Origin: Candidatus Stackebrandtia excrementipullorum
GTDB lineage: Bacteria > Actinomycetota > Actinomycetes > Mycobacteriales > Micromonosporaceae
Reading direction: 5' to 3'
DNA length: 64,000 bases
Assembly: GCA_019113825.1 (NCBI GenBank)
Contig: DXGR01000080.1
Location: 28,292-92,291, forward strand
Part shown: positions 1-64,000 of the stretch, one piece after another
How the letters are laid out: every line of letters starts with the position of its first letter
Numbering within the stretch: the first letter of the stretch is position 1
The notes under the pieces: model-generated
Database searches by the model: none
Told to the model about the DNA's origin: nothing
What the model saw: only the letters and a program-made list of their open reading frames with translations
Translations under genes and position numbers: made by a program

Positions 1-1180
1 GGTGCGGGTGGGGCCCCGGTTGAACAAGACGCCGCCCGGTAACCACGACCGCGCAGGCCATGGCCGACACCGCCACCATCGCCGGTGGCAGAACGCCCCA
101 CTGTCCCAGCCTGGAAAACCACAAGGCGACGGCGGGAATTCCGGCCGAGGCCGCCAATGCGACCACCATCACGCCCGCATGACGCCGACTTCGTTCCCGC
201 CAACCGGCGACCAGCCGCATGTTGCTTGAACCGATCACCCCGATGACGTCGGCGGTCGCCACGATCAACGAGGTGACGACGATGCCGAATGTTCCCACAA
301 ACACGGCCACCAACTCTGCGGCCTCGGGGCCGGCCGACGACAGCAGGAGCGCGAAACCACCGCCGGTCGCCGCGAGATAGCCGAGCAGGCTGCGCAGGTC
401 ACGGCTCCACAACATCGCCGCAACCGCTGCCGCAAGCGTCAACATTCCGGCGACCACCAGCATGGATCTGACCCCGGAGACACTCAGAGCGATGGCGGCT
501 TGACCACTCCACCGCAGCACCACCGCGATCGCCGCGATCGGAACGCCCGTAAACACCACGATCGCACCGGCCGGGGGCAGGTGACTCATCACACCGAGAC
601 GCGCCAAACCGACGGGGGCGTGAACGGTGAACGCGATCAGGACGACGCCCAGGGGGACCATCACCCAGCCCGAGCCGCCGAAGACCCACAACGCGACCAC
701 CGTGACCAGACCGGTCGACACCGGCGCGGCCACGGCTCTCATCAGACCGAAGGCAGAGGCGGTGCCGGTCGGTTGACGCTGGTAGGTCATCAACATGCCC
801 ACAACCGGAAACACCGCTGCCAAGCTCAACCAGCTCAGTCCGAGGTCTGTCATGGTCACGGCGACCACCAACAGCGTCACCACGCCCATCGTGAGTGCGG
901 CCACCCAGCGTGCAGCCTTCGCGCCGATCTTTCGGTCGGTCATTTCGTCGGCGACGTTTCGCGGCAACATGATGCCGACCGCCAGCGCGACGCCCGCGAG
1001 AGCCGCAACGAAGATCGCCTGGTGAGGATTGAATCCGACCGCCCAGGCAAGCAGTGCCCCCGCCAAGAGCAGCGTCCCCGCGGCCGCGGCAAGGTGGCGA
1101 GTGGCGGGTCGCCACCCGAACATCGCGTACCCCACGGCCGCCGACAACGGCACCAGCAACGACAACGCCATCGCGTTCAT
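1..1180 (-). CDS. multi-pass membrane protein, partial (C-terminus beyond window start); possibly related to the NADH-quinone/Mrp antiporter-like proton-conducting membrane family
   Basis: Manual minus-strand translation from ATG at 1180 gives MNAMALSLLVPLSAAVGYAMFGWRPATRHLAAAAGTLLLAGALLAWAVG..., open to base 1 without a stop. AGGAG lies about 10 nt upstream of the ATG. Not in the ORF track because there is no stop inside the window. Confidence 0.7.
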   Translation of the reverse strand, partial: MNAMALSLLVPLSAAVGYAMFGWRPATRHLAAAAGTLLLAGALLAWAVGFNPHQAIFVAALAGVALAVGIMLPRNVADEMTDRKIGAKAARWVAALTMGVVTLLVVAVTMTDLGLSWLSLAAVFPVVGMLMTYQRQPTGTASAFGLMRAVAAPVSTGLVTVVALWVFGGSGWVMVPLGVVLIAFTVHAPVGLARLGVMSHLPPAGAIVVFTGVPIAAIAVVLRWSGQAAIALSVSGVRSMLVVAGMLTLAAAVAAMLWSRDLRSLLGYLAATGGGFALLLSSAGPEAAELVAVFVGTFGIVVTSLIVATADVIGVIGSSNMRLVAGWRERSRRHAGVMVVALAASAGIPAVALWFSRLGQWGVLPPAMVAVSAMACAVVVTGRRLVQPGPHPH

Positions 1181-1333
1181 TCGTGTTACGACTCCTGCCG
1201 ACCGATGTGACCTGGTTGCCCTGATGTGCCCCCGGTCGCCCGAGTGTCGCAGCCACTGCGGCGCATCGTTTCGGCGGGCCGCTCGCGCGGGCTCCGCGGG
1301 ACGGCCTACACCGGCCCCGCGGTCGACACCGTC

Positions 1334-2347
1334 TCAGCCGACGTCCCTGTGCCGCGTCGGGCTTTCTTGAAGCGCGGCCAACCGACTACCTTCAACGACC
1401 TGTTCGCGCGGTAGTTTGCGTCGGTTGTCGAGCCGACGGACCGTGACATCGCCGCGTTCGGCCCCGGCGCGGACTCCGCAACCGGGTTCGGTGTCGTGGC
1501 TGCAGTCGTTGATCCGACACGTCGCAGCGAGTCGTTGAAGGTCGCCGAAGGCCTCGGCGAGCCCGTCGGTCCGGAGACCGGGAGTGTCCAGAACGGCTCC
1601 CCCGCCCGGAACCGGCACCATGGCCGGAGACGACGTCGTGAGTCGGAGATTTCGATCGGCGCGCAGACGCCTGCTCGTTATCAACACCGCCCCGACGAGA
1701 GCGTTGACCACCGTAGATTTTCCTGCTTCGGGGGCGCCCAGCAGCCCGAGGGTCTTTCCGGGCGCGACGTAGCGTCGAAGCCTGTCCATTCCCTCGCCCG
1801 TCACGGTGCTGACGGCCAGCACAGGAGTACCCGGAGGCGCCGCCGCCGACAGATCCGCCGCCACAAGGTCGACGTCTTCAACGGTGTCGGCCTTCGTCAA
1901 CAGCAACAACGGCCGCGCGCCGGAGTCGCATACCAGAGCCATCAGCCGTTCGATGCGACCGTGGTCGGGGACGAGATCGAGCGATTCGACGACCGCGAGC
2001 ACGTCGGCGTTCGAGGCGATCACCCGTCCCTCGGCCGTGTTGCCCGCCGCGGCAAGCACGACGGCGCTACGTCGTGCCAGTACCGCTTCGAGTGTGTGGC
2101 GATCGTCGCCCCATCGACGCACCACCACCCAGTCACCGACGGTGGGCATGGCCAACGGGTCTTTGGCGACGATCCCGAGCATCCGACCGGCAAGACTCGC
2201 CCGGGTGATTCCTTGAGCCGTCACGACCGTGCACACACCAAGGTCCACACGGGATACCCGGCCGGGGCGATTGCCTCGCCGGTCGTACGGCCGGTACGCG
2301 GCCGTAAATTCCGCGTCCCACCCCAGGGACGCCAACGAAACAGTCAA
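1334..2347 (-). CDS. rsgA: ribosome small-subunit-dependent GTPase A
   Basis: Circularly permuted GTPase: LLLLTKAD, P-loop GAPEAGKST, DTPGLR, and C-terminal zinc-binding-like CRINDCSHDTEPGC. Confidence 0.93.
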   Translation of the reverse strand: MTVSLASLGWDAEFTAAYRPYDRRGNRPGRVSRVDLGVCTVVTAQGITRASLAGRMLGIVAKDPLAMPTVGDWVVVRRWGDDRHTLEAVLARRSAVVLAAAGNTAEGRVIASNADVLAVVESLDLVPDHGRIERLMALVCDSGARPLLLLTKADTVEDVDLVAADLSAAAPPGTPVLAVSTVTGEGMDRLRRYVAPGKTLGLLGAPEAGKSTVVNALVGAVLITSRRLRADRNLRLTTSSPAMVPVPGGGAVLDTPGLRTDGLAEAFGDLQRLAATCRINDCSHDTEPGCGVRAGAERGDVTVRRLDNRRKLPREQVVEGSRLAALQESPTRHRDVG

Positions 2348-2636
2348 CGCAGCACCTACTTGTCGAAGTTCGGTGCCCTACCCCGTGGTCGAGGTCGGCA
2401 CCCGTTGTGGAGGCTGAGACGGACATGCCGCCGCAACGGGCAACGAACGTAGCCCCGCTGTACAGGCGCTCTGCGGCATATCGGCCACCTCCCTTCGAGC
2501 AGGCGTCTTCGGCCCTGCGATCGACACGATCACTCAACGTACTATGAGGCTAAGTTGCGCTGACACACAAGGCAAGCCCGTTTTCACAGCGTGGAAGCAC
2601 CGTCATTCCTCAACATGCCTCTGACATGCTGGCCTC

Positions 2637-3314
2637 ATGTCAAATCTCGGACACGTCTTTCCGGGCGGACCGGCTGTTACCGTCGAATCCGCTCAGTCGA
2701 TCGTCACCAAGTTCTCCGTCGGCTCCATGGACAACAACGTCTACGTGATCACGTGCCGCCAAACGGGTACACGTCTACTCGTCGACGCCGCCGACGACGC
2801 GGCCCGCATTCTCGAGGTCCTGGACGGCGACAACCCGACGACCGTGGTCACCACGCACAGGCACTGGGATCACGTGCGGGCATTGACAGCGATCGTCTCC
2901 GAAACGGGTGCCATCTCGCTGGCGCACCCCGATGACGCCGAAGAGATCCCGGTCGTCACCGCAACCGTCCGCGACGGCGACGTCATCACGTGCGGTGACC
3001 TGGGCATCGAGGTCGTGCACCTGGTGGGGCACACCCCCGGCAGCATCGCCTTGTGCTTGGGCGATTCCGTCGGCCCCACCCGCCTGTTCACCGGGGACAG
3101 CCTGTTCCCCGGTGGCACGGGCAAGGTGGCGAATCGGACGGACTTCCTGTCGCTCATCACCGATGTGGAAACCAAGCTCTTCGACCGATTCGACGACGCC
3201 ACGATCGTGCACCCCGGGCACGGGGACGACACGACGTTGGGTGCCGAGCGTCCCCATCTGCCGCAGTGGCGGGCCCGCGGCTGGTTACCCTACGGCCCGA
3301 ACAGGACCTCCTGA
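2637..3314 (+). CDS. MBL-fold metallo-hydrolase (glyoxalase II-like)
   Basis: THRHWDH motif, HTPGSIAL, LFTGDSLFPGGTGK, HPGHGDDTTLG. Confidence 0.88.
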   Translation: MSNLGHVFPGGPAVTVESAQSIVTKFSVGSMDNNVYVITCRQTGTRLLVDAADDAARILEVLDGDNPTTVVTTHRHWDHVRALTAIVSETGAISLAHPDDAEEIPVVTATVRDGDVITCGDLGIEVVHLVGHTPGSIALCLGDSVGPTRLFTGDSLFPGGTGKVANRTDFLSLITDVETKLFDRFDDATIVHPGHGDDTTLGAERPHLPQWRARGWLPYGPNRTS

Positions 3315-4543
3315 ACCGCTTCACGGCTCACTGCTTGCCGAGAGGCGCGTGTGACCGCCGTGTCGACAGCCTCGGCGAAGACATCGGCTCCACCGATCTC
3401 CGCAATCGTCTCCGGTGGTAGGAACTTGATGAGCAATGCGTCGGTGCCCGGCGGCAGGCCGGCGAAGTGAACGGTGAGAAATCCGTTGTCGGCGAGCATG
3501 TTCATCGCGACGAGCGCGGTCGCCTCGATAGGCGCCAGATCAGGCTGAATGTCCGGGTTCTGGTCCCGCATCCGAGCCAAGATCCGGTCTCCGGGCAATC
3601 GGGTGATGAACGGGGTCTCCTCCACCCAGTCCCCGAGCCGCTCCAACAGTCGACGGCCGACCACACGCGTAGAGTCGACCAGGTCCCGGACCCGCTGCGG
3701 ACGGTAGCCGGAGAGACATTTTTCCACCGCCGGATACAGAACCGGGCGACATTCGGAGCCCAATTCGAACGCTCGCGCGCGGGCGGCTGCGACGAGGTCG
3801 CTGCGACCGCCCAGCAAACCGACTCGCGGGCCGCACACACCGTACTTGTCCAGGCCCGTCGCGCCGAGGTCGACACCGAGGGCCAGGGTACGAGGCTGGT
3901 CCAGGATCGCCGGGCCCACGCGTGCGCCTCCGGCATCGTCGGCGACGACGACCGCTCCGGCCTCGTGCGCGCGCTGCACGATCCGCTCCAGATCTGTTGT
4001 GGACAAGGCATCGTAGGTGACTGCGAGCCGCGTCACCACGACCACGGTCACGTCATCACGGCGTTCAAGCTCACGTTCGAACTCCTCGACGCCAACGGTT
4101 TCGATCAGTCGGCCGCCGGCGTCGCGCACGCCCCTGACGACGGCCGGATGACTGTAGGAGGGTGAAACACCGATAACGGTCGAGCCGGGCTCGACGGTCA
4201 CTTGAAACGCGGCGTACAGCGCTGCGGTGAGCCGGTTGGTGACCACGATGTCGTGGCTGTCGGGATCGCCTCCGAGGTGGTCCAACCCCAACGCCCGGAT
4301 CCGCGGGGAATACAACGCTCCGGACCATTCGTCGTCCAGCACCCAGTCGTCCAGGGTCTCGGGCGTTCGAAGCCCCCGCTCCAGCCCGCTGAGGTTGTAC
4401 AGTGCCAGCCCTTCCTCACGGCGGCGCCGGATGTGCCGCCACGCGTGCGCGAGTTTGCGGAGGTGATCCTGAGTGTCGCTCAACACTGCTCCGGGGGAAT
4501 ACGGCAGACCGGTTGTCGTCGACGTGTGCGTTTCCTTCTCCAT
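3290..4543 (-). CDS. PLP-dependent aminotransferase/SelA-like enzyme
   Basis: 440-aa ORF with fold-type I PLP features (VVVADDAGGA, TGLDKYG Lys region). Start placed at MEKETHTS (4543) because the longer start overlaps the divergent regulatory region. Confidence 0.75.
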   Translation of the reverse strand: MEKETHTSTTTGLPYSPGAVLSDTQDHLRKLAHAWRHIRRRREEGLALYNLSGLERGLRTPETLDDWVLDDEWSGALYSPRIRALGLDHLGGDPDSHDIVVTNRLTAALYAAFQVTVEPGSTVIGVSPSYSHPAVVRGVRDAGGRLIETVGVEEFERELERRDDVTVVVVTRLAVTYDALSTTDLERIVQRAHEAGAVVVADDAGGARVGPAILDQPRTLALGVDLGATGLDKYGVCGPRVGLLGGRSDLVAAARARAFELGSECRPVLYPAVEKCLSGYRPQRVRDLVDSTRVVGRRLLERLGDWVEETPFITRLPGDRILARMRDQNPDIQPDLAPIEATALVAMNMLADNGFLTVHFAGLPPGTDALLIKFLPPETIAEIGGADVFAEAVDTAVTRASRQAVSREAVQEVLFGP

Positions 4544-4570
4544 GCCACCAGTCAACCGCTTCTCCCCGCG

Positions 4571-4583
4571 TGAGACAAGCTCA
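4571..4583. promoter_or_regulatory. candidate LysR-type operator (T-N11-A) in a divergent promoter region
   Basis: tgag-acaag-ctca: perfect TGAG/CTCA dyad with T-N11-A geometry, between the divergent aminotransferase and LysR genes. Confidence 0.5.
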
Positions 4584-4618
4584 ACTTTGTGCCCGTAAGC
4601 GTTCGATATCATTCACCA

Positions 4619-5512
4619 ATGCTGCCCTCTCTGACTTTGCTTCACCAGCTGCGCCTGCGGGGCAGTCTCACTGCCGCCGCCGAGGCCACCAACACCAGTC
4701 GGTCGGCGGCGAGTCACCAGTTGGCCGGCTTGCAACGTCGCCTCGGCGTAACCCTCACGGAACGGGTGGGGCGTGGACTGCGTTTGACAGAGGCCGGTCA
4801 CGCGTTGGCACTTCAAGCAGCACGGGTATTGTCTGAAATGGAACGCACTACGGCCATCGCCGAGCAATCCCGCGGTGACCTGGCGGGTACGGTCGTCGTG
4901 GCCACGGTCCAAACCATCGCCGTTGCGGTCGTTCCCCGGCTGCTGACCCGTGTTCGAAGTGATCACCCGAGCCTGAGAGTCGAAGTACGCGATCTCGCGT
5001 CACGACACGCCATCCGGTCGGTGAGCGCGGGCGAGGCCGACGTTGCCGTCGTCCCGCAGTACGACACGGCCCCCCTGCGACCCGACACGGCACTGCGACG
5101 ACATCATCTGTTCCGCGACCCCATCGTCGTGGCGCTACCTCCGGACCATCGACTAGCCCATACCGGTACGGCCGTGGATCTCGCGGATCTGGCCGACGAA
5201 CGCTGGGTGACCGGCGACCCGGACGGCCATTTCGGTCGTCTCGTACCGTCGTTGTGTCATCGTGCCGGCTTCGATCCCGACATCAGGCACCGCAGCGACG
5301 ACTACCTGGTCATCGCCGCCCTGGTCGCCGACGGGCACGGTGTCGGGTTGCTGCCCGCGTCGGCTCGCCCTCACGCACACGCGGTCGTCACCCGACCGAT
5401 CACGAGCTCCGACGGACGCGACATCGTGGCCTTCACACGCGGATCAGGGCTTGAACGTCCGACCGTGTCAACCGTCGTACAGGTCCTCACCGCCATATGC
5501 AGCCGTCCGTGA
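4619..5512 (+). CDS. LysR-family transcriptional regulator
   Basis: N-terminal HTH: LHQLRLRGSLTAAAEATNTSRSAASHQLAGLQRRLGVTLTERVGRGLRLTEAG, followed by an LTTR effector domain. Confidence 0.9.
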   Translation: MLPSLTLLHQLRLRGSLTAAAEATNTSRSAASHQLAGLQRRLGVTLTERVGRGLRLTEAGHALALQAARVLSEMERTTAIAEQSRGDLAGTVVVATVQTIAVAVVPRLLTRVRSDHPSLRVEVRDLASRHAIRSVSAGEADVAVVPQYDTAPLRPDTALRRHHLFRDPIVVALPPDHRLAHTGTAVDLADLADERWVTGDPDGHFGRLVPSLCHRAGFDPDIRHRSDDYLVIAALVADGHGVGLLPASARPHAHAVVTRPITSSDGRDIVAFTRGSGLERPTVSTVVQVLTAICSRP

Positions 5513-5517
5513 CGGTC

Positions 5518-6225
5518 TCAACCTCCCGAGCGCCAGTACTGCCGTCTCCCGTCGTCACGCACCACGACCCCGCACGCGCGCAGATCCTCGGTCACACGCC
5601 GCAACCGGACGTCGGTCCAGTCGGCAAGGGCGGCGCCTCGTCGGCGCATCAACTGTTCCACCCGCGGTGACGAGAAAGCCGTCCCGGGTGTCCACGGTCG
5701 AAACGACGCCGCATACGGGTCAACGCCACGCCACGGATACCCGAGTCCGGCCAATGCGTCACCGATGCGGGCCGCGTCTTGCTCGGGTCGTACTCGACAC
5801 CACTGGCGCCCCGACGTGTCGATGACCACCAGGTCAAGACCGTCCGTGAACACGGCGGACACCAACGACACCGGCAGACGGTCCCCGGCACCGGCGAGGG
5901 ACCCCGAGGTCAGCCCCGACCCGTCGGCACAGACCCATCGGTCCGGCCACTGGGCCACCACCGCAACGCCCAACCCCGACAGAACCGCGATCGACCAGAC
6001 GCCGATCGAACGAGCGGGCTCGGGGACCGCGGCAACCACCGTGGCCAATCGGCCCACAACACCGTGGTCGAACCCTCCGACCGCATCGGCGAATACGTGC
6101 CCCAACGCAACAAGCATCACCGCCGCCGCAGGAAAACCGGTCCATACGGCCGCGCGTCGGACCGGTCTGCCGACGATCCGCACCTTTGACGGTGGCAATG
6201 CGTCCACGGTCCGATCATTCCGCAT
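5518..6225 (-). CDS. YqeB-like PH-domain membrane protein
   Basis: From MRNDRTVDALPPSKVRIVGRPV: two hydrophobic segments, then a PH-like domain and a helical C-terminus; resembles actinobacterial YqeB-family proteins (from memory). Confidence 0.6.
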   Translation of the reverse strand: MRNDRTVDALPPSKVRIVGRPVRRAAVWTGFPAAAVMLVALGHVFADAVGGFDHGVVGRLATVVAAVPEPARSIGVWSIAVLSGLGVAVVAQWPDRWVCADGSGLTSGSLAGAGDRLPVSLVSAVFTDGLDLVVIDTSGRQWCRVRPEQDAARIGDALAGLGYPWRGVDPYAASFRPWTPGTAFSSPRVEQLMRRRGAALADWTDVRLRRVTEDLRACGVVVRDDGRRQYWRSGG

Positions 6226-6292
6226 ACAGCCGTTATCCGCTCCGCCTTCGGTCCGTTGTTCCTGATCCTCGGGCGGTGATAGAAATACCGAC

Positions 6293-7255
6293 ATGTCACT
6301 GTTCGATCTCCCGTTGGAACAACTGCGCCGGTATCGACCGAGCCGTCGGGAACCGGCCGATTTCGACTCCTTCTGGGAACAGACGATCGATCGGGCACGG
6401 CAGGCCGCTCGGCCGACACGGTTCACGCGCCTGGATACGCCGCTGACGATGGTGACCGTCGACGACGTCGAATTCTGCGGCGGCGACGGCGACCCGGTGC
6501 GCGCTTGGCTGATCCTTCCAAAGGACCACGGGGGCGGGTGCGTCGTCACCTATGCCGGTTACGGCAACGGCCGCGGGTTGCCGCATCAACACCTACGGTG
6601 GGCGGCGGCCGGTTGGGCGACATTCGTGATGGACTCGCGAGGGCAGGGCGCCGGAGGGACACAGGCTCCCGGCGGGACCGGGGACCCTCACGGCCCCGAT
6701 CACGCGCACGCACCCGGAATGATGACCAAGGGCATCTTGTCCGAGCACACCTACTACTACCGAAGGCTGTTCACCGACGCCGTTCGCGCCGTCGACGTTG
6801 TCGTCGAACACCAGGCGATCGACGCGTCCCGCATCGTTGTCGCCGGAGGCAGCCAGGGCGGCGGCATCGCCCAGGCCGTCGCGGGGCTTCGCGGCGACCT
6901 GCGGGGTGCCTTTATCGATGTTCCGTTTTTGACCGATTTCAGTCGTGCTCTCGATGTGGCGACCACTGGCCCCTACCCGGAGATCGTGAAGTTTTTGGCC
7001 GGTCAACGTCATGCGGCCGATCGCGCACTCCAGACATTGTCCTATTTCGACGGCATGCACTTCGCGGCGCGCGCGACGACAACCGCCCGGTACTCGGTGG
7101 CCTTGCGTGACACCACATGTCCGCCGTCAACGGTGTTCGCCGGGTACAACCATTGGGGCGGACCCAAGGACATCGACGTGTGGCCGTGGAATGGCCACGA
7201 AGGCGGCCTGGAAGTCCAGGCGCAGAGTCAACTCGTCGATGTGAGCCGCTGGTGA
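6293..7255 (+). CDS. acetyl xylan esterase/cephalosporin-C deacetylase family hydrolase
   Basis: N-terminal DFDSFWEQT, RGQGAGGTQAPGGTGDPHG, GGSQGGGIA nucleophile elbow, C-terminal WPWNGHEGG. Confidence 0.88.
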   Translation: MSLFDLPLEQLRRYRPSRREPADFDSFWEQTIDRARQAARPTRFTRLDTPLTMVTVDDVEFCGGDGDPVRAWLILPKDHGGGCVVTYAGYGNGRGLPHQHLRWAAAGWATFVMDSRGQGAGGTQAPGGTGDPHGPDHAHAPGMMTKGILSEHTYYYRRLFTDAVRAVDVVVEHQAIDASRIVVAGGSQGGGIAQAVAGLRGDLRGAFIDVPFLTDFSRALDVATTGPYPEIVKFLAGQRHAADRALQTLSYFDGMHFAARATTTARYSVALRDTTCPPSTVFAGYNHWGGPKDIDVWPWNGHEGGLEVQAQSQLVDVSRW

Positions 7256-7716
7256 ACACAACCGTCTCCACAGCCGAAGCCGAGGACCTGGCCGGGTACC
7301 TGAAACTGGCCGCCGAAGTCGAACACTGGTTCGGTCCGATGGTGAACGAGCCCAAGTTCGTCGCCGCCGTCCGAGCGGCGATCAACGATCGACGAGCGCT
7401 TTTGGTGCGTGACGGTGAACACGTGACGGGTGGTCTGTTGTTCCGTCACCGGCACGCGGTTGCTCACATCGACTGGCTCGTCGTGGCGGCATCGTCCCGA
7501 AAGACCGGGATCGGCCGACACCTGGTCACAGAGGTGTTGCGACGGACCTCTGCGACCGTGGTCGAGGTGGTGACCTTCGGCGCCGACCACGAAGCCGCGC
7601 AGCTGGGTGGTGCTCGGGTTTTTTACGAACGTCTGGGGTTTTCGCCCGACAGACCGGAGCCGGACGGCCCCGACGGCGGAAGTCGTCAGCGTTACCTACT
7701 GCATCTCGATCGGTAA
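7252..7716 (+). CDS. GNAT-family N-acetyltransferase
   Basis: From GTG overlapping the upstream TGA: VNTTVSTAEAEDLAGYL..., SSRKTGIGRHLVTEVLRR (acetyl-CoA loop), ARVFYERLGF. Confidence 0.82.
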   Translation: MNTTVSTAEAEDLAGYLKLAAEVEHWFGPMVNEPKFVAAVRAAINDRRALLVRDGEHVTGGLLFRHRHAVAHIDWLVVAASSRKTGIGRHLVTEVLRRTSATVVEVVTFGADHEAAQLGGARVFYERLGFSPDRPEPDGPDGGSRQRYLLHLDR

Positions 7717-7780
7717 ACTGTGACCGGCTCCACCGGGGCCGGTTTCGACCGTGTGCAGGACGTGTCCGACAATGGAATTC

Positions 7781-9640
7781 ATGGCTAAACGCACCGACCT
7801 GCGCAATGTCGCGATTATCGCCCACGTCGACCACGGAAAAACCACTCTGGTCGACGCCATGCTCCGTCAGGCGGGTGCGTTCCGTGAAGGAGCGGCCGCC
7901 CACGATCGAGTCATGGACTCCATGGACCTCGAACGTGAAAAAGGAATCACGATCCTGGCCAAGAACACCGCCGTAAATTACCGCACCCCTGACGGTGACG
8001 ACGTCACCATCAACATCATCGACACCCCCGGCCACGCCGACTTCGGTGGGGAGGTCGAACGCGGTTTGACGATGGTCGACGGAGTCATTCTCCTGGTCGA
8101 TGCATCGGAGGGGCCCCTGCCACAGACGCGTTTCGTGCTACGCAAGGCACTGTCTGCGCGGATGCCGATCGTGTTGGTGATCAACAAGGTGGACCGTGCC
8201 GATGCCCGTATCAAAGAGGTGGTCGACGAAGCCTATGAGCTGTTCCTCGATCTCGAAGCAGACGAAGACCAGATCGACTTCCCGATCGTTTACGCATGCG
8301 CGCGGGACGGCATCGCTTCGCTGTCCGAACCGGCCGGCGGACAGGTACCCGCCGACAGCGCCGACCTTCACCCGTTGTTCGAGACGTTGCTGGAGACCAT
8401 TCCCGCCCCCGAATACGACGAGGGTGCCCCGCTTCAGGCGCACGTGACCAACTTGGACGCTTCGCCGTTCCTCGGCCGTCTCGCGTTGTGCCGGGTACGG
8501 CAGGGAAACATCGCCAAAGGTCAGACGGTTGCCTGGTGCCGCACGGACGGAAGCGTCTCGAACGTACGCATCTCAGAACTTCTGATGACCGACGCGTTGG
8601 AACGTGTCTCAGCCGCCAAGGCCGGCCCCGGCGACATCATTGCGGTGGCGGGCATTCCCGACATCATGATCGGTGAGACGCTGGCCGATGCCGAAAACCC
8701 GACACCACTGCCACTGATCACTGTGGATGAACCGGCGATCTCGATGACTATCGGCACCAACACCTCACCGCTGACCGGACGTGTCAAGGGCGCGAAATTG
8801 ACGGCCCGCGTGGTCAAAGACCGTCTCGACAAGGAACTCGTCGGCAACGTCTCCTTGCGTGTACTGGACACAGAACGGCCGGACACCTGGGAGGTCCAGG
8901 GCCGTGGCGAGTTGGCACTGGCGATTCTGGTCGAACAGATGCGTCGCGAAAACTACGAACTTACGGTCGGAAAACCGCAGGTCGTCACCCGCGAGATAGA
9001 CGGCAAGCGGTGCGAGCCGGTGGAACGACTCACCATCGACGCTCCGGAAGAGCACCTGGGTGCGATCACCCAACTGCTGGCGACCCGGAAGGGACGCATG
9101 GAACAGATGGTCAACCACGGCACGGGTTGGGTCAGGATGGAATGGCTCATTCCCGCACGTGGACTGATCGGCTTCCGTACCGAGTTCCTCACCGAGACAC
9201 GCGGTACCGGCATCGCACATCATGTTTTCGAGTCGTACGAACCCTGGTTCGGTCCCATTCGCACGCGGCAGTCGGGGTCGCTGGTGGCCGACCGCACCGG
9301 CGTGGCCTCCAGCTACGCGATGTTCAATCTGCAGGAACGTGGAACGTTGTTCGTCGAGCCCACGACCGAGGTGTACGAGGGCATGATCATCGGCGAAAAC
9401 TCGCGCACCGACGATATGGACGTCAACATCTGCAAGGAAAAGAAACTCTCCAACGTGCGTTCATCCACCGCCGACGAGCTTGAGCGGCTCATCCCGCCGC
9501 GCAAGTTGTCGCTGGAACAGGCGCTGGAGTTCTGCCGAGAGGACGAATGCGTCGAGGTCACTCCCAACGCGATCCGCATCCGTAAGGTCGTTCTCGACGC
9601 CAAGCAACGTGAACGATCACGGCGGCTTAACTCGCGGTGA
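7781..9640 (+). CDS. typA: translational GTPase TypA/BipA
   Basis: [67 protein letters not shown]. Confidence 0.96.
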
Positions 9641-10031
9641 CAGCACCCGGCGGCTTGGGTAGACATGTTCACCAAGCCGCCGTCTCGGCGACAATTGCCC
9701 CGTCATGATCAAACCGGGCCTCGGTAAAGGCGTCCTCTCCATCGATATCCATCGTTCCCGAGCAGGCCGCCCACCCGACGCATCACAGTGAAATCGCCTG
9801 CGGAGGCGGAGCCGGTCACCTCGGCGAGGTCGCCCACGGAAACGCCGAGATCGAACCCGGCTACAGCGTTCGCATCGTGCCCTCTGCCGACGGTGCCGTT
9901 CACCATCGGATTGCCGAGGCGGCCGGGTTCAAGCCTTCTCCGCACGTCCCGTCGCCGCGGGAACGAGAGCCGACCCGGTCGACCTTTTTGGCGATGGCGC
10001 CACGAGACGACACCGGGTAACCTCTGGCGCC

Positions 10032-10883
10032 ATGGAGGAGTTGACATCATTCGAAGACCGGCTGATCGCCTTGGGAGGCAGGGTTTCCGTGTGGTGCGGC
10101 CGCCCCGGCCATCCGGCGGCCTACTCCCGGATGCCCAACGCGATGCACTACCCGGCCAGCACCATGAAGGTGGGCGTCATGGCAGCCGCCTACCGTCTCG
10201 CCGACGCCGGGAAAATCGACTTGGACGCAGAGGTCACCGTTCACAACCGGTTTACATCTGCGGTCGGCGGGCCATTCGCCATGGACCCCGATTACGACAA
10301 CGACCCCGATGTCTGGGCCCGGATGGGCGGCACGGCCTCACTGCGCTGGCTGACCCGCCGCATGATCGTCCGTTCCTCAAACCTCGCCACCAATCTGGTT
10401 CTCGAACAGGTCGGGTACGGTGCCGCTCAGGACGCGTTCCGCGTCGGCGGCGACCCCCACAGCATCACCCGCCGCGGCATCGAGGACTACGCTGCGCGTG
10501 ATGCGGGTGTGGACAACGAGATCACCGCCGCGGACCTGGCCGCTCAACTTTCGGCAATCCATGGGGGAACGATGGCGTCCCGCCCCGCGTGCGACGAGAT
10601 GCTGGAGGTGCTCCGCGACCAGGAAATCAACACCGATCTGGCGCAAGGCCTACCGGACGGAGTGGTGGCCGCCTCCAAGAACGGTTGGGTCACGGGCATT
10701 CGTCACGGCGCGATGATCGTCTACCCCGAGGACAGCTCCCCTTACGTGTTGGTTGCGTGTGCGTCGACTCCCCTGGCTCGATCGAGCGAAGGCGACGATC
10801 CCGTCTGCCGCACCTTTGCCCAGCTCAGCGAAATCGTCTGGAACCTGCGGCACCGCCTCGGCAGCACCGCCCGAGCCGCCTGA
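10032..10883 (+). CDS. class A beta-lactamase-fold serine hydrolase
   Basis: STMK (SxxK) in MHYPASTMKVGVMAAAYRL; RSSNLATNLVLEQVG (SDN-like position); no evident signal peptide. Confidence 0.8.
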   Translation: MEELTSFEDRLIALGGRVSVWCGRPGHPAAYSRMPNAMHYPASTMKVGVMAAAYRLADAGKIDLDAEVTVHNRFTSAVGGPFAMDPDYDNDPDVWARMGGTASLRWLTRRMIVRSSNLATNLVLEQVGYGAAQDAFRVGGDPHSITRRGIEDYAARDAGVDNEITAADLAAQLSAIHGGTMASRPACDEMLEVLRDQEINTDLAQGLPDGVVAASKNGWVTGIRHGAMIVYPEDSSPYVLVACASTPLARSSEGDDPVCRTFAQLSEIVWNLRHRLGSTARAA

Positions 10884-10974
10884 CATCGATCACGGAGGAA
10901 TTCGGCCCGGCCGGGCACCCGACCGACGCGGCTCGACTCGTATGTACCTGTGACAGAGACATCGAGGAGAGCAG

Positions 10975-11487
10975 ATGCGACCCGACCAATTGGCGGAGTA
11001 CCGCGACTTCGTCGCCTCGCGACAGCACCGTCTGCGGCGATTCGCCTATCTCAACTGTGGGGATTGGCATCGAGCCGAAGACGTGGTCCAGACGGCGTTC
11101 GTCAAACTGTACGCCGCCTGGAACCGGGCGTCGTCCGACTCGCTGGACGCCTATACCCGGCGAATCGTCGTGAACACGATCATTGACGACAGTCGCAGGG
11201 GGTGGTTCCGGAAAGAGCGTCCCGTGGAAGTGATTCCGGATCGCCCCGTGTCCGATCACGACCCCACTGACCGTATCGCGGCTTTGGAGGCCTTGGCTCG
11301 ATTGCCCGCGAAAAGACGCGCAACCCTGGTTCTTCGATATTGGGAGGACATGTCGGTCGAACAAACCGCGGAGGTCATGGGGTGCTCGGTCAACACAGTG
11401 AAAAGCCAAACTGCACGCGGTATCCAAAGTCTCCGCGGCACGGTCGTCGAATCGATCTCCGATAATCCACTAGGGACTACAGCATGA
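10975..11487 (+). CDS. SigE-family ECF RNA polymerase sigma factor
   Basis: Region 2: LRRFAYLNCGDWHRAEDVVQTAFVKLYAAW; region 4: LARLPAKRRATLVLRYWEDMSVEQTAEVMGCSVNTVKSQTARG. Confidence 0.9.
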   Translation: MRPDQLAEYRDFVASRQHRLRRFAYLNCGDWHRAEDVVQTAFVKLYAAWNRASSDSLDAYTRRIVVNTIIDDSRRGWFRKERPVEVIPDRPVSDHDPTDRIAALEALARLPAKRRATLVLRYWEDMSVEQTAEVMGCSVNTVKSQTARGIQSLRGTVVESISDNPLGTTA

Positions 11488-12569
11488 GCGACCTCAAGCA
11501 CATTTTCGACGGAGCTCTCAAAAACGAGCCCCCCGCCGGTGAACTCGATCTCGATACATTGGAACAGGCCGGACGGCGGCACGTTCGCCGACGCCGCATG
11601 GGCATCGCGGGAGCGGTGACGACCGGAGTCGCGGCGGTCACCGCAGCAGCCCTGATCATCCCGGGCGCGCCGTTCGGAGCAGACGGATCGCCGACCCAGA
11701 ACGCACACCCGGCCGCAGAACAGGGAGAGGACACACCTCAGGAGCAACCGGAGTTCCCGTTCCCGGAGCTGGACCCGGATCGGAAGTATGTTTTCCACCC
11801 CAGCGCGGACGGCGAATCCACAGCCGAGACGGAGAAGTTGACGGCGATTTTCTGGGACTTCATGGCCGCCAACGTTCCCGAACTCGGGGTCTACGCCCCC
11901 GCAAACGCCGGCACGCTCACGTTTCTGGAACCGGAGGAGTACCCCGAGATAGAACGCACGGAATCCGAGCTGTGGTTGACACCCGAGGACACCGAATACC
12001 CACAACGTTTCACACCCGCCACCGATCTTTTCGAATCGACCGGCTACCAGCGACCGGTCTACGGGTTCAGCTCGTACTCGGAACACCAATCCGTCTGGTT
12101 CACCGGTTCGGACCGTGAATCGTTCGACACCCTGGGCGTCACCGTTCACCCCAAGGGCAGCTTCGACACCGAACCCAGGTCCTACTCGGACGGCTCGGAA
12201 TGGAAGACAGTGGCCCCGCACCTGGCAACCGGCTGCGAAGACATGATCACCAGCACTCAAACGGCCACCAACAATCACGGCCAACTCTACGACTGCTCCA
12301 CCACGACCGGCCCCGCCGGAGAACACGTGCAGGTCGTCGAAATGACGTCCACCGGCGGCGAAACCTACCCAGACACCATTCACCAGAAGCGCCTGACCGT
12401 CATCGTGACCCTTGCCAACGGCAACGCCGTGGTCGTCACCGACACACTCGATCGCCGCATCGTCGGCGCGGATTACGGTTTGGTCGACATCACCGACACC
12501 GAACCGTACTTCAACGCCGACCAGCTGATCGAATTGGCGACCTTCCTGCCCCAGGTGACGGTCTACTGA
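11484..12569 (+). CDS. single-pass membrane protein, putative anti-sigma partner of the upstream sigma factor
   Basis: ATG overlaps the sigma stop (ATGA). About 45-aa cytosolic N-terminus, one TM (GIAGAVTTGVAAVTAAALIIP), large extracytoplasmic domain. Confidence 0.65.
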   Translation: MSDLKHIFDGALKNEPPAGELDLDTLEQAGRRHVRRRRMGIAGAVTTGVAAVTAAALIIPGAPFGADGSPTQNAHPAAEQGEDTPQEQPEFPFPELDPDRKYVFHPSADGESTAETEKLTAIFWDFMAANVPELGVYAPANAGTLTFLEPEEYPEIERTESELWLTPEDTEYPQRFTPATDLFESTGYQRPVYGFSSYSEHQSVWFTGSDRESFDTLGVTVHPKGSFDTEPRSYSDGSEWKTVAPHLATGCEDMITSTQTATNNHGQLYDCSTTTGPAGEHVQVVEMTSTGGETYPDTIHQKRLTVIVTLANGNAVVVTDTLDRRIVGADYGLVDITDTEPYFNADQLIELATFLPQVTVY

Positions 12570-12700
12570 CAATGAAAAGTGGCGCCGTCTCAACCACGGC
12601 GGACGGCGGTCGTCGGAGAAACATCTCCGGCGGCCACCGTCGATTTCCCTGGAGAATCCGGACGATGTCACAAAAATCCGGCGATGTGTAAGGTACCCAC

Positions 12701-13810
12701 ATGTCCATCACCGAGGTTGCGGCAACGACCGTCACCGCTCCGTTGCACACCGAGTTCGTCACCGCTTTGCGGCGCACCGGCGACGTTGAAACGGTCGTGG
12801 TGACCGTTACCGACGATGAAGGAAACGTCGGCCACGGTGAGGCCCCACAGACATGGCGAATCACCGGGCAGTCGTTGGCCGGTGCCACGGCCTGTGTCAC
12901 AGGCCCACTTCGTGACGCTCTGCTCGGGCGCGACCCGTTGGATCTCAACGGATGCTTGGACCGAGTAGACGAAGCGGTCGTCGGCAACAGCGCCGCCAAA
13001 GCGGCCGTCGACGTCGCTCTCCACGACCTTTGGGCGCGCCGCAGGAGCCTTTCTCTTGTCGAGGCCCTCGGCGGTACCGCCGCCTCCATCGCCACGGTGG
13101 TAACTCTCGCCGCAGGCGACGCCGAACAGCTGGCACGTTCTGCCGCCGATCGTGTTGCCGAAGGGTTCACCGCGTTGAAGGTCAAGGTAGGGGTGGACCC
13201 TGCCGGTGACCTGGCGCGTCTCACCGCCATTCGACAGGCGGTCGGACCCAACGTGCCGATAAGAGTCGACGCCAATCAAGGTTGGACTCCCAAGGAATCG
13301 GTCCGGATCATCCGTGGCATGGAGGACGCGTCGCTGGACATCGAACTGGTTGAACAACCTACCCCTGCCCATGACCTGGACGGCCTCGCGCACGTGACGG
13401 CGGCCGTCGACACCACGATCCTCGCCGACGAGTCGGTTCACACGTTGCGAGACTTGACCGGAGTGATCACCGCCCGCGCCGCGGACGCCGTCAACATCAA
13501 GCTGGCCAAGTGCGGGGGGCTGCGACCGGCCCAAGCCCTGATGGCCCTTGCGCGAAGCCACGACATCGCCACCACTGTGGGTTCCATGATGGAAGGGCCC
13601 ATCGGAGTGGGCGCCATGGCCTGCCTCGCGACCGCACACGGCGTGGACATCACCGCGGACCTGGATGCAGCATGGTGGCTTTCGGATCAGGACAACGGAT
13701 TGCAATACTGTGACGGCGCGCTCATACTGCCCACGGGGCCCGGTCTTTCGTCCATAACTTTTTCGTCCCAAACCGGTCTCACTCGGCGTGCCGAGGCTGC
13801 ATCGGATTGA
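12701..13810 (+). CDS. enolase-superfamily dipeptide epimerase (L-Ala-D/L-Glu type)
   Basis: KVKVG, IRVDANQGWTP, IELVEQP, ILADESVHT, NIKLAKCGGL, the MLE/dipeptide epimerase pattern. Confidence 0.88.
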   Translation: MSITEVAATTVTAPLHTEFVTALRRTGDVETVVVTVTDDEGNVGHGEAPQTWRITGQSLAGATACVTGPLRDALLGRDPLDLNGCLDRVDEAVVGNSAAKAAVDVALHDLWARRRSLSLVEALGGTAASIATVVTLAAGDAEQLARSAADRVAEGFTALKVKVGVDPAGDLARLTAIRQAVGPNVPIRVDANQGWTPKESVRIIRGMEDASLDIELVEQPTPAHDLDGLAHVTAAVDTTILADESVHTLRDLTGVITARAADAVNIKLAKCGGLRPAQALMALARSHDIATTVGSMMEGPIGVGAMACLATAHGVDITADLDAAWWLSDQDNGLQYCDGALILPTGPGLSSITFSSQTGLTRRAEAASD

Positions 13811-13879
13811 CGATTACGTTTATGGTTCCTGGCGGATCATGCGACAACCCTTTGGATTCAACCCCCGGGAGGGGAACAC

Positions 13880-14821
13880 GTGACGGTCGAAATCGGACGA
13901 AGTGCACTCGTGACGGTGGCGGCGGCCACATTGTGGACTTCCCCCAAAGCCGCCGAGATCACCGACCGACTGGCAGTCGGCACTCACTCGGCGATCCGTG
14001 AATGGGTCGCCGGGATGACACGTGAACAGCGAGTCGACGGACTGGTCGACCGGTCACTGTCACAGGTTCTGCTCGGCGAAGAGGTTCACGTCACCGACAT
14101 CGACGGTGCCTGGGCCAAGGTGACCACCCCCGCCCAATCGTCCAGCTTGGATGAATCCGGTTACCCGGGGTGGATTCCGATGCGACAATTGATCGCCCCG
14201 GCCGAGCATCCGCCGACCGTGCCACACGTCGTGGCGGCCACCGCTACGGCCATCCGCGACGAACCCGACGGCGAAGTCCTCATGCCGGGTGTGACGATCG
14301 GCACCAGGCTGAACCTCATCGACGAACCGGCTTACCGAGGCTGGGCTCGCGTGGCGTTGCCGGGGGCACAGCCTCCCGGATGGGTCTTGTTGCGCGACGT
14401 GACCGAATGGCTCAGCGACCCGGTGGGGGCCACATCGGGTCGAATCGACGCCGTCAACATCGCCTCCCAGCTATTGGACGTGCCATACGTGTGGGGTGGT
14501 CTGACCGCTTACGGCCTCGACTGCTCCGGCCTGGTTTACCTCACCTACCGCATGCTCGGTATCGAGTTGCCACGTGACGCACACGATCAAGCCGACGCCA
14601 CCGAGCCGGTCTCGACCGACGAGGCTCAGCCGGGCGACCTGTACTTTTTCGCGCGTAACGGCAAACGCATCCACCACATCGGTATTGCCACGAAGACCTC
14701 GGATTCGGGTAAACCCAGCATGATCCACGCCGCCGGGAACTACGGCAAGGTCGTCGCCGAAGAATTCACCGACGAACGCCTCGAAACCTTTGTCGGCGCG
14801 CACCGCGTCTTCACCAACTGA
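13880..14821 (+). CDS. SH3-like plus NlpC/P60 (C40) peptidase
   Basis: VPYVWGGLTAYGLDCSGLVYLTYRMLGIELPRDAHDQ; HHIGIATK (catalytic His region); SH3b-like N-terminus; RBS gggagggg before GTG. Confidence 0.9.
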   Translation: MTVEIGRSALVTVAAATLWTSPKAAEITDRLAVGTHSAIREWVAGMTREQRVDGLVDRSLSQVLLGEEVHVTDIDGAWAKVTTPAQSSSLDESGYPGWIPMRQLIAPAEHPPTVPHVVAATATAIRDEPDGEVLMPGVTIGTRLNLIDEPAYRGWARVALPGAQPPGWVLLRDVTEWLSDPVGATSGRIDAVNIASQLLDVPYVWGGLTAYGLDCSGLVYLTYRMLGIELPRDAHDQADATEPVSTDEAQPGDLYFFARNGKRIHHIGIATKTSDSGKPSMIHAAGNYGKVVAEEFTDERLETFVGAHRVFTN

Positions 14822-14827
14822 AACGGA

Positions 14828-14864
14828 CAGCGCGGGCGACCCGTTCACCGGGCCGCCCGCGCTG
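14828..14864. terminator. bidirectional terminator-like hairpin
   Basis: cagcgcgggcgacccg-ttcac-cgggccgcccgcgctg: 16-bp stem with one non-Watson-Crick pair, between convergent genes. Confidence 0.7.
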
Positions 14865-14874
14865 CACTCTCGTA

Positions 14875-16974
14875 TCAGGCGCCAGCCTCATCGAACTGAC
14901 GCAACTCCCGCTTCAGCTCCGTGATCTCGTCCCGGTACCGGGCAGCCACCTCAAACTGCAGTTCTCGCGCCGCCGTCAACATTTGTTCGTTCAGAGTGGC
15001 GATCATGGCCTCCAGTTCGTCCCGGGGCGCACCTTCGGCCGTCGACACAATGGCGCCGGTGCGGCTGCGCACCCCGGGAACGGGAGCCTTGCCCCGGCTC
15101 TGCTGCCGACCCGAACCGCCCAACAACGTCTCCGAATCGGAGGCTTCGGTGTAGATGTCGTCGAGGATGTCACCGATTCGTTTTCGTAGGGGCTTGGGAT
15201 CGATGCCGTGTTCGGCATTGTGAGCCAGCTGTTTCTCACGGCGCCGGTCGGTCTCGTCGATGGCCGAACGCATGGAATCGGTGATCTTGTCGGCATACAT
15301 GATGACTTCACCGGAGACGTTTCGCGCAGCACGACCGATCGTCTGGATCAGTGACGTACCGGACCGGAGGAATCCCTCCTTGTCCGCATCGAGAATCGCC
15401 ACGAGCGAGACCTCCGGAAGGTCCAGGCCCTCCCGAAGCAGGTTGATGCCCACGAGAACGTCGAAGTCGCCCGACCTCAGCTCTCGCAACAACTCCACGC
15501 GCCGCAACGTGTCGACCTCCGAGTGCAGGTACCGCACCCGAATGTCGTTGTCCAGGAAGTAGTCGGTCAGGTCCTCGGCCATCTTCTTGGTCAAGGTCGT
15601 CACCAGGACGCGCTCGTCACGTGCCGCGCGCTCACCGATTTCGTGCATAAGGTCGTCGATCTGTCCCTTGGTGGGACGAACCACCACCCGGGGGTCGACC
15701 AGGCCCGTAGGACGAATAACCTGTTCGGCGTACTGACCGTGCGCCTGTTCCATCTCCCAGTTGCCGGGCGTGGCGGACATGTACACCGTTTGCCCAACTC
15801 GGTCTCGGAACTCGTCGAACCGCAGCGGGCGGTTGTCCATCGCGCTGGGAAGACGAAAGCCGTGCTCCACCAGGGTTCGCTTGCGTGAGGCATCCCCCTC
15901 GTACATTCCGCCGACCTGTGGAACGGTGACATGTGATTCGTCGATGATCGTCACGAAGTCACTCGGGAAGTAGTCGATAAGACAGTGCGGAGCGCTCCCC
16001 TCCTCACGGTCGTCGATGTGCCGCGAGTAGTTCTCGATGCCGGAGCACGAACCGATTTGCCGCATCATCTCGATGTCATAGGCGGTTCGCATCCGCAACC
16101 GCTGCGCTTCCAACAGCTTTCCCTGACGTTCCAGCTCGGCGAGACGCTCTGCCAGTTCGAGCTCGATGGCACCAATGGCGCGTTCCATCCGCTCCGTACC
16201 GGTTGCGTAATGGCTGCCCGGGAAGATCAACACCCGGTCGGTTTCTCGGACCACGTCCCCGGTCAACGGATGCAGGAAGTACAGTTTTTCGATCTCGTCG
16301 CCGAACATCTCGATGCGGATGGCGAGCTCTTCGTACGCGGGAATGATCTCGATGGTGTCGCCGCGTACCCGGAACGTTCCGCGGGTGAACGCAAGATCGT
16401 TGCGGGTGTACTGCACGTCGACCAGTCGACGCAGCAGTTCATTGCGGTCGTACTCCTCGCCGACCCGGATGTCCGTGGCTCCGAGGAGATATTCCGACGG
16501 GGTGGCCAACCCGTAAATCGCCGACACGGTCGCCACCACGACGACATCGCGGCGAGTCAACAACGCGTGGGTCGCCGAGTGGCGGAGCCGTTCGACCTCG
16601 TCGTTGATCGAGGAGTCCTTCTCGATGTAGGTGTCGGTTTGAGGAACGTAGGCCTCGGGCTGGTAGTAGTCGTAATAGGAGACGAAGTACTCGACAGCGT
16701 TGTCGGGCAACAGTTCCCGAAACTCCTTGGCCAATTGCGCAGCCAGCGTCTTGTTGTGTGCCATCACCAGCGCCGGGCGTTGCAACCGCTCGATCAGCCA
16801 CGCAGCCGTCGCGCTTTTCCCGGTCCCCGTGGCACCCAATAGAACGACATCGCGCTCACCACCGTTGACTCGACGCGCCAGCTCGTCGATCGCCGTCGGC
16901 TGGTCACCGGCCGGTTCGTAGTCGCTGATGACGGTGAACGTGCCGTCGTACCGTGGAATGTCGTCGGTTGTCAC
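14875..16974 (-). CDS. uvrB: excinuclease ABC subunit UvrB
   Basis: GATGTGKS, beta-hairpin [38 protein letters not shown]-terminal UVR motif. Start placed at GTG ([11 protein letters not shown]). Confidence 0.96.
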
Positions 16975-17076
16975 GAGCCCTAAAATACGCCGCGGTTGTG
17001 ACAACGGCGAACACGAACACTCCTGTGATCGCGTCACAATGAATCACCAGACCCGGCCTGACTCGTTGAGCGTTAC

Positions 17077-18510
17077 GTGGGTATCACCAAGCGCCAGAAG
17101 TTCGACACGTTCATGGTGTGGCTGGTGTGCGCCGGGCTCGCCGCGGCATTGGCCTGGACCGGCGTCAGCTGTATGAGCCGCACACCCGACCAACCGCGCC
17201 CCGTTACCGCGGTCGAAGCGGGGCGCCTTGCTCAGATCCGCGCCACCGGCGCCGACATGGGCACCACCGCGATGCGGTTGGAACTTCCGGAGTCGATGGG
17301 AGCGGTCGGGCTCGACGGTTATGTCGACTGGACGAGTCCCATGGTGCACGCCACCACACGACTCGACGGGGAACCGACCGGTCTGATTCAAGCGGTGCCG
17401 GGGCTGATCGCCGGTCACCCGGCCACCGATGTCGATGCCATGACCGAGCCACCGGCCGACGGATGGACCGTGCGTCGCATGCAGCAGTCGCAGTCCGCCG
17501 ATGCCGATCCCGGGCAAGCCGCCGTCGACATCCTGCTGTCTGCTGTCCTCGCGCTGGGGTCATCGGCGCCCGTCGACGCGTCCTTTCTCACCCAGACCGG
17601 TGTGTGGCTCAAGGAGGCCACCGTCGACGGTGAGACCGTGGACGTCATACGTGCACCGCTCCTTCTGCAACCGGGCACCGACGATACGGAAAACGCCGAA
17701 TCGCCCGAAGCCGTCTTCTGGGTCGATCGGGATTCACAGCTTCGTCGGCTTCAAGCCGACCCTGCCGGAAACGGTCTGGCGACGATCGACCTTCTACTCG
17801 ATCAGCCGGAGGTTCCGCGCCTGGAACCGGTCGCCGTGTTGGGTGGGCCGGCAGTGGAGCCCCGAGACCTTTCCGCCGAGGAGGCCGAACGTATCGCGGA
17901 CCTGAGGTCGACCACCAGCGGTCGAGCAGCTCGCATCGACCTTCGCCTGCCCGTGGGCGACGACGAAATCCTCACAGCCCGGGGATGGGTCGATTGGAGA
18001 TCGGCGGTGGCATACCTTGCGGTGGACGCTCCCGGAGACAACGAAGACGGTCTTCTGTTCGCGTTGGGTTCGGGAGCCGCCGAGATCGCGCTGCCCGTCG
18101 ACGGAATGCCACCGGCCGAACCGCCGACGGAGGGCTGGACTGCCCAGCGTTGGGGTGAGCGGGTCGAAAGTGGCGGAAGTGGTGACTTTGACACCCTCGT
18201 GTATCAGCTCCTGGCCATGGGCTCGCTGGAGATCAACACCGCAGAGGAAGCGGACGAAGCGGGGACATGGCTACGCGACGACGACGTCGACGGGACCCCT
18301 GTGGACGTCGTCGAGTTGACCGCTCCCGGCGAAAACGAAACCGAGGCCGGCGCCGCACCGTTCCGATACTGGGTTGACCAAGACGAATCTCTGGTGCATC
18401 GTGTCCAACTGCGGACCAACGGTTTCGGCATGGGACAGGCCACATTGACCATCGAGGATCCACCGATGCTGAGTGTCCCGTACGACATTGTGGCGGCCTT
18501 GGCCGGTTAG
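17077..18510 (+). CDS. secreted or membrane-anchored protein with two tandem homologous domains
   Basis: N-terminal TM (FMVWLVCAGLAAALAWTGVSC), then two repeats beginning EAGRLAQIRATGADMGTTAMRLELP and EAERIADLRSTTSGRAARIDLRLP, with shared GYVDWTSP/GWVDWRSA, EPPADGWTVRR/EPPTEGWTAQR and FWVDRDSQLRRLQ/YWVDQDESLVHRVQ. Confidence 0.8.
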   Translation: MGITKRQKFDTFMVWLVCAGLAAALAWTGVSCMSRTPDQPRPVTAVEAGRLAQIRATGADMGTTAMRLELPESMGAVGLDGYVDWTSPMVHATTRLDGEPTGLIQAVPGLIAGHPATDVDAMTEPPADGWTVRRMQQSQSADADPGQAAVDILLSAVLALGSSAPVDASFLTQTGVWLKEATVDGETVDVIRAPLLLQPGTDDTENAESPEAVFWVDRDSQLRRLQADPAGNGLATIDLLLDQPEVPRLEPVAVLGGPAVEPRDLSAEEAERIADLRSTTSGRAARIDLRLPVGDDEILTARGWVDWRSAVAYLAVDAPGDNEDGLLFALGSGAAEIALPVDGMPPAEPPTEGWTAQRWGERVESGGSGDFDTLVYQLLAMGSLEINTAEEADEAGTWLRDDDVDGTPVDVVELTAPGENETEAGAAPFRYWVDQDESLVHRVQLRTNGFGMGQATLTIEDPPMLSVPYDIVAALAG

Positions 18511-18598
18511 ACCGGCAGCCGCCTTGTCCACGGTATTCACTCCATGCCCGTAACAAGGTCGCGATGACCGGTCTTTTAACGAGGCGAGGGAACGACAG

Positions 18599-19354
18599 AT
18601 GGATTCCGAGTTTGACCGTCTGGTGGCCGAAGCATCCGCCGCAGACGTCGACGGATGGGACTTCGGTTGGTTGCGCGGGCGCGCAACCGAGGAGCGCCCG
18701 CCGTGGGGCTACTCCCGTGTCATGGCGGAGCGACTCGCCCAAGCCGAGCGAGCCCTGGACCTTGCGACCGGCGGCGGCGAGGTTCTCAACGAGGCCCCCA
18801 CGTTTCCGCCCGTCATGGTGGCCACCGAATCATGGCCGCCGAACCTTTCCAAGGCGGCCGAACTGTTGGCTCCACGTGGCGTCAACGTGGTCGCGGCACA
18901 CTGGCCGGGCCCACTACCCTTCGACGCCGAAACGTTCGATCTTGTCGTCGCCAGGCACCCCGTGGGTGTGCGTTGGAGCGAGATTTCACGTGTCCTGGCT
19001 CAGGGGGGCCACTATGTGGCCCAGCATGTCGGTCCGGCAAGCGCCGTGGAGGTCACCGAATGGTTTCTCGGGCCTCAACCGGGTGCCTTCGGCAATCGAA
19101 CGCCTCAAGCTGCTCGCGATGGCGCCACGAAGGCAGGTCTGACCGTGGTCAACCTACGTTCGCGGCGCCTGCGGATGGAATTCTTCGACGTGGGCGCCGT
19201 CGTCTACTTCCTTCGCAAGGTGATCTGGATCGTCCCGGGTTTCACCGTCGACGACCATGTACCCGCATTGGAGGCGATGCATCGTCACATCCAACGCAGG
19301 GGATCGTTCGTGGCGCACTCGGCGAGAATGCTCATCGAGACGGTCAAACGCTAA
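18599..19354 (+). CDS. class I SAM-dependent methyltransferase
   Basis: ALDLATGGGEVL (motif I), FDLVVARHPVGVRWSEISRVLAQGGHYVAQHVGP. Confidence 0.85.
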   Translation: MDSEFDRLVAEASAADVDGWDFGWLRGRATEERPPWGYSRVMAERLAQAERALDLATGGGEVLNEAPTFPPVMVATESWPPNLSKAAELLAPRGVNVVAAHWPGPLPFDAETFDLVVARHPVGVRWSEISRVLAQGGHYVAQHVGPASAVEVTEWFLGPQPGAFGNRTPQAARDGATKAGLTVVNLRSRRLRMEFFDVGAVVYFLRKVIWIVPGFTVDDHVPALEAMHRHIQRRGSFVAHSARMLIETVKR

Positions 19355-20541
19355 GCACGGCCACCATCGAGCGTCGAGGCCTGCGCCCACGGCGCGACTC
19401 GCTTCCACACCTGGTCAAACCAGGGCTCTTTTATCCGGGCATAGTCGGCGACGTCGTGTGCCCTAGCTGCGATGTCCCGTTTAACGGCGGTGTACTGGTC
19501 ACGCTCGTGCGGGTGCGCCCGCAAAAAATCGCGCATGGCGGTCGCAAAATACGCGCCCTGTGACCCCTCACGGCGCACGTGTATATGGGAGCGGTCGGCC
19601 GGGTCCACGCCGACGTGCATCCTTTTCTCCCAATCACGGCGGTCGGGAGCGAACGGTTTGGGGGTATCGTGGCGAATCGGTATCAATGGAAAACCGGCGG
19701 CCGTCAACCGCTCGGCGAATCCGTCCGCCACCGCCAGGTCCGTCACCGTCATCTGGACATCGATGACGTCCTTCGCCGCCTGCCCCGGAACCGAAGTCGA
19801 TCCTATGTGCTCAATACGTTGAACGTCGTCGCCAAGTAGATACCGAAGCCTCGCGGCCAAGCGATCGAACCTACGCGGCCATTCCGGGTCGTATTCGACC
19901 ACCTCGACCGGCCCCGGCAACCCGACCACCTCGCCGCGTCGCTTCCGTGCCTCGAACACGAGTAGGCGGTCGTGCCACAACCTCGACACCGTCGATTCGG
20001 TGTCTGCCAGATCACCGGAATTGTCGATCACGATATCGGCGATCTTGAGCCTTGTCTCCTCAGCCGCCTGAGCCCGGATACGGGCGGTCGCGGCCTCACG
20101 TTCCACTCCCCTGTCGGCCAGCCGCTGAAGACGCGTCTCCATGTCCGCTGTCACCACCACGACCACATCGAACGTCGACGCCAATCCAACCTCCGCCAGC
20201 AGAGGCACGTCTTGGACCACGATCGCGTCCGCCGGAGCAGCCTCGGTCAACTCGCGGGCTCGCGCGCGCACCCGGGGGTGGATGATCGCCTCCAGGCGCG
20301 ATCGTGCCTCGGCGTCTCCGAATACCAGCCGGGCGATCGCAGCTCGGTCCAATGCACCGTCGGCGCCCACCGCTTCACTCCCGAAGGCAGCGACAATGGC
20401 AGCGATACCGTCGGTGCCGGGCGCCACAACGTCCCTAGCCAACGTGTCGGAATCGATGATCACAGCGCCGTTCTGCGCCAGAAAACGGGCAACGGTACTT
20501 TTCCCCGCTCCCATGCCACCGGTCAGTCCCACATTCAACAC
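19351..20541 (-). CDS. coaE: dephospho-CoA kinase fused to GrpB/UPF0157 domain
   Basis: MLNVGLTGGMGAGKSTVARFLAQNGA...DSDTLARDVV (CoaE), then VEVVEYDPEWPRRFDRLAARLRYLLGDDVQRIEHIGSTSVPGQAAKDVIDVQMTV (GrpB). Confidence 0.95.
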   Translation of the reverse strand: MLNVGLTGGMGAGKSTVARFLAQNGAVIIDSDTLARDVVAPGTDGIAAIVAAFGSEAVGADGALDRAAIARLVFGDAEARSRLEAIIHPRVRARARELTEAAPADAIVVQDVPLLAEVGLASTFDVVVVVTADMETRLQRLADRGVEREAATARIRAQAAEETRLKIADIVIDNSGDLADTESTVSRLWHDRLLVFEARKRRGEVVGLPGPVEVVEYDPEWPRRFDRLAARLRYLLGDDVQRIEHIGSTSVPGQAAKDVIDVQMTVTDLAVADGFAERLTAAGFPLIPIRHDTPKPFAPDRRDWEKRMHVGVDPADRSHIHVRREGSQGAYFATAMRDFLRAHPHERDQYTAVKRDIAARAHDVADYARIKEPWFDQVWKRVAPWAQASTLDGGRA

Positions 20542-20715
20542 GAGCCGATTGTCTCATTCGGTCCGCAGTAGTCGAGTGGACCGTTGGGCAAGCAACGAGC
20601 CCACCCGGGTATCGCAGCCGAGTGGGCTCTTGCCAACTGTTGTGCCGGTGTTGAAGGCGCCCCGTTCAAACACCGGATTCAGCCTATACCTGCTGATCAG
20701 CGGCTTTTACACGGG

Positions 20716-20751
20716 GCCGGGGGCGGCCGGATAATTCCGACCGCCCCCGGC
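20716..20751 (-). terminator. rpsA downstream terminator-like hairpin
   Basis: gccgggggcggccgg-ataatt-ccgaccgcccccggc: 15-bp stem immediately downstream of rpsA. Confidence 0.65.
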
Positions 20752-20761
20752 TCAGGTATTT

Positions 20762-22270
20762 CTAGCTACCGGCCAGCTTCTCGCGCAGTGCTGCGAGAGC
20801 CTCGTCGGTGGCCAAGGTCCCCGAGGGGCCCTGGTCGGGCTGCGAAGCCGTCTGAGTCTGCTTCTTCTTCTCAGTCGGCTTGCGCTCGCTCTGGGCGCTC
20901 TCGCCGCCGTCTGCCGGCGGTTCACCGATAACCCGCTCGGCGATCTGGCGACCGTGCTCTTCCCAGCGGGAGCGAGCGTCGGCGTACTGACGCTCCCATT
21001 CCTCGCGAGCCGCGTCGTAGCCGTCCAGCCACTCGCCGGTCTCGGAGTCGAAGCCCTCCGGGTAGATGTAGTTGCCCTGGTCGTCGTACTGAGCGGCCAT
21101 ACCGTACAGCGTCGGGTCGAACGCTTCCTCGTTCTCCACGTACGCTTCGTTGGCCTGCTTCAGCGACAACGAAATCCGCCGCCGGTCCAGGTCGATGTCG
21201 ATGACCTTGACCATCACGTCGCTGCCGACCTCGACGACCTGCTCGGGCACCTCAACGTGGCGCTCGGCCAGCTCGGAGATGTGGACCAGGCCTTCGATGC
21301 CGTCTTCCACGCGAACGAATGCACCGAACGGAACCAGCTTGGTGACCTTGCCGGGCACGATCTGGCCGATGGCGTGAGTACGCGCAAACTGACGCCACGG
21401 GTCTTCCTGGGTCGCCTTCAGCGACAAGGAAACGCGTTCGCGCTCCATGTCGACCTCAAGCACCTCGACCTCGACCTCTTTGCCGACCTCGACGACTTCG
21501 CCCGGGTGGTCGATGTGCTTCCAGGACAGCTCCGACACGTGCACCAGGCCGTCCACGCCGCCCAGGTCGACGAACGCACCGAAGTTGACGATCGAGGACA
21601 CGACGCCCTTGCGGACCTGCCCCTTCGCCAGCTTGTTGAGGAACTCGGTACGAACCTCGGACTGCGTCTGCTCCAGCCAAGAACGACGGGACAGAACCAC
21701 GTTATTACGGTTCTTGTCCAGCTCGATGATCTTGGCTTCCAGCTCCCGGCCGACATAAGGCTGGAGGTCACGAACCCTGCGCATCTCGACCAGCGACGCG
21801 GGAAGGAACCCACGCAGGCCGATGTCGAGGATCAGGCCGCCCTTGACCACCTCGATGACGGAGCCGCGCACGACACCGTCTTCTTCCTTGACCTTCTCGA
21901 TCGTGCCCCATGCGCGCTCGTACTGAGCACGCTTCTTCGACAAGATCAGGCGGCCTTCTTTGTCCTCCTTTTGAAGGACCAGCGCCTCAACGTGGTCACC
22001 GGTGGATACGACTTCCGCCGGGTCTACGTCGTGCTTAATTGACAATTCGCGGGAGGGGATCACACCCTCGGTCTTGTAGCCGATGTCGAGCAGGACCTCG
22101 TCCCGGTCGACTTTGACTACGGTGCCTTCAACGATGTCGCCGTCGTTGAAGTACTTGATGGTCTCGTCGATCGCGGCGAGGAGGGCTTCCTCACTACCAA
22201 GGTCGTCGACGGCGACCTGGGGGCCGTTTTCGGCGGCGGTGCTCGAGGTGGCCTCGATGCTGCTCGTCAT
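20762..22270 (-). CDS. rpsA: 30S ribosomal protein S1
   Basis: Four S1 repeats (GVIPSRELSIKHDVDPAE; GFLPASLVEMRRV; GAFVDLGGVDGLVHVSELSW; GAFVRVEDGIEGLVHISELAERHVE). Start at MTSSIEATSS. Confidence 0.96.
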   Translation of the reverse strand: MTSSIEATSSTAAENGPQVAVDDLGSEEALLAAIDETIKYFNDGDIVEGTVVKVDRDEVLLDIGYKTEGVIPSRELSIKHDVDPAEVVSTGDHVEALVLQKEDKEGRLILSKKRAQYERAWGTIEKVKEEDGVVRGSVIEVVKGGLILDIGLRGFLPASLVEMRRVRDLQPYVGRELEAKIIELDKNRNNVVLSRRSWLEQTQSEVRTEFLNKLAKGQVRKGVVSSIVNFGAFVDLGGVDGLVHVSELSWKHIDHPGEVVEVGKEVEVEVLEVDMERERVSLSLKATQEDPWRQFARTHAIGQIVPGKVTKLVPFGAFVRVEDGIEGLVHISELAERHVEVPEQVVEVGSDVMVKVIDIDLDRRRISLSLKQANEAYVENEEAFDPTLYGMAAQYDDQGNYIYPEGFDSETGEWLDGYDAAREEWERQYADARSRWEEHGRQIAERVIGEPPADGGESAQSERKPTEKKKQTQTASQPDQGPSGTLATDEALAALREKLAGS

Positions 22271-22504
22271 GTGGGTTGGTGCTCCGGTTACTGGTGGTCT
22301 CTCGTTGCCTGTGTGCGGGGCCGTCACCTGAAAACACGTCAGATGGTGTAGACCTACTCCATGCCGAGGCCACCGGCTCCCACGATCGCACCCACCAGCC
22401 TACCGTGTCTTCACGTACCACACGCACTCGCACCCGGTCTCAACCCGATCCGTATTGCGCGCGTCACCTGGCGGTCATCACCGGCAGATGATTCAAGTTC
22501 ACTC

Positions 22505-25201
22505 TTAGTGAGCTGCGGCATCCCAATCACGCCCAAACCCGACCGATACATCCAACGGGACGGCAAGCTTGGCAGCCGCCGACATCCGGTCTCGCACAAG
22601 GATCTCCACTGCTTCCTCCTCCCCGGCGGCAACCTCGAGCACGAGTTCGTCGTGCACCTGCAGCAACAGGCGAGAGCGGTGACCGGCCTCCTGCAACGCC
22701 TCCTCAACCCGCAACATCGCGATTTTTACGATGTCGGCCGCGCTGCCCTGTATCGGCGCGTTCAACGCCGCACGTTCGGCCATCTCACGCCGCTGACGAT
22801 TGTCGCTGGACAGATCGGGCAGATAGCGGCGTCGCCCGAACATCGTCTCGGTGTAGCCGCGACGGCGCGCCTCGTCGACCACGGAGCGCAGATAGTCGCG
22901 CACGCCACCGAACCTGTCGAAGTATTCGGTCATCAAGCCGCGGGCCTCCTCCGGCGTGATGCCCAACTGTTGGGACAGGCCATATGCGGACAGTCCGTAC
23001 GCCAACCCATACGACATTGCCTTGATTCGTCGTCGCTGTTCGGCATCCACGGCTGCCGCCTCGACGCCGAACACCCTGGACGCCACAGTGGTGTGAAGGT
23101 CCTCACCGGAATTGAAGGCGCCGATCAGGCCGTCGTCGGCAGACAGGTGCGCCATGATCCGCATTTCGATCTGGCTGTAGTCACACGTCATGAGCGACGC
23201 GTGGTCTCCGGAGACGACGAACCCCTTACGGATACGACGCCCCGCTTCGGTGCGTACCGGAATGTTCTGGAGGTTGGGATCCGAGGACGACAGTCGCCCT
23301 GTGGCGGCAACCGTTTGATGAAACGTGGTGTGAATGCGGCCGTCATCGGCAACGGCGGCCAACAGTCCGTCGACGGTCTGTTTGAGTTTTTCCACATCTC
23401 GGTGACGGAGAATCGCTTCCAGGACCGGGTGTTGCGTCTTGGCGTACAGGCTCGCCAACGCCTCTGCGTCGGTGGTGTATCCGGTTTTGGTCCGCTTCGT
23501 CTTCGGCATTTCCAACTGATCGAACAGGATCTCCTGCAGCTGTTTGGGTGACCGCAGATTGAACTGCCTGTCGACCGCGGTGTGGGCCGCTTCCACGGCC
23601 TCTGCGGCTTGACGCGCAAACGAATCCGCCAGATCACGTAGGTGCTCGACATCGGCACCGATCCCCTTTATCTCCATGTCGGCGAGAACCGTCAGCACGG
23701 GGAGCTCCATGTCGCTCAAGAGGTCCGCGACGCCGTGGGAGTGCAGCTGGTCGATCAACGCGGTCGCCAGGTCGCGCACGGCCGTTGCGCGTCGCGCCAA
23801 ACGCGCCGCCGCGCGCGGCCCGTCGTCCTCCAGACCGGCCAACGTGGGCTGAACGTCGTCGGTTTCCGCCGATTCCAACCGCCGTCCGAGGTACCTCTCC
23901 GTCAGAAGCTCCAAACCATACGAACGCATATCGGGACGGATGAGATAGGCGGCCAACGCCGTGTCACACACCAACCCCGCCAAGCGCCATCCCATGTTCG
24001 GTGCCGCCCACAGGAGACGTTTGGCCTCGTGGGTAACCTTGTGGACATCGGGGTCGGCCAACCAGGCCAACCAAGCCCGTTCGTCTTCCGGATCGAATCG
24101 GGCGGGGTCGCACCATACCTCTTCGCCGGGCGCGGCCAGAGCGATCGCCTCCACGTTTCCGGTGCCGTGAGAAAATCGGCCCTCGACGACGAGCCCGACG
24201 GGCTCGGAACGGTCCAACCCCGCCAGCCACGTCGAGAGCCCTCCCGGCTCCAGCATTGTCAACCGAGCCTCCACCGGGGGCGGCCCCACGGGTTCGATCG
24301 CTTCACCGATTCGGCGATCGCCGAGTTGAGCACGGAGTCGGTCCTGAAGTGTCACGAACTCCAACGCCTCGAACAGCTCCGCCGTCGACGCGGCGTCCCA
24401 TCCCTCCCATCGCAGACCTCCGACCTCTGTGGGCAAGACCAGGTCGGTGACCAGCCGGTTGATCTGGGCGTTACGAAGTACATCGGACAGGTGGGCTCGA
24501 AGGTTTTCACCGGCCTTGCCCTTGATTTTGTCCGCCGCAGCCACCACACCGTCCAGGCCCTCGTAGGCGGCAATCCACTTTGCCGCCGTCTTGGGTCCGA
24601 CGCCGGGGACACCCGGGAGGTTGTCACTCTTCTCCCCCACCAACGCGGCGAGATCACGGTAACGGCCGGGAGGCACACCATATTTCTCTTCGACCGCCGC
24701 CGGTGTCATGCGTTTCAACTCGGAGACGCCCTTGACCGGGTACAAGACGGTCACGTCGTCGGTCACCAGTTGAAACGCGTCACGGTCGCCCGAACAGATC
24801 AAAGTTTCGAATCCGGCGTGGCCGGCCTGCGTCGCAAGCGTGGCCAGAATGTCGTCGGCCTCGTATCCCTCCAGTGTCAGCCAGTGGACACCCACCGCGT
24901 CCAACACCTGTTGAATCAGCGGTATCTGCGACTTGAACTCGTCGGGAGTGGCCTGTCGCCCATCCTTGTATTCGGGATACTGCTCAGTTCGGAAGGACTT
25001 GCGCGACACGTCGAAGGCGACCGCGACGTGGGTCGGCACCTCGTCTCGAAGCACGTTGATCAGCATCGAGGTGAACCCGTACGCCGCGTTCGTCGTCTGT
25101 CCCGTCGTGGTGGAGAAGTTCTCCGCGGGCAATGCGAAGAAGGCTCTGTAGGCCATCGAGTGGCCGTCGATCAGCAGCAGACGGGGAGGATTCTGTGTCA
25201 C
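22505..25201 (-). CDS. polA: DNA polymerase I
   Basis: 5' nuclease domain (LLLIDGHSMAYRAFFALP), polymerase motifs DYSQIEMRIMAHLS, RRRIKAMSYGLAYGLSAYGLSQQL, QVHDELVLEV. Confidence 0.97.
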   Translation of the reverse strand: MTQNPPRLLLIDGHSMAYRAFFALPAENFSTTTGQTTNAAYGFTSMLINVLRDEVPTHVAVAFDVSRKSFRTEQYPEYKDGRQATPDEFKSQIPLIQQVLDAVGVHWLTLEGYEADDILATLATQAGHAGFETLICSGDRDAFQLVTDDVTVLYPVKGVSELKRMTPAAVEEKYGVPPGRYRDLAALVGEKSDNLPGVPGVGPKTAAKWIAAYEGLDGVVAAADKIKGKAGENLRAHLSDVLRNAQINRLVTDLVLPTEVGGLRWEGWDAASTAELFEALEFVTLQDRLRAQLGDRRIGEAIEPVGPPPVEARLTMLEPGGLSTWLAGLDRSEPVGLVVEGRFSHGTGNVEAIALAAPGEEVWCDPARFDPEDERAWLAWLADPDVHKVTHEAKRLLWAAPNMGWRLAGLVCDTALAAYLIRPDMRSYGLELLTERYLGRRLESAETDDVQPTLAGLEDDGPRAAARLARRATAVRDLATALIDQLHSHGVADLLSDMELPVLTVLADMEIKGIGADVEHLRDLADSFARQAAEAVEAAHTAVDRQFNLRSPKQLQEILFDQLEMPKTKRTKTGYTTDAEALASLYAKTQHPVLEAILRHRDVEKLKQTVDGLLAAVADDGRIHTTFHQTVAATGRLSSSDPNLQNIPVRTEAGRRIRKGFVVSGDHASLMTCDYSQIEMRIMAHLSADDGLIGAFNSGEDLHTTVASRVFGVEAAAVDAEQRRRIKAMSYGLAYGLSAYGLSQQLGITPEEARGLMTEYFDRFGGVRDYLRSVVDEARRRGYTETMFGRRRYLPDLSSDNRQRREMAERAALNAPIQGSAADIVKIAMLRVEEALQEAGHRSRLLLQVHDELVLEVAAGEEEAVEILVRDRMSAAAKLAVPLDVSVGFGRDWDAAAH

Positions 25202-25410
25202 GGGATCAGACTTTATCGGTCACGACCGACACCATCGATGGCGACGCCGACAGCATCATCACAACTACATAACTCTATGCGTAAATCAGGGTGGCGCGGT
25301 GGTCTCAGGACACCGACTCGTATTAGGTTGTCATCCACGTCACAATGTGACCGCGCGCGTTGATCTTCGCGCGTTTTGCCTGACTAACGCGACCTCAAGG
25401 AGACCACTCA

Positions 25411-26661
25411 ATGACTCGCTCACGCTTCGCCTGGCGCGGCATCGCAGTCGCCGCCGCAGCGTCGCTCGCGTTGACCGCCTGCGGTGGCAGCAACGGGGAC
25501 AACGGCAACGGCGACGAGGTACCCGAAGGCGACGGTGTCCTACGAATCGGCACCATCCTGCCCCAGACCGGAACCCTTGCCTTCCTTGGTCCTCCCGAAT
25601 TCGCCGGCGTCGATCTCGCCGCTCAGGAAATCAACGAAGCCGGCGGTGTCCTTGGTAATGATGTGGTGATCAGCCACAAGGACTCCGGTGACACCTCCAC
25701 CGACGTCGCCAACCAGTCGGCGGACGCGCACATCAGTGAGGGTGCCGACGTCATCATCGGTGCAGCCTCCTCGGCGGTGTCGTTCAACATCATGGCCAAG
25801 CTCAACTCCAACGAGATCATCCAGATTTCTCCGGCGAACACCTCGCCCGCTTTCACCACAGACCCGGATGCGGCGTACTACTACCGCACCGCTCCCTCGG
25901 ACGTGATTCAAGGCCGCGTGCTCGCCGACGAGATCATCGCCGACGGCCACTCCAGTGTCGCCATTCTTGCGTTGCAGGACTCCTACGGCACGGGCCTTGC
26001 CGACGAGGTTGAGAAAAACATCGAAGGCGCCGGCGGCGAGGTCGTCATGAAGCAGATCTACGACCCGCAGGCAGCCGAGTTCAGTGCCGAGGTCGGTGAA
26101 GTCGGCGCCTCCGACGCGGATGCGCTCGTGCTCATCACCTTTGAAGAACTGACCAACCTGGGACCTCAGTTGTCCGAGGCCGGTTATGGGCCGTCCGAAC
26201 TGGGCTGGTACCTCGTGGACGGCAACCTGTCCAACTACGGCGACAGTCTTCCGGAGGGCATGCTGGAAGAAGCCAAGGGAACCAAACCCGCCGTCGACAC
26301 CGGCGACGACTTCCAGGAACGCCTGCTCAAGATCAACCCGGAACTGGGCGACTTCACCTACGCGGCCGAGTCCTACGACGCCGCGATCATCGCCGCCCTG
26401 GCCGCCGAGGCTGCCGGTAGCGATCACCCCAACGCCATCAAGACCGAGATGGTCAATGTGACGAGGGACGGCGAGAAGTGCACGACCTTTGCCGACTGCA
26501 AGGCTCTCCTTGAGGACGGTGCCGACATCGACTACGACGGTGTCTCCGGCCCGATCGAATGGACCGAGGACGGCGACATCTCCGTGGGCAGCATCGGTGT
26601 CTACGAATACGGCGCCGACAACAACTACGAAGTCCTGGGTTACCGGGAAGGTTCGCTGTAA
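25411..26661 (+). CDS. branched-chain amino-acid ABC transporter substrate-binding lipoprotein
   Basis: Lipobox LTACGGSNG; LRIGTILPQTGTLAFLGPPEFAGVDLAAQEINEAGGVLG (Leu/Ile/Val-binding family). Confidence 0.92.
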   Translation: MTRSRFAWRGIAVAAAASLALTACGGSNGDNGNGDEVPEGDGVLRIGTILPQTGTLAFLGPPEFAGVDLAAQEINEAGGVLGNDVVISHKDSGDTSTDVANQSADAHISEGADVIIGAASSAVSFNIMAKLNSNEIIQISPANTSPAFTTDPDAAYYYRTAPSDVIQGRVLADEIIADGHSSVAILALQDSYGTGLADEVEKNIEGAGGEVVMKQIYDPQAAEFSAEVGEVGASDADALVLITFEELTNLGPQLSEAGYGPSELGWYLVDGNLSNYGDSLPEGMLEEAKGTKPAVDTGDDFQERLLKINPELGDFTYAAESYDAAIIAALAAEAAGSDHPNAIKTEMVNVTRDGEKCTTFADCKALLEDGADIDYDGVSGPIEWTEDGDISVGSIGVYEYGADNNYEVLGYREGSL

Positions 26662-26688
26662 CCCACGGGCCGATAAACCGTAAACACC

Positions 26689-26723
26689 GTGGCCCGACCG
26701 GCCCCCCTCGCCGGTCGGGCCAC
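26689..26723. terminator. terminator-like hairpin
   Basis: gtggcccgaccgg-cccccctcg-ccggtcgggccac: perfect 13-bp stem after the substrate-binding protein gene. Confidence 0.75.
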
Positions 26724-26755
26724 ATTTGTGTCCTCAGCGCTTCTCCGGCAACGAC

Positions 26756-26794
26756 AAACGCCTTGTACGGGAAGGTGTCCCGTACAAGGCGTTT
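26756..26794. terminator. second terminator-like hairpin, adjacent to livF stop
   Basis: aaacgccttgtacggga-aggtg-tcccgtacaaggcgttt: perfect 17-bp stem with A/T-rich ends on both strands. Confidence 0.8.
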
Positions 26795-26803
26795 GAAACG
26801 GAC

Positions 26804-27649
26804 TTACCTGGCCTTGGCCAACGTTCCCAGGTAGAGCTCGATCACCTTCGGGTCGTTGACGAGGTCGGCCCCCGAGGCCGTGTAGGCGTTACGTCCCTGG
26901 TCCAGGACATAACCGCGATCACAGATCTGCAGGCAACGGCGTGCGTTCTGCTCCACCATCACCACGGTCACTCCGGCGCTGTTGATTTGCTTCGTCTGGT
27001 AGAAGACCTCGTCCTGCATCATCGGGGACAACCCGGCCGACGGTTCGTCCAACAGCAGTACCGACGGATTCATCATCAGGGCGCGGGCCATAGCCACCAT
27101 CTGGCGTTCACCACCCGACAGAGAGCCCGCCCGTTGCTTGCGCTGCTTGGCCAACACGGGAAACAGGTCGGTTACGAATCCGAACCGTTCGGCGAACTTC
27201 TTGGGTTTCAGGTAGGTGCCCATCTCGAGGTTTTCCTCGATGGTCAGTTGCCCGAACACGTTGTTGGTCTGTGGGACGTACCCGACACCACGCGGAACCA
27301 GTGAATGGGCCTTGAGGTTCGTGATCTGTTCACCACGCAACCTGATCGCACCCTGACGAACACGGACCATACCGAACATCGACTTCAACAACGTCGACTT
27401 CCCGGCGCCGTTGGGACCGATGATCCCGATGAGCTCGCCTTCTTTCGCGTACAGGTCCGCGCCGTGCAGGATATCGACCTCCGGCGAGTAGCCTGCGTAG
27501 ATCTCATCGACGACCACGAGCGCGTCCTTGGACTGTTCCACGTGTTCGGAACGGTCGATCTGTTGGATGCCGGCGGTGTCGTCCTCCAGCTCGGCCTGCG
27601 TCAGCTCTTCCCCGGTGTCGTCAACCGGCGTCGACTTGTCATCGGTCAC
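26804..27649 (-). CDS. livF: branched-chain amino-acid ABC transporter ATP-binding protein (LivF-type)
   Basis: GPNGAGKSTLLKSMFGM, LSGGERQMVAMARALMMNPSVLLLDEPSAGLSP; acidic N-terminal extension. Confidence 0.92.
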   Translation of the reverse strand: MTDDKSTPVDDTGEELTQAELEDDTAGIQQIDRSEHVEQSKDALVVVDEIYAGYSPEVDILHGADLYAKEGELIGIIGPNGAGKSTLLKSMFGMVRVRQGAIRLRGEQITNLKAHSLVPRGVGYVPQTNNVFGQLTIEENLEMGTYLKPKKFAERFGFVTDLFPVLAKQRKQRAGSLSGGERQMVAMARALMMNPSVLLLDEPSAGLSPMMQDEVFYQTKQINSAGVTVVMVEQNARRCLQICDRGYVLDQGRNAYTASGADLVNDPKVIELYLGTLAKAR

Positions 27650-28542
27650 GACTCATCACCCTCGTTCGGAACATCGGAGGTTTCAGCACCGTCGTGGTGC
27701 TGTCCCAAGTAGGCGTCGATCACTGCAGAGTCGGCCATGACCGCAGAGGGCGGTCCTTCGGCGATGACGGCTCCCTGACCCATCACCACGACCCAGTCGC
27801 TGATGTCGTGCACCATGTCCATGTCGTGTTCGACGAACAGGACCGTCATGCCTTCTTCACGCAGTTCCTTGACGTGGCCCAGCAACGACTGCGTCAACGC
27901 AGGGTTGACGCCCGCCATCGGCTCGTCCAGCATCACCATCGACGGATTCGCCATCAACGCTCGGGCCATTTCGAGTAGCTTTCGTTGACCACCCGAAAGG
28001 CTTCCGGCGAAATCGCGGTATTTGGTGTCGAGCTTGAAGCGTTCGAGCAGTTCCATGGCACGCTCACGGTTAGCGTTTTCCTGTGATGCCCAGGCAAAGG
28101 GCATGAGGCTCTGCCAGAAGCTTTCACCCGCTTGACCGCCGGCACCCAACAGCATGTTGTCCAACACGGTCATCCGGGACAGTGCCTTTGTCAGCTGGAA
28201 CGTCCTGATCATGCCGCTTCGCGCCACTTGGTGGGCGCGACGTCCGGCGAGGGACCGCCCTTCAAACGACCACATACCGGTATCGGGCTTGTCGAACCCG
28301 GTCAACAGGTTGAAGAGAGTGGTCTTCCCGGCTCCGTTGGGACCGATAAGGGCGGTAATCGCTCCACGCTGGATCTCCAAGTGGTCGACGTTGACAGCCT
28401 TCAAACCACCAAACGACCGCGTTACCTTGTCGGCCACCAGGATCGAGTCCGCTTTCGCCGCACCGGGCACCGGGTCAACCGCCGCCAACGCCGCGGTCGC
28501 GCGCGCTTTCGCGGTCATGGTCGTCGTCTCGTCACCGGACAT
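27646..28542 (-). CDS. livG: branched-chain amino-acid ABC transporter ATP-binding protein (LivG-type)
   Basis: GPNGAGKTTLFNLLTGF, LSGGQRKLLEMARALMANPSMVMLDEPMAGVNP; stop overlaps the livF start. Confidence 0.92.
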   Translation of the reverse strand: MSGDETTTMTAKARATAALAAVDPVPGAAKADSILVADKVTRSFGGLKAVNVDHLEIQRGAITALIGPNGAGKTTLFNLLTGFDKPDTGMWSFEGRSLAGRRAHQVARSGMIRTFQLTKALSRMTVLDNMLLGAGGQAGESFWQSLMPFAWASQENANRERAMELLERFKLDTKYRDFAGSLSGGQRKLLEMARALMANPSMVMLDEPMAGVNPALTQSLLGHVKELREEGMTVLFVEHDMDMVHDISDWVVVMGQGAVIAEGPPSAVMADSAVIDAYLGQHHDGAETSDVPNEGDES

Positions 28543-29536
28543 CCAGGCTCAACTCCCTCTTGTCCCCAAGGATTCCCTGTGGACGGTAAATCAACAACAA
28601 GACCATTCCCACGCCCATGAAGACGTACACCAGCGGACCGGATTTCGTTGTCGCGAGGAGCCATGTCGGCAATACCTCGAGCGCCGAAAGGCCGTTGAGC
28701 ACACCGACCAGGAAGTTGTAGAGGAACCAGAAGATCATGGCGCCCAGGAGCGGGCCGAACAGGCGGGCGGCGCCGCCAAGGATCAACATCACATAGCAGT
28801 AGAACGTCAGTTCGGTTGAAAAGAGGTCCGGCTGCACGTTGTCTCGGCCAAGACCGAACACGAAACCACCGAGAGCACCGAAGAGGCCTCCCAGGACCAG
28901 CGCCTGCATCTTGAAGCTGAATACGTTCTTGCCCAGGCTGCGCACGGCGTCCTCGTCCTCGCGGATACCTTTCAGGACGCGCCCCCAAGGGCTACGCATG
29001 ACCATGAACATCAACAGGATGCACAGTACGACCAGACCCCACCCGACCGTCATGACCCACAGGTCCGATCTGGTGTATTGCACGATCCCCAGATCCAGTC
29101 TCCAACTGTGCGGGTAGGGGTTCATCGCCTCGAAATCGGTGGTGAAGGTGCCCACGGGACGGGTTCCGTCGGAACCACCCGTGTATTCGCTGAAGGTCGT
29201 CGAACGTGCCAGTCTTCGAATGATCTCGGCCGCCGCGATCGTCACAATGGCCAGATAATCGGCTCTGAGTCGCAGCGTCGGGATGCCCAGAAGCAGCGCC
29301 AGAAGTACCGCCCCGGCCAAGCCGATGACGATGCTCAACCAGAACGGCAGATTGAACGCCGCGACCGCAATCGCCATACCGTAGGCCGCGACCGCGGCGA
29401 AACCGGCCTGCCCAAAGTTCAGCAGGCCCGCATAACCAAAATGAACGTTCAAACCGATGGCGCAGATGGCGTATGCCAACATCGTCGGCCCGAAGGCCTG
29501 TTGCAGTGCGCTGGAAAGGATTTGCATAAATTCCAC
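28532..29536 (-). CDS. livM: branched-chain amino-acid ABC transporter permease (LivM-type)
   Basis: GLNVHFGYAGLLNFGQAGFAAVAAYG, TLRLRADYLAIVTIAAAEIIRR, GRVLKGIREDEDAVRSLGKNVFSFKMQALVLGG. Confidence 0.92.
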   Translation of the reverse strand: MEFMQILSSALQQAFGPTMLAYAICAIGLNVHFGYAGLLNFGQAGFAAVAAYGMAIAVAAFNLPFWLSIVIGLAGAVLLALLLGIPTLRLRADYLAIVTIAAAEIIRRLARSTTFSEYTGGSDGTRPVGTFTTDFEAMNPYPHSWRLDLGIVQYTRSDLWVMTVGWGLVVLCILLMFMVMRSPWGRVLKGIREDEDAVRSLGKNVFSFKMQALVLGGLFGALGGFVFGLGRDNVQPDLFSTELTFYCYVMLILGGAARLFGPLLGAMIFWFLYNFLVGVLNGLSALEVLPTWLLATTKSGPLVYVFMGVGMVLLLIYRPQGILGDKRELSLDVR

Positions 29537-29551
29537 GGCGATACTCCACCC

Positions 29552-30922
29552 TTACCCGATCCGCTCTCGGCGGCCCAGGATGCCCTGTGGCCGTATCAGC
29601 AACACCACGATCAAGACGGCGAGACCGCCGACGTATTTAAGCTGCGGTTCGATCCACATCGTCGACACCTGTGTGAAGACGCCGATGAGTAGCGCGCCGA
29701 GGATGGCCCCGAACGCCGTACCCAAACCACCGAGAATGACGGCCGCGAAAATCAACAACAGCAGCTGCATACCCATGTCGAATTTCACGCCGCGGTCGAG
29801 GGTCAAGGCCGCGCCCGCCAAGGCCGCCAGCGCACCGCCGGCCGTCCACACCCAACGGATGACACGGTCGACGTCGATGCCCGACGCTCCTGCGAGCGAG
29901 GGGTTGTCGGCAACGGCTCTGATCGCCTTGCCGATTCTCGTGTACATCAGAACGAGTCCCACAATGATGACCGCCGCGATCGCGACCGCATCGATGATCA
30001 ATTTCTTTGGCGTGGCCTGGAACAGCACGAAGTCGATCGATGTTTGGCTGACGTATTCGTTGAAGCGCTCCGTGTTGGGGCCCATCGTGTAGTTGGTCAT
30101 GTAACGCAGGATCAACGCGAAACCGATGGAAATGATCATCATGGTGACCAGGCCCGTACCACGTCTGCGCAGCTGTCCCCAGAAGAACCTGTCCTGAAGC
30201 CACCCGAACAGTCCGCCCAGGATTACCGCCGCCGGCATGGCCCACACAACCGGGACGCCGAAGCTGACGTTGACGATGTACGCCATCGCTCCGCCAAACG
30301 TGACCAGCTCACCGTGGGCGAAGTTCGTGAGCCCCATCGTCCCGTAGACAAGAGACAGCCCGACTGCGGCGAGACCGATGATCAGACCGAAGTGAAGGCC
30401 GTTGTAGATGACGTTGCCCCATCGGGCGAACCCGCTGCCGCCCCCACAGATCTCCTCGCCGGTTTCCTCGTCGACGATGCACTTCTCTTCCTCGGGGCTT
30501 TGAGACCCCTCGGTGTCTCCGGAAGAGTTGTCGGGCTCGTTCAGACTGCTACCCAACGGGAACAGAGCGTTTCGGACCGCTCCCGCGTCGACACGCAGCA
30601 GGTCGGTGGAGTTTCGACCGGTCCTGACGACAAGGTCGTCTGGGAGGGTCGACTCGTCGAGTTCGACGCGGTATTCGCCCGGCTCCGGCACCAAAATCTC
30701 CCAGGTGCCGTCATCGGCCGATTCGGCGGTACCAACCTCGGAGTCGTTGGCGTCGTAGACGGTAAGAGTCACTCCGGCTACCGGTTCGTCATCGGCGTCC
30801 TTGTTCTCCAGCACACCTTTGAAGCCCTGCTCGTCTTGAGCCCAACCGGCTGAGGCCCCCAACCCGAGTAGCACGAACAGTGCACCCACCAGGGCGCACA
30901 GCGATATCCCGATTCTTCGCAA
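29552..30922 (-). CDS. livH: branched-chain amino-acid ABC transporter permease (LivH-type) with N-terminal signal peptide and extracytoplasmic beta-domain-like extension
   Basis: LivH core GLIIGLAAVGLSLVYGTMGLTNFAHGELVTFGGAMAY preceded by about 160 aa: signal-like MRRIGISLCALVGALFVLLGLGASAGWA, then GFKGVLENKDADDEPVAGVTLTVYDANDSEVGTAESADDGTWEILVPEPGEYRVELDESTLPDDL. Confidence 0.9.
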   Translation of the reverse strand: MRRIGISLCALVGALFVLLGLGASAGWAQDEQGFKGVLENKDADDEPVAGVTLTVYDANDSEVGTAESADDGTWEILVPEPGEYRVELDESTLPDDLVVRTGRNSTDLLRVDAGAVRNALFPLGSSLNEPDNSSGDTEGSQSPEEEKCIVDEETGEEICGGGSGFARWGNVIYNGLHFGLIIGLAAVGLSLVYGTMGLTNFAHGELVTFGGAMAYIVNVSFGVPVVWAMPAAVILGGLFGWLQDRFFWGQLRRRGTGLVTMMIISIGFALILRYMTNYTMGPNTERFNEYVSQTSIDFVLFQATPKKLIIDAVAIAAVIIVGLVLMYTRIGKAIRAVADNPSLAGASGIDVDRVIRWVWTAGGALAALAGAALTLDRGVKFDMGMQLLLLIFAAVILGGLGTAFGAILGALLIGVFTQVSTMWIEPQLKYVGGLAVLIVVLLIRPQGILGRRERIG

Positions 30923-31076
30923 CGGGGCTCCTTATGAGCAGCGGCGGATAGATCCTGCAATCAAACGTGTCGGGGATCATACCGAGGCGTGCCGGTCGGA
31001 AGTAGCACCGATGCGAAGCTGTTATCAAGTCGCGGCGACATGGCGATCGGATCATTCGCCGTGTGCGCCCACGAGG

Positions 31077-31703
31077 TCAATCCGACGACGCGTCATCCGT
31101 TGTGACACCGTCGGGTTCGGACTCGTCGATGATTCGCTCGGCGACCGCCCGCATGGACAGCCTGTGGTCCATGGCCGCTCGCTGGATCCAACGAAACGCG
31201 TCGGGTTCCGACATTCCATACCGCGTCATCAAGAGGCCTTTGGCGCGGTCGACGAGTTTGCGGATCTCCAACCGTTCCGACAGGTTGTCGACCTCACGTT
31301 CCAAAGCGACGAGTTCGGCGAAGCGTGCCAGCGACAGTTCGATCGCGGGCACCAGATCGCTTTTCTGGAACGGCTTCACCAAGTACGCCATGGCACCGGC
31401 ACTTTGCGCCCGCGCGATCAGGTCACGCTGACTGAACGCCGTCAGTATCACCACGGGGGCGATCCTCGCCGACACGATTTTCTCCGCCGCCTGAAGCCCG
31501 TCCATGATCGGCATTTGAATGTCGCAGATCACCAGGTCCGGGCGGGTCTCCTGCGCAAGTTTCACCGCAGCCTCACCGTCGGCGGCCTCCGCGACGACCT
31601 CATAACCTTCCTCGGTCAACATCTCTGCCAAGTCCAGGCGGATCAGGCCTTCGTCCTCGGCGATCAGGACCCTCCGGCGCGCGGTTTCGGCGTTACCCGT
31701 CAT
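31077..31703 (-). CDS. ANTAR-domain response regulator (PdtaR-like)
   Basis: Receiver: RVLIAEDEGLIRLDLAEMLTEEGY, DLVICDIQMPIMDGL, LVKPFQKSDL; C-terminal ANTAR: LEIRKLVDRAKGLLMTRYGMSEPDAFRWIQRAAMDHRLSMRAVAERII. Confidence 0.93.
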   Translation of the reverse strand: MTGNAETARRRVLIAEDEGLIRLDLAEMLTEEGYEVVAEAADGEAAVKLAQETRPDLVICDIQMPIMDGLQAAEKIVSARIAPVVILTAFSQRDLIARAQSAGAMAYLVKPFQKSDLVPAIELSLARFAELVALEREVDNLSERLEIRKLVDRAKGLLMTRYGMSEPDAFRWIQRAAMDHRLSMRAVAERIIDESEPDGVTTDDASSD

Positions 31704-31965
31704 GCCCGTGGCACACCCTTCCGTTGCTCCATCGACGTGCCGGCACGGTGCCGTATACGCGGATAAAAGCGTAACCGGTCGAGGCGTGGATCGGCCTCGT
31801 GGACCGGGTAAGTCAGCGCGGCGGCGGCACCGCCGGTGAGAACGGGGCACAGGTTGATACGCCGTGGGGCGGCCACCGCGAGAGCTGAAAACGGTCCGGG
31901 TACTATATTCACCGCGGCCTTCAATCGTCGATCAACCCGTTGTTCGACGTCGAAGTCTGTTTCAT

Positions 31966-32052
31966 GCCGAGGTGGTGGAATTGGCAGACACGATGGATTC
32001 AAAATCCATTGTCCGCGAGGGCGTGCGGGTTCAAGTCCCGCTCTCGGCACCA
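31966..32052 (+). tRNA. tRNA-Leu, anticodon CAA, CCA encoded
   Basis: gccgaggtggtggaattggcagacacgatggattcaaaatccattgtccgcgagggcgtgcgggttcaagtcccgctctcggcacca: acceptor GCCGAGG/tCTCGGC, anticodon loop TTCAAAA, long variable arm, GGTTCAAGTCC T-loop. Confidence 0.96.
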
Positions 32053-32072
32053 GTGTGATGTCTCAGGACATC
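32038..32072. repeat. att-like direct repeat, copy 1 (tRNA-Leu 3' end plus small dyad)
   Basis: ccgctctcggcaccag (identical to 32390-32405), then tgt, then dyad gatgtctcaggacatc. Confidence 0.75.
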
Positions 32073-32078
32073 GAGGAC

Positions 32079-32107
32079 GGCTGAACCCATGTTTTGTGGG
32101 TTCAGCC
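32079..32107 (+). terminator. terminator-like hairpin downstream of tRNA-Leu
   Basis: ggctgaaccca-tgttttg-tgggttcagcc: perfect 11-bp stem followed by gtttctgtttt. Confidence 0.75.
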
Positions 32108-32293
32108 GTTTCTGTTTTGCGGGTGGGGCCGGGTGGTCGTCCGGTGGATTGGTAGCGCTTGGTGGGGTCGAGGGCCAGTTGGGCGAAGGACTTCGCCGGT
32201 GATGGCGTTGATGATGGTGATGTCGAGGTCTTGGATAAGGGCGATGACGGGTTCGGGTGTGGGTTCGTCCGATGCCAACGGAGTAGAAGACAT
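32100..32293 (-). pseudogene. frameshifted C-terminal remnant of an integrase-core transposase (IS481/IS3-like)
   Basis: Frame 1: PVIALIQDLDITIINAITGEVLR; after one extra C the reading continues in another frame as QLALDPTKRYQSTGRPPGPTRKTE. Together these match the usual C-terminus of actinobacterial transposases (from memory). No N-terminal or catalytic DDE region is present. Confidence 0.65.
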
Positions 32294-32389
32294 GCCTGAG
32301 CATCCCCGATCGAAGCCTGTCGGCCATGACCCGACACATCAGTCCGGCATGACCCGAGACACCCGGCCGGGATGTCCTGAACCACAGCA

Positions 32390-32423
32390 CCGCTCTCGGC
32401 ACCAGAAGATGTCTTAAGGCATC
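32390..32423. repeat. att-like direct repeat, copy 2
   Basis: ccgctctcggcaccag repeats the tRNA-Leu 3' end exactly, then aa, then gatgtcttaaggcatc (13/16 match to the dyad in copy 1). Confidence 0.75.
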
Positions 32424-32430
32424 ACGACAG

Positions 32431-32459
32431 AGCCGGGCTCCGGTGGAGTCCGGCTTTTT
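32431..32459 (+). terminator. intrinsic terminator-like hairpin with T tract, possibly the ancestral tRNA-Leu terminator
   Basis: agccgggctcc-ggt-ggagtccggct followed by tttt. Confidence 0.65.
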
Positions 32460-32593
32460 CGTGCCGTTGGAACACGCCACTCTTACGGCATGCGTGAGCG
32501 GCGCCCCTTCCGTCTCGAAACACATCGACACGCGGTTCAACGGGTCGACGGCTGGACCGCGTTCGCGTCGATTGCGACCAGCGCGCCACCGGT

Positions 32594-33559
32594 TTATCCC
32601 TGCAGCTCTTCCCAGATCTCACGGTCACGTTCGGGAGTCCAGATACGAGGTCGGGCGACCCCGGACAACTCGTCCCACAGCCGCGAAACGTTGAACGGGA
32701 GGCAATGGTCGAATATCGGCCAACCACCGTAGGTCGGCGCGAGAGCCCGGTGCACAGCAGCGAAAGCGTCCTTCAAGCTGCCTCCGGCCTTGTGCACCGT
32801 CGTGGTGCGTTCAATGGTTGTCGTCAGAAACCGACGGGTCTGTTCGATGGACGCGGCGACAGCCGCGCCTCCATGGGCGACGGCGCCTCGCCCGCCGACA
32901 AGCACGTCGGCCCCGAACCCGGCGACGGTGTCGAGCGTGCTCGTGGCCCACTCCCGGTGAAAAGCGTCTCCCGTGTACAGCGCCGCCTGTGATTCGACAA
33001 GGTCTCCGGTGAACAGAATCCTGTGCCGCGGAAGCCACACGACAAGGTCGCCCTCCGTATGGCCTTTGCCGCAATAGGCAAGGACGACCTCTCCCCTGCC
33101 CTGGCCCAGCTGGATGGTCATCCGCTCCGAGAACGTCATCGTGGGATGCGTCAAACCGCGAATGGTCTCCGGGCGCTCGAACAGACGTGGCATACGGGCC
33201 TGTTCCGACAACCGATCGGCCTCGCCCCGCTCGTTGATCAACGCCGCGGTCTTCTCGTGCGCAATGATCTTGTCCGTGCCGAACGCCTCGGCTCCGAGAG
33301 TACGAACGGCGTGGTAATGCGTCAGCACGAGGTACCGAACGGGCTTGTCGGTGTGCCGTCTCAGTGTCTCAAGCCACCGTCGCGCAGTGTGCGGAGTGGC
33401 TGTGGCCTCAATGCAGACAACGAAGTCGTCGCCCTCGATGGCCGCCACGTTGGGATCGCCTTCGGCGGTGAGTGCGTATATGCCGTCACCGAGCACCTCG
33501 ACGGTTTGCTGCTTCGGAGTGGTGTCGGCGCTGGACGCAAACGGACGACTCACAGCCAT
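32594..33559 (-). CDS. MBL-fold hydrolase with non-canonical metal motif
   Basis: VLTHYHAVRTLGAEAFG in place of HxHxDH; YCGKGHTEGDLVVWLPRHRILFTGDLVES (MBL motifs 3 and 4). Confidence 0.82.
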   Translation of the reverse strand: MAVSRPFASSADTTPKQQTVEVLGDGIYALTAEGDPNVAAIEGDDFVVCIEATATPHTARRWLETLRRHTDKPVRYLVLTHYHAVRTLGAEAFGTDKIIAHEKTAALINERGEADRLSEQARMPRLFERPETIRGLTHPTMTFSERMTIQLGQGRGEVVLAYCGKGHTEGDLVVWLPRHRILFTGDLVESQAALYTGDAFHREWATSTLDTVAGFGADVLVGGRGAVAHGGAAVAASIEQTRRFLTTTIERTTTVHKAGGSLKDAFAAVHRALAPTYGGWPIFDHCLPFNVSRLWDELSGVARPRIWTPERDREIWEELQG

Positions 33560-33644
33560 CTATCCTCTCGCCGCAAGGAAAAGCGGCATATGAAGGTGCC
33601 CGGGACATCGCACGCGACGGCACCCGGAGCGTGCTCTCATCGTT

Positions 33645-33851
33645 CTAGGAGTCGTCACGATCGTCATCGTCATCGTCATCGTCGTCGCGATCGTCGTCGT
33701 CGTCGCGATCGTCGTCGTCGTCGCGATCGTCGTCGCCCGGGTTCTCGGTCACCTGGTCGTCTTGAGGCTCATCGTCGCCGCCGCCGCAAGCGGACATGCC
33801 GAAGGCAAGCGTCGCGGCCATCACCGCGCCAACGATCCGTGTCTTCATCAT
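33645..33851 (-). CDS. small lipoprotein with Asp/Arg-repeat C-terminus
   Basis: MMKTRIVGAVMAATLAFGMSACGGGDDEPQDDQVTENPGDDDRDDDDDRDDDDDRDDDDDDDDDRDDS; lipobox GMSAC. Confidence 0.7.
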   Translation of the reverse strand: MMKTRIVGAVMAATLAFGMSACGGGDDEPQDDQVTENPGDDDRDDDDDRDDDDDRDDDDDDDDDRDDS

Positions 33852-33947
33852 GTGCCGACAATAACCGGACCAGCCCCGGCCTCATGTGGTGACACCGATC
33901 CCGCCCGGTGATGTGCCGAGCCGCGGGGCACGCCTATGCAATCGGTT

Positions 33948-34397
33948 TCACCGCCAGGCAGCGGGGTCTGCCGCAAGGGAGACGACGTCGTCGGGAAGCG
34001 TTGACATGGCAACCGAATGCAACGTAACCGACTCGAGAATCGCGCGTTGGCCGGCCCGCAACGCAATCCACACCGTTTGCAATGCACCGGCTTCACCGGA
34101 ATAGTCGATGTTCTCGGGCCGTTGACCCCGCACTCCCATCAAGGGGCCGTCAACGACCCGAATGACGTCGGCCAACGAAATCTCCTGCGCCCCGCGAGCA
34201 AGACGGTGACCACCGTCGGAGCCGCGTCGCGATTCGACGATGCCACCTCGGCGTAGCTGCAGCAGGATGGACTCACAGAACTTGGTGGGTATCCGTTGAG
34301 CTGCAGCGACCCGTTCAGCCGACGTCCAGGTATCACCTGCCACGGTCAAAGCCAAACAGGCGCGCAAAGCATAGTCCACTCGAGCCGACAGTCGCAT
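33948..34397 (-). CDS. Rrf2-family transcriptional regulator
   Basis: MRLSARVDYALRACLALTVAG...IPTKFCESILLQLRRGGIVESRRGSDGGHRLARGAQEISLADVIRVVDGPL. Confidence 0.9.
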   Translation of the reverse strand: MRLSARVDYALRACLALTVAGDTWTSAERVAAAQRIPTKFCESILLQLRRGGIVESRRGSDGGHRLARGAQEISLADVIRVVDGPLMGVRGQRPENIDYSGEAGALQTVWIALRAGQRAILESVTLHSVAMSTLPDDVVSLAADPAAWR

Positions 34398-34490
34398 GAT
34401 CCCATTGTCGCCTACAACGGCTGTGGATCAACGCCCGTCGACGTCGCCCACCGCGCCGTCAGCCGACGGTTACGGTGCGGTCGCCGAACA

Positions 34491-35387
34491 TTATGGAACA
34501 CCCTCGGGAGTCGCAGGCATCGGCCGGAGAAGCCCCTCCTGCACCGCCGTTCCGATATGACTGCCTTCTCGGGTGAAAAACATGCCGGTGGCCAGCCCGC
34601 GCCCGGCGGCCGCCGACGGCGACCGCGAGTCGTACAGGAACCATTCGTCGGCACGAAACGGCCGATGAAACCAGAGGGCGTGGTCGAGGCTTGCCCCCTG
34701 ATACCCACCCGGCCCCCAGACCTTGCCGTGCTCGTTGAGGACGGTGTCAAGAAGGGTGAGGTCGCTGGCGTAGGTGAGCACGCACACGTGGATCAAGGGA
34801 TCGTCCGGCAGACGTCCTGCGGCGCGCATCCAGACCCGCTGTTCATGCGCTGGAGGGCGCTCACCTGAGGCGGTGAAACCGGATTCGCCGACGTAACGGA
34901 CGTCTATGGGACGTGCGGTCCTCGACCAGATGCCGAGCCGGTCTGGGTGATCGGCCAGACGCTGCGCCAGCGTGGGCACGTCTTCGGGCTCCGGGACCTT
35001 CAACGGTGACGGCTCTGCGTGATCCAGCCCCTGTTCACCGATGTGGAAAGACGCGGACATGAAAAAGATGAGTTGACCGTTCTGCAGCGCGGTCGTCCGG
35101 CGCACCGAGAACGAACGCCCGTCCCTGATGCGTTCAACCTGATAAACAATCGGCTTGGTCGCATCACCGGGTCGCACAAAGTACCCGTGCAGCGAGTGCA
35201 CCGAACGGTCCTCGTCCACGGTGCGTCCCGCGGCGATGAGCGCCTGTCCGGCGACCTGCCCACCGAAAACGCGCGGCGTGGACACCTGCGGCCCGATACC
35301 GCGGAAGATGTTGACCTCGATTCGCTCGAGGTCGAGGACGTGCAACAGCTCGTCGACTGCGGCCTGCCCGGTCAGTATCCGGGTCAT
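34491..35387 (-). CDS. tesB: acyl-CoA thioesterase II
   Basis: Double hotdog: FRGIGPQVSTPRVFGGQVAGQALIAAGRTVDEDRSVHSLHGYFVRPGD, ASLDHALWFHRPFRADEWFLYD. Confidence 0.93.
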   Translation of the reverse strand: MTRILTGQAAVDELLHVLDLERIEVNIFRGIGPQVSTPRVFGGQVAGQALIAAGRTVDEDRSVHSLHGYFVRPGDATKPIVYQVERIRDGRSFSVRRTTALQNGQLIFFMSASFHIGEQGLDHAEPSPLKVPEPEDVPTLAQRLADHPDRLGIWSRTARPIDVRYVGESGFTASGERPPAHEQRVWMRAAGRLPDDPLIHVCVLTYASDLTLLDTVLNEHGKVWGPGGYQGASLDHALWFHRPFRADEWFLYDSRSPSAAAGRGLATGMFFTREGSHIGTAVQEGLLRPMPATPEGVP

Positions 35388-36805
35388 CCTCGTTCTGCCA
35401 GCCCGACTCTGTGCACGCGCAATGTGTTCGTTGAGCCCGGGGTGCCCGGAGGAGAACCGGCCACGATGACGACGAGGTCCCCCATCTGGGCGGCCCCCAA
35501 GCCCAGAACCGCTTCGTCGACCTGCTGAAACATCTCATCGGTGTGATCAACGAATTCGACCAGATGACTGTCCACGCCCCAGGACAGGGCCAACTGGCAG
35601 CGGGTCTTCTCGTCCGGGGTGAAGGCCAGAAGGGGAAGCGGACAGTGAAGGCGCGAAAGCCTGCGCACGGTGTCGCCCGTCTGACTGAACGCGACCAGAG
35701 CCTTCGCGTCGACCGCCCGTGCGACACGGGAGGCCGCATGCGTGATGGCTCCACCCTGTGTTTTCGGGTCGTGTTCCAACCGGGGCGGTGTGAACTCGCC
35801 GCCTTCGGTGGTTGCCACGATGCTCGCCATCGTCCGCACCGTGTCGAGAGGGTACTTTCCGACGCTGGTTTCACCCGAGAGCATGACCGCGTCGGCTCCG
35901 TCGAGTACGGCGTTGGCGACATCGGACGTTTCAGCGCGGGTCGGGCGCGCATTGGAGATCATCGAGTCCAGCATCTGTGTCGCGACGATGACCGGTTTCG
36001 CGTTTTCACGGCACAACTGCACGCAGCGTTTCTGGACCAGTGGGACCTGCTCCAGCGGCAACTCCACCCCCAGGTCGCCTCGCGCCACCATGATCCCGTC
36101 GAATGCCGCGACGATGTCGTCCAGGCGCTCAACGGCTTCCGGCTTTTCGATCTTGGCCAACACGGGACGGCGCGCATCCATATCGGACATGATGGCGTGC
36201 ACGGGTTTGATGTCCTCGGGCGACCGAACAAACGACAGGGCGATCATGTCGGCCCCGAGTTCGAGCGCGAACCGCAGGTCGTCGGTGTCTTTCTCCGACA
36301 GCGCCGGAACACTGATGTTGACGTTCGGCAACGAAAGACCCTTGTGATCGGACACCGGCCCGCCCTCGACCACCAGGCAGGCGATGTCGTCGTCGACGAC
36401 ATCGACGACCTCCAAGACCAGTTTCCCGTCGTCGACGAGCAGGCGGTTCCCGACTCGCACCTCGGCGGGAAGTTTGCGGTAGGTGACACCGACCCGTGTC
36501 GGTGTCCCCAGCACGTCCTGGCTCGTGATGATGACACGGTCCCCCGTGTTCCAGACCGTCGAACCGTTCTCGAACTTGCCGAGTCTGATCTTGGGGCCTT
36601 GCAGGTCGGCGAGGACACCGATGGCTCGACCGGTTTCCTCCGACGCGCGTCGGACCATCGCATAGACGGCTTCGTGGTCGGCATGGCTGCCGTGGCTGAA
36701 ATTGAGGCGGGCAACATCCATGCCTGCTTCGGCCAGCCCGGCGATGCGCTCGGCGGTGGCGGTGGCGGGTCCTATGGTGCAAACGATCTTGGCTCGACGG
36801 GTCAC
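35384..36805 (-). CDS. pyk: pyruvate kinase
   Basis: TRRAKIVCTIGPATATAERIAGLAEAGMDVARLNFSHGSH, IMVARGDLGVELPLEQVP, TSVGKYPLDTV; stop overlaps tesB start. Confidence 0.96.
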   Translation of the reverse strand: MTRRAKIVCTIGPATATAERIAGLAEAGMDVARLNFSHGSHADHEAVYAMVRRASEETGRAIGVLADLQGPKIRLGKFENGSTVWNTGDRVIITSQDVLGTPTRVGVTYRKLPAEVRVGNRLLVDDGKLVLEVVDVVDDDIACLVVEGGPVSDHKGLSLPNVNISVPALSEKDTDDLRFALELGADMIALSFVRSPEDIKPVHAIMSDMDARRPVLAKIEKPEAVERLDDIVAAFDGIMVARGDLGVELPLEQVPLVQKRCVQLCRENAKPVIVATQMLDSMISNARPTRAETSDVANAVLDGADAVMLSGETSVGKYPLDTVRTMASIVATTEGGEFTPPRLEHDPKTQGGAITHAASRVARAVDAKALVAFSQTGDTVRRLSRLHCPLPLLAFTPDEKTRCQLALSWGVDSHLVEFVDHTDEMFQQVDEAVLGLGAAQMGDLVVIVAGSPPGTPGSTNTLRVHRVGLAERG

Positions 36806-36891
36806 GTGTTCGAGCGTAGTCCACAAAAATATTTGGTCGACTACATGGTCATGCAGGCTGAATGTCCGTTAACCGAACATCCGGTGACAGG

Positions 36892-37305
36892 TCATTCGAG
36901 CCGCCCCATGAAGGCGTCGCGTAGTACCGCCGCCTGCCACTGGTTCTTTCGATCGCGTCGTGAGTGCCACACCTCGGGCGAAGCCGCATCGAGAAACGCG
37001 CGGTATTCCTTACGGTTTTGCATATATCCGTACAGGTAGCCCACGAGCGCGAACGGCAGAGCGATCGGCACGATCAACATGGCCGACTCCAAAGCGTCGA
37101 AACAACCGACGATGATCGTTCCGAGGCTCGAGAACATCGCAATGTAGTACAACCGATAGCCCCACAGCGACCGACGAAACGGCATCTCCCGCCGGACTCG
37201 CTCAAGAGTCTCCTTCGCCTGCCTCATGTCCTGTTCGCTGGCCTCACGGTGTCCTTCATGGCCATGGGGTTCCGACGGTTCGGGTCCAGAAGGTTGTTGC
37301 GACAC
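36892..37305 (-). CDS. hypothetical two-TM membrane protein
   Basis: 137 aa with LWGYRLYYIAMFSSLGTIIVGCF and SAMLIVPIALPFALVGYLYGY; codon-like composition and intergenic fit. Confidence 0.7.
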   Translation of the reverse strand: MSQQPSGPEPSEPHGHEGHREASEQDMRQAKETLERVRREMPFRRSLWGYRLYYIAMFSSLGTIIVGCFDALESAMLIVPIALPFALVGYLYGYMQNRKEYRAFLDAASPEVWHSRRDRKNQWQAAVLRDAFMGRLE

Positions 37306-37320
37306 CCGGCAACAGTATCG

Positions 37321-37932
37321 TTAGGCTCCCGGCCCCGTGGGAGCGGATGATCGTTCATCGGCACACCATTCGGAATGCAGCACCGACATGATGATCTGAT
37401 CAGAGAACACCCCGTTGTGGTACACGGCTTCACGACGCCGGCCCTCCACGACGAATCCGCATCTCCGGTAGGCACGTACCGCGCGGTCGTTGAAGCCCCA
37501 CACGGTCAGCTCGATGCGGTTGAGCCCCATTTCGAGAAAGCCGTACCGCAACATGACGGCCACCGCATCGGTCCCCAGTCCCCGGCCGGTGAACTCCGGC
37601 CCCACCATGACGGCCAATGTGGCAGCCCGCTCGGGGACGGTCGCACCGTACAACGTGATGTGCCCGATGAGGCGGTCGTCGACGTCGACGATGCTGAACC
37701 CGGCGGCTCCCGGAGTGGAGTTGGTGCTCCACAGGGTGAACAGTTCACGAGCTCGCCCCAGCGGCGCGGGTCGCACGGCACCTTGCTGCAACGGCATCCA
37801 CGACGGGTCCTCCCACCATGCCTCGAGGACCGCGAGATCGCTGTCGTGCAACGGACGCAATCGAACGCGGCGGCCGGTCAGCAACCCGCGGCCATACGCG
37901 ACGGCGTTGTCGGTGCTGGTCAGTCGAGACAT
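37321..37932 (-). CDS. RimJ/RimL-type GNAT acetyltransferase
   Basis: From MSRLTSTDN: GRRVRLRPLHDSDLAVLEAWWEDPSW, FTGRGLGTDAVAVMLRYGFLEMGLNRIELTVWGFNDRAVRAYRRCGF. Confidence 0.88.
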   Translation of the reverse strand: MSRLTSTDNAVAYGRGLLTGRRVRLRPLHDSDLAVLEAWWEDPSWMPLQQGAVRPAPLGRARELFTLWSTNSTPGAAGFSIVDVDDRLIGHITLYGATVPERAATLAVMVGPEFTGRGLGTDAVAVMLRYGFLEMGLNRIELTVWGFNDRAVRAYRRCGFVVEGRRREAVYHNGVFSDQIIMSVLHSEWCADERSSAPTGPGA

Positions 37933-37954
37933 GTTGCCATCCTGGCACGATCGT

Positions 37955-39454
37955 TCAGTACGGCACCGCCAACGGCGCGGAGTCGAAGGCCACCGGTGAA
38001 GGCAGGTCGACCTCGCCGCCCAGGTAACGGTGAATTGCGGCCGCTGCGGATCGACCCTCGGCGATCGCCCACACGATGAGGGACGCCCCACGATGAGCGT
38101 CCCCGGCCACGAACACACCCGGCACGTCGGTTTGCCAGTCAGACCCACAACCGATGACACCACGTTCACGTGTGAGCCCGAGCTGGTGAAGCAGCGGCTG
38201 ATCCTCGGTGCCGGTGAAACCTATTGCCAGCAACACCAGATCAGCCGGTATCTCGCGTTCCGTGCCCGGAACCGGCACGATGTCGCGACGGCCATTCGAC
38301 TTGTCGACGGTCACCTCACCGATACGCATCCGGCGGACGCGTCCCTCGTCGTCTCCGACGAACTCGGCCGTCGCCACGGCAAAAACGCGTTCCCCTCCTT
38401 CTTCATGAGCCGGGTAGTTACGCAGCAGCGTGGGCCAGGTCGGCCACGGGTCCCGTCGAACATCGCGTTCGTCGGGTGGTTGCGGATACAGGTCGAGTTG
38501 TGTCACCGAAGCGGCTCCCTGCCGATGTGCCACCCCCAGGCAGTCGGCTGCGGTGTCACCACCACCGATGATGACGACGTGTCTGTCTGCCGCGTCGATC
38601 GTCGAAAAAGGTGCTCTCCCGGCTACCACCCGGTTGGCCTCCACCAGGTGTTCCATGGCGAGATGTACACCACGCAATCGGTTTCCGGGTGCGTCACTAT
38701 TCCGCCCCTCCAGGGCCCCGGTGGCCAACAGGATCGCGTCGTGGCGCGCTTGTAGGCGCTCCATGGAGATGGTGACACCGACCTCGCAGTCGGTGACAAA
38801 CGTGACGCCCTCGGCCGTCAGTTGTTCCACACGTCGGTCGACACGGTGCTTCTCGAGTTTGAAGTCGGGTATGCCGTACCGCAGCAGGCCCCCCACGGCG
38901 TCGTCACGTTCATACACGGTCACCCAGTGACCGGCACGGGCCAGCTGTTGGGCCGCGGCCAGGCCCGCGGGTCCCGAACCGACCACACCGACGCTGCGAC
39001 CGGTGGACGACGTCGCCGGTATCGGGACCACTTCCTCGTCGGCGAAAGCCCGGTCGGCGATGTCGGACTCGATCTGTTTGATGGTCACCGCACCGACGTC
39101 GGCGCCGTACTCGGCGGTTTCGGTACCGATGCTCAGGACACAGGACGCCTCACACGGGGCCGGACACAGCCGTCCGGTGAACTCCGGAAAGTTGTTGGTG
39201 GCGTGCAATTGACGGGAGGCTTCGCGCCATGCGCCTGTACGGACGAGATCGTTCCACTCAGGAATCTTATTGCCCAGTGGACAAGCTTGATGGCAGAAGG
39301 GGATACCACAGTCCATGCACCGTGACGCCTGGTCGCGCAACCGGCTCTCGTCACCGGTCTCGTAGACCTCGCGATAATCCATGAGGCGGATCGGTACGGG
39401 ACGGCGCGGTGGCAGGTCACGTCGATGGCGCAGGAAACCATTGGGGTCAGGCAC
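37955..39454 (-). CDS. gltD: glutamate synthase small subunit
   Basis: [64 protein letters not shown]. Start placed at GTG of MPDPNGFL. Confidence 0.95.
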
Positions 39455-42400
39455 GTTCGGCCTCCTCACGACTCTCAGCTCGGCGGCGTTCGCTCTCCGC
39501 CAGAACCCGCTTGTACTCGACGGGTATCACCTTGGTAAACCCGGCGGCGGCGCGCGGCCAATCCGCCAGCAAACGCGCCGCAGTGGGCGAGCCCGTGTGG
39601 CGCCGGTGCGCCGTCAACAAATCAGCCACGACGGCGATGTCGCTGGCGCTCATGGGGTCAAGGTCAACGAGTTCCCCGTTGACCCGCATCGGATCGAGAC
39701 GGTGAACGTAAGCGACTCCCCCGGACATCCCGGCGGCGAAGTTGCGGCCGGTCTTACCGATCACGACGACCGTCCCGCCGGTCATGTACTCACAACCGTG
39801 ATCACCGACGCCTTCAACAACCGCTTGGGCACCGGAGTTTCTCACCGCGAAGCGTTCACCGGTCTGACCGCTGCAATACAGTTCGCCGGAGGTGGCACCG
39901 TACAGCACGGTGTTTCCGGCGATGATGTTGTCGCAGGCGGCAAATGGTGCCGAGGCATCGGGACGGAGGATGAGACGGCCGCCCGACAACCCTTTACCGA
40001 CATAGTCGTTGGCGTCACCGGCGAGCCGGATCGTGACTCCCGCCGGAAGAAACGCGCCCAGCGATTGCCCGGCGGTCCCGGTCAGGTTGATCGAGATCGT
40101 GTCGTCGGGAAGCCCCTGAGGATGCAACCTCGTTACCTCGGCACCCAGCAACGTTCCCACCGACCTATCGGTGTTGCTCACGGCGACGTCGATCGAAACG
40201 AGGTCTCCGGACTCGATCGACGAACGGGCACGTTCCCTCAGTTGCCATCCCAGAGTCGTCTCGACGCCGTGCTGCTGTTCCCGCAGTCGCCGACGAGGGG
40301 CGTCGGGATCGGGAACCGCCAATAGTGGAGAGACGTCGATCCGTGCGCTTTTCCCCGCGGCGAGGTCACTGCGAGTACGCAGGAATTCCACCCGACCGAT
40401 CGCTTCGTCCAGTGACCGCAGTCCAAGCTGAGCAAGTAGCTCGCGTACCTCCTCGGCAATGTAACGGAAGAAGTTCTCGACAAACTCGGGTTTACCCGTG
40501 AATCGCTCCCGAAGCTTCGGGTTTTGAGTCGCAACGCCGACCGGACACGTGTCGAGGTGACACACCCGCATCATGACGCAACCGGACACGATGAGAGGCG
40601 CGGTGGCGAACCCGTACTCCTCGGCGCCCAGCAACGCCGCGACGACCACGTCTCTCCCGGTCTTCATGGCTCCGTCGACCTGAACGGACACCCGGTCACG
40701 AAGACCGTTCTTGATGAGTGTCTGTTGGGTCTCGGCCAGCCCGATCTCCCACGGTGCCCCGGCATGTTTGACCGAGTTCGCAGGTGCCGCGCCGGTGCCT
40801 CCGTCGTGACCGGAGATGAGAACAGCATCGGCGTGGGCTTTGGCGACCCCCGCCGCCACGGTTCCGACACCGACCTCGGAGACCAATTTAACGTGAATGC
40901 GTGCCCGATCATTGGCGTGTTTGAGGTCGAAGATGAGCTGCGCAAGGTCTTCGATCGAATAGATGTCGTGATGCGGGGGAGGCGATATGAGCCCCACCCC
41001 GGCGGTAGCGTGCCGAGTTTCGGCGATCCACGGATACACCTTGTTTCCGGGCAGCTGGCCGCCTTCTCCGGGTTTCGCGCCCTGCGCCATTTTGATCTGA
41101 ATGTCGTCGGCGCTGGTCAGATAGCGGCTGGTGACGCCGAAACGTCCGGACGCGACCTGTTTCACGGCGCTACGCCGCAACGGATCGTCCAACCGGTCTT
41201 CGGCTTCGCCGCCCTCGCCACTGTTCGATTTGCCGCCCAGTCGGTTCATGGCGACGGCAAGGGTCTCATGCGCTTCGGCGGACAACGCACCGTAGGACAT
41301 CGCGCCCGTGGAGAACCGAGCCAGGATCGCTTCGGCCGGTTCCACCTCGTCGAGAGGAACAGGTGAGGCGTTCGAGTGCAGTTCCAGAAGCCCTCGTAGA
41401 GCACCGCCTTCTGCTGTCGCGGTGTCGACGGTTCGGCTGTACTTTTTGAACACCTCGTATTGGCCGCTGCGGGTGGAATGTTGCAGCAGAAAAACCGTCT
41501 CGGGGTTGAACAGGTGTATCTCCCCGCCTCGGCGCCACTGGTAGTCGCCCCCCACGTCGAGCAGTTTCCTCTGCGCGGTCGCCGATTCGTACGCGTCCCG
41601 GTGGCGTTTGGCAATGTCGGCGGCGATCTCCGGCAATGCGGCTCCACCGATGCGTGAGTCCGTTCCGGTGAAGTAACGCTCCACAAAGCGCGCGTTGAGT
41701 CCGATGGCTTCGAACACCTGCGCACCGCAGTACGACGACACCGTCGAAATGCCCATTTTCGACATGATCTTCAGTACGCCGTTGCACATGGCCGTCACAT
41801 AGTTGGCGACAGCCTGCTCGGGGTCGAGCTCGATGACTCCCCGACGCACCAGGTGCTCTATCGACTCGAACGCCAGATAGGGGTTCACGGCCGCAGCCCC
41901 ATACCCCAACAGCACTGCGGCGTGGTGGACCGTACGGCAGTCACCCGATTCAACGATCAATGCGATTTGTGTCCGCGTCTGTTCCCGAATGAGATGCTGA
42001 TGAACCGCGGCGGTCAGGAGTAGAGAGGGAATGGGCGCCAAGTCGGCCGTGGAGTCCCGGTCGGACAACACGAGGATACGGACCCCGTCCTCAATGGCTT
42101 CGGAAACGTGGCGGCAGATCTCCACCAACCGGGACTTGATGCCCTCCGCTCCGCGCCTCGCCTTGTACAGACCCGAGACCCGGACCGCTTTGAAACCGGG
42201 CATGTCACCGTCGGCGTCGATCGAGAGGATCTTGGCCAGTTCGTCGTTGTCGATGATCGGACGTGGCAGTTCGATCTGGCGGCATGAAGCGGCCGAAGCC
42301 TCCAGCAGGTTGTGTTCGGGGCCGATTGTCACCCCCAACGACGTGACCATCTCCTCGCGGATGGCGTCCAACGGCGGGTTGGTGACCTGGGCGAACAACT

Positions 42401-43961
42401 GTGTGAAGTAGTCGTACAGGAGACGCGGGCGCTGAGATAGACCCGCTATCGGAGTGTCGGTACCCATCGACACCACGGGTTCGGCGGACTGCTTCGCCAT
42501 CGGGGCAAGAAGCAGTCGCAACTCCTCCTCGGTATAACCGAAGGTGATTTGGCGGCGGCGCACACTGTCATGCGTGTAAACCGTGCTTTCACGGGCGGGC
42601 AACGCGTCCAAACCGATCAGCCCGGCGTGGGTCCAGTCACCGTAAGGGTGTTCGGCGGCGAGCTCGTCCTTGATCTCGTCGTCACCGATGATCCGGCCGG
42701 CCTCGGTGTCGACCAGGAACATCCGACCGGGGGTCAGACGGCCTTTCTCCACCACGGTCGCGGGGTCGAGGTCGACGACCCCGGCCTCGCTGGAAAGAAT
42801 CACCAGGTTGTCACGAGTGCGCCACCAACGCGCCGGCCGCAACCCGTTCCGGTCCAAAACAGCACCGATCGACGTGCCGTCGGTGAATGCGACGCATGCG
42901 GGGCCGTCCCACGGTTCCATGAGCGATGCATTGAACCGGTAGAACTCCCGCCGCTTCGGGTCCATCGTCGGGTTCGACTCCCAGGCTTCGGGAATCATCA
43001 TGAGCATGGCGTGCGGCAGCGACCGCCCACCCAGATGCAACAGCTCGACGACTTCGTCGAAGTTCATCGAGTCGCTGGCCCCGGGTGTACAGATCGGGTA
43101 AAGCCTGCGCAGTCGGCCCGGGAGCGCCGAGGTCGCCAACTGTGCCTGGCGCGCGGTCATCCAGTTGCGATTGCCGCGAATGGTGTTGATCTCACCGTTG
43201 TGCGCGACCATTCGGTACGGGTGCGCCAGCGGCCAGGAGGGGAACGTGTTGGTGGAGAAACGGCTGTGCACCAGCGCCAACGCCGATACCACACGGTCGT
43301 CGGTCAAGTCGGTGTAGAACCGGCCCACCTGGTCGGGCGTGAGCATTCCCTTGTACACGATGGTCCGCGACGACAACGTGATCAACGCCGCCGAAGTATC
43401 TCTTTCACGCAGCTCGCGTTCCGCCTGCTTGCGGACGGCGAACGCCAAACGGTCCAGTTCCAACCCCGAGGCTCCCGACTCCGCGGCCAGGAACACCTGA
43501 CGGACCCTCGGCATCACCCTCCGAGCAGTGTGACCAAGACAATCGGGGTCGGCCGGGACCTCGCGCCACCCCAGAACCGTGACCTGTTCGGCCAACGCAT
43601 ATTTGTCGACGGTGCGCCGTACCAGCGCCTCGTTCTCCTCGTCGCAGAACACCAGGCCGGTGGCGTAGTCGCCTGCGGCGGGCAGATCGAATTCGACGAC
43701 GTCACGATAGAAGGCGTCGGGGATCTGCAACATGATCCCGGCTCCGTCCCCGGTATCGGGATCGGCGCCCCGCGCCCCACGGTGATCCATGCGACACAGA
43801 GCCGCCAGACCGTTGGAGACGATGTCATGAGTACGGCGACCGGATGCGTCGACCAAAAACGCGACGCCACACGCGTCATGTTCGTGGTGGGATCGGTAGA
43901 GGCCGGTCGCATCACCGTGGTTGGGCGCGAGTCGCAGGAATGGCACGCTGCGGGCCTCCAT
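39447..43961 (-). CDS. gltB: glutamate synthase large subunit
   Basis: N-terminal nucleophile region [75 protein letters not shown]. Start placed at MEARSVPFL. Confidence 0.95.
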
Positions 43962-44218
43962 TCGTCGTCGGGTGCTGCCTTCGGAGGGGCGGTGGGAACA
44001 AGCACCGGGGATGTACGTGAAGGAAGGGACGACGTCGGCCCGTGGTCGTGCCAGTGTATGCGACAAGATCGTCGTCTTGAAGCCCCATCCCGTGATCTGG
44101 TCGTGACCGGTCCGATCCCTGCGGATGAGCATGGCGACCAGCGGTTATTGTTCCCTGGTCTGCGTATCCATTCTCTCGACGCACACGCCCTCCTACACAC
44201 GTTTCGGAGACGTAACCC

Positions 44219-45085
44219 ATGACACAGCCACCGCCCTATCAGGGTGGCTACCCCGCCCAGGAACCCCCGCAACAGCCTGGTTACGGTCAGCAACCGCCCC
44301 CATCGCAGCCCGTACCGGGCCAACCCCAACCGCCCGCACAAGGCAACGTCCCCCCGCCACCCGGCTACGGCCAGCAACCTCCGCCCAGTGGTTTCCCACC
44401 GCCGGGCGCGCCGGGTACACCCCCTCCAAGCGGGTTCGGCCAAACGGCCAAGAACGCTGGTAAGGGGCTGGCCCTACGCCTGGCACTCATCGTCGGAATT
44501 CTTGCACTCCTGGGCGGCGGAGCTTGGGTGTTCAACGTCCTGTCCGGTGACACGTCGGTTTCCGGCGTGGGCGACTGCACAAACAAGTCCGCCAACCGCG
44601 ACGACGATGCCAGCGACATCAAAACAGTCGACTGCGAATCGCCGGACGCATACTTCACGATCGTCGCCCGCGAGGACGATCCCTCCAGCAACGACCACGA
44701 GGCCGTGGCCGAACAGGCCTGCGCCGGGACCGACGCCGCAGAGTACGTCTACTCCGAGCGCGGCACACAGCTTGAGTGGATCATCTGCCTGGACCCCATA
44801 AACATCGACACCCCCAAGTGGGGCGAGCTGCCGCAGCCGGGCGACTGTCTCAGTGACTCCGGTGAGTATCCGATGCAGCTGTTCGACTGCGGCGACCCGT
44901 CGGCCACCGACGAGATCGTCACCGTTGCCGAGGAACTCTCAGGTCTGGTCGCGACTCAAGAGGCTCTTGACCAGGAGGCTCTGAAGGCATGCGGCGAGAC
45001 CGGTTGGGAGTACTACTACTCGAACCTCCAAAACTTCGGTGAGGAACTCGAGTGGATCCTGTGCACCAAGACCCCCGGGGCTTGA
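44219..45085 (+). CDS. Pro/Gln/Gly-rich single-pass membrane protein with Cys-rich extracytoplasmic domain (LppU-like)
   Basis: MTQPPPYQGGYPAQEPPQQPGYGQQPPPSQ..., TM LALRLALIVGILALLGGGAWVFNVL, then a domain with eight cysteines. Confidence 0.82.
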   Translation: MTQPPPYQGGYPAQEPPQQPGYGQQPPPSQPVPGQPQPPAQGNVPPPPGYGQQPPPSGFPPPGAPGTPPPSGFGQTAKNAGKGLALRLALIVGILALLGGGAWVFNVLSGDTSVSGVGDCTNKSANRDDDASDIKTVDCESPDAYFTIVAREDDPSSNDHEAVAEQACAGTDAAEYVYSERGTQLEWIICLDPINIDTPKWGELPQPGDCLSDSGEYPMQLFDCGDPSATDEIVTVAEELSGLVATQEALDQEALKACGETGWEYYYSNLQNFGEELEWILCTKTPGA

Positions 45086-45097
45086 TCCACGGGGCCA

Positions 45098-45149
45098 CAT
45101 AACGACGGCGGTTCGGTATGCATCGGTATATCGAACCGCCGTCGTTATG
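45098..45149. terminator. long terminator-like hairpin
   Basis: cataacgacggcggttcggta / tatcgaaccgccgtcgttatg: 21-bp stem with one wobble pair. Confidence 0.75.
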
Positions 45150-45657
45150 TTCCGGATCGTGACGGCCCGCACCGATCCCGGTCGGGTAACCGAATCTTCG
45201 ACTCAACATGCTTTTACCCACGGCTTGTGCTCGAAAAGCGTCGTTTCGTGTCAACCGCACACGAACCGATGGGAATGGCGTCGGTCCAGGATTCTCCAGC
45301 AGTCGCACGCACGATCGCCATTGGAAAACACCGAGCCCGCGTCCCGAACCCGGCCAAGGAAGGAAATCGCCGGCCTGCCTACCGAAAGCAGACCTCCGTA
45401 TACTGCGGACGTCGCGCCGGCGGTGCTGAAACGCCGCTACAGCAAACTGGGCAAGAACGGCCGGTTTGCCCAAGGTGACCACCGCGACGTCGACTTCGTG
45501 AAGAACACTACGGTGAAAAGTTGGGCAACGAAAGGCAGGACCACGGCGCCTCCTCCGATGGCGAACGGCGACCACGACTTCTCACACTGGTGGGACGCTT
45601 TCCGTTACGGAACATGTCGGTGCCGGTTGTGGCGATCGGTCCGCCCTTCGGGCGGTG

Positions 45658-46149
45658 TCAGGCGTCCTCGTACTCCTCGAACCAGCCGAAGTCAGGATTC
45701 GGTGTCTCACCGTTCTCCCACTGTTGCGCCAGGTGTTGCGCCTCCTCGGTGTATTCGTTGACCTTCTCCCGCATCACGGGGTGCCGCGCGGCCACGAAAC
45801 GGATCGTCAGCAATTGGGTTCGGTACAGCTCGATTTTTTCCAAGCCGTCGAGGAGGTGATGCTCTCCCAACATGCCCCGCACGTTGTGTTCAACGACCCG
45901 AGTCTCCATAGGAGGGTCCAAATCGGGATGAGCCTCGACCATCTGTTGGCTGAACTTATCGATGGCGTCGTCTTCGCGGTCGTAAGCGAATTCGAGAATC
46001 ACAGCACCGTAGAAGGCCGCCGAAAGGAAGTTGTTGAACTGGTCCACCTCGTCGTCTTTGATCTCACGAAGAAAGATCTTCACGTCGTGGTGTCGTCCCA
46101 GTACGGCGGCACGAACCGTCCGACGAAACAAATGGTAGTTGGCCATCAC
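45658..46149 (-). CDS. hypothetical protein
   Basis: 163 aa, soluble, helix-rich: DEVDQFNNFLSAAFYGAVILEFAYDREDDAIDKFSQQMVEAHPDL...; no family recognised. Confidence 0.65.
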   Translation of the reverse strand: MMANYHLFRRTVRAAVLGRHHDVKIFLREIKDDEVDQFNNFLSAAFYGAVILEFAYDREDDAIDKFSQQMVEAHPDLDPPMETRVVEHNVRGMLGEHHLLDGLEKIELYRTQLLTIRFVAARHPVMREKVNEYTEEAQHLAQQWENGETPNPDFGWFEEYEDA

Positions 46150-46275
46150 GAAATGCCCTTCGTTACTCGAATCTCACTTCCGTGCCCGGACAACCGGACG
46201 TATCGACGGCGAGGCACTCACGGTCGGCCGTGGACCGTCTCGCCGCGTCAAGTTTGGCATGGTGCCACCACTGCG

Positions 46276-47598
46276 TCAGTCTCGCCGGAGGATCCCCGGC
46301 CGCAGGTCTTCCCGGGGCGGAGCCCAGGTGTGCACGTCGGCGGCGGACTGTTCACCGCTGCGAATGTCGCGAACCTCACCGGAATCGGGGAACCACACGT
46401 ACGGAATGCCCCGTCGTTGTGCGAACCGGATCTGTTTCCCATACTTCTGTGCCGCAGGCGCAACCTCACACGCGATACCGCGTCCACGCAAAGTAGCCGC
46501 GATCCGATCGCAGTCCCGCCGCGACTCGGCGTCGGGCAGCGCGACCAGAACACATGTGGGAACGTCCCGCGTCGCAGCCAACACGTTGCGGTTCAACAAC
46601 GGGATGATCATCCGTGATACACCGATCGACAATCCGACGCCCGGGTAACGGTTCTTGCCGTCGGTGGCCAGATTGTCGTAGCGCCCACCCGAGCACACCG
46701 ATCCCAGCGATTCGTAACCGGACATGAACGTTTCATACACGGTTCCGGTGTAGTAGTCGAGGCCTCTGGCAATGCTCAGGTCGGCCACCACCAGGCCGGG
46801 GTCCTGCTCCGCAGCCGCACCGACCACGGCCGCCAGCTCCTCCAAGCCCTCCTCGAGCATGGGGTCGGTCACCTTCAGCCTACGTACCCGATCGACGAAC
46901 GACTCGTCGGTGCTGTTGATCTGCGCCAGCTCCAAACACAGGCGGATCTGATCGGCCGTGGCCCCCAACGTCTCCTCGAGCAGCCCGGCGACGCCGTCGG
47001 GTCCGATCTTGTCGAGTTTGTCGATGATGCGAATCGCGGCCATCGGGTCATCGATGCCCACACCGCGGTAGAAGCCCTGCGACAGCTTGCGGTTGTTGAC
47101 GTGCATCGTCATCCGAGGAAGCGGCAGCGGCTTCAGAGCATCCGAAATGACCTGCGGCAGTTCAACCTCGTAGTGACTCGAGAGGTCGTCACGGTCAACG
47201 ATGTCGATGTCGGCCTGCCAGAATTCCCGGTAACGGCCCTCCTGGGGCCTTTCTCCACGCCAGCACGGTTGTATCTGGTAACGCTTGAACGGGAATTGGA
47301 GCTTCCCGGCGTTTTCAAGCACATATCTGGCCAGCGGAACCGTCAGGTCGAAGTGGAGCCCCAGCCCGGAATCGGTGGAATCGGCCTCTTCAGCCTGAAG
47401 GCGCCTCAGAACGTACACCTCTTTCGAGGTTTCGCCTTTACGCAACAGCTGTTCAAGAGGTTCCACCGCGCGAGTGCTGATCGAGCCGTACCCGTGAAGC
47501 TCGAAGGCGCGGGAAAGCTGTTCGACGACTCGTTGTTCGACGATGCGGGGCCCGGGCAGCAGCTCGGGGAAACCGGACAGGGCGGCAGGACGATTCAT
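46276..47598 (-). CDS. hisS: histidyl-tRNA synthetase
   Basis: FRRxxEL-equivalent PFKRYQIQPCWRGERPQEGRYREFWQADIDIV; motif 3 GGRYDNL...GVGLSIGVSR; anticodon-binding domain. Confidence 0.94.
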   Translation of the reverse strand: MNRPAALSGFPELLPGPRIVEQRVVEQLSRAFELHGYGSISTRAVEPLEQLLRKGETSKEVYVLRRLQAEEADSTDSGLGLHFDLTVPLARYVLENAGKLQFPFKRYQIQPCWRGERPQEGRYREFWQADIDIVDRDDLSSHYEVELPQVISDALKPLPLPRMTMHVNNRKLSQGFYRGVGIDDPMAAIRIIDKLDKIGPDGVAGLLEETLGATADQIRLCLELAQINSTDESFVDRVRRLKVTDPMLEEGLEELAAVVGAAAEQDPGLVVADLSIARGLDYYTGTVYETFMSGYESLGSVCSGGRYDNLATDGKNRYPGVGLSIGVSRMIIPLLNRNVLAATRDVPTCVLVALPDAESRRDCDRIAATLRGRGIACEVAPAAQKYGKQIRFAQRRGIPYVWFPDSGEVRDIRSGEQSAADVHTWAPPREDLRPGILRRD

Positions 47599-47665
47599 GT
47601 GTGAGTGCTCCTGGGTAAAAACTACGACGGTCGACGGGAGTGCGCTCGGCGCCGTGCCCGCGGCC

Positions 47666-48370
47666 TCAGAGTCCGCGAGTCGGCGCCTTCATATGGCCGC
47701 CGTTACCCAGTTGTTGAAGGAACGGGTTCGTCCCGCGCTCCCGTCCAATGGTCGTCCGCCCACCGTGGCCGGGCAGGACCACGGTCTCGTCGGCCAGCGG
47801 AAGTATCTTGTCGCGCAGGCTTGCCTGCATAGCGGTCATGTCACCGCCCGGCAGATCCGTGCGCCCGATCGAACCGGCGAACAGGACGTCACCGGACAGG
47901 CAGTATGCCTCGGCGTCGTCGTCACCCGGCAAACGAAACAACACCGAGCCGGGTGTGTGCCCCGGTGCGTGGTCGACGGTGAACTCCATACCCGCCACGG
48001 TGATGGCACCGGAATCGGGCAGTTCGGCGACGTCATCGGGTTCGGTCCACTCGAGCCGACCGGCGAACATGGCCCCCAACTGCGGGCCGATCCCCTTGAT
48101 CGGGTCGGCGAGCAGTTCCCGGTCCCCGGCGTGAATGTAAGCGGGAATATCGCGAGCACCGCACACGGGCGTCACAGAGAAGGTGTGGTCCAGGTGGCCG
48201 TGAGTCATCATGACCGCAACCGGGCGCAACCGGAAACGTTGGAGTATCTCGTCCAGTCCCGGCACGACGCCGATACCCGGATCGATCACCACGCATTCGG
48301 AACCTGATTCGGGCGCAACCACATAACAATTTGTGGCGAACGCCTCGGCGACCAAGCTCTGAATCAGCAC
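47666..48370 (-). CDS. MBL-fold metallo-hydrolase (glyoxalase II-like)
   Basis: MTHGHLDHTFSVTPV, HAPGHTPGSVLFRL, LSGDVLFAGSIGRTDLPGGD, VLPGHGGRTTIGRE. Confidence 0.9.
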   Translation of the reverse strand: MLIQSLVAEAFATNCYVVAPESGSECVVIDPGIGVVPGLDEILQRFRLRPVAVMMTHGHLDHTFSVTPVCGARDIPAYIHAGDRELLADPIKGIGPQLGAMFAGRLEWTEPDDVAELPDSGAITVAGMEFTVDHAPGHTPGSVLFRLPGDDDAEAYCLSGDVLFAGSIGRTDLPGGDMTAMQASLRDKILPLADETVVLPGHGGRTTIGRERGTNPFLQQLGNGGHMKAPTRGL

Positions 48371-48545
48371 GGATTTGTCCCTTTTTGGTGGATTTATGCC
48401 GTCTTTGTGGCTACTTCAAAGCCAGCCTACCGACGACACGGACGTATACGCACTCGGGCTTGACGTTATAGACTGCCCGACTTAGAACCGCCGTGGCTAG
48501 TCGGCAGGATTCGCCTTTCACACGTTAGTAAAAGAGGTATCACCT

Positions 48546-48911
48546 GTGTCCTCCAGCAAGGGCAAGGCTCGCGAACGCCAATTGGCGCGGGCCAAGTACG
48601 AACGTCAGCTGGCTCGCCGCGCTGCGACCGCTCGTCGCCGGCGCCAATGGGCGGCCGGACTTGTCGTGCTTTTGCTCATCGCCGCAGCGGTAGGGGTGGC
48701 ATGGCTGCTGGGTGCATTCGACCCGGAGGAGTCCGGACAGGAAACCGACACCGAGGTATCGGTCCCCGTAGACGATGAGAACGCACCCGCGGACGACGAA
48801 CCCGCCGCCGAGGAAGACCCGGCCGGTGAGGCCGAAGAAGACCCCGCCGGTAACGAGGAACAGTCCGATGACGGTTCCGACACCGACGAAACCGATTCCG
48901 ACGGCGCCTGA
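48546..48911 (+). CDS. short membrane protein with basic N-terminus, one TM and acidic C-terminus
   Basis: MSSSKGKARERQLARAKYERQLARRAATARRRRQWAAGLVVLLLIAAAVGVAWLLGAFDPEE... then an acidic tail; N-terminus resembles the adjacent cyclophilin. Confidence 0.75.
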   Translation: MSSSKGKARERQLARAKYERQLARRAATARRRRQWAAGLVVLLLIAAAVGVAWLLGAFDPEESGQETDTEVSVPVDDENAPADDEPAAEEDPAGEAEEDPAGNEEQSDDGSDTDETDSDGA

Positions 48912-48967
48912 CCCCGGCGGAAGCGAAACGACCCCACAACGACGACAGACCAGAATCGGAGTATCCG

Positions 48968-49882
48968 GTGCCATCCTCAGTTCGACAGCAGCGGGAAGCG
49001 GCGCGCGCCAAACTCGAAGCCCGCATGGCCGAGAAGGCCGCCGCCGCCAAGCGCACCCGGCGCACCCAAGTCATCCTTGCCAGTGTTTTGGCCGTGTTGC
49101 TGGTGGGTGGTATCGGATTCCTGTTGTACAAGGTCATCGATGCGAACTCCGGCGAAGAAACCCCGGTCGCCGACGATACGCCCGACGAGGAAATGGTCCC
49201 CGCCGGTGACGGTTCACCGGTGGAGCCGGTCGACATCACCACCCTGGCGGTCTCCGATCCCGCCGCCGCCGATGCGGGTAGCGCCGAATGCGCTTACGTG
49301 CCGGCCGGCGAAGAGGAACGTGCCGGTAACCCGAACATCGTCGACGTCGGTGCCCCGGAGGACGGCCCGCAGCCGGCCACCGGCACGCAGACCATGACCG
49401 TCGAGACAAACCAGGGCACGCTTGAGTTCGAGCTCGACACCACCAACGCCCCCTGCACCGCCGCCAGCTTCACCCACTTGGCCGCGCAAGGCTATTTCGA
49501 CGGCTCGACCTGCCACCGTCTGACCACCGAGGGCATTTTCGTTCTCCAGTGCGGCGACCCGTCGGGAACCGGCATGGGCGGCCCCGGCTACAGCTTCGGC
49601 AACGAGAACGAACCCGAAGACACCGCTGCCGACCTCACCGAGGACGAGGCCGCGGCGGGCGAGACACCCGCGCCCAACTACCCGGCAGGCACGCTCGCGA
49701 TGGCCAACTCCGGCCCCGACACCAACGGCAGCCAGTTCTTCATCGTTTACGAGGACACCTATTTGCCGGCCGATTACACGATCTTCGGCCAGATCAGCGA
49801 TGAGGGTCTTGAGACGGTCCGTACCGTCGCCGAAGCGGGCGCCGAAGTACCGGCCTCCAGCCAGCAGATGCCGATGGGCTGA
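48968..49882 (+). CDS. membrane-anchored cyclophilin-type peptidyl-prolyl cis-trans isomerase
   Basis: VETNQGTLEFELDTTNAPCTAASFTHLAAQGYFDGSTCHRL, LAMANSGPDTNGSQFFIVYEDT, YTIFGQI. Confidence 0.93.
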   Translation: MPSSVRQQREAARAKLEARMAEKAAAAKRTRRTQVILASVLAVLLVGGIGFLLYKVIDANSGEETPVADDTPDEEMVPAGDGSPVEPVDITTLAVSDPAAADAGSAECAYVPAGEEERAGNPNIVDVGAPEDGPQPATGTQTMTVETNQGTLEFELDTTNAPCTAASFTHLAAQGYFDGSTCHRLTTEGIFVLQCGDPSGTGMGGPGYSFGNENEPEDTAADLTEDEAAAGETPAPNYPAGTLAMANSGPDTNGSQFFIVYEDTYLPADYTIFGQISDEGLETVRTVAEAGAEVPASSQQMPMG

Positions 49883-49984
49883 CGGGCGCTGTCGCCACCG
49901 CCTCGACGAGCGCACTACGATGGGCTTTAACACGGTTCGTGGAACAAATCCGCGATCGGTAACGCTACATCGACGCACGCGGCG

Positions 49985-52390
49985 GTGAGGAGCCCACAAT
50001 TGGCTGGCGAGACAGTGGTCTCTTCCGGAGACAACGACAGGGCGACGCAGTCTGCCCAGGATCCGGAAGAGACCACCCAGGCTGCCCAGACCGATCCCGG
50101 CCGGTCGGGCCTGTCGGGTGCGCCGACCGGACGCCGTGTCAGGGCGAGACTGGCCCGATTCAACACACCATGGCAGTCACCGCAGCTGCCCGAGGTGCTG
50201 GAACCGCTGGTGGCCACCCACCGAGCCGCCCACCCTCGCACGGACGTGCGCCTTCTCCAACGCGCTTACGACACCGCCGAACGTCTGCATCGCGGACAGT
50301 TCCGGAAATCGGGCGATCCGTACATCACCCATCCGCTCGCGGTCGCCTCGATCTTGGCCGAACTCGGCATGGACACCACGACGCTGGTGGCCGCGCTGTT
50401 GCACGACACCGTGGAAGACACCGACACCAAGCTTGAGGACATCCAACGGGACTTCGGCGGCGAAGTGGCGTTGTTGGTCGACGGGGTCACCAAACTCGAC
50501 AAGGTCAAGCTCGGTGACGCGGCCAAGGCCGAGACGATACGCAAGATGGTCGTCGCCATGGCCAAAGACCCTCGTGTCCTGGTCATCAAACTGGCCGACC
50601 GGCTGCACAACATGCGCACGCTGACGTTCCTACCTCCTGCCAAGCAGGAGCAGAAGGCGCGCGAGACGTTGGAGATCCTGGCGCCGCTGGCCCACCGGCT
50701 CGGAATGAACACGATCAAGTGGGAACTGGAAGACCTGTCGTTCGCGACGCTGTATCGCAAACGCTATGCGGAGATCGGCCGCCTGGTCGCCGAGCACACG
50801 CCCCAACGCGAAATGCTGTTGGCTCAGGTCACCGACAGGGTCAACGCCGATCTGCGAGAAGCACGGATCAAGGCGACCGTGTCGGGACGGCCAAAACACC
50901 TTTACTCGATCTACCAGAAGATGATCGTGCGAGGCCGTGACTTCTCCGACATCTACGACCTGGTCGGTATTCGCATCCTTGTCGACAGCGAACGGGATTG
51001 CTATGCGGCGTTGGGTGTCATCCACGCCAACTGGCAGCCGGTGCCCGGCCGCTTCAAAGACTTCATCGCGATGCCGAAGTTCAACATGTACCAATCACTG
51101 CACACCACTGTCATCGGCCCCACCGGCAAGCCGGTGGAGATGCAGATTCGTACATGGGCGATGCACCGCACCGCGGAATACGGTATCGCGGCGCATTGGA
51201 AGTACAAGGAGACCAAGGGCGCGACGATCACCGGGCCCCCGGCGCACATCGACGAGATGGCGTGGCTGAGGCAGCTGCTGGACTGGCAGCGGGAGGCGGC
51301 CGACCCGAGCGAATTCCTCGATGCGCTCCGGTTCGATCTAGCCAGTTCGGAAGCCTATGTCTTCACGCCCAAGGGTGATGTCATCGCATTGCCGGCGGGT
51401 TCCACACCCGTCGACTTCGCCTATGCCGTGCACACCGATATCGGGCACCGATGCATCGGTGCGAAGGTCAACGACAAACTCGTGGCACTGCACGAACCGT
51501 TGTCCAACGGCGACGTCGTAGAGATCTTCACCTCCAACAGTGAAACTCCGAACCCGAGCCAAGACTGGCTGTCCTTCGTTAAAAGCCCTCGCGCCCGGAC
51601 GAAGATCCGGCAGCACTTCAACAAGGAACGCCGCGAAGAGTCCATCGACAGCGGCAAGAACCTCATCACCAAGGCCATGCGTAAACACGGCCTGCCGCTT
51701 CAACGCATGCTGACGCAGAAGGCACTCAACGCAATAGCCCGTGAGCTGCACCTGTCGGACGTTTCGGCGTTGTATGCCGCCGTCGGTGAGAGCCAGGTGT
51801 CGGCACAGCACGTCGTAAAACGGCTTGTCACCGGTTACGGAGGGGCCGAAGGCGCGGTCGAGGACATCGCCGAAGTCGCCTCTCCCGAGCCGGAGAAGAA
51901 ACAACCGAACGTACACGACCCCGGTGTCATCGTCGCGGGGCTCGGTAACAGCGACGCGGCGGTGAAACTGGCCGGTTGTTGCAGCCCGGTCCCCCATCAG
52001 GACATCATCGGTTTCGTAACCCGCTACAACGTCATCAGCGTGCATCGCAGCGACTGCGAAAACCTCCTCAAGGTCGAAGACGAACCCGAACGCCTCGTCG
52101 ACGTATCGTGGCGTCCGGCCTCCGACTCCACGTTTCTCATGGTCATGCAGGTCGAAGCGCTTGACCGGCACCGGCTGTTGGCCGATGTCACTCAAGCCCT
52201 GTCGGAGGAGCGCGTCAACATTCTTTCGGCGACCGTCACAACGACGCGGGACCGGGTCGCGTTGTCTCGCTTCACTTTCGAAATGGCCGACCCAAAACAC
52301 CTTGATCACCTGCTACGAGTGGTTCGCAAGGTCGAAGGGGTCTACGACGCCTACCGCATCACCGCCGGGGAAGAAAAAAAGGACGGATGA
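49985..52390 (+). CDS. relA: bifunctional (p)ppGpp synthetase/hydrolase
   Basis: HD domain ([31 protein letters not shown]), synthetase ([11 protein letters not shown]...[23 protein letters not shown]), TGS and ACT domains. Confidence 0.95.
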
Positions 52391-52517
52391 GTTCCACCGT
52401 CACTTCAAGCACTCAAGGCCTGAAACGTCACCGATTGGGCCGACTTGCCTTCACCTCGGTGCCCGGCGTTCTAGTGTGATTGCCGACGGCAACGCCGACT
52501 ATGAGGGGCAAAATTCG

Positions 52518-52841
52518 ATGGGCATCTCTGACAAGTTCGAAGAGTTCAAGGGCAAGGCCAAGGGCAAGGCCGAGGAACTCAAAGGCGAGATGAAGGGCAA
52601 GAAAGCCGAAGGCGCGGGACACGCCAAAGGCAAGAAAGCCGAAGGCGCGGGACACGCCAAAGGCAAGAAGGCCGAAGGCGAAGGAAAAATGTCCAAGGCC
52701 GGGAACAAGTCGGGACATTCATCGAACAACCCGATCGACAAGGCCGCCGACTTCGTCAACGAGAAGACCGACAATAAATACAGCGACAAGGTCGACAAGA
52801 TCGGTGACAAGGCCAAAAACATGACCGGCAAAAACCGGTAA
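52518..52841 (+). CDS. CsbD-like / MT0933-like antitoxin-family small protein with tandem repeats
   Basis: MGISDKFEEFKGKAKGKAEELKGEMKGKKAEGAGHAKGKKAEGAGHAKGKKAEGEGKMSKAGNKSGHSSNNPIDKAADFVNEKTDNKYSDKVDKIGDKAKNMTGKNR; start ATG 52518 rather than the longer ORF. Confidence 0.8.
   Translation: MGISDKFEEFKGKAKGKAEELKGEMKGKKAEGAGHAKGKKAEGAGHAKGKKAEGEGKMSKAGNKSGHSSNNPIDKAADFVNEKTDNKYSDKVDKIGDKAKNMTGKNR
52596..52680 (+). repeat. 33-bp tandem repeat (two perfect copies plus a partial third)
   Basis: ggcaagaaagccgaaggcgcgggacacgccaaa at 52596-52628 and 52629-52661; partial copy from 52662. Confidence 0.95.
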
Positions 52842-52848
52842 CGATTGC

Positions 52849-52890
52849 ATGAGAAACGGGTGGACGGTTGACCGTCCACCCGTTTCTCAT
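52849..52890. terminator. bidirectional terminator-like hairpin between the CsbD-like gene and secF
   Basis: atgagaaacgggtggacggt-tg-accgtccacccgtttctcat: perfect inverted repeat. Confidence 0.8.
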
Positions 52891-52896
52891 GGTTGT

Positions 52897-54063
52897 TTAG
52901 CGCCGTTTGCGTTTCTTGTTGGACCGTTTGCCGGAACCACTACGCGCGCCGGGGCGAGGCGCAGAGGACACCGATGACAGCACCTTCTCCTTGGTTTCGG
53001 CAGGCTCGTCATCGCTCACCTCTTCGGCATCGTCGAGGTCGTCGGCTGCAGGCTCGTCCGCGGCTTGCGAGGATTCGGCTTGGGCCGCCCGTTTCGCCGC
53101 GACCTTTCGGTTGTGATCCCTGATGGCCGGTTCACGGTTGCGCATGTCGATCAGCAACGGCGTCGACAGGAACAACGACGAGAATCCACCGGTCAACATA
53201 CCGACGAACAGGACGAGGGCAAGGTCTTTAAGGGTGCCCACGCCCATGATTCCGACACCGACGAACAGCAGACCGGCCACCGGCAACAAACCGATGATGG
53301 ACGTGTTGATCGAGCGCATCAGTGTCTGGTTGACGGCGAGGTTGGCCTCGTCCTTGTAGTTGTTCTTGCTCTGCGCGAACAGATTACGGGTATTCTCATC
53401 GATCTTGTCGAAGACGACGACGGTGTCATACAGCGAGTACCCCAGGATGGTGAGCATCCCGATGATCGTTCCGGGTGTGACCTCAAAACCAACGATGGCG
53501 TAAATACCTGCGGTGAACACCAGGTTGTGCAATAGCCCGGCGATCGAGGTGATCGCCATTTTTCGTTCGTAACGCCACCACAGATAGAGCGACACCGCCA
53601 CCAGGAACACGATCAGCGCGGTGACGGCTTTCTCGCTGACACTGGCGCCCCACGACGAGCTGACCTCGGATACACCGACCTCGTCGACTGTGGCGCCCAG
53701 TTCGGAGGCCAACAGCTCACGGATCTCCAGCGACTGCTCGTCGTCGACGACCTCGGTCCGGATCAGATAGCGTGCACCGTCCGCAAACTCCTGCGCGGAG
53801 GCGACCTCCACCCCGGTCTCCTCGACCGAACGGCGAACGTCACTGATCGAGACGTCCCGTGAAACGGGCGCGTCGAACTGGCTGCCACCGGAGAACTCGA
53901 TGCCCAGGTTGAACCCGACGATCAGCATGCCGCAGATCGAAATCAGCGCCATGCTGATCGAGAACATGTACCACCGCGGGCGGTAGTCCATCATCTTGTA
54001 GTGGTTATCACCGTGGTACAGGGTCCGCCAGCCGTGGGCGAGTTTCTTAATCGGCGAAGCCAT
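52897..54063 (-). CDS. secF: protein translocase subunit SecF
   Basis: GFNLGIEFSGGSQFDAP, VTPGTIIGMLTILGYSLYDTVVVFDKIDENTR; acidic then basic C-terminal tail. Confidence 0.95.
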   Translation of the reverse strand: MASPIKKLAHGWRTLYHGDNHYKMMDYRPRWYMFSISMALISICGMLIVGFNLGIEFSGGSQFDAPVSRDVSISDVRRSVEETGVEVASAQEFADGARYLIRTEVVDDEQSLEIRELLASELGATVDEVGVSEVSSSWGASVSEKAVTALIVFLVAVSLYLWWRYERKMAITSIAGLLHNLVFTAGIYAIVGFEVTPGTIIGMLTILGYSLYDTVVVFDKIDENTRNLFAQSKNNYKDEANLAVNQTLMRSINTSIIGLLPVAGLLFVGVGIMGVGTLKDLALVLFVGMLTGGFSSLFLSTPLLIDMRNREPAIRDHNRKVAAKRAAQAESSQAADEPAADDLDDAEEVSDDEPAETKEKVLSSVSSAPRPGARSGSGKRSNKKRKRR

Positions 54064-54066
54064 GGC

Positions 54067-55989
54067 TCAGGACTCCTTCGGGGTGGCGACTCGAGCGGCG
54101 ACGCCGGATCCGATCGCGGTGCCTGCGTACAGACCCGACAGACGCGCCGACGACAGGATGCGTCCGCGGCGCGACAACCACGAGACCAACGGATGTGTGA
54201 ACAGGAAGATGACCACGATGTTGATAACCGTGGAGAGTCCGAGCGTGAACGCGAAACCCTTAACGGCTCCGATCGCCAGGAAGTACAGAATGATCGCAGC
54301 CAGGATGGAGACCGTGTTCGCCGACATGATGGTTCGACGTGCACGCACCCAAGCCCTCGGAACCGCGCTCCTCGGAGATCGACCCTCCTTCATCTCGTCC
54401 TTCAACCTCTCAAAGAACACGACAAACGAGTCGGCTGTAATACCGATCGCCACAATCAAACCGGCGATACCCGCCAACGTGAGAGTGAAGCCGATCTGTT
54501 CACCGAGCATGGCCACCGCGGGATAAATGAGGCTCGCTGCCGACAGAAGGCTGAAGATGACGACGATGCCGAGGAACCGGTAATACATCAGGCAGTACAG
54601 GACCACCAGACCCAAACCGATCGCACCGGCGAGCAACCCCGCCTGCATCTGGCCCAAACCAAGGGTGGCCGAAACCTTGTCGATCGTCTCGACCTGGAAC
54701 GCCAACGGCAACGAACCGTACTTGAGCTGCTCGGCCAACAGGCGCGCCTCGTCGGCGGTGAACTGACCGGTGATTTCGACCGAGCCTCCGCTGGCCGCAC
54801 CGGGTTGAATCGTGGGCGCGGTAACGACGAGGTTGTCCAACACGACGGCGACCTGGGTGCCCTGCGCCTGTTGGGCCAGCGCGATCCAACGGTCCTGTCC
54901 TTCACCGGTGAAAGACAGGCCGACCGCCCAGTTTCCGGGAGCCGTCTGGTCCTGCTGAATCGCCGCAGAGGCGATATCGTCGCCTTCAACGGTCGACTCG
55001 GCCAACAGGTACTTCGAGTACGGGGACTGGCCCGCCTCTTCGGCGGCGGCGACGCGCTCGGGCGAAGCCCTGTCACATGCCACGACCTGTTCGTCCATCG
55101 CCGATATCGAGCCGGGGGCACGGGCGTTCAGCTGTCCGCACCCGATCGTGGGGATCATCAACTGCATCTCGAGCGACAGAACCGCGACATCGTCCGGAGA
55201 CAGGTCGCCGAAGTCGGCCATGGCCTCCATATAGATGGGCAACTGGTCGGGCGACGCTCCGCCTTCGGAGATCAGGAGTTCGGCCATCGACCATGCCTGC
55301 GGGTCGATCTTGGCTTTAACCTCTTCGCGACGATCCGCCAAAGTGGAGTCGGAGTCGGCGGGGTCTTGAACTTCTTCCTCGTCGGTGGGCTCTTCACCGT
55401 CTTCGGTGGTGTCCTCAGTGCCTTCGTCCGGGCTTTCAGGGTCCGAGGCGTCCAGCTCATCACCGGGCTCGCCCTCGGGGTCCTCACCGTCGGTGGGGTC
55501 TTCGGGGTCCTCGCCTTCGGCGGGGTCCTCGTCCTCGGGCACCTCGGCGAAGTCTTCGGGGTCCTGCATGGTGTAGTCGGGCACAGGTCCCTGGATTACC
55601 TGGCGGAAACGCAACTCGGCCGGAGCACCGACCTCGCGTAGCTCGGCGGCGTCGGACTCCTGCCCGGCCACGTTGACGACTATGTTGCTGGTTCCCTCAA
55701 CATAGATCTCAGGTTCGGCGACACCGGTCCCGTTCACACGGTCCTCGATGATTTGACGTGCCTGTTCCATGCTTTTAGCGTCCGGCGTCCCCCCGTCGGG
55801 CAACCTGGCCGACAGGATCATGCTCATGCCGCCCTGTAGGTCCAGACCCAGTTTCGGGGTGGGAAAGCTTTTGAAACCTACGCCGGCGAACGCCGACAGC
55901 CACAGCAGTCCGGTGACCATCAGCAGCACGATGAAGTAGGGCATCACCCGCAACTGTTTGCGGGCCAGCCCTTTTCGTCTACGAGCCAC
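54067..55989 (-). CDS. secD: protein translocase subunit SecD
   Basis: LGLDLQGGMSMILSARL, QFTADEARLLAEQLKYGSLPLAFQVE, IAIGITADSFVVFFERLKDEMKEGRSPRSAV. Confidence 0.95.
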   Translation of the reverse strand: MARRRKGLARKQLRVMPYFIVLLMVTGLLWLSAFAGVGFKSFPTPKLGLDLQGGMSMILSARLPDGGTPDAKSMEQARQIIEDRVNGTGVAEPEIYVEGTSNIVVNVAGQESDAAELREVGAPAELRFRQVIQGPVPDYTMQDPEDFAEVPEDEDPAEGEDPEDPTDGEDPEGEPGDELDASDPESPDEGTEDTTEDGEEPTDEEEVQDPADSDSTLADRREEVKAKIDPQAWSMAELLISEGGASPDQLPIYMEAMADFGDLSPDDVAVLSLEMQLMIPTIGCGQLNARAPGSISAMDEQVVACDRASPERVAAAEEAGQSPYSKYLLAESTVEGDDIASAAIQQDQTAPGNWAVGLSFTGEGQDRWIALAQQAQGTQVAVVLDNLVVTAPTIQPGAASGGSVEITGQFTADEARLLAEQLKYGSLPLAFQVETIDKVSATLGLGQMQAGLLAGAIGLGLVVLYCLMYYRFLGIVVIFSLLSAASLIYPAVAMLGEQIGFTLTLAGIAGLIVAIGITADSFVVFFERLKDEMKEGRSPRSAVPRAWVRARRTIMSANTVSILAAIILYFLAIGAVKGFAFTLGLSTVINIVVIFLFTHPLVSWLSRRGRILSSARLSGLYAGTAIGSGVAARVATPKES

Positions 55990-56081
55990 AGCCGTGTTTT
56001 CTCCTCACTGAAGCAGCCGGGAACGTCAAGGGTGGACCGGCTGCCATCTCCTGGCGGCGCGTGGGTCAGCGCGCCGGATAG

Positions 56082-56525
56082 TCAGTTTTGCGTCCCGTCC
56101 TGCCGCATTTGGCCGTCGACGGACTTCTCGTCCTTCTTGTCGGACACGTCCGCAGCCGAAGCGTCGTCCTTGCCGTCGGTCTGATCCGTCGAGTTTCCGT
56201 CGGTCAGTTCGGCGGCGTTGTCGGGCACCGAGGTGTCGGAGACATCGTCCTCGTCGTCGAGGACCCTCGCGATCGCACCACGCTCGTAGACGCACATGAC
56301 ACCGGGGCTGACTTCAAGAGTCACCGTGGCTTCATCGCTGTCGATGATCGTGCCGTGCAGACCACCGATCGTCACGATCGTCTGACCGGCCGAGGCCTGC
56401 CGCTGCTTCTCCTGCATCTCACGGCGGCGCTTGTTGTTGGGGCGCATGACGAGGAAATACATCGCCACAAGCATCAGAATAAGAATCAGCGGCATTACCA
56501 AGCCGCCGGAGCCGTCGCCTTCCAC
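56082..56525 (-). CDS. yajC: preprotein translocase subunit YajC
   Basis: MPLILILMLVAMYFLVMRPNNKRRREMQEKQRQASAGQTIVTIGGLHGTIIDSDEATVTLEVSPGV; start placed at GTG of VEGDGSGGLV. Confidence 0.9.
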   Translation of the reverse strand: MEGDGSGGLVMPLILILMLVAMYFLVMRPNNKRRREMQEKQRQASAGQTIVTIGGLHGTIIDSDEATVTLEVSPGVMCVYERGAIARVLDDEDDVSDTSVPDNAAELTDGNSTDQTDGKDDASAADVSDKKDEKSVDGQMRQDGTQN

Positions 56526-56698
56526 GCACAGGGCCTTTCCGTGAGATTGGATTCTGGAACGTCTGCGGAGTTTAGCTTGCCCACCTGGGTTCGTGAACGC
56601 CGCCACAACCTCAAGCACACACGCACCATGCGCTCCGTCACGGGGACGGTCGTCATGGCGGCGTACGGCGCCGAAGGACGCCGCCGCTCAATCACAAC

Positions 56699-57799
56699 CT
56701 AGCTCGCCTTGTCGCCGTTCTCGGCATCGCACTCGAACAACGGCGTCGGGTTCACCCCGGCATGTTCGGGTGGAGTACGCCCCAGGTGACGCCAACCGTG
56801 CACGGTGGCGACACGGCCTCTCGGGGTACGTGCCAACAACCCGGCTCTCACAAGAAACGGTTCGCACACCTCCTCGACCGTGTCCGGTTGCTCCCCCACC
56901 GCAACCGCCAGAGTCGTCAAACCGACCGGCCCGCCGGCAAACAGATCGACCAGCGCGGTCAGCACCGCACGGTCGAGACGGTCCAGGCCAATCCCGTCCA
57001 CGTCGTAGAGGGCCAAAGCCTCCTGCGCGATCGGCTCGGTGATCACACCGTCGGCGCGAACCTGCGCGAAGTCGCGGACTCTGCGCAACAAACGGTTGGC
57101 TATGCGAGGCGTTCCCCGTGATCGGCCGGCGATTTCACCAGCTCCTTCGTCGGTGACCTCGACCCCCAGAATCGTTGCCGTACGACGGACGATGGCCTCG
57201 AGATCCGAACTGTCGTAAAAGTCAAGCTGCCCGACGAAACCGAACCGGTCTCGCAACGGCGAGGTCAGCAAGCCGGACCTGGTCGTGGCCCCGACCAGGG
57301 TGAACGGCTCCAGTTCCAACGGGATCGCCGTGGCTCCGGGGCCTTTGCCGACCATCACGTCCACGCGATAATCCTCCATCGCGGTATAGAGGAGTTCTTC
57401 GGCCGGACGCGCCATTCGATGGATTTCGTCGATGAACAAGACCTCCGACGGGCCCAATGACGTCAATACCGCGGCCAGATCACCGGAACGTTCGATGGCC
57501 GGACCCGAAGTCTGTCTCAGCGCCACCCCCAGCTCGGCGGCGACGATCATGGCCAGAGTCGTCTTGCCCAAACCGGGCGGCCCGGACAAAAGGATGTGGT
57601 CGGGACTGGTGCTTCGTGCCTTGGCGCCCGAGAGGAGCAGCTCCAGTTGCTCACGGACGCGTCCCTGCCCAATGATCTCGTCCAGTTTCGCCGGACGTAC
57701 TCCGGTCTCAACGCCGTGCTCCGATGGCAAGACCTGCGCGGAGACGAGCTCCGGGTCGTAGAGATCGGGTGTTTCGGTCTCATCACCGAACTCCGTCAT
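56699..57799 (-). CDS. ruvB: Holliday junction branch-migration ATPase RuvB
   Basis: LRPxxLxE-type start region ([24 protein letters not shown]), [28 protein letters not shown]. Confidence 0.96.
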
Positions 57800-58401
57800 T
57801 TCGACCGTCCCAGCAAACGGATCGCCTGTTTCAACAGTGATGGAACGTCGGCCTCGTCAACGCCTTCGGTATCGATCTTGGTGATGGCCGAAGCCGCGTC
57901 CTTGGCGGACCACCCCAATGCCTGGAGCCCCTGCGACACCTGTTCTCGCCACGCCGGCGGCCGCGAAGTGGCGTCCGAGTCGTCCCTGGTCGTCGACGTC
58001 ACCGGACCGACCTTGTCCTTCAACTCGAGGATCAGCCGCTCGGCGCCCTTCTTCCCCACCCCCGGGATGCGAGTAAGCGTCGTGCGGTCACCGGTGGCGA
58101 CCGCATGCCGCACCACGTCGGGACTGTGCACCGCCAACGCCGCCTGCGCAAGACGCGGCCCGACACCGCTGGCCGTCTGCAGGAGTTCGAATAGATCACG
58201 TTCTGCGGTGGAACCGAACCCGTATAGAGTCAACGACTCCTCACGCACGATCAAGGTCGTGTGCAAAGACGCCTCCGCACCTACTTTGAGGTTCGCCAAC
58301 GTGGCGGGAGTCGCCTTCACGAGATAACCGATACCCGCCACCGTCACGACGGCGTTGTCGGCACCGACCGAGGTGACCGTGCCGGTCAAAGCCGCGATCA
58401 C
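57796..58401 (-). CDS. ruvA: Holliday junction DNA helicase RuvA
   Basis: [28 protein letters not shown]..., [37 protein letters not shown]. Confidence 0.94.
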
Positions 58402-58952
58402 GTACTGGCTCCTTTCACGGGCCTCCGGTGACGGGCCGCGTTCTGAAGTCTCGCCCGGGTGCCACCGCGCCACACATGACAGATCGCGATGGCCAAGGCG
58501 TCGGCGGCGTCGGCCGGTTTGGGCGCGGTCGAAAGCTTAAGCAGCCGGGTGACCATCGCCGTCATCTGTTTCTTATCGGCCGTACCGGACCCGGTGATGG
58601 CCGCCTTGGCTTCGCTGGGAGTGTAGGTGTACACCGGCAGATCGTTGCGAGCGGCGACAAGGATGGCCGCAGCCGACGCCTGGGCCGTCCCAATGACACT
58701 GGCCATATTGTGCTGGCTGAAAACACGTTCGACCGCCACCACGTCGGGTTGATGATGGTGCAGATGTCGAGTGATCTGTTGGTCGATGTGCAGAAGACGG
58801 TGGGCGATGTCGTCGTCGGGCGGCGTGGTGATGACATCGACGGCCACCATGCGGCACGGTCTGCCGGGGAGACCGTCGACGACCCCCACCCCGCACCGGG
58901 TCAGCCCCGGATCGACTCCCATCACACGCAACTGCCGCCCCTTCCGTGGCAT
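58398..58952 (-). CDS. ruvC: crossover junction endodeoxyribonuclease RuvC
   Basis: [63 protein letters not shown]. Confidence 0.95.
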
Positions 58953-59135
58953 CCATTGTTTTTCACCACCCTACTGACGGCCCCCGACATCGACGCATAG
59001 CCCGACGGCGGCGGCGATGCGTGCGCAGCGTTACATTGCACGGGAAAGTGCGCGATGTAAGGATTTCGTCGTGACCGCCTACCTCATACCCGCCCACCGT
59101 CGCACGCATTCGGATCGTGGCACGGGAGGAGCGTG

Positions 59136-59882
59136 ATGGCCGAACTGCCCAAAGCCGTCCATGGGCGTGAACCCCTGTTGAAGGGCGCCGACGCCGATCC
59201 GTTCGTGTCTTGTTTCGCCTCCGCCGACTCGGTCGGTTACGTCGACGACGGCGCAGTGGTGTGGTTGCGTCGGTTCCGCGACCGACGTTCGTTGATGGCC
59301 GCGGGACCGCCGGATCGGGCCGCTCGCCTGTGCCGTCGGGTGATGGACGCGATTCCGTTGGAGCGCTTCACCGTTCCCAGCCCCATTTTCGATCGTCTGA
59401 GCGACGAGAGCCTGTCCGTCGGCGGACGGTGGCGCTGGTTTCACACGTATACGGCACCACCGGTGCACGAGGTCGAGGACAGGTGCAGTTGGTTGACCGT
59501 CGACGATTACGACACCGTGAACACACTCCTGGACGACGCGTTTCCCACGGCGTCACGTCGCCCGGACCCGACTCGGGAGGGGTTGGCGTGGTTTGGAGCG
59601 CGTAACGCGGCGGGAGCGCTCGTCGCCTGCGGCAGCTCCGACACCACCGGTGGCATCGGTCCAATGCTCGGGTCGATCGCGGTGCACCCGAAGGCACGCC
59701 GTCAAGGGTTGGCCTCGGGTTTGACGTCATGGGTCACCCGGCTGCTTCTCGAATCAGGACACCCGCAGGTGGCGCTCGGCTCCTACGAGGGTGAGGAGGC
59801 GACCCATCGGCTGTATCGCCGCCTCGGTTACCACGACCCGCATGTGTTGGTTTCGGGACGCAGTGCGTCGCAGTCGAATTGA
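59136..59882 (+). CDS. GNAT-family N-acetyltransferase
   Basis: LGSIAVHPKARRQGLASGLTSWVTRLLLESGHPQVALGSYEGEEATHRLYRRLGY. Confidence 0.85.
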   Translation: MAELPKAVHGREPLLKGADADPFVSCFASADSVGYVDDGAVVWLRRFRDRRSLMAAGPPDRAARLCRRVMDAIPLERFTVPSPIFDRLSDESLSVGGRWRWFHTYTAPPVHEVEDRCSWLTVDDYDTVNTLLDDAFPTASRRPDPTREGLAWFGARNAAGALVACGSSDTTGGIGPMLGSIAVHPKARRQGLASGLTSWVTRLLLESGHPQVALGSYEGEEATHRLYRRLGYHDPHVLVSGRSASQSN

Positions 59883-60111
59883 CCCACCGTCACTTTTCGA
59901 CCACCCGAGCCAAGGGGTGCCGCCACGGTGGTCGGTGCGGGCAGCTCACCACTGCCCCAAAACACTCGCAACACCTGTGGCGATTACGTAGCGCCACCGG
60001 ACGATTCGGCTTGTTACGGTCCGTGACAGTCCGGCATTTTTCCTCCCCATGCGACAGAATGAGGGGGTCTCCGCATCACCCCCGGGCCGTACCCCCACGG
60101 CCGCCCCGCCC

Positions 60112-60999
60112 ATGGAGGCCATCTTGTCCTTCCTGCAACCTTCCCATTCCCTGTCCCGTCGCACTCTTTTCGCCGGTATCGGAACCGGCGTTCTTGGCGC
60201 GAGTCTGGGTCTACCGGAAAAAGTGTCCGCCGAGGAAACCCAAGACGGTCGTCGCCACCTGCGTGTGGCGACCTTCAACATTCACCACGGCGCCGATCCG
60301 CACGATCTGCTCGATCTTGAGCGTGTCGCGGCGGTGATCGAGTCAATGGACCTAGACATCGTCGGGCTTCAAGAAGTCGACCGATTCTGGCCCCGCAGCA
60401 ACTTCGTCGATCAGCCGCAATGGCTCGGCCGACGGTTGCGCATGTGGACGGCATACGGCGCCAACCTCGTTCTTCCTCCCGAGGATGGGACCGACGAAAC
60501 CGCCCGTCGAGACCGCGAGTACGGCACGCTCGTCCTGTCCAAGTGGCCTATTCTCACCAAGAGCAACGTCCTGTTGCCGAAATTCCCCGACGGCGAACAG
60601 CGCGGCCTCATGAAGACCACGATCGTGACACCGGTCGGTCCGGTGCATTTCGCCAACACCCACCTACAACACAACGATCCGGCCGAACGCGAAGTGCAGG
60701 CCGATGCGATCGTCGCCCTTCTCGGTCCCACACCGAGACGAACAATCCTGGTCGGCGACTTCAACGCCGAGGCCGGCACACCCGAGATAGACGTCATCGA
60801 CACGGCCGTCGACGACGTGTGGGACGCCGTCGGCGACGGCCCCGGCCACACTTACGACACGATCGACCCCACCGTTCGCATCGATTACGTCTGGGCCTCG
60901 GCCGATGTCGTTCCGAGATCCGCACACGTCGTCACCGACGACCCGTTGGCCTCCGACCACCTACCGGTGGTCGCGGAGTACGGTTTCCGGCGCCGATGA
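60112..60999 (+). CDS. Tat-exported endonuclease/exonuclease/phosphatase family protein
   Basis: Twin-arginine leader LSRRTLFAGIGTGVLGASLG; RVATFNIHHG, IVGLQEVDRF, ILVGDFNAEAGTPE, RIDYVWAS, ASDHLPVVAE. Confidence 0.9.
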   Translation: MEAILSFLQPSHSLSRRTLFAGIGTGVLGASLGLPEKVSAEETQDGRRHLRVATFNIHHGADPHDLLDLERVAAVIESMDLDIVGLQEVDRFWPRSNFVDQPQWLGRRLRMWTAYGANLVLPPEDGTDETARRDREYGTLVLSKWPILTKSNVLLPKFPDGEQRGLMKTTIVTPVGPVHFANTHLQHNDPAEREVQADAIVALLGPTPRRTILVGDFNAEAGTPEIDVIDTAVDDVWDAVGDGPGHTYDTIDPTVRIDYVWASADVVPRSAHVVTDDPLASDHLPVVAEYGFRRR

Positions 61000-61047
61000 C
61001 GGCGGCGAAACCGGCCGTCGGCCGAGGCACACCGTTCGTCTGACAAC

Positions 61048-61082
61048 CGCGTCGGTCGATCCAAAACGGATCGACCGACGCG
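61048..61082 (+). terminator. terminator-like hairpin
   Basis: cgcgtcggtcgatcc-aaaac-ggatcgaccgacgcg: perfect 15-bp stem about 50 bp downstream of the EEP gene. Confidence 0.65.
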
Positions 61083-61284
61083 AAGTTCGTGCAACGGGCC
61101 CCACCGGACGAGTTTCCACTGTTGCCTCACTCTCATATGTCTGGGCAGAGACAACCTGCGGGCGTATGGTCGACGGTGGACCTCCTGAGATCACTTTTCA
61201 CGTTTCCGCGGGCTTTCCCCGTCGAATCCGAAACGGCTGAGGCAGCCGACGTTCCACCAATCCGCGCTGTGTCGTCGCGGCCGC

Positions 61285-62607
61285 GTGGCGGTGTTCGTGC
61301 GCAACCGTGAAAGTGCTCAGCCGGAAGGACTCACTACAAGCCTGAGGAAATCGTTGTCTACCACCGCCACACCGATACGAACCGCCGAGACCGCACAGCC
61401 TCGACCACGCCGGTCGATCGTCGTCTTGGTTCTCGTCCTGGGAACGCTCGCCGCCACCGGTCCCCTGTCGACCGACCTGTACCTTCCCGCGTTCCCCGCC
61501 ATTGCCGAGGACCTGGGTGCCACCGAGGCTCAGATCTCTCTCACCTTGACTTCGGCGATGATCGGTTTGGCGCTGGGACAACTGATCATCGGGCCGATGA
61601 GCGACGCGTGGGGGCGTCGTAAGCCACTGTTGATCGGCACGGTGATCTTCACCGTCGCGTCGCTGTTGTGCATGTTCGTCCCCTCGGCACCGGTGTTCAT
61701 CGCATTGCGGTTCGTCCAGGGCATGGCCGGGGCGGCCGGGGCGGTGATCTCCCGCGCCATCGCGCGAGATCACTTCGAGGGCGACGACGTTGCCCGGTTT
61801 TTCTCCCGGCTCATGCTCGTCACCATGCTCGCCCCCATGTTGGGTCCCATCCTGGGGGCGCAGCTTCTGCTGTTCGGGCCGTGGCAGCTCAGCTTCGCGG
61901 TGTTGACCGGTGTTGCCGTGGTGAGCCTGGTTCTGGTGTACTTCTTCCTGCCCGAGTCGCTTCCGGCCGTTGAGCGTAGGCCACTGCGGCCGGCACAGTT
62001 GTGGTCGACGATGTGGTCCCTCCTGCGAGACGTGCAATTTATGGGGCCGGTCCTGACCCTTTCCCTGGTGTTCGCGGCGATGTTCACTTACATCGCGAAC
62101 TTCTCGTTCGTTTCCCAAAACGAATTCCATGCAACTGCTCAGGGCTTCGCGTTGATGTTCGGCATCAACACCGTGGGGCTGCTGATCGGCACCCAGTTGA
62201 ACGGCTACCTCATCGGCAGAGTCACCACGACCCGTCGCCTGGTGGGAGGACTCGTCGGTTCGCTGATATCGGTAACCGCTTTGGCGATCCTGGACTTCGC
62301 GAACGGTGCCGGGATGGTCAGCATCACGGTGGTGTTCTTCATGTTGATGTTCAGCGTCGGATTCGTTTTTCCGAATGCCACGACATTGGCCTTGACCAGC
62401 CAAAGCCCCTCGGTGGCCGGTACCGCGTCCGCCTTGATGGGCACACTGCAGTTTGCCCTGGGGGGCGGCCTGTCGACCTTGGCCACGATGACCGCGACCG
62501 GGACCGTGACCTTGAACAGCATGGCCGTCGTCATGGTGGCGGTCACGGTGGTGGCGGCGGTCGTCTTCGTCATCGCGCATCGACGCGCTGCGCGTTACGC
62601 CACCTAA
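61285..62607 (+). CDS. Bcr/CflA-family MFS drug efflux transporter
   Basis: TGPLSTDLYLPAFPAIAEDLGATEAQISLTLTSAMIGLALGQLIIGPMSDAWGRRKPLL; 12 TM pattern. Exact start uncertain. Confidence 0.92.
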   Translation: MAVFVRNRESAQPEGLTTSLRKSLSTTATPIRTAETAQPRPRRSIVVLVLVLGTLAATGPLSTDLYLPAFPAIAEDLGATEAQISLTLTSAMIGLALGQLIIGPMSDAWGRRKPLLIGTVIFTVASLLCMFVPSAPVFIALRFVQGMAGAAGAVISRAIARDHFEGDDVARFFSRLMLVTMLAPMLGPILGAQLLLFGPWQLSFAVLTGVAVVSLVLVYFFLPESLPAVERRPLRPAQLWSTMWSLLRDVQFMGPVLTLSLVFAAMFTYIANFSFVSQNEFHATAQGFALMFGINTVGLLIGTQLNGYLIGRVTTTRRLVGGLVGSLISVTALAILDFANGAGMVSITVVFFMLMFSVGFVFPNATTLALTSQSPSVAGTASALMGTLQFALGGGLSTLATMTATGTVTLNSMAVVMVAVTVVAAVVFVIAHRRAARYAT

Positions 62608-62695
62608 GGAAGCAATCCCGCTATTCCGACGGCATGAACGCGGCTTTCGCGCGAGGATTCGAGGCGAGAGGTGTGTTACCGGGGTCGGAGGCGGT

Positions 62696-63259
62696 ATGCG
62701 TCAACTACTGGCACGGACCTGGGGCCTGGTGGTCGTGCGCGGAGCCCTCGCCGTCCTTTTTGGTGTGGTGGCGGTCGTGTGGCCACGGATCACCGTCGTG
62801 GCGTTGGTAATCCTGTTCGGTGCCTACGCGTTGGTGGACGGTGTCGTGGCCGTGGCGATGGGAGTCACCGGACGTGGTGGCGAGCGGCTGCTGATGTTGT
62901 TGTTGGGTGTCATCGGCGTGGTCGCGGGGATCGTGGCGTTTGTCTGGCCGGCGGTCACCGCCCTGGCTTTGCTTTTCGTCATCGCATTCTGGGCTTTTCT
63001 GTCCGGCCTCACCTATCTGGCGGCCGCGTGGCGGCTGCGCAAGGAAATAACCAACGAATGGTTGTTGGCGCTTACCGGCGTGGCGTCCATCGTTTTGGCG
63101 GTGGTGCTGTTGGTCCAACCGGCCACCGGTGCGGTGGCACTCGTGTTCACCATCGGCGTCTTCGCGGTGCTGTGGGGTGTCCTGTCGATCGGTCTGGGCA
63201 TCCGGATGCGCAGCATCGCCAAGGAGGGCGGCAGTATCGACGTCGCTCACTTCGAGTGA
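62696..63259 (+). CDS. HdeD/DUF308-family membrane protein
   Basis: MRQLLARTWGLVVVRGALAVLFGVVAVVWPRITVVALVILFGAYALVDGVVAVAMG...; paired TM repeats. Confidence 0.88.
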   Translation: MRQLLARTWGLVVVRGALAVLFGVVAVVWPRITVVALVILFGAYALVDGVVAVAMGVTGRGGERLLMLLLGVIGVVAGIVAFVWPAVTALALLFVIAFWAFLSGLTYLAAAWRLRKEITNEWLLALTGVASIVLAVVLLVQPATGAVALVFTIGVFAVLWGVLSIGLGIRMRSIAKEGGSIDVAHFE

Positions 63260-63364
63260 CTGTTCGCACGTAAACGGCGTGACAGAGGAGGCCGCCTCGA
63301 CCGGCGGCACGATTGGCAACGGCCGTGTTCCCACCGGAAACGGCCCGCATCGGGGAGGTAAAAC

Positions 63365-64000
63365 ATGTCCATGGATTCGTTGGCCGGTTCGGGAGCGTTC
63401 GACGACCTGATCAACCGGTTCTTCGGCGCCGATCCCTTCACTTCACGCCGGAGCGTACAACGCATCGACCTGAATCGTCTCCTGTCGGACCAGTCACGGT
63501 CATTGCTGGCCAATGCCGTGGAGCGTGCGCGGGAACAGGGCGTCGACACCGACGTCACACACCTGCTGTGGGCGGCCACCCAATCCGAACCGAGCCGCGG
63601 CATGTTGGCTCGATCGGGCGCCGATCCCGACGGACTCGCCGATGCCATGGCCTCGGCCGTGTCACCGAACGAACCGACCGAGGCAGTGCCACCCCTGACA
63701 CCGGCCGCGAAACGGGCATTGCAGGAAGCCCTCACACAGGCACGCGCCGCCGGGGTTTCCTACATCGGTCCCGAGCACATCCTGTTGGGTATCGCCGCCA
63801 ATCCGGAAACCGCGGCCGGCAGGGTGCTTCGGTCCCTGGCGGAGGAGCAGGAGCCCGCCCCCGGCGGCGAGGGCACGACTCCAACCATCGACGAGTACGG
63901 CCGCGACTTGACCGAGAAGGCACGTTCCGGTGGCCTCGACCCCGTGGTGGGCCGGGACGAAGAGATCCAGGACACGATCGAGATCCTGTCCCGGCGGACC
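63365..64000 (+). CDS. Clp-family AAA+ ATPase (ClpC/ClpB-like), N-terminal part, continues beyond window
   Basis: [25 protein letters not shown]...Clp-N repeats ([44 protein letters not shown]), then [40 protein letters not shown] gggaggt before ATG; no stop in window. Confidence 0.93.

Follow-up and report, generated by a model that had tools for sequence, protein, structure and literature searches.

The DNA between the two copies of a tRNA-Leu(CAA) 3′ end in Candidatus Stackebrandtia excrementipullorum is, very probably and in its entirety, the dead remnant of an IS481-family insertion sequence (IS) that inserts specifically at the 3′ ends of tRNA genes. Beyond this single locus, we consider it likely that the element stems from an old and widespread actinobacterial IS481 clade with a DDE transposase that, acting alone, recognises the T-loop sequence of tRNAs and inserts at a fixed distance from it, that a built-in terminator making insertion harmless came later, and that a second IS481 lineage uses the same target with a 6-nt shift and in the opposite orientation.

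Within the window, by which we mean the whole 64-kb stretch of DNA analysed, the 16-mer CCGCTCTCGGCACCAG is present as two exact copies (32038-32053 and 32390-32405), as the first-pass annotation had reported for the tRNA-Leu(CAA) 3′ end. There is no third copy in the 64 kb, where the next best site carries three mismatches. The features of the locus are as follows:

31966-32052, plus strand: tRNA-Leu(CAA), the target gene, left complete (ARAGORN; Rfam RF00005).
32029-32037, plus strand: T-loop box GTTCAAGTC, the putative recognition site, 25 nt ahead of the IS end (24-25 nt in 70 of 73 relatives).
32038-32053, plus strand: proximal copy of the 16-bp target-site duplication, comprising the tRNA acceptor end, CCA and one further base (read from the sequence and the duplication rule in relatives).
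32054-32389, no strand assigned: internally deleted IS481-family element of 336 bp, compared with ~1.34 kb for intact relatives (end profiles; lengths of relatives).
32054-32072, plus strand: left terminal repeat TGTGATGTCTCAGGACATC (left-end profile match at 32054-32128, E = 2e-15).
32075-32119, plus strand: IS-borne intrinsic terminator facing the tRNA, a hairpin at 32075-32111 followed by a T-rich tail (terminator scan; conserved and covarying in relatives).
32110-32265, minus strand, limits approximate: frameshifted remnant of the transposase C-terminus (translations compared with intact transposases).
32371-32389, minus strand: right terminal repeat, TGCTGTGGTTCAGGACATC on that strand (right-end profile match at 32323-32385, envelope to 32389, E = 4.5e-9).
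32390-32405, plus strand: distal copy of the 16-bp target-site duplication (exact match).
32431-32459, plus strand: probable original tRNA terminator, shifted downstream, AGCCGGGCTCC-GGT-GGAGTCCGGCT and then a T-run (read from the sequence).

Rfam found the tRNA alone at this locus, with all remaining matches far under the gathering score. Elsewhere in the window, ARAGORN reported a 96-nt tRNA-Ala(GGC) at 38957-39052, which lies within a long ORF resembling the glutamate synthase small subunit and is probably a false positive.

The end profiles were built from relatives with the window excluded, using 73 sequences for the left end and 48 for the right. The right end of the window copy is ...GCA (TGC on the opposite strand) and differs by one base from the ...ACA of the relatives. 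Judged from its sequence, 32054-32389 is an IS481-family insertion sequence that has lost its middle and kept both ends. Because the 16-mers touch both of these ends exactly, the repeat is its target-site duplication; chance is excluded mainly by this context, in which the 16-mers abut a 336-bp element matched by independent profiles, and less by the 16-mer itself. The catalytic residues are gone from the window copy, and what remains of its transposase is too short for the IS481 model test; we have filed the element as a degenerate IS481 member, in a variant group defined by its target. The hairpin terminator and the frameshifted, minus-strand transposase-like C-terminus that the first-pass annotation had described within the interval are both present. 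Its broader proposal, that a mobile element had inserted at the tRNA 3′ end and was later mostly deleted, is upheld by the end profiles and by IS-free tRNA-Leu loci in two congeneric species (see below). A search for further copies of the interval, which had also been suggested, returned one partial copy in the same genome (a 4.17-Mb draft) that is 92% identical and begins directly after tRNA-Thr(TGT). At this second remnant (G000:C13:8229-8779; L004 1230-1780), a short tandem CAGCTC/CAGCAC array occupies the expected duplication site, as if the duplication had decayed or expanded.

Longer relatives lie directly after tRNA-Ser, -Arg, -Met and -Pro genes in the same GTDB family, and intact ones are ~1.34-1.38 kb long with one gene. 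Two intact elements of ~1.38 kb (L017 and L010) start with TGTGATGTCTCRRGACATC and finish at about GATGTCCTGANNCAGNACA, and their gene, oriented towards the tRNA, encodes a 412- to 426-aa transposase containing HTH and rve domains. Intact relatives scored 224.8 and 226.3 bits with the NCBIfam IS481 model NF033577, just above its cut-off of 224. In an alignment of 38 relatives, D141, D205 and E250 are invariant, and we assign them from this alignment as the putative DDE catalytic triad of an RNase H fold. In an AlphaFold model of the transposase (mean pLDDT 81, pTM 0.61), helices at the N-terminus are followed by an RNase H core and then by a beta region at the C-terminus. The model matches IstA and TnsB best by fold; by sequence, the best matches are retroviral integrases. 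No integrase gene was found in either the window interval or the intact relatives, which carry the DDE transposase alone, and the single-gene, ~1.34-kb intact elements likewise contain no TnsC, TniQ or guide-RNA components.

To describe the spread of these elements, we scanned the genomes of 84,980 prokaryote species and retained the best 80 related loci, which represent many actinobacterial genera across the Actinomycetota. ARAGORN placed a complete tRNA at 52 of the 80, on the opposite strand and 30-109 bp past the transposase match, with isotypes Pro (16), Ser (15), Arg (8), Met (6), Ala (3), Thr (2), Leu (1) and Lys (1). More distant relatives added Val and Asn, for ten tRNA isotypes altogether. 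Most of the remaining loci adjoin a tRNA 3′ fragment, consisting of the T-arm and acceptor end, or a contig end; at a few, such as L053, L073 and L110, the insertion point shows no clear tRNA end. Only one of 72,556 plasmid records contained a relative (E ≤ 1e-60; 51% identity), which adjoins the 3′ fragment of a tRNA and has a duplication of 15 bp, and none was found in the IMG/VR scan or in phage records. Such near-absence from plasmid, phage and viral collections is as expected, since the element needs tRNA ends. Some tRNA 3′ fragments are isolated, the 5′ half of the tRNA being absent (L040, L041, L048, L077, L097, L227 and others). These may be att scars of integrated elements, in which case the IS may mark old att sites.

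The insertion point is precise with respect to the T-loop. At 70 of the 73 loci with a located left end, the IS end is preceded at 24 or 25 nt by the T-loop GTTC. Of random positions within these loci, 0.5% have GTTCRA in a window that was set more loosely, at 5 nt. Target-site duplications were found at 48 of the 73 loci (15 bp at 25, 16 bp at 19 and 13-14 bp at four), and all but one of them (47 of 48) begin 9 nt past the G of GTTC. First-lineage elements have a single orientation, with the transposase facing the tRNA. The window follows the same rule as its relatives, GTTCAAGTC being followed by 16 bp and then, at 25 nt, by the IS. We also considered C74 as a target requirement. It is invariant in the targets (64 of 66) but equally so at 25 of 25 sites lacking a lineage-1 element and is therefore a property of tRNA genes, so that only the T-arm stands out. 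The right end of the IS contains the T-loop-like sequence GGTTCAGG; mimicry between IS end and target was dropped as an idea, as many relatives have GGCTCAGG. A more distant IS481 element (L126, in G292) has nearly the same end (TGTGATGTCTCAGGACATG) with no tRNA there, indicating that a given end sequence is not enough to determine the target.

A strong hairpin and a T-rich tail come after the left terminal repeat, on the tRNA strand, in the subclade with the window-type end (75 sequences, mean folding energy about -29 kcal/mol). Across 58 distinct arm pairs, pairing at pairs 1-6 of the outer stem reaches 87%, compared with a mean of 58% and a maximum of 64% in shuffles that ignore the relatedness of the sequences, and pairs 3-6 covary, showing several pair types. 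Deeper relatives (45-49% identity) mostly have a second terminal repeat in place of the terminator and are still found at tRNA ends, which suggests, tentatively, that targeting preceded the terminator in this clade. The inner stem of the hairpin (32075-32111 in the window) is always GAACC or GGACC paired with a GGTTC-like arm in the 58 distinct relatives, with the outer stem varying freely. These are the same letters as in the tRNA T-arm, and the inner stem could be where the transposase binds.

A comparison across related genomes, as the first-pass annotation had recommended, showed that two congeneric species (L118 and L119) have the orthologous tRNA-Leu(CAA) with no IS beside it. In both, the tRNA lies beside the same response-regulator gene, whose protein is 88-90% identical, in a comparison between species and not between strains. 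In L119, a native terminator-like hairpin follows the IS-free tRNA. The corresponding IS-free state of the window would have had the tRNA running straight into AAGATGTCTTAAGGCATC. The hairpin and T-run at 32431-32459 were missed by a simple terminator scan; as the first-pass annotation had proposed for the sequence after the distal copy, they are probably the original terminator.

A second IS481 lineage, with ~30% identity to the first, also occupies tRNA 3′ ends, and its transposase reads away from the tRNA (L127/L168 in G304, L128/L172 in G274, L169, L170, L171 and L178). In members with at least 61% identity to L127, a tRNA 3′ end is found 112-115 bp upstream of the transposase, the exception being the short fragment L196. 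The IS end lies 30-31 nt after GTTC in the four measured cases, and L171 has a 16-bp duplication. Beyond the second-lineage element of L127 lies what looks like the relic of a left end of the first lineage. As a control, 30 further rve_3 transposase loci from the class were checked for neighbouring tRNAs; a single one had a tRNA nearby, and it is a member of the second lineage. A tree of 108 transposases was built by a quick search; some of its branches are long, and seven labels were corrected by hand after inspection of the flanks. In this tree, the first lineage formed one clade of 85 rows (SH-aLRT 100), 75 of them at tRNAs or tRNA fragments, six not and four unknown, and five second-lineage rows formed a separate clade with support of 100.

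These observations suggest a mechanism in which the DDE transposase, or a complex formed by it, would find the conserved T-loop box GTTCRAnTC, and joining would take place right after the box on one strand and 15-16 nt farther downstream on the other. Gap repair would then copy the acceptor end, so that the tRNA would stay complete with the IS adjoining it and the transposase facing it. In one subclade, which includes the window copy, the terminator in the IS end could replace the tRNA terminator displaced downstream. We infer that the transposase, as the sole gene, itself reads the T-arm/T-loop box as DNA and that the terminator of the IS end works in the cell. Insertion at fragments unable to make a tRNA argues against recognition of RNA, of tRNA structure or of transcription, unless the fragments post-date the insertion. 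Alternatively, a host factor bound to tRNA genes, and not the transposase, could do the targeting.

The first-pass annotation had read the repeat as attL and attR of a tyrosine-recombinase integration at the tRNA 3′ end, with the integrated island later deleted. Although integrases often use tRNA 3′ ends as attB, and although the repeat spans the tRNA end in the manner of attL/attR, we now regard this origin as highly improbable: the whole interval is an IS481-family DDE element with both ends touching the repeats, intact forms of it beside other tRNAs measure 1.3 kb, encode a single transposase, lack an integrase and show the same duplication, and the repeat falls in the 15- to 16-bp class of target-site duplications. 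The accompanying idea that the element delivered the tRNA 3′ end is likewise abandoned, as a target-site duplication needs no replacement end. Just as improbable, in our judgement, is that IS481 elements insert widely and that only harmless copies beside tRNA genes survive. The intergenic ends of tRNA genes would indeed be tolerant sites, and the tRNA is kept intact, but selection of this kind would not fix a T-loop distance precise to 1 nt together with a single orientation, nor insertions at isolated tRNA 3′ fragments, and it does not sit well with the general lack of tRNA association among the other rve_3 transposases.

A different proposal would add to the IS481 reading without fully replacing it, namely that two insertions occurred in succession and that the dyad at 32408-32423 and the terminator after it are the left end of an older IS. 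The distal dyad, GATGTCTTAAGGCATC, does follow the distal 16-mer, resembles an IS end and is succeeded by a hairpin and T-run. That a single tRNA can be hit more than once is attested by tandem arrays: in Mycobacterium asiaticum (L107), one IS end is followed by a 16-bp tRNA-Arg-like end and then by the next IS, and L201/L222 contain a similar array, with the duplication between the copies. At the window locus, however, the left-end profile is not significant over the distal dyad (E about 9, on the other strand), there is no third copy of the 16-mer, and no transposase-like remnant lies past 32460. We therefore consider an older insertion here unlikely. The first-pass annotation had described related dyads after both 16-mer copies; the dyads exist, and their kinship is unproven, given that GATGTCTTAAGGCATC does not score as an IS left end.

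Defined targets are rare among simple insertion sequences. Yeast Ty1 and Ty3 and the TRE elements of Dictyostelium, which have rve-fold integrases, insert preferentially beside tRNA genes; these are retrotransposons guided by Pol III factors and offer the IS481 clade an analogy only. The clade shares with the IS481 family its transposase family, TGT...ACA ends, single gene in ~1.3 kb and DDE core, and differs from described IS481 elements in its precise, one-orientation T-loop targeting and in the terminator inside the IS end. Target-site duplications in IS481 are mostly 6 bp, within a range of 2-15 bp and with some members at ~15 bp (PMC10045372, which does not mention tRNA); those of the clade, at 15 or 16 bp in 44 of 48 relatives and 16 bp in the window, are at or one base above the upper end of the reported range. 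We found no description of IS481 insertion at tRNA ends or of an IS-end terminator in the open-access literature that was searched.

Among other simple DDE insertion sequences, ISAjo2 of the IS1202 family inserts at a fixed distance and orientation at dif/pdif sites (PMC10132070). Its target is a Xer site, with insertion 5 bp from the XerC/dif site and a 5-bp duplication, in contrast to the T-loop and 15-16 bp of the present clade; other IS1202-family members with long duplications have no identified target. Tn7-like elements and type I-B2, I-D and V-K CASTs carry out DDE transposition beside diverse tRNA genes (PMC11406308). They need TnsC, TniQ/TnsD or guide RNAs, whereas the clade encodes a transposase alone, albeit one with TnsB among its best fold matches. 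Genomic islands and prophages that integrate at tRNA genes by tyrosine recombinases also use the tRNA 3′ end and leave direct repeats. The clade differs from them in having no integrase and in a repeat that is a staggered-cut duplication, 15-16 bp at many isotypes, with no imported att core.

If our interpretation is correct, a DDE transposase encoded as its element's only gene and homing to a tRNA motif that is nearly universal would provide a tractable model of how a target is chosen with no ATPase, TniQ or guide RNA, and would parallel the tRNA homing of Ty elements, Tn7-like elements and CASTs. The terminator in the IS end looks like a case of a mobile element repairing the transcription unit that it has entered. 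For annotation of Actinomycetota genomes, short direct repeats of tRNA 3′ ends may be the footprints of insertion sequences and not of lost genomic islands.
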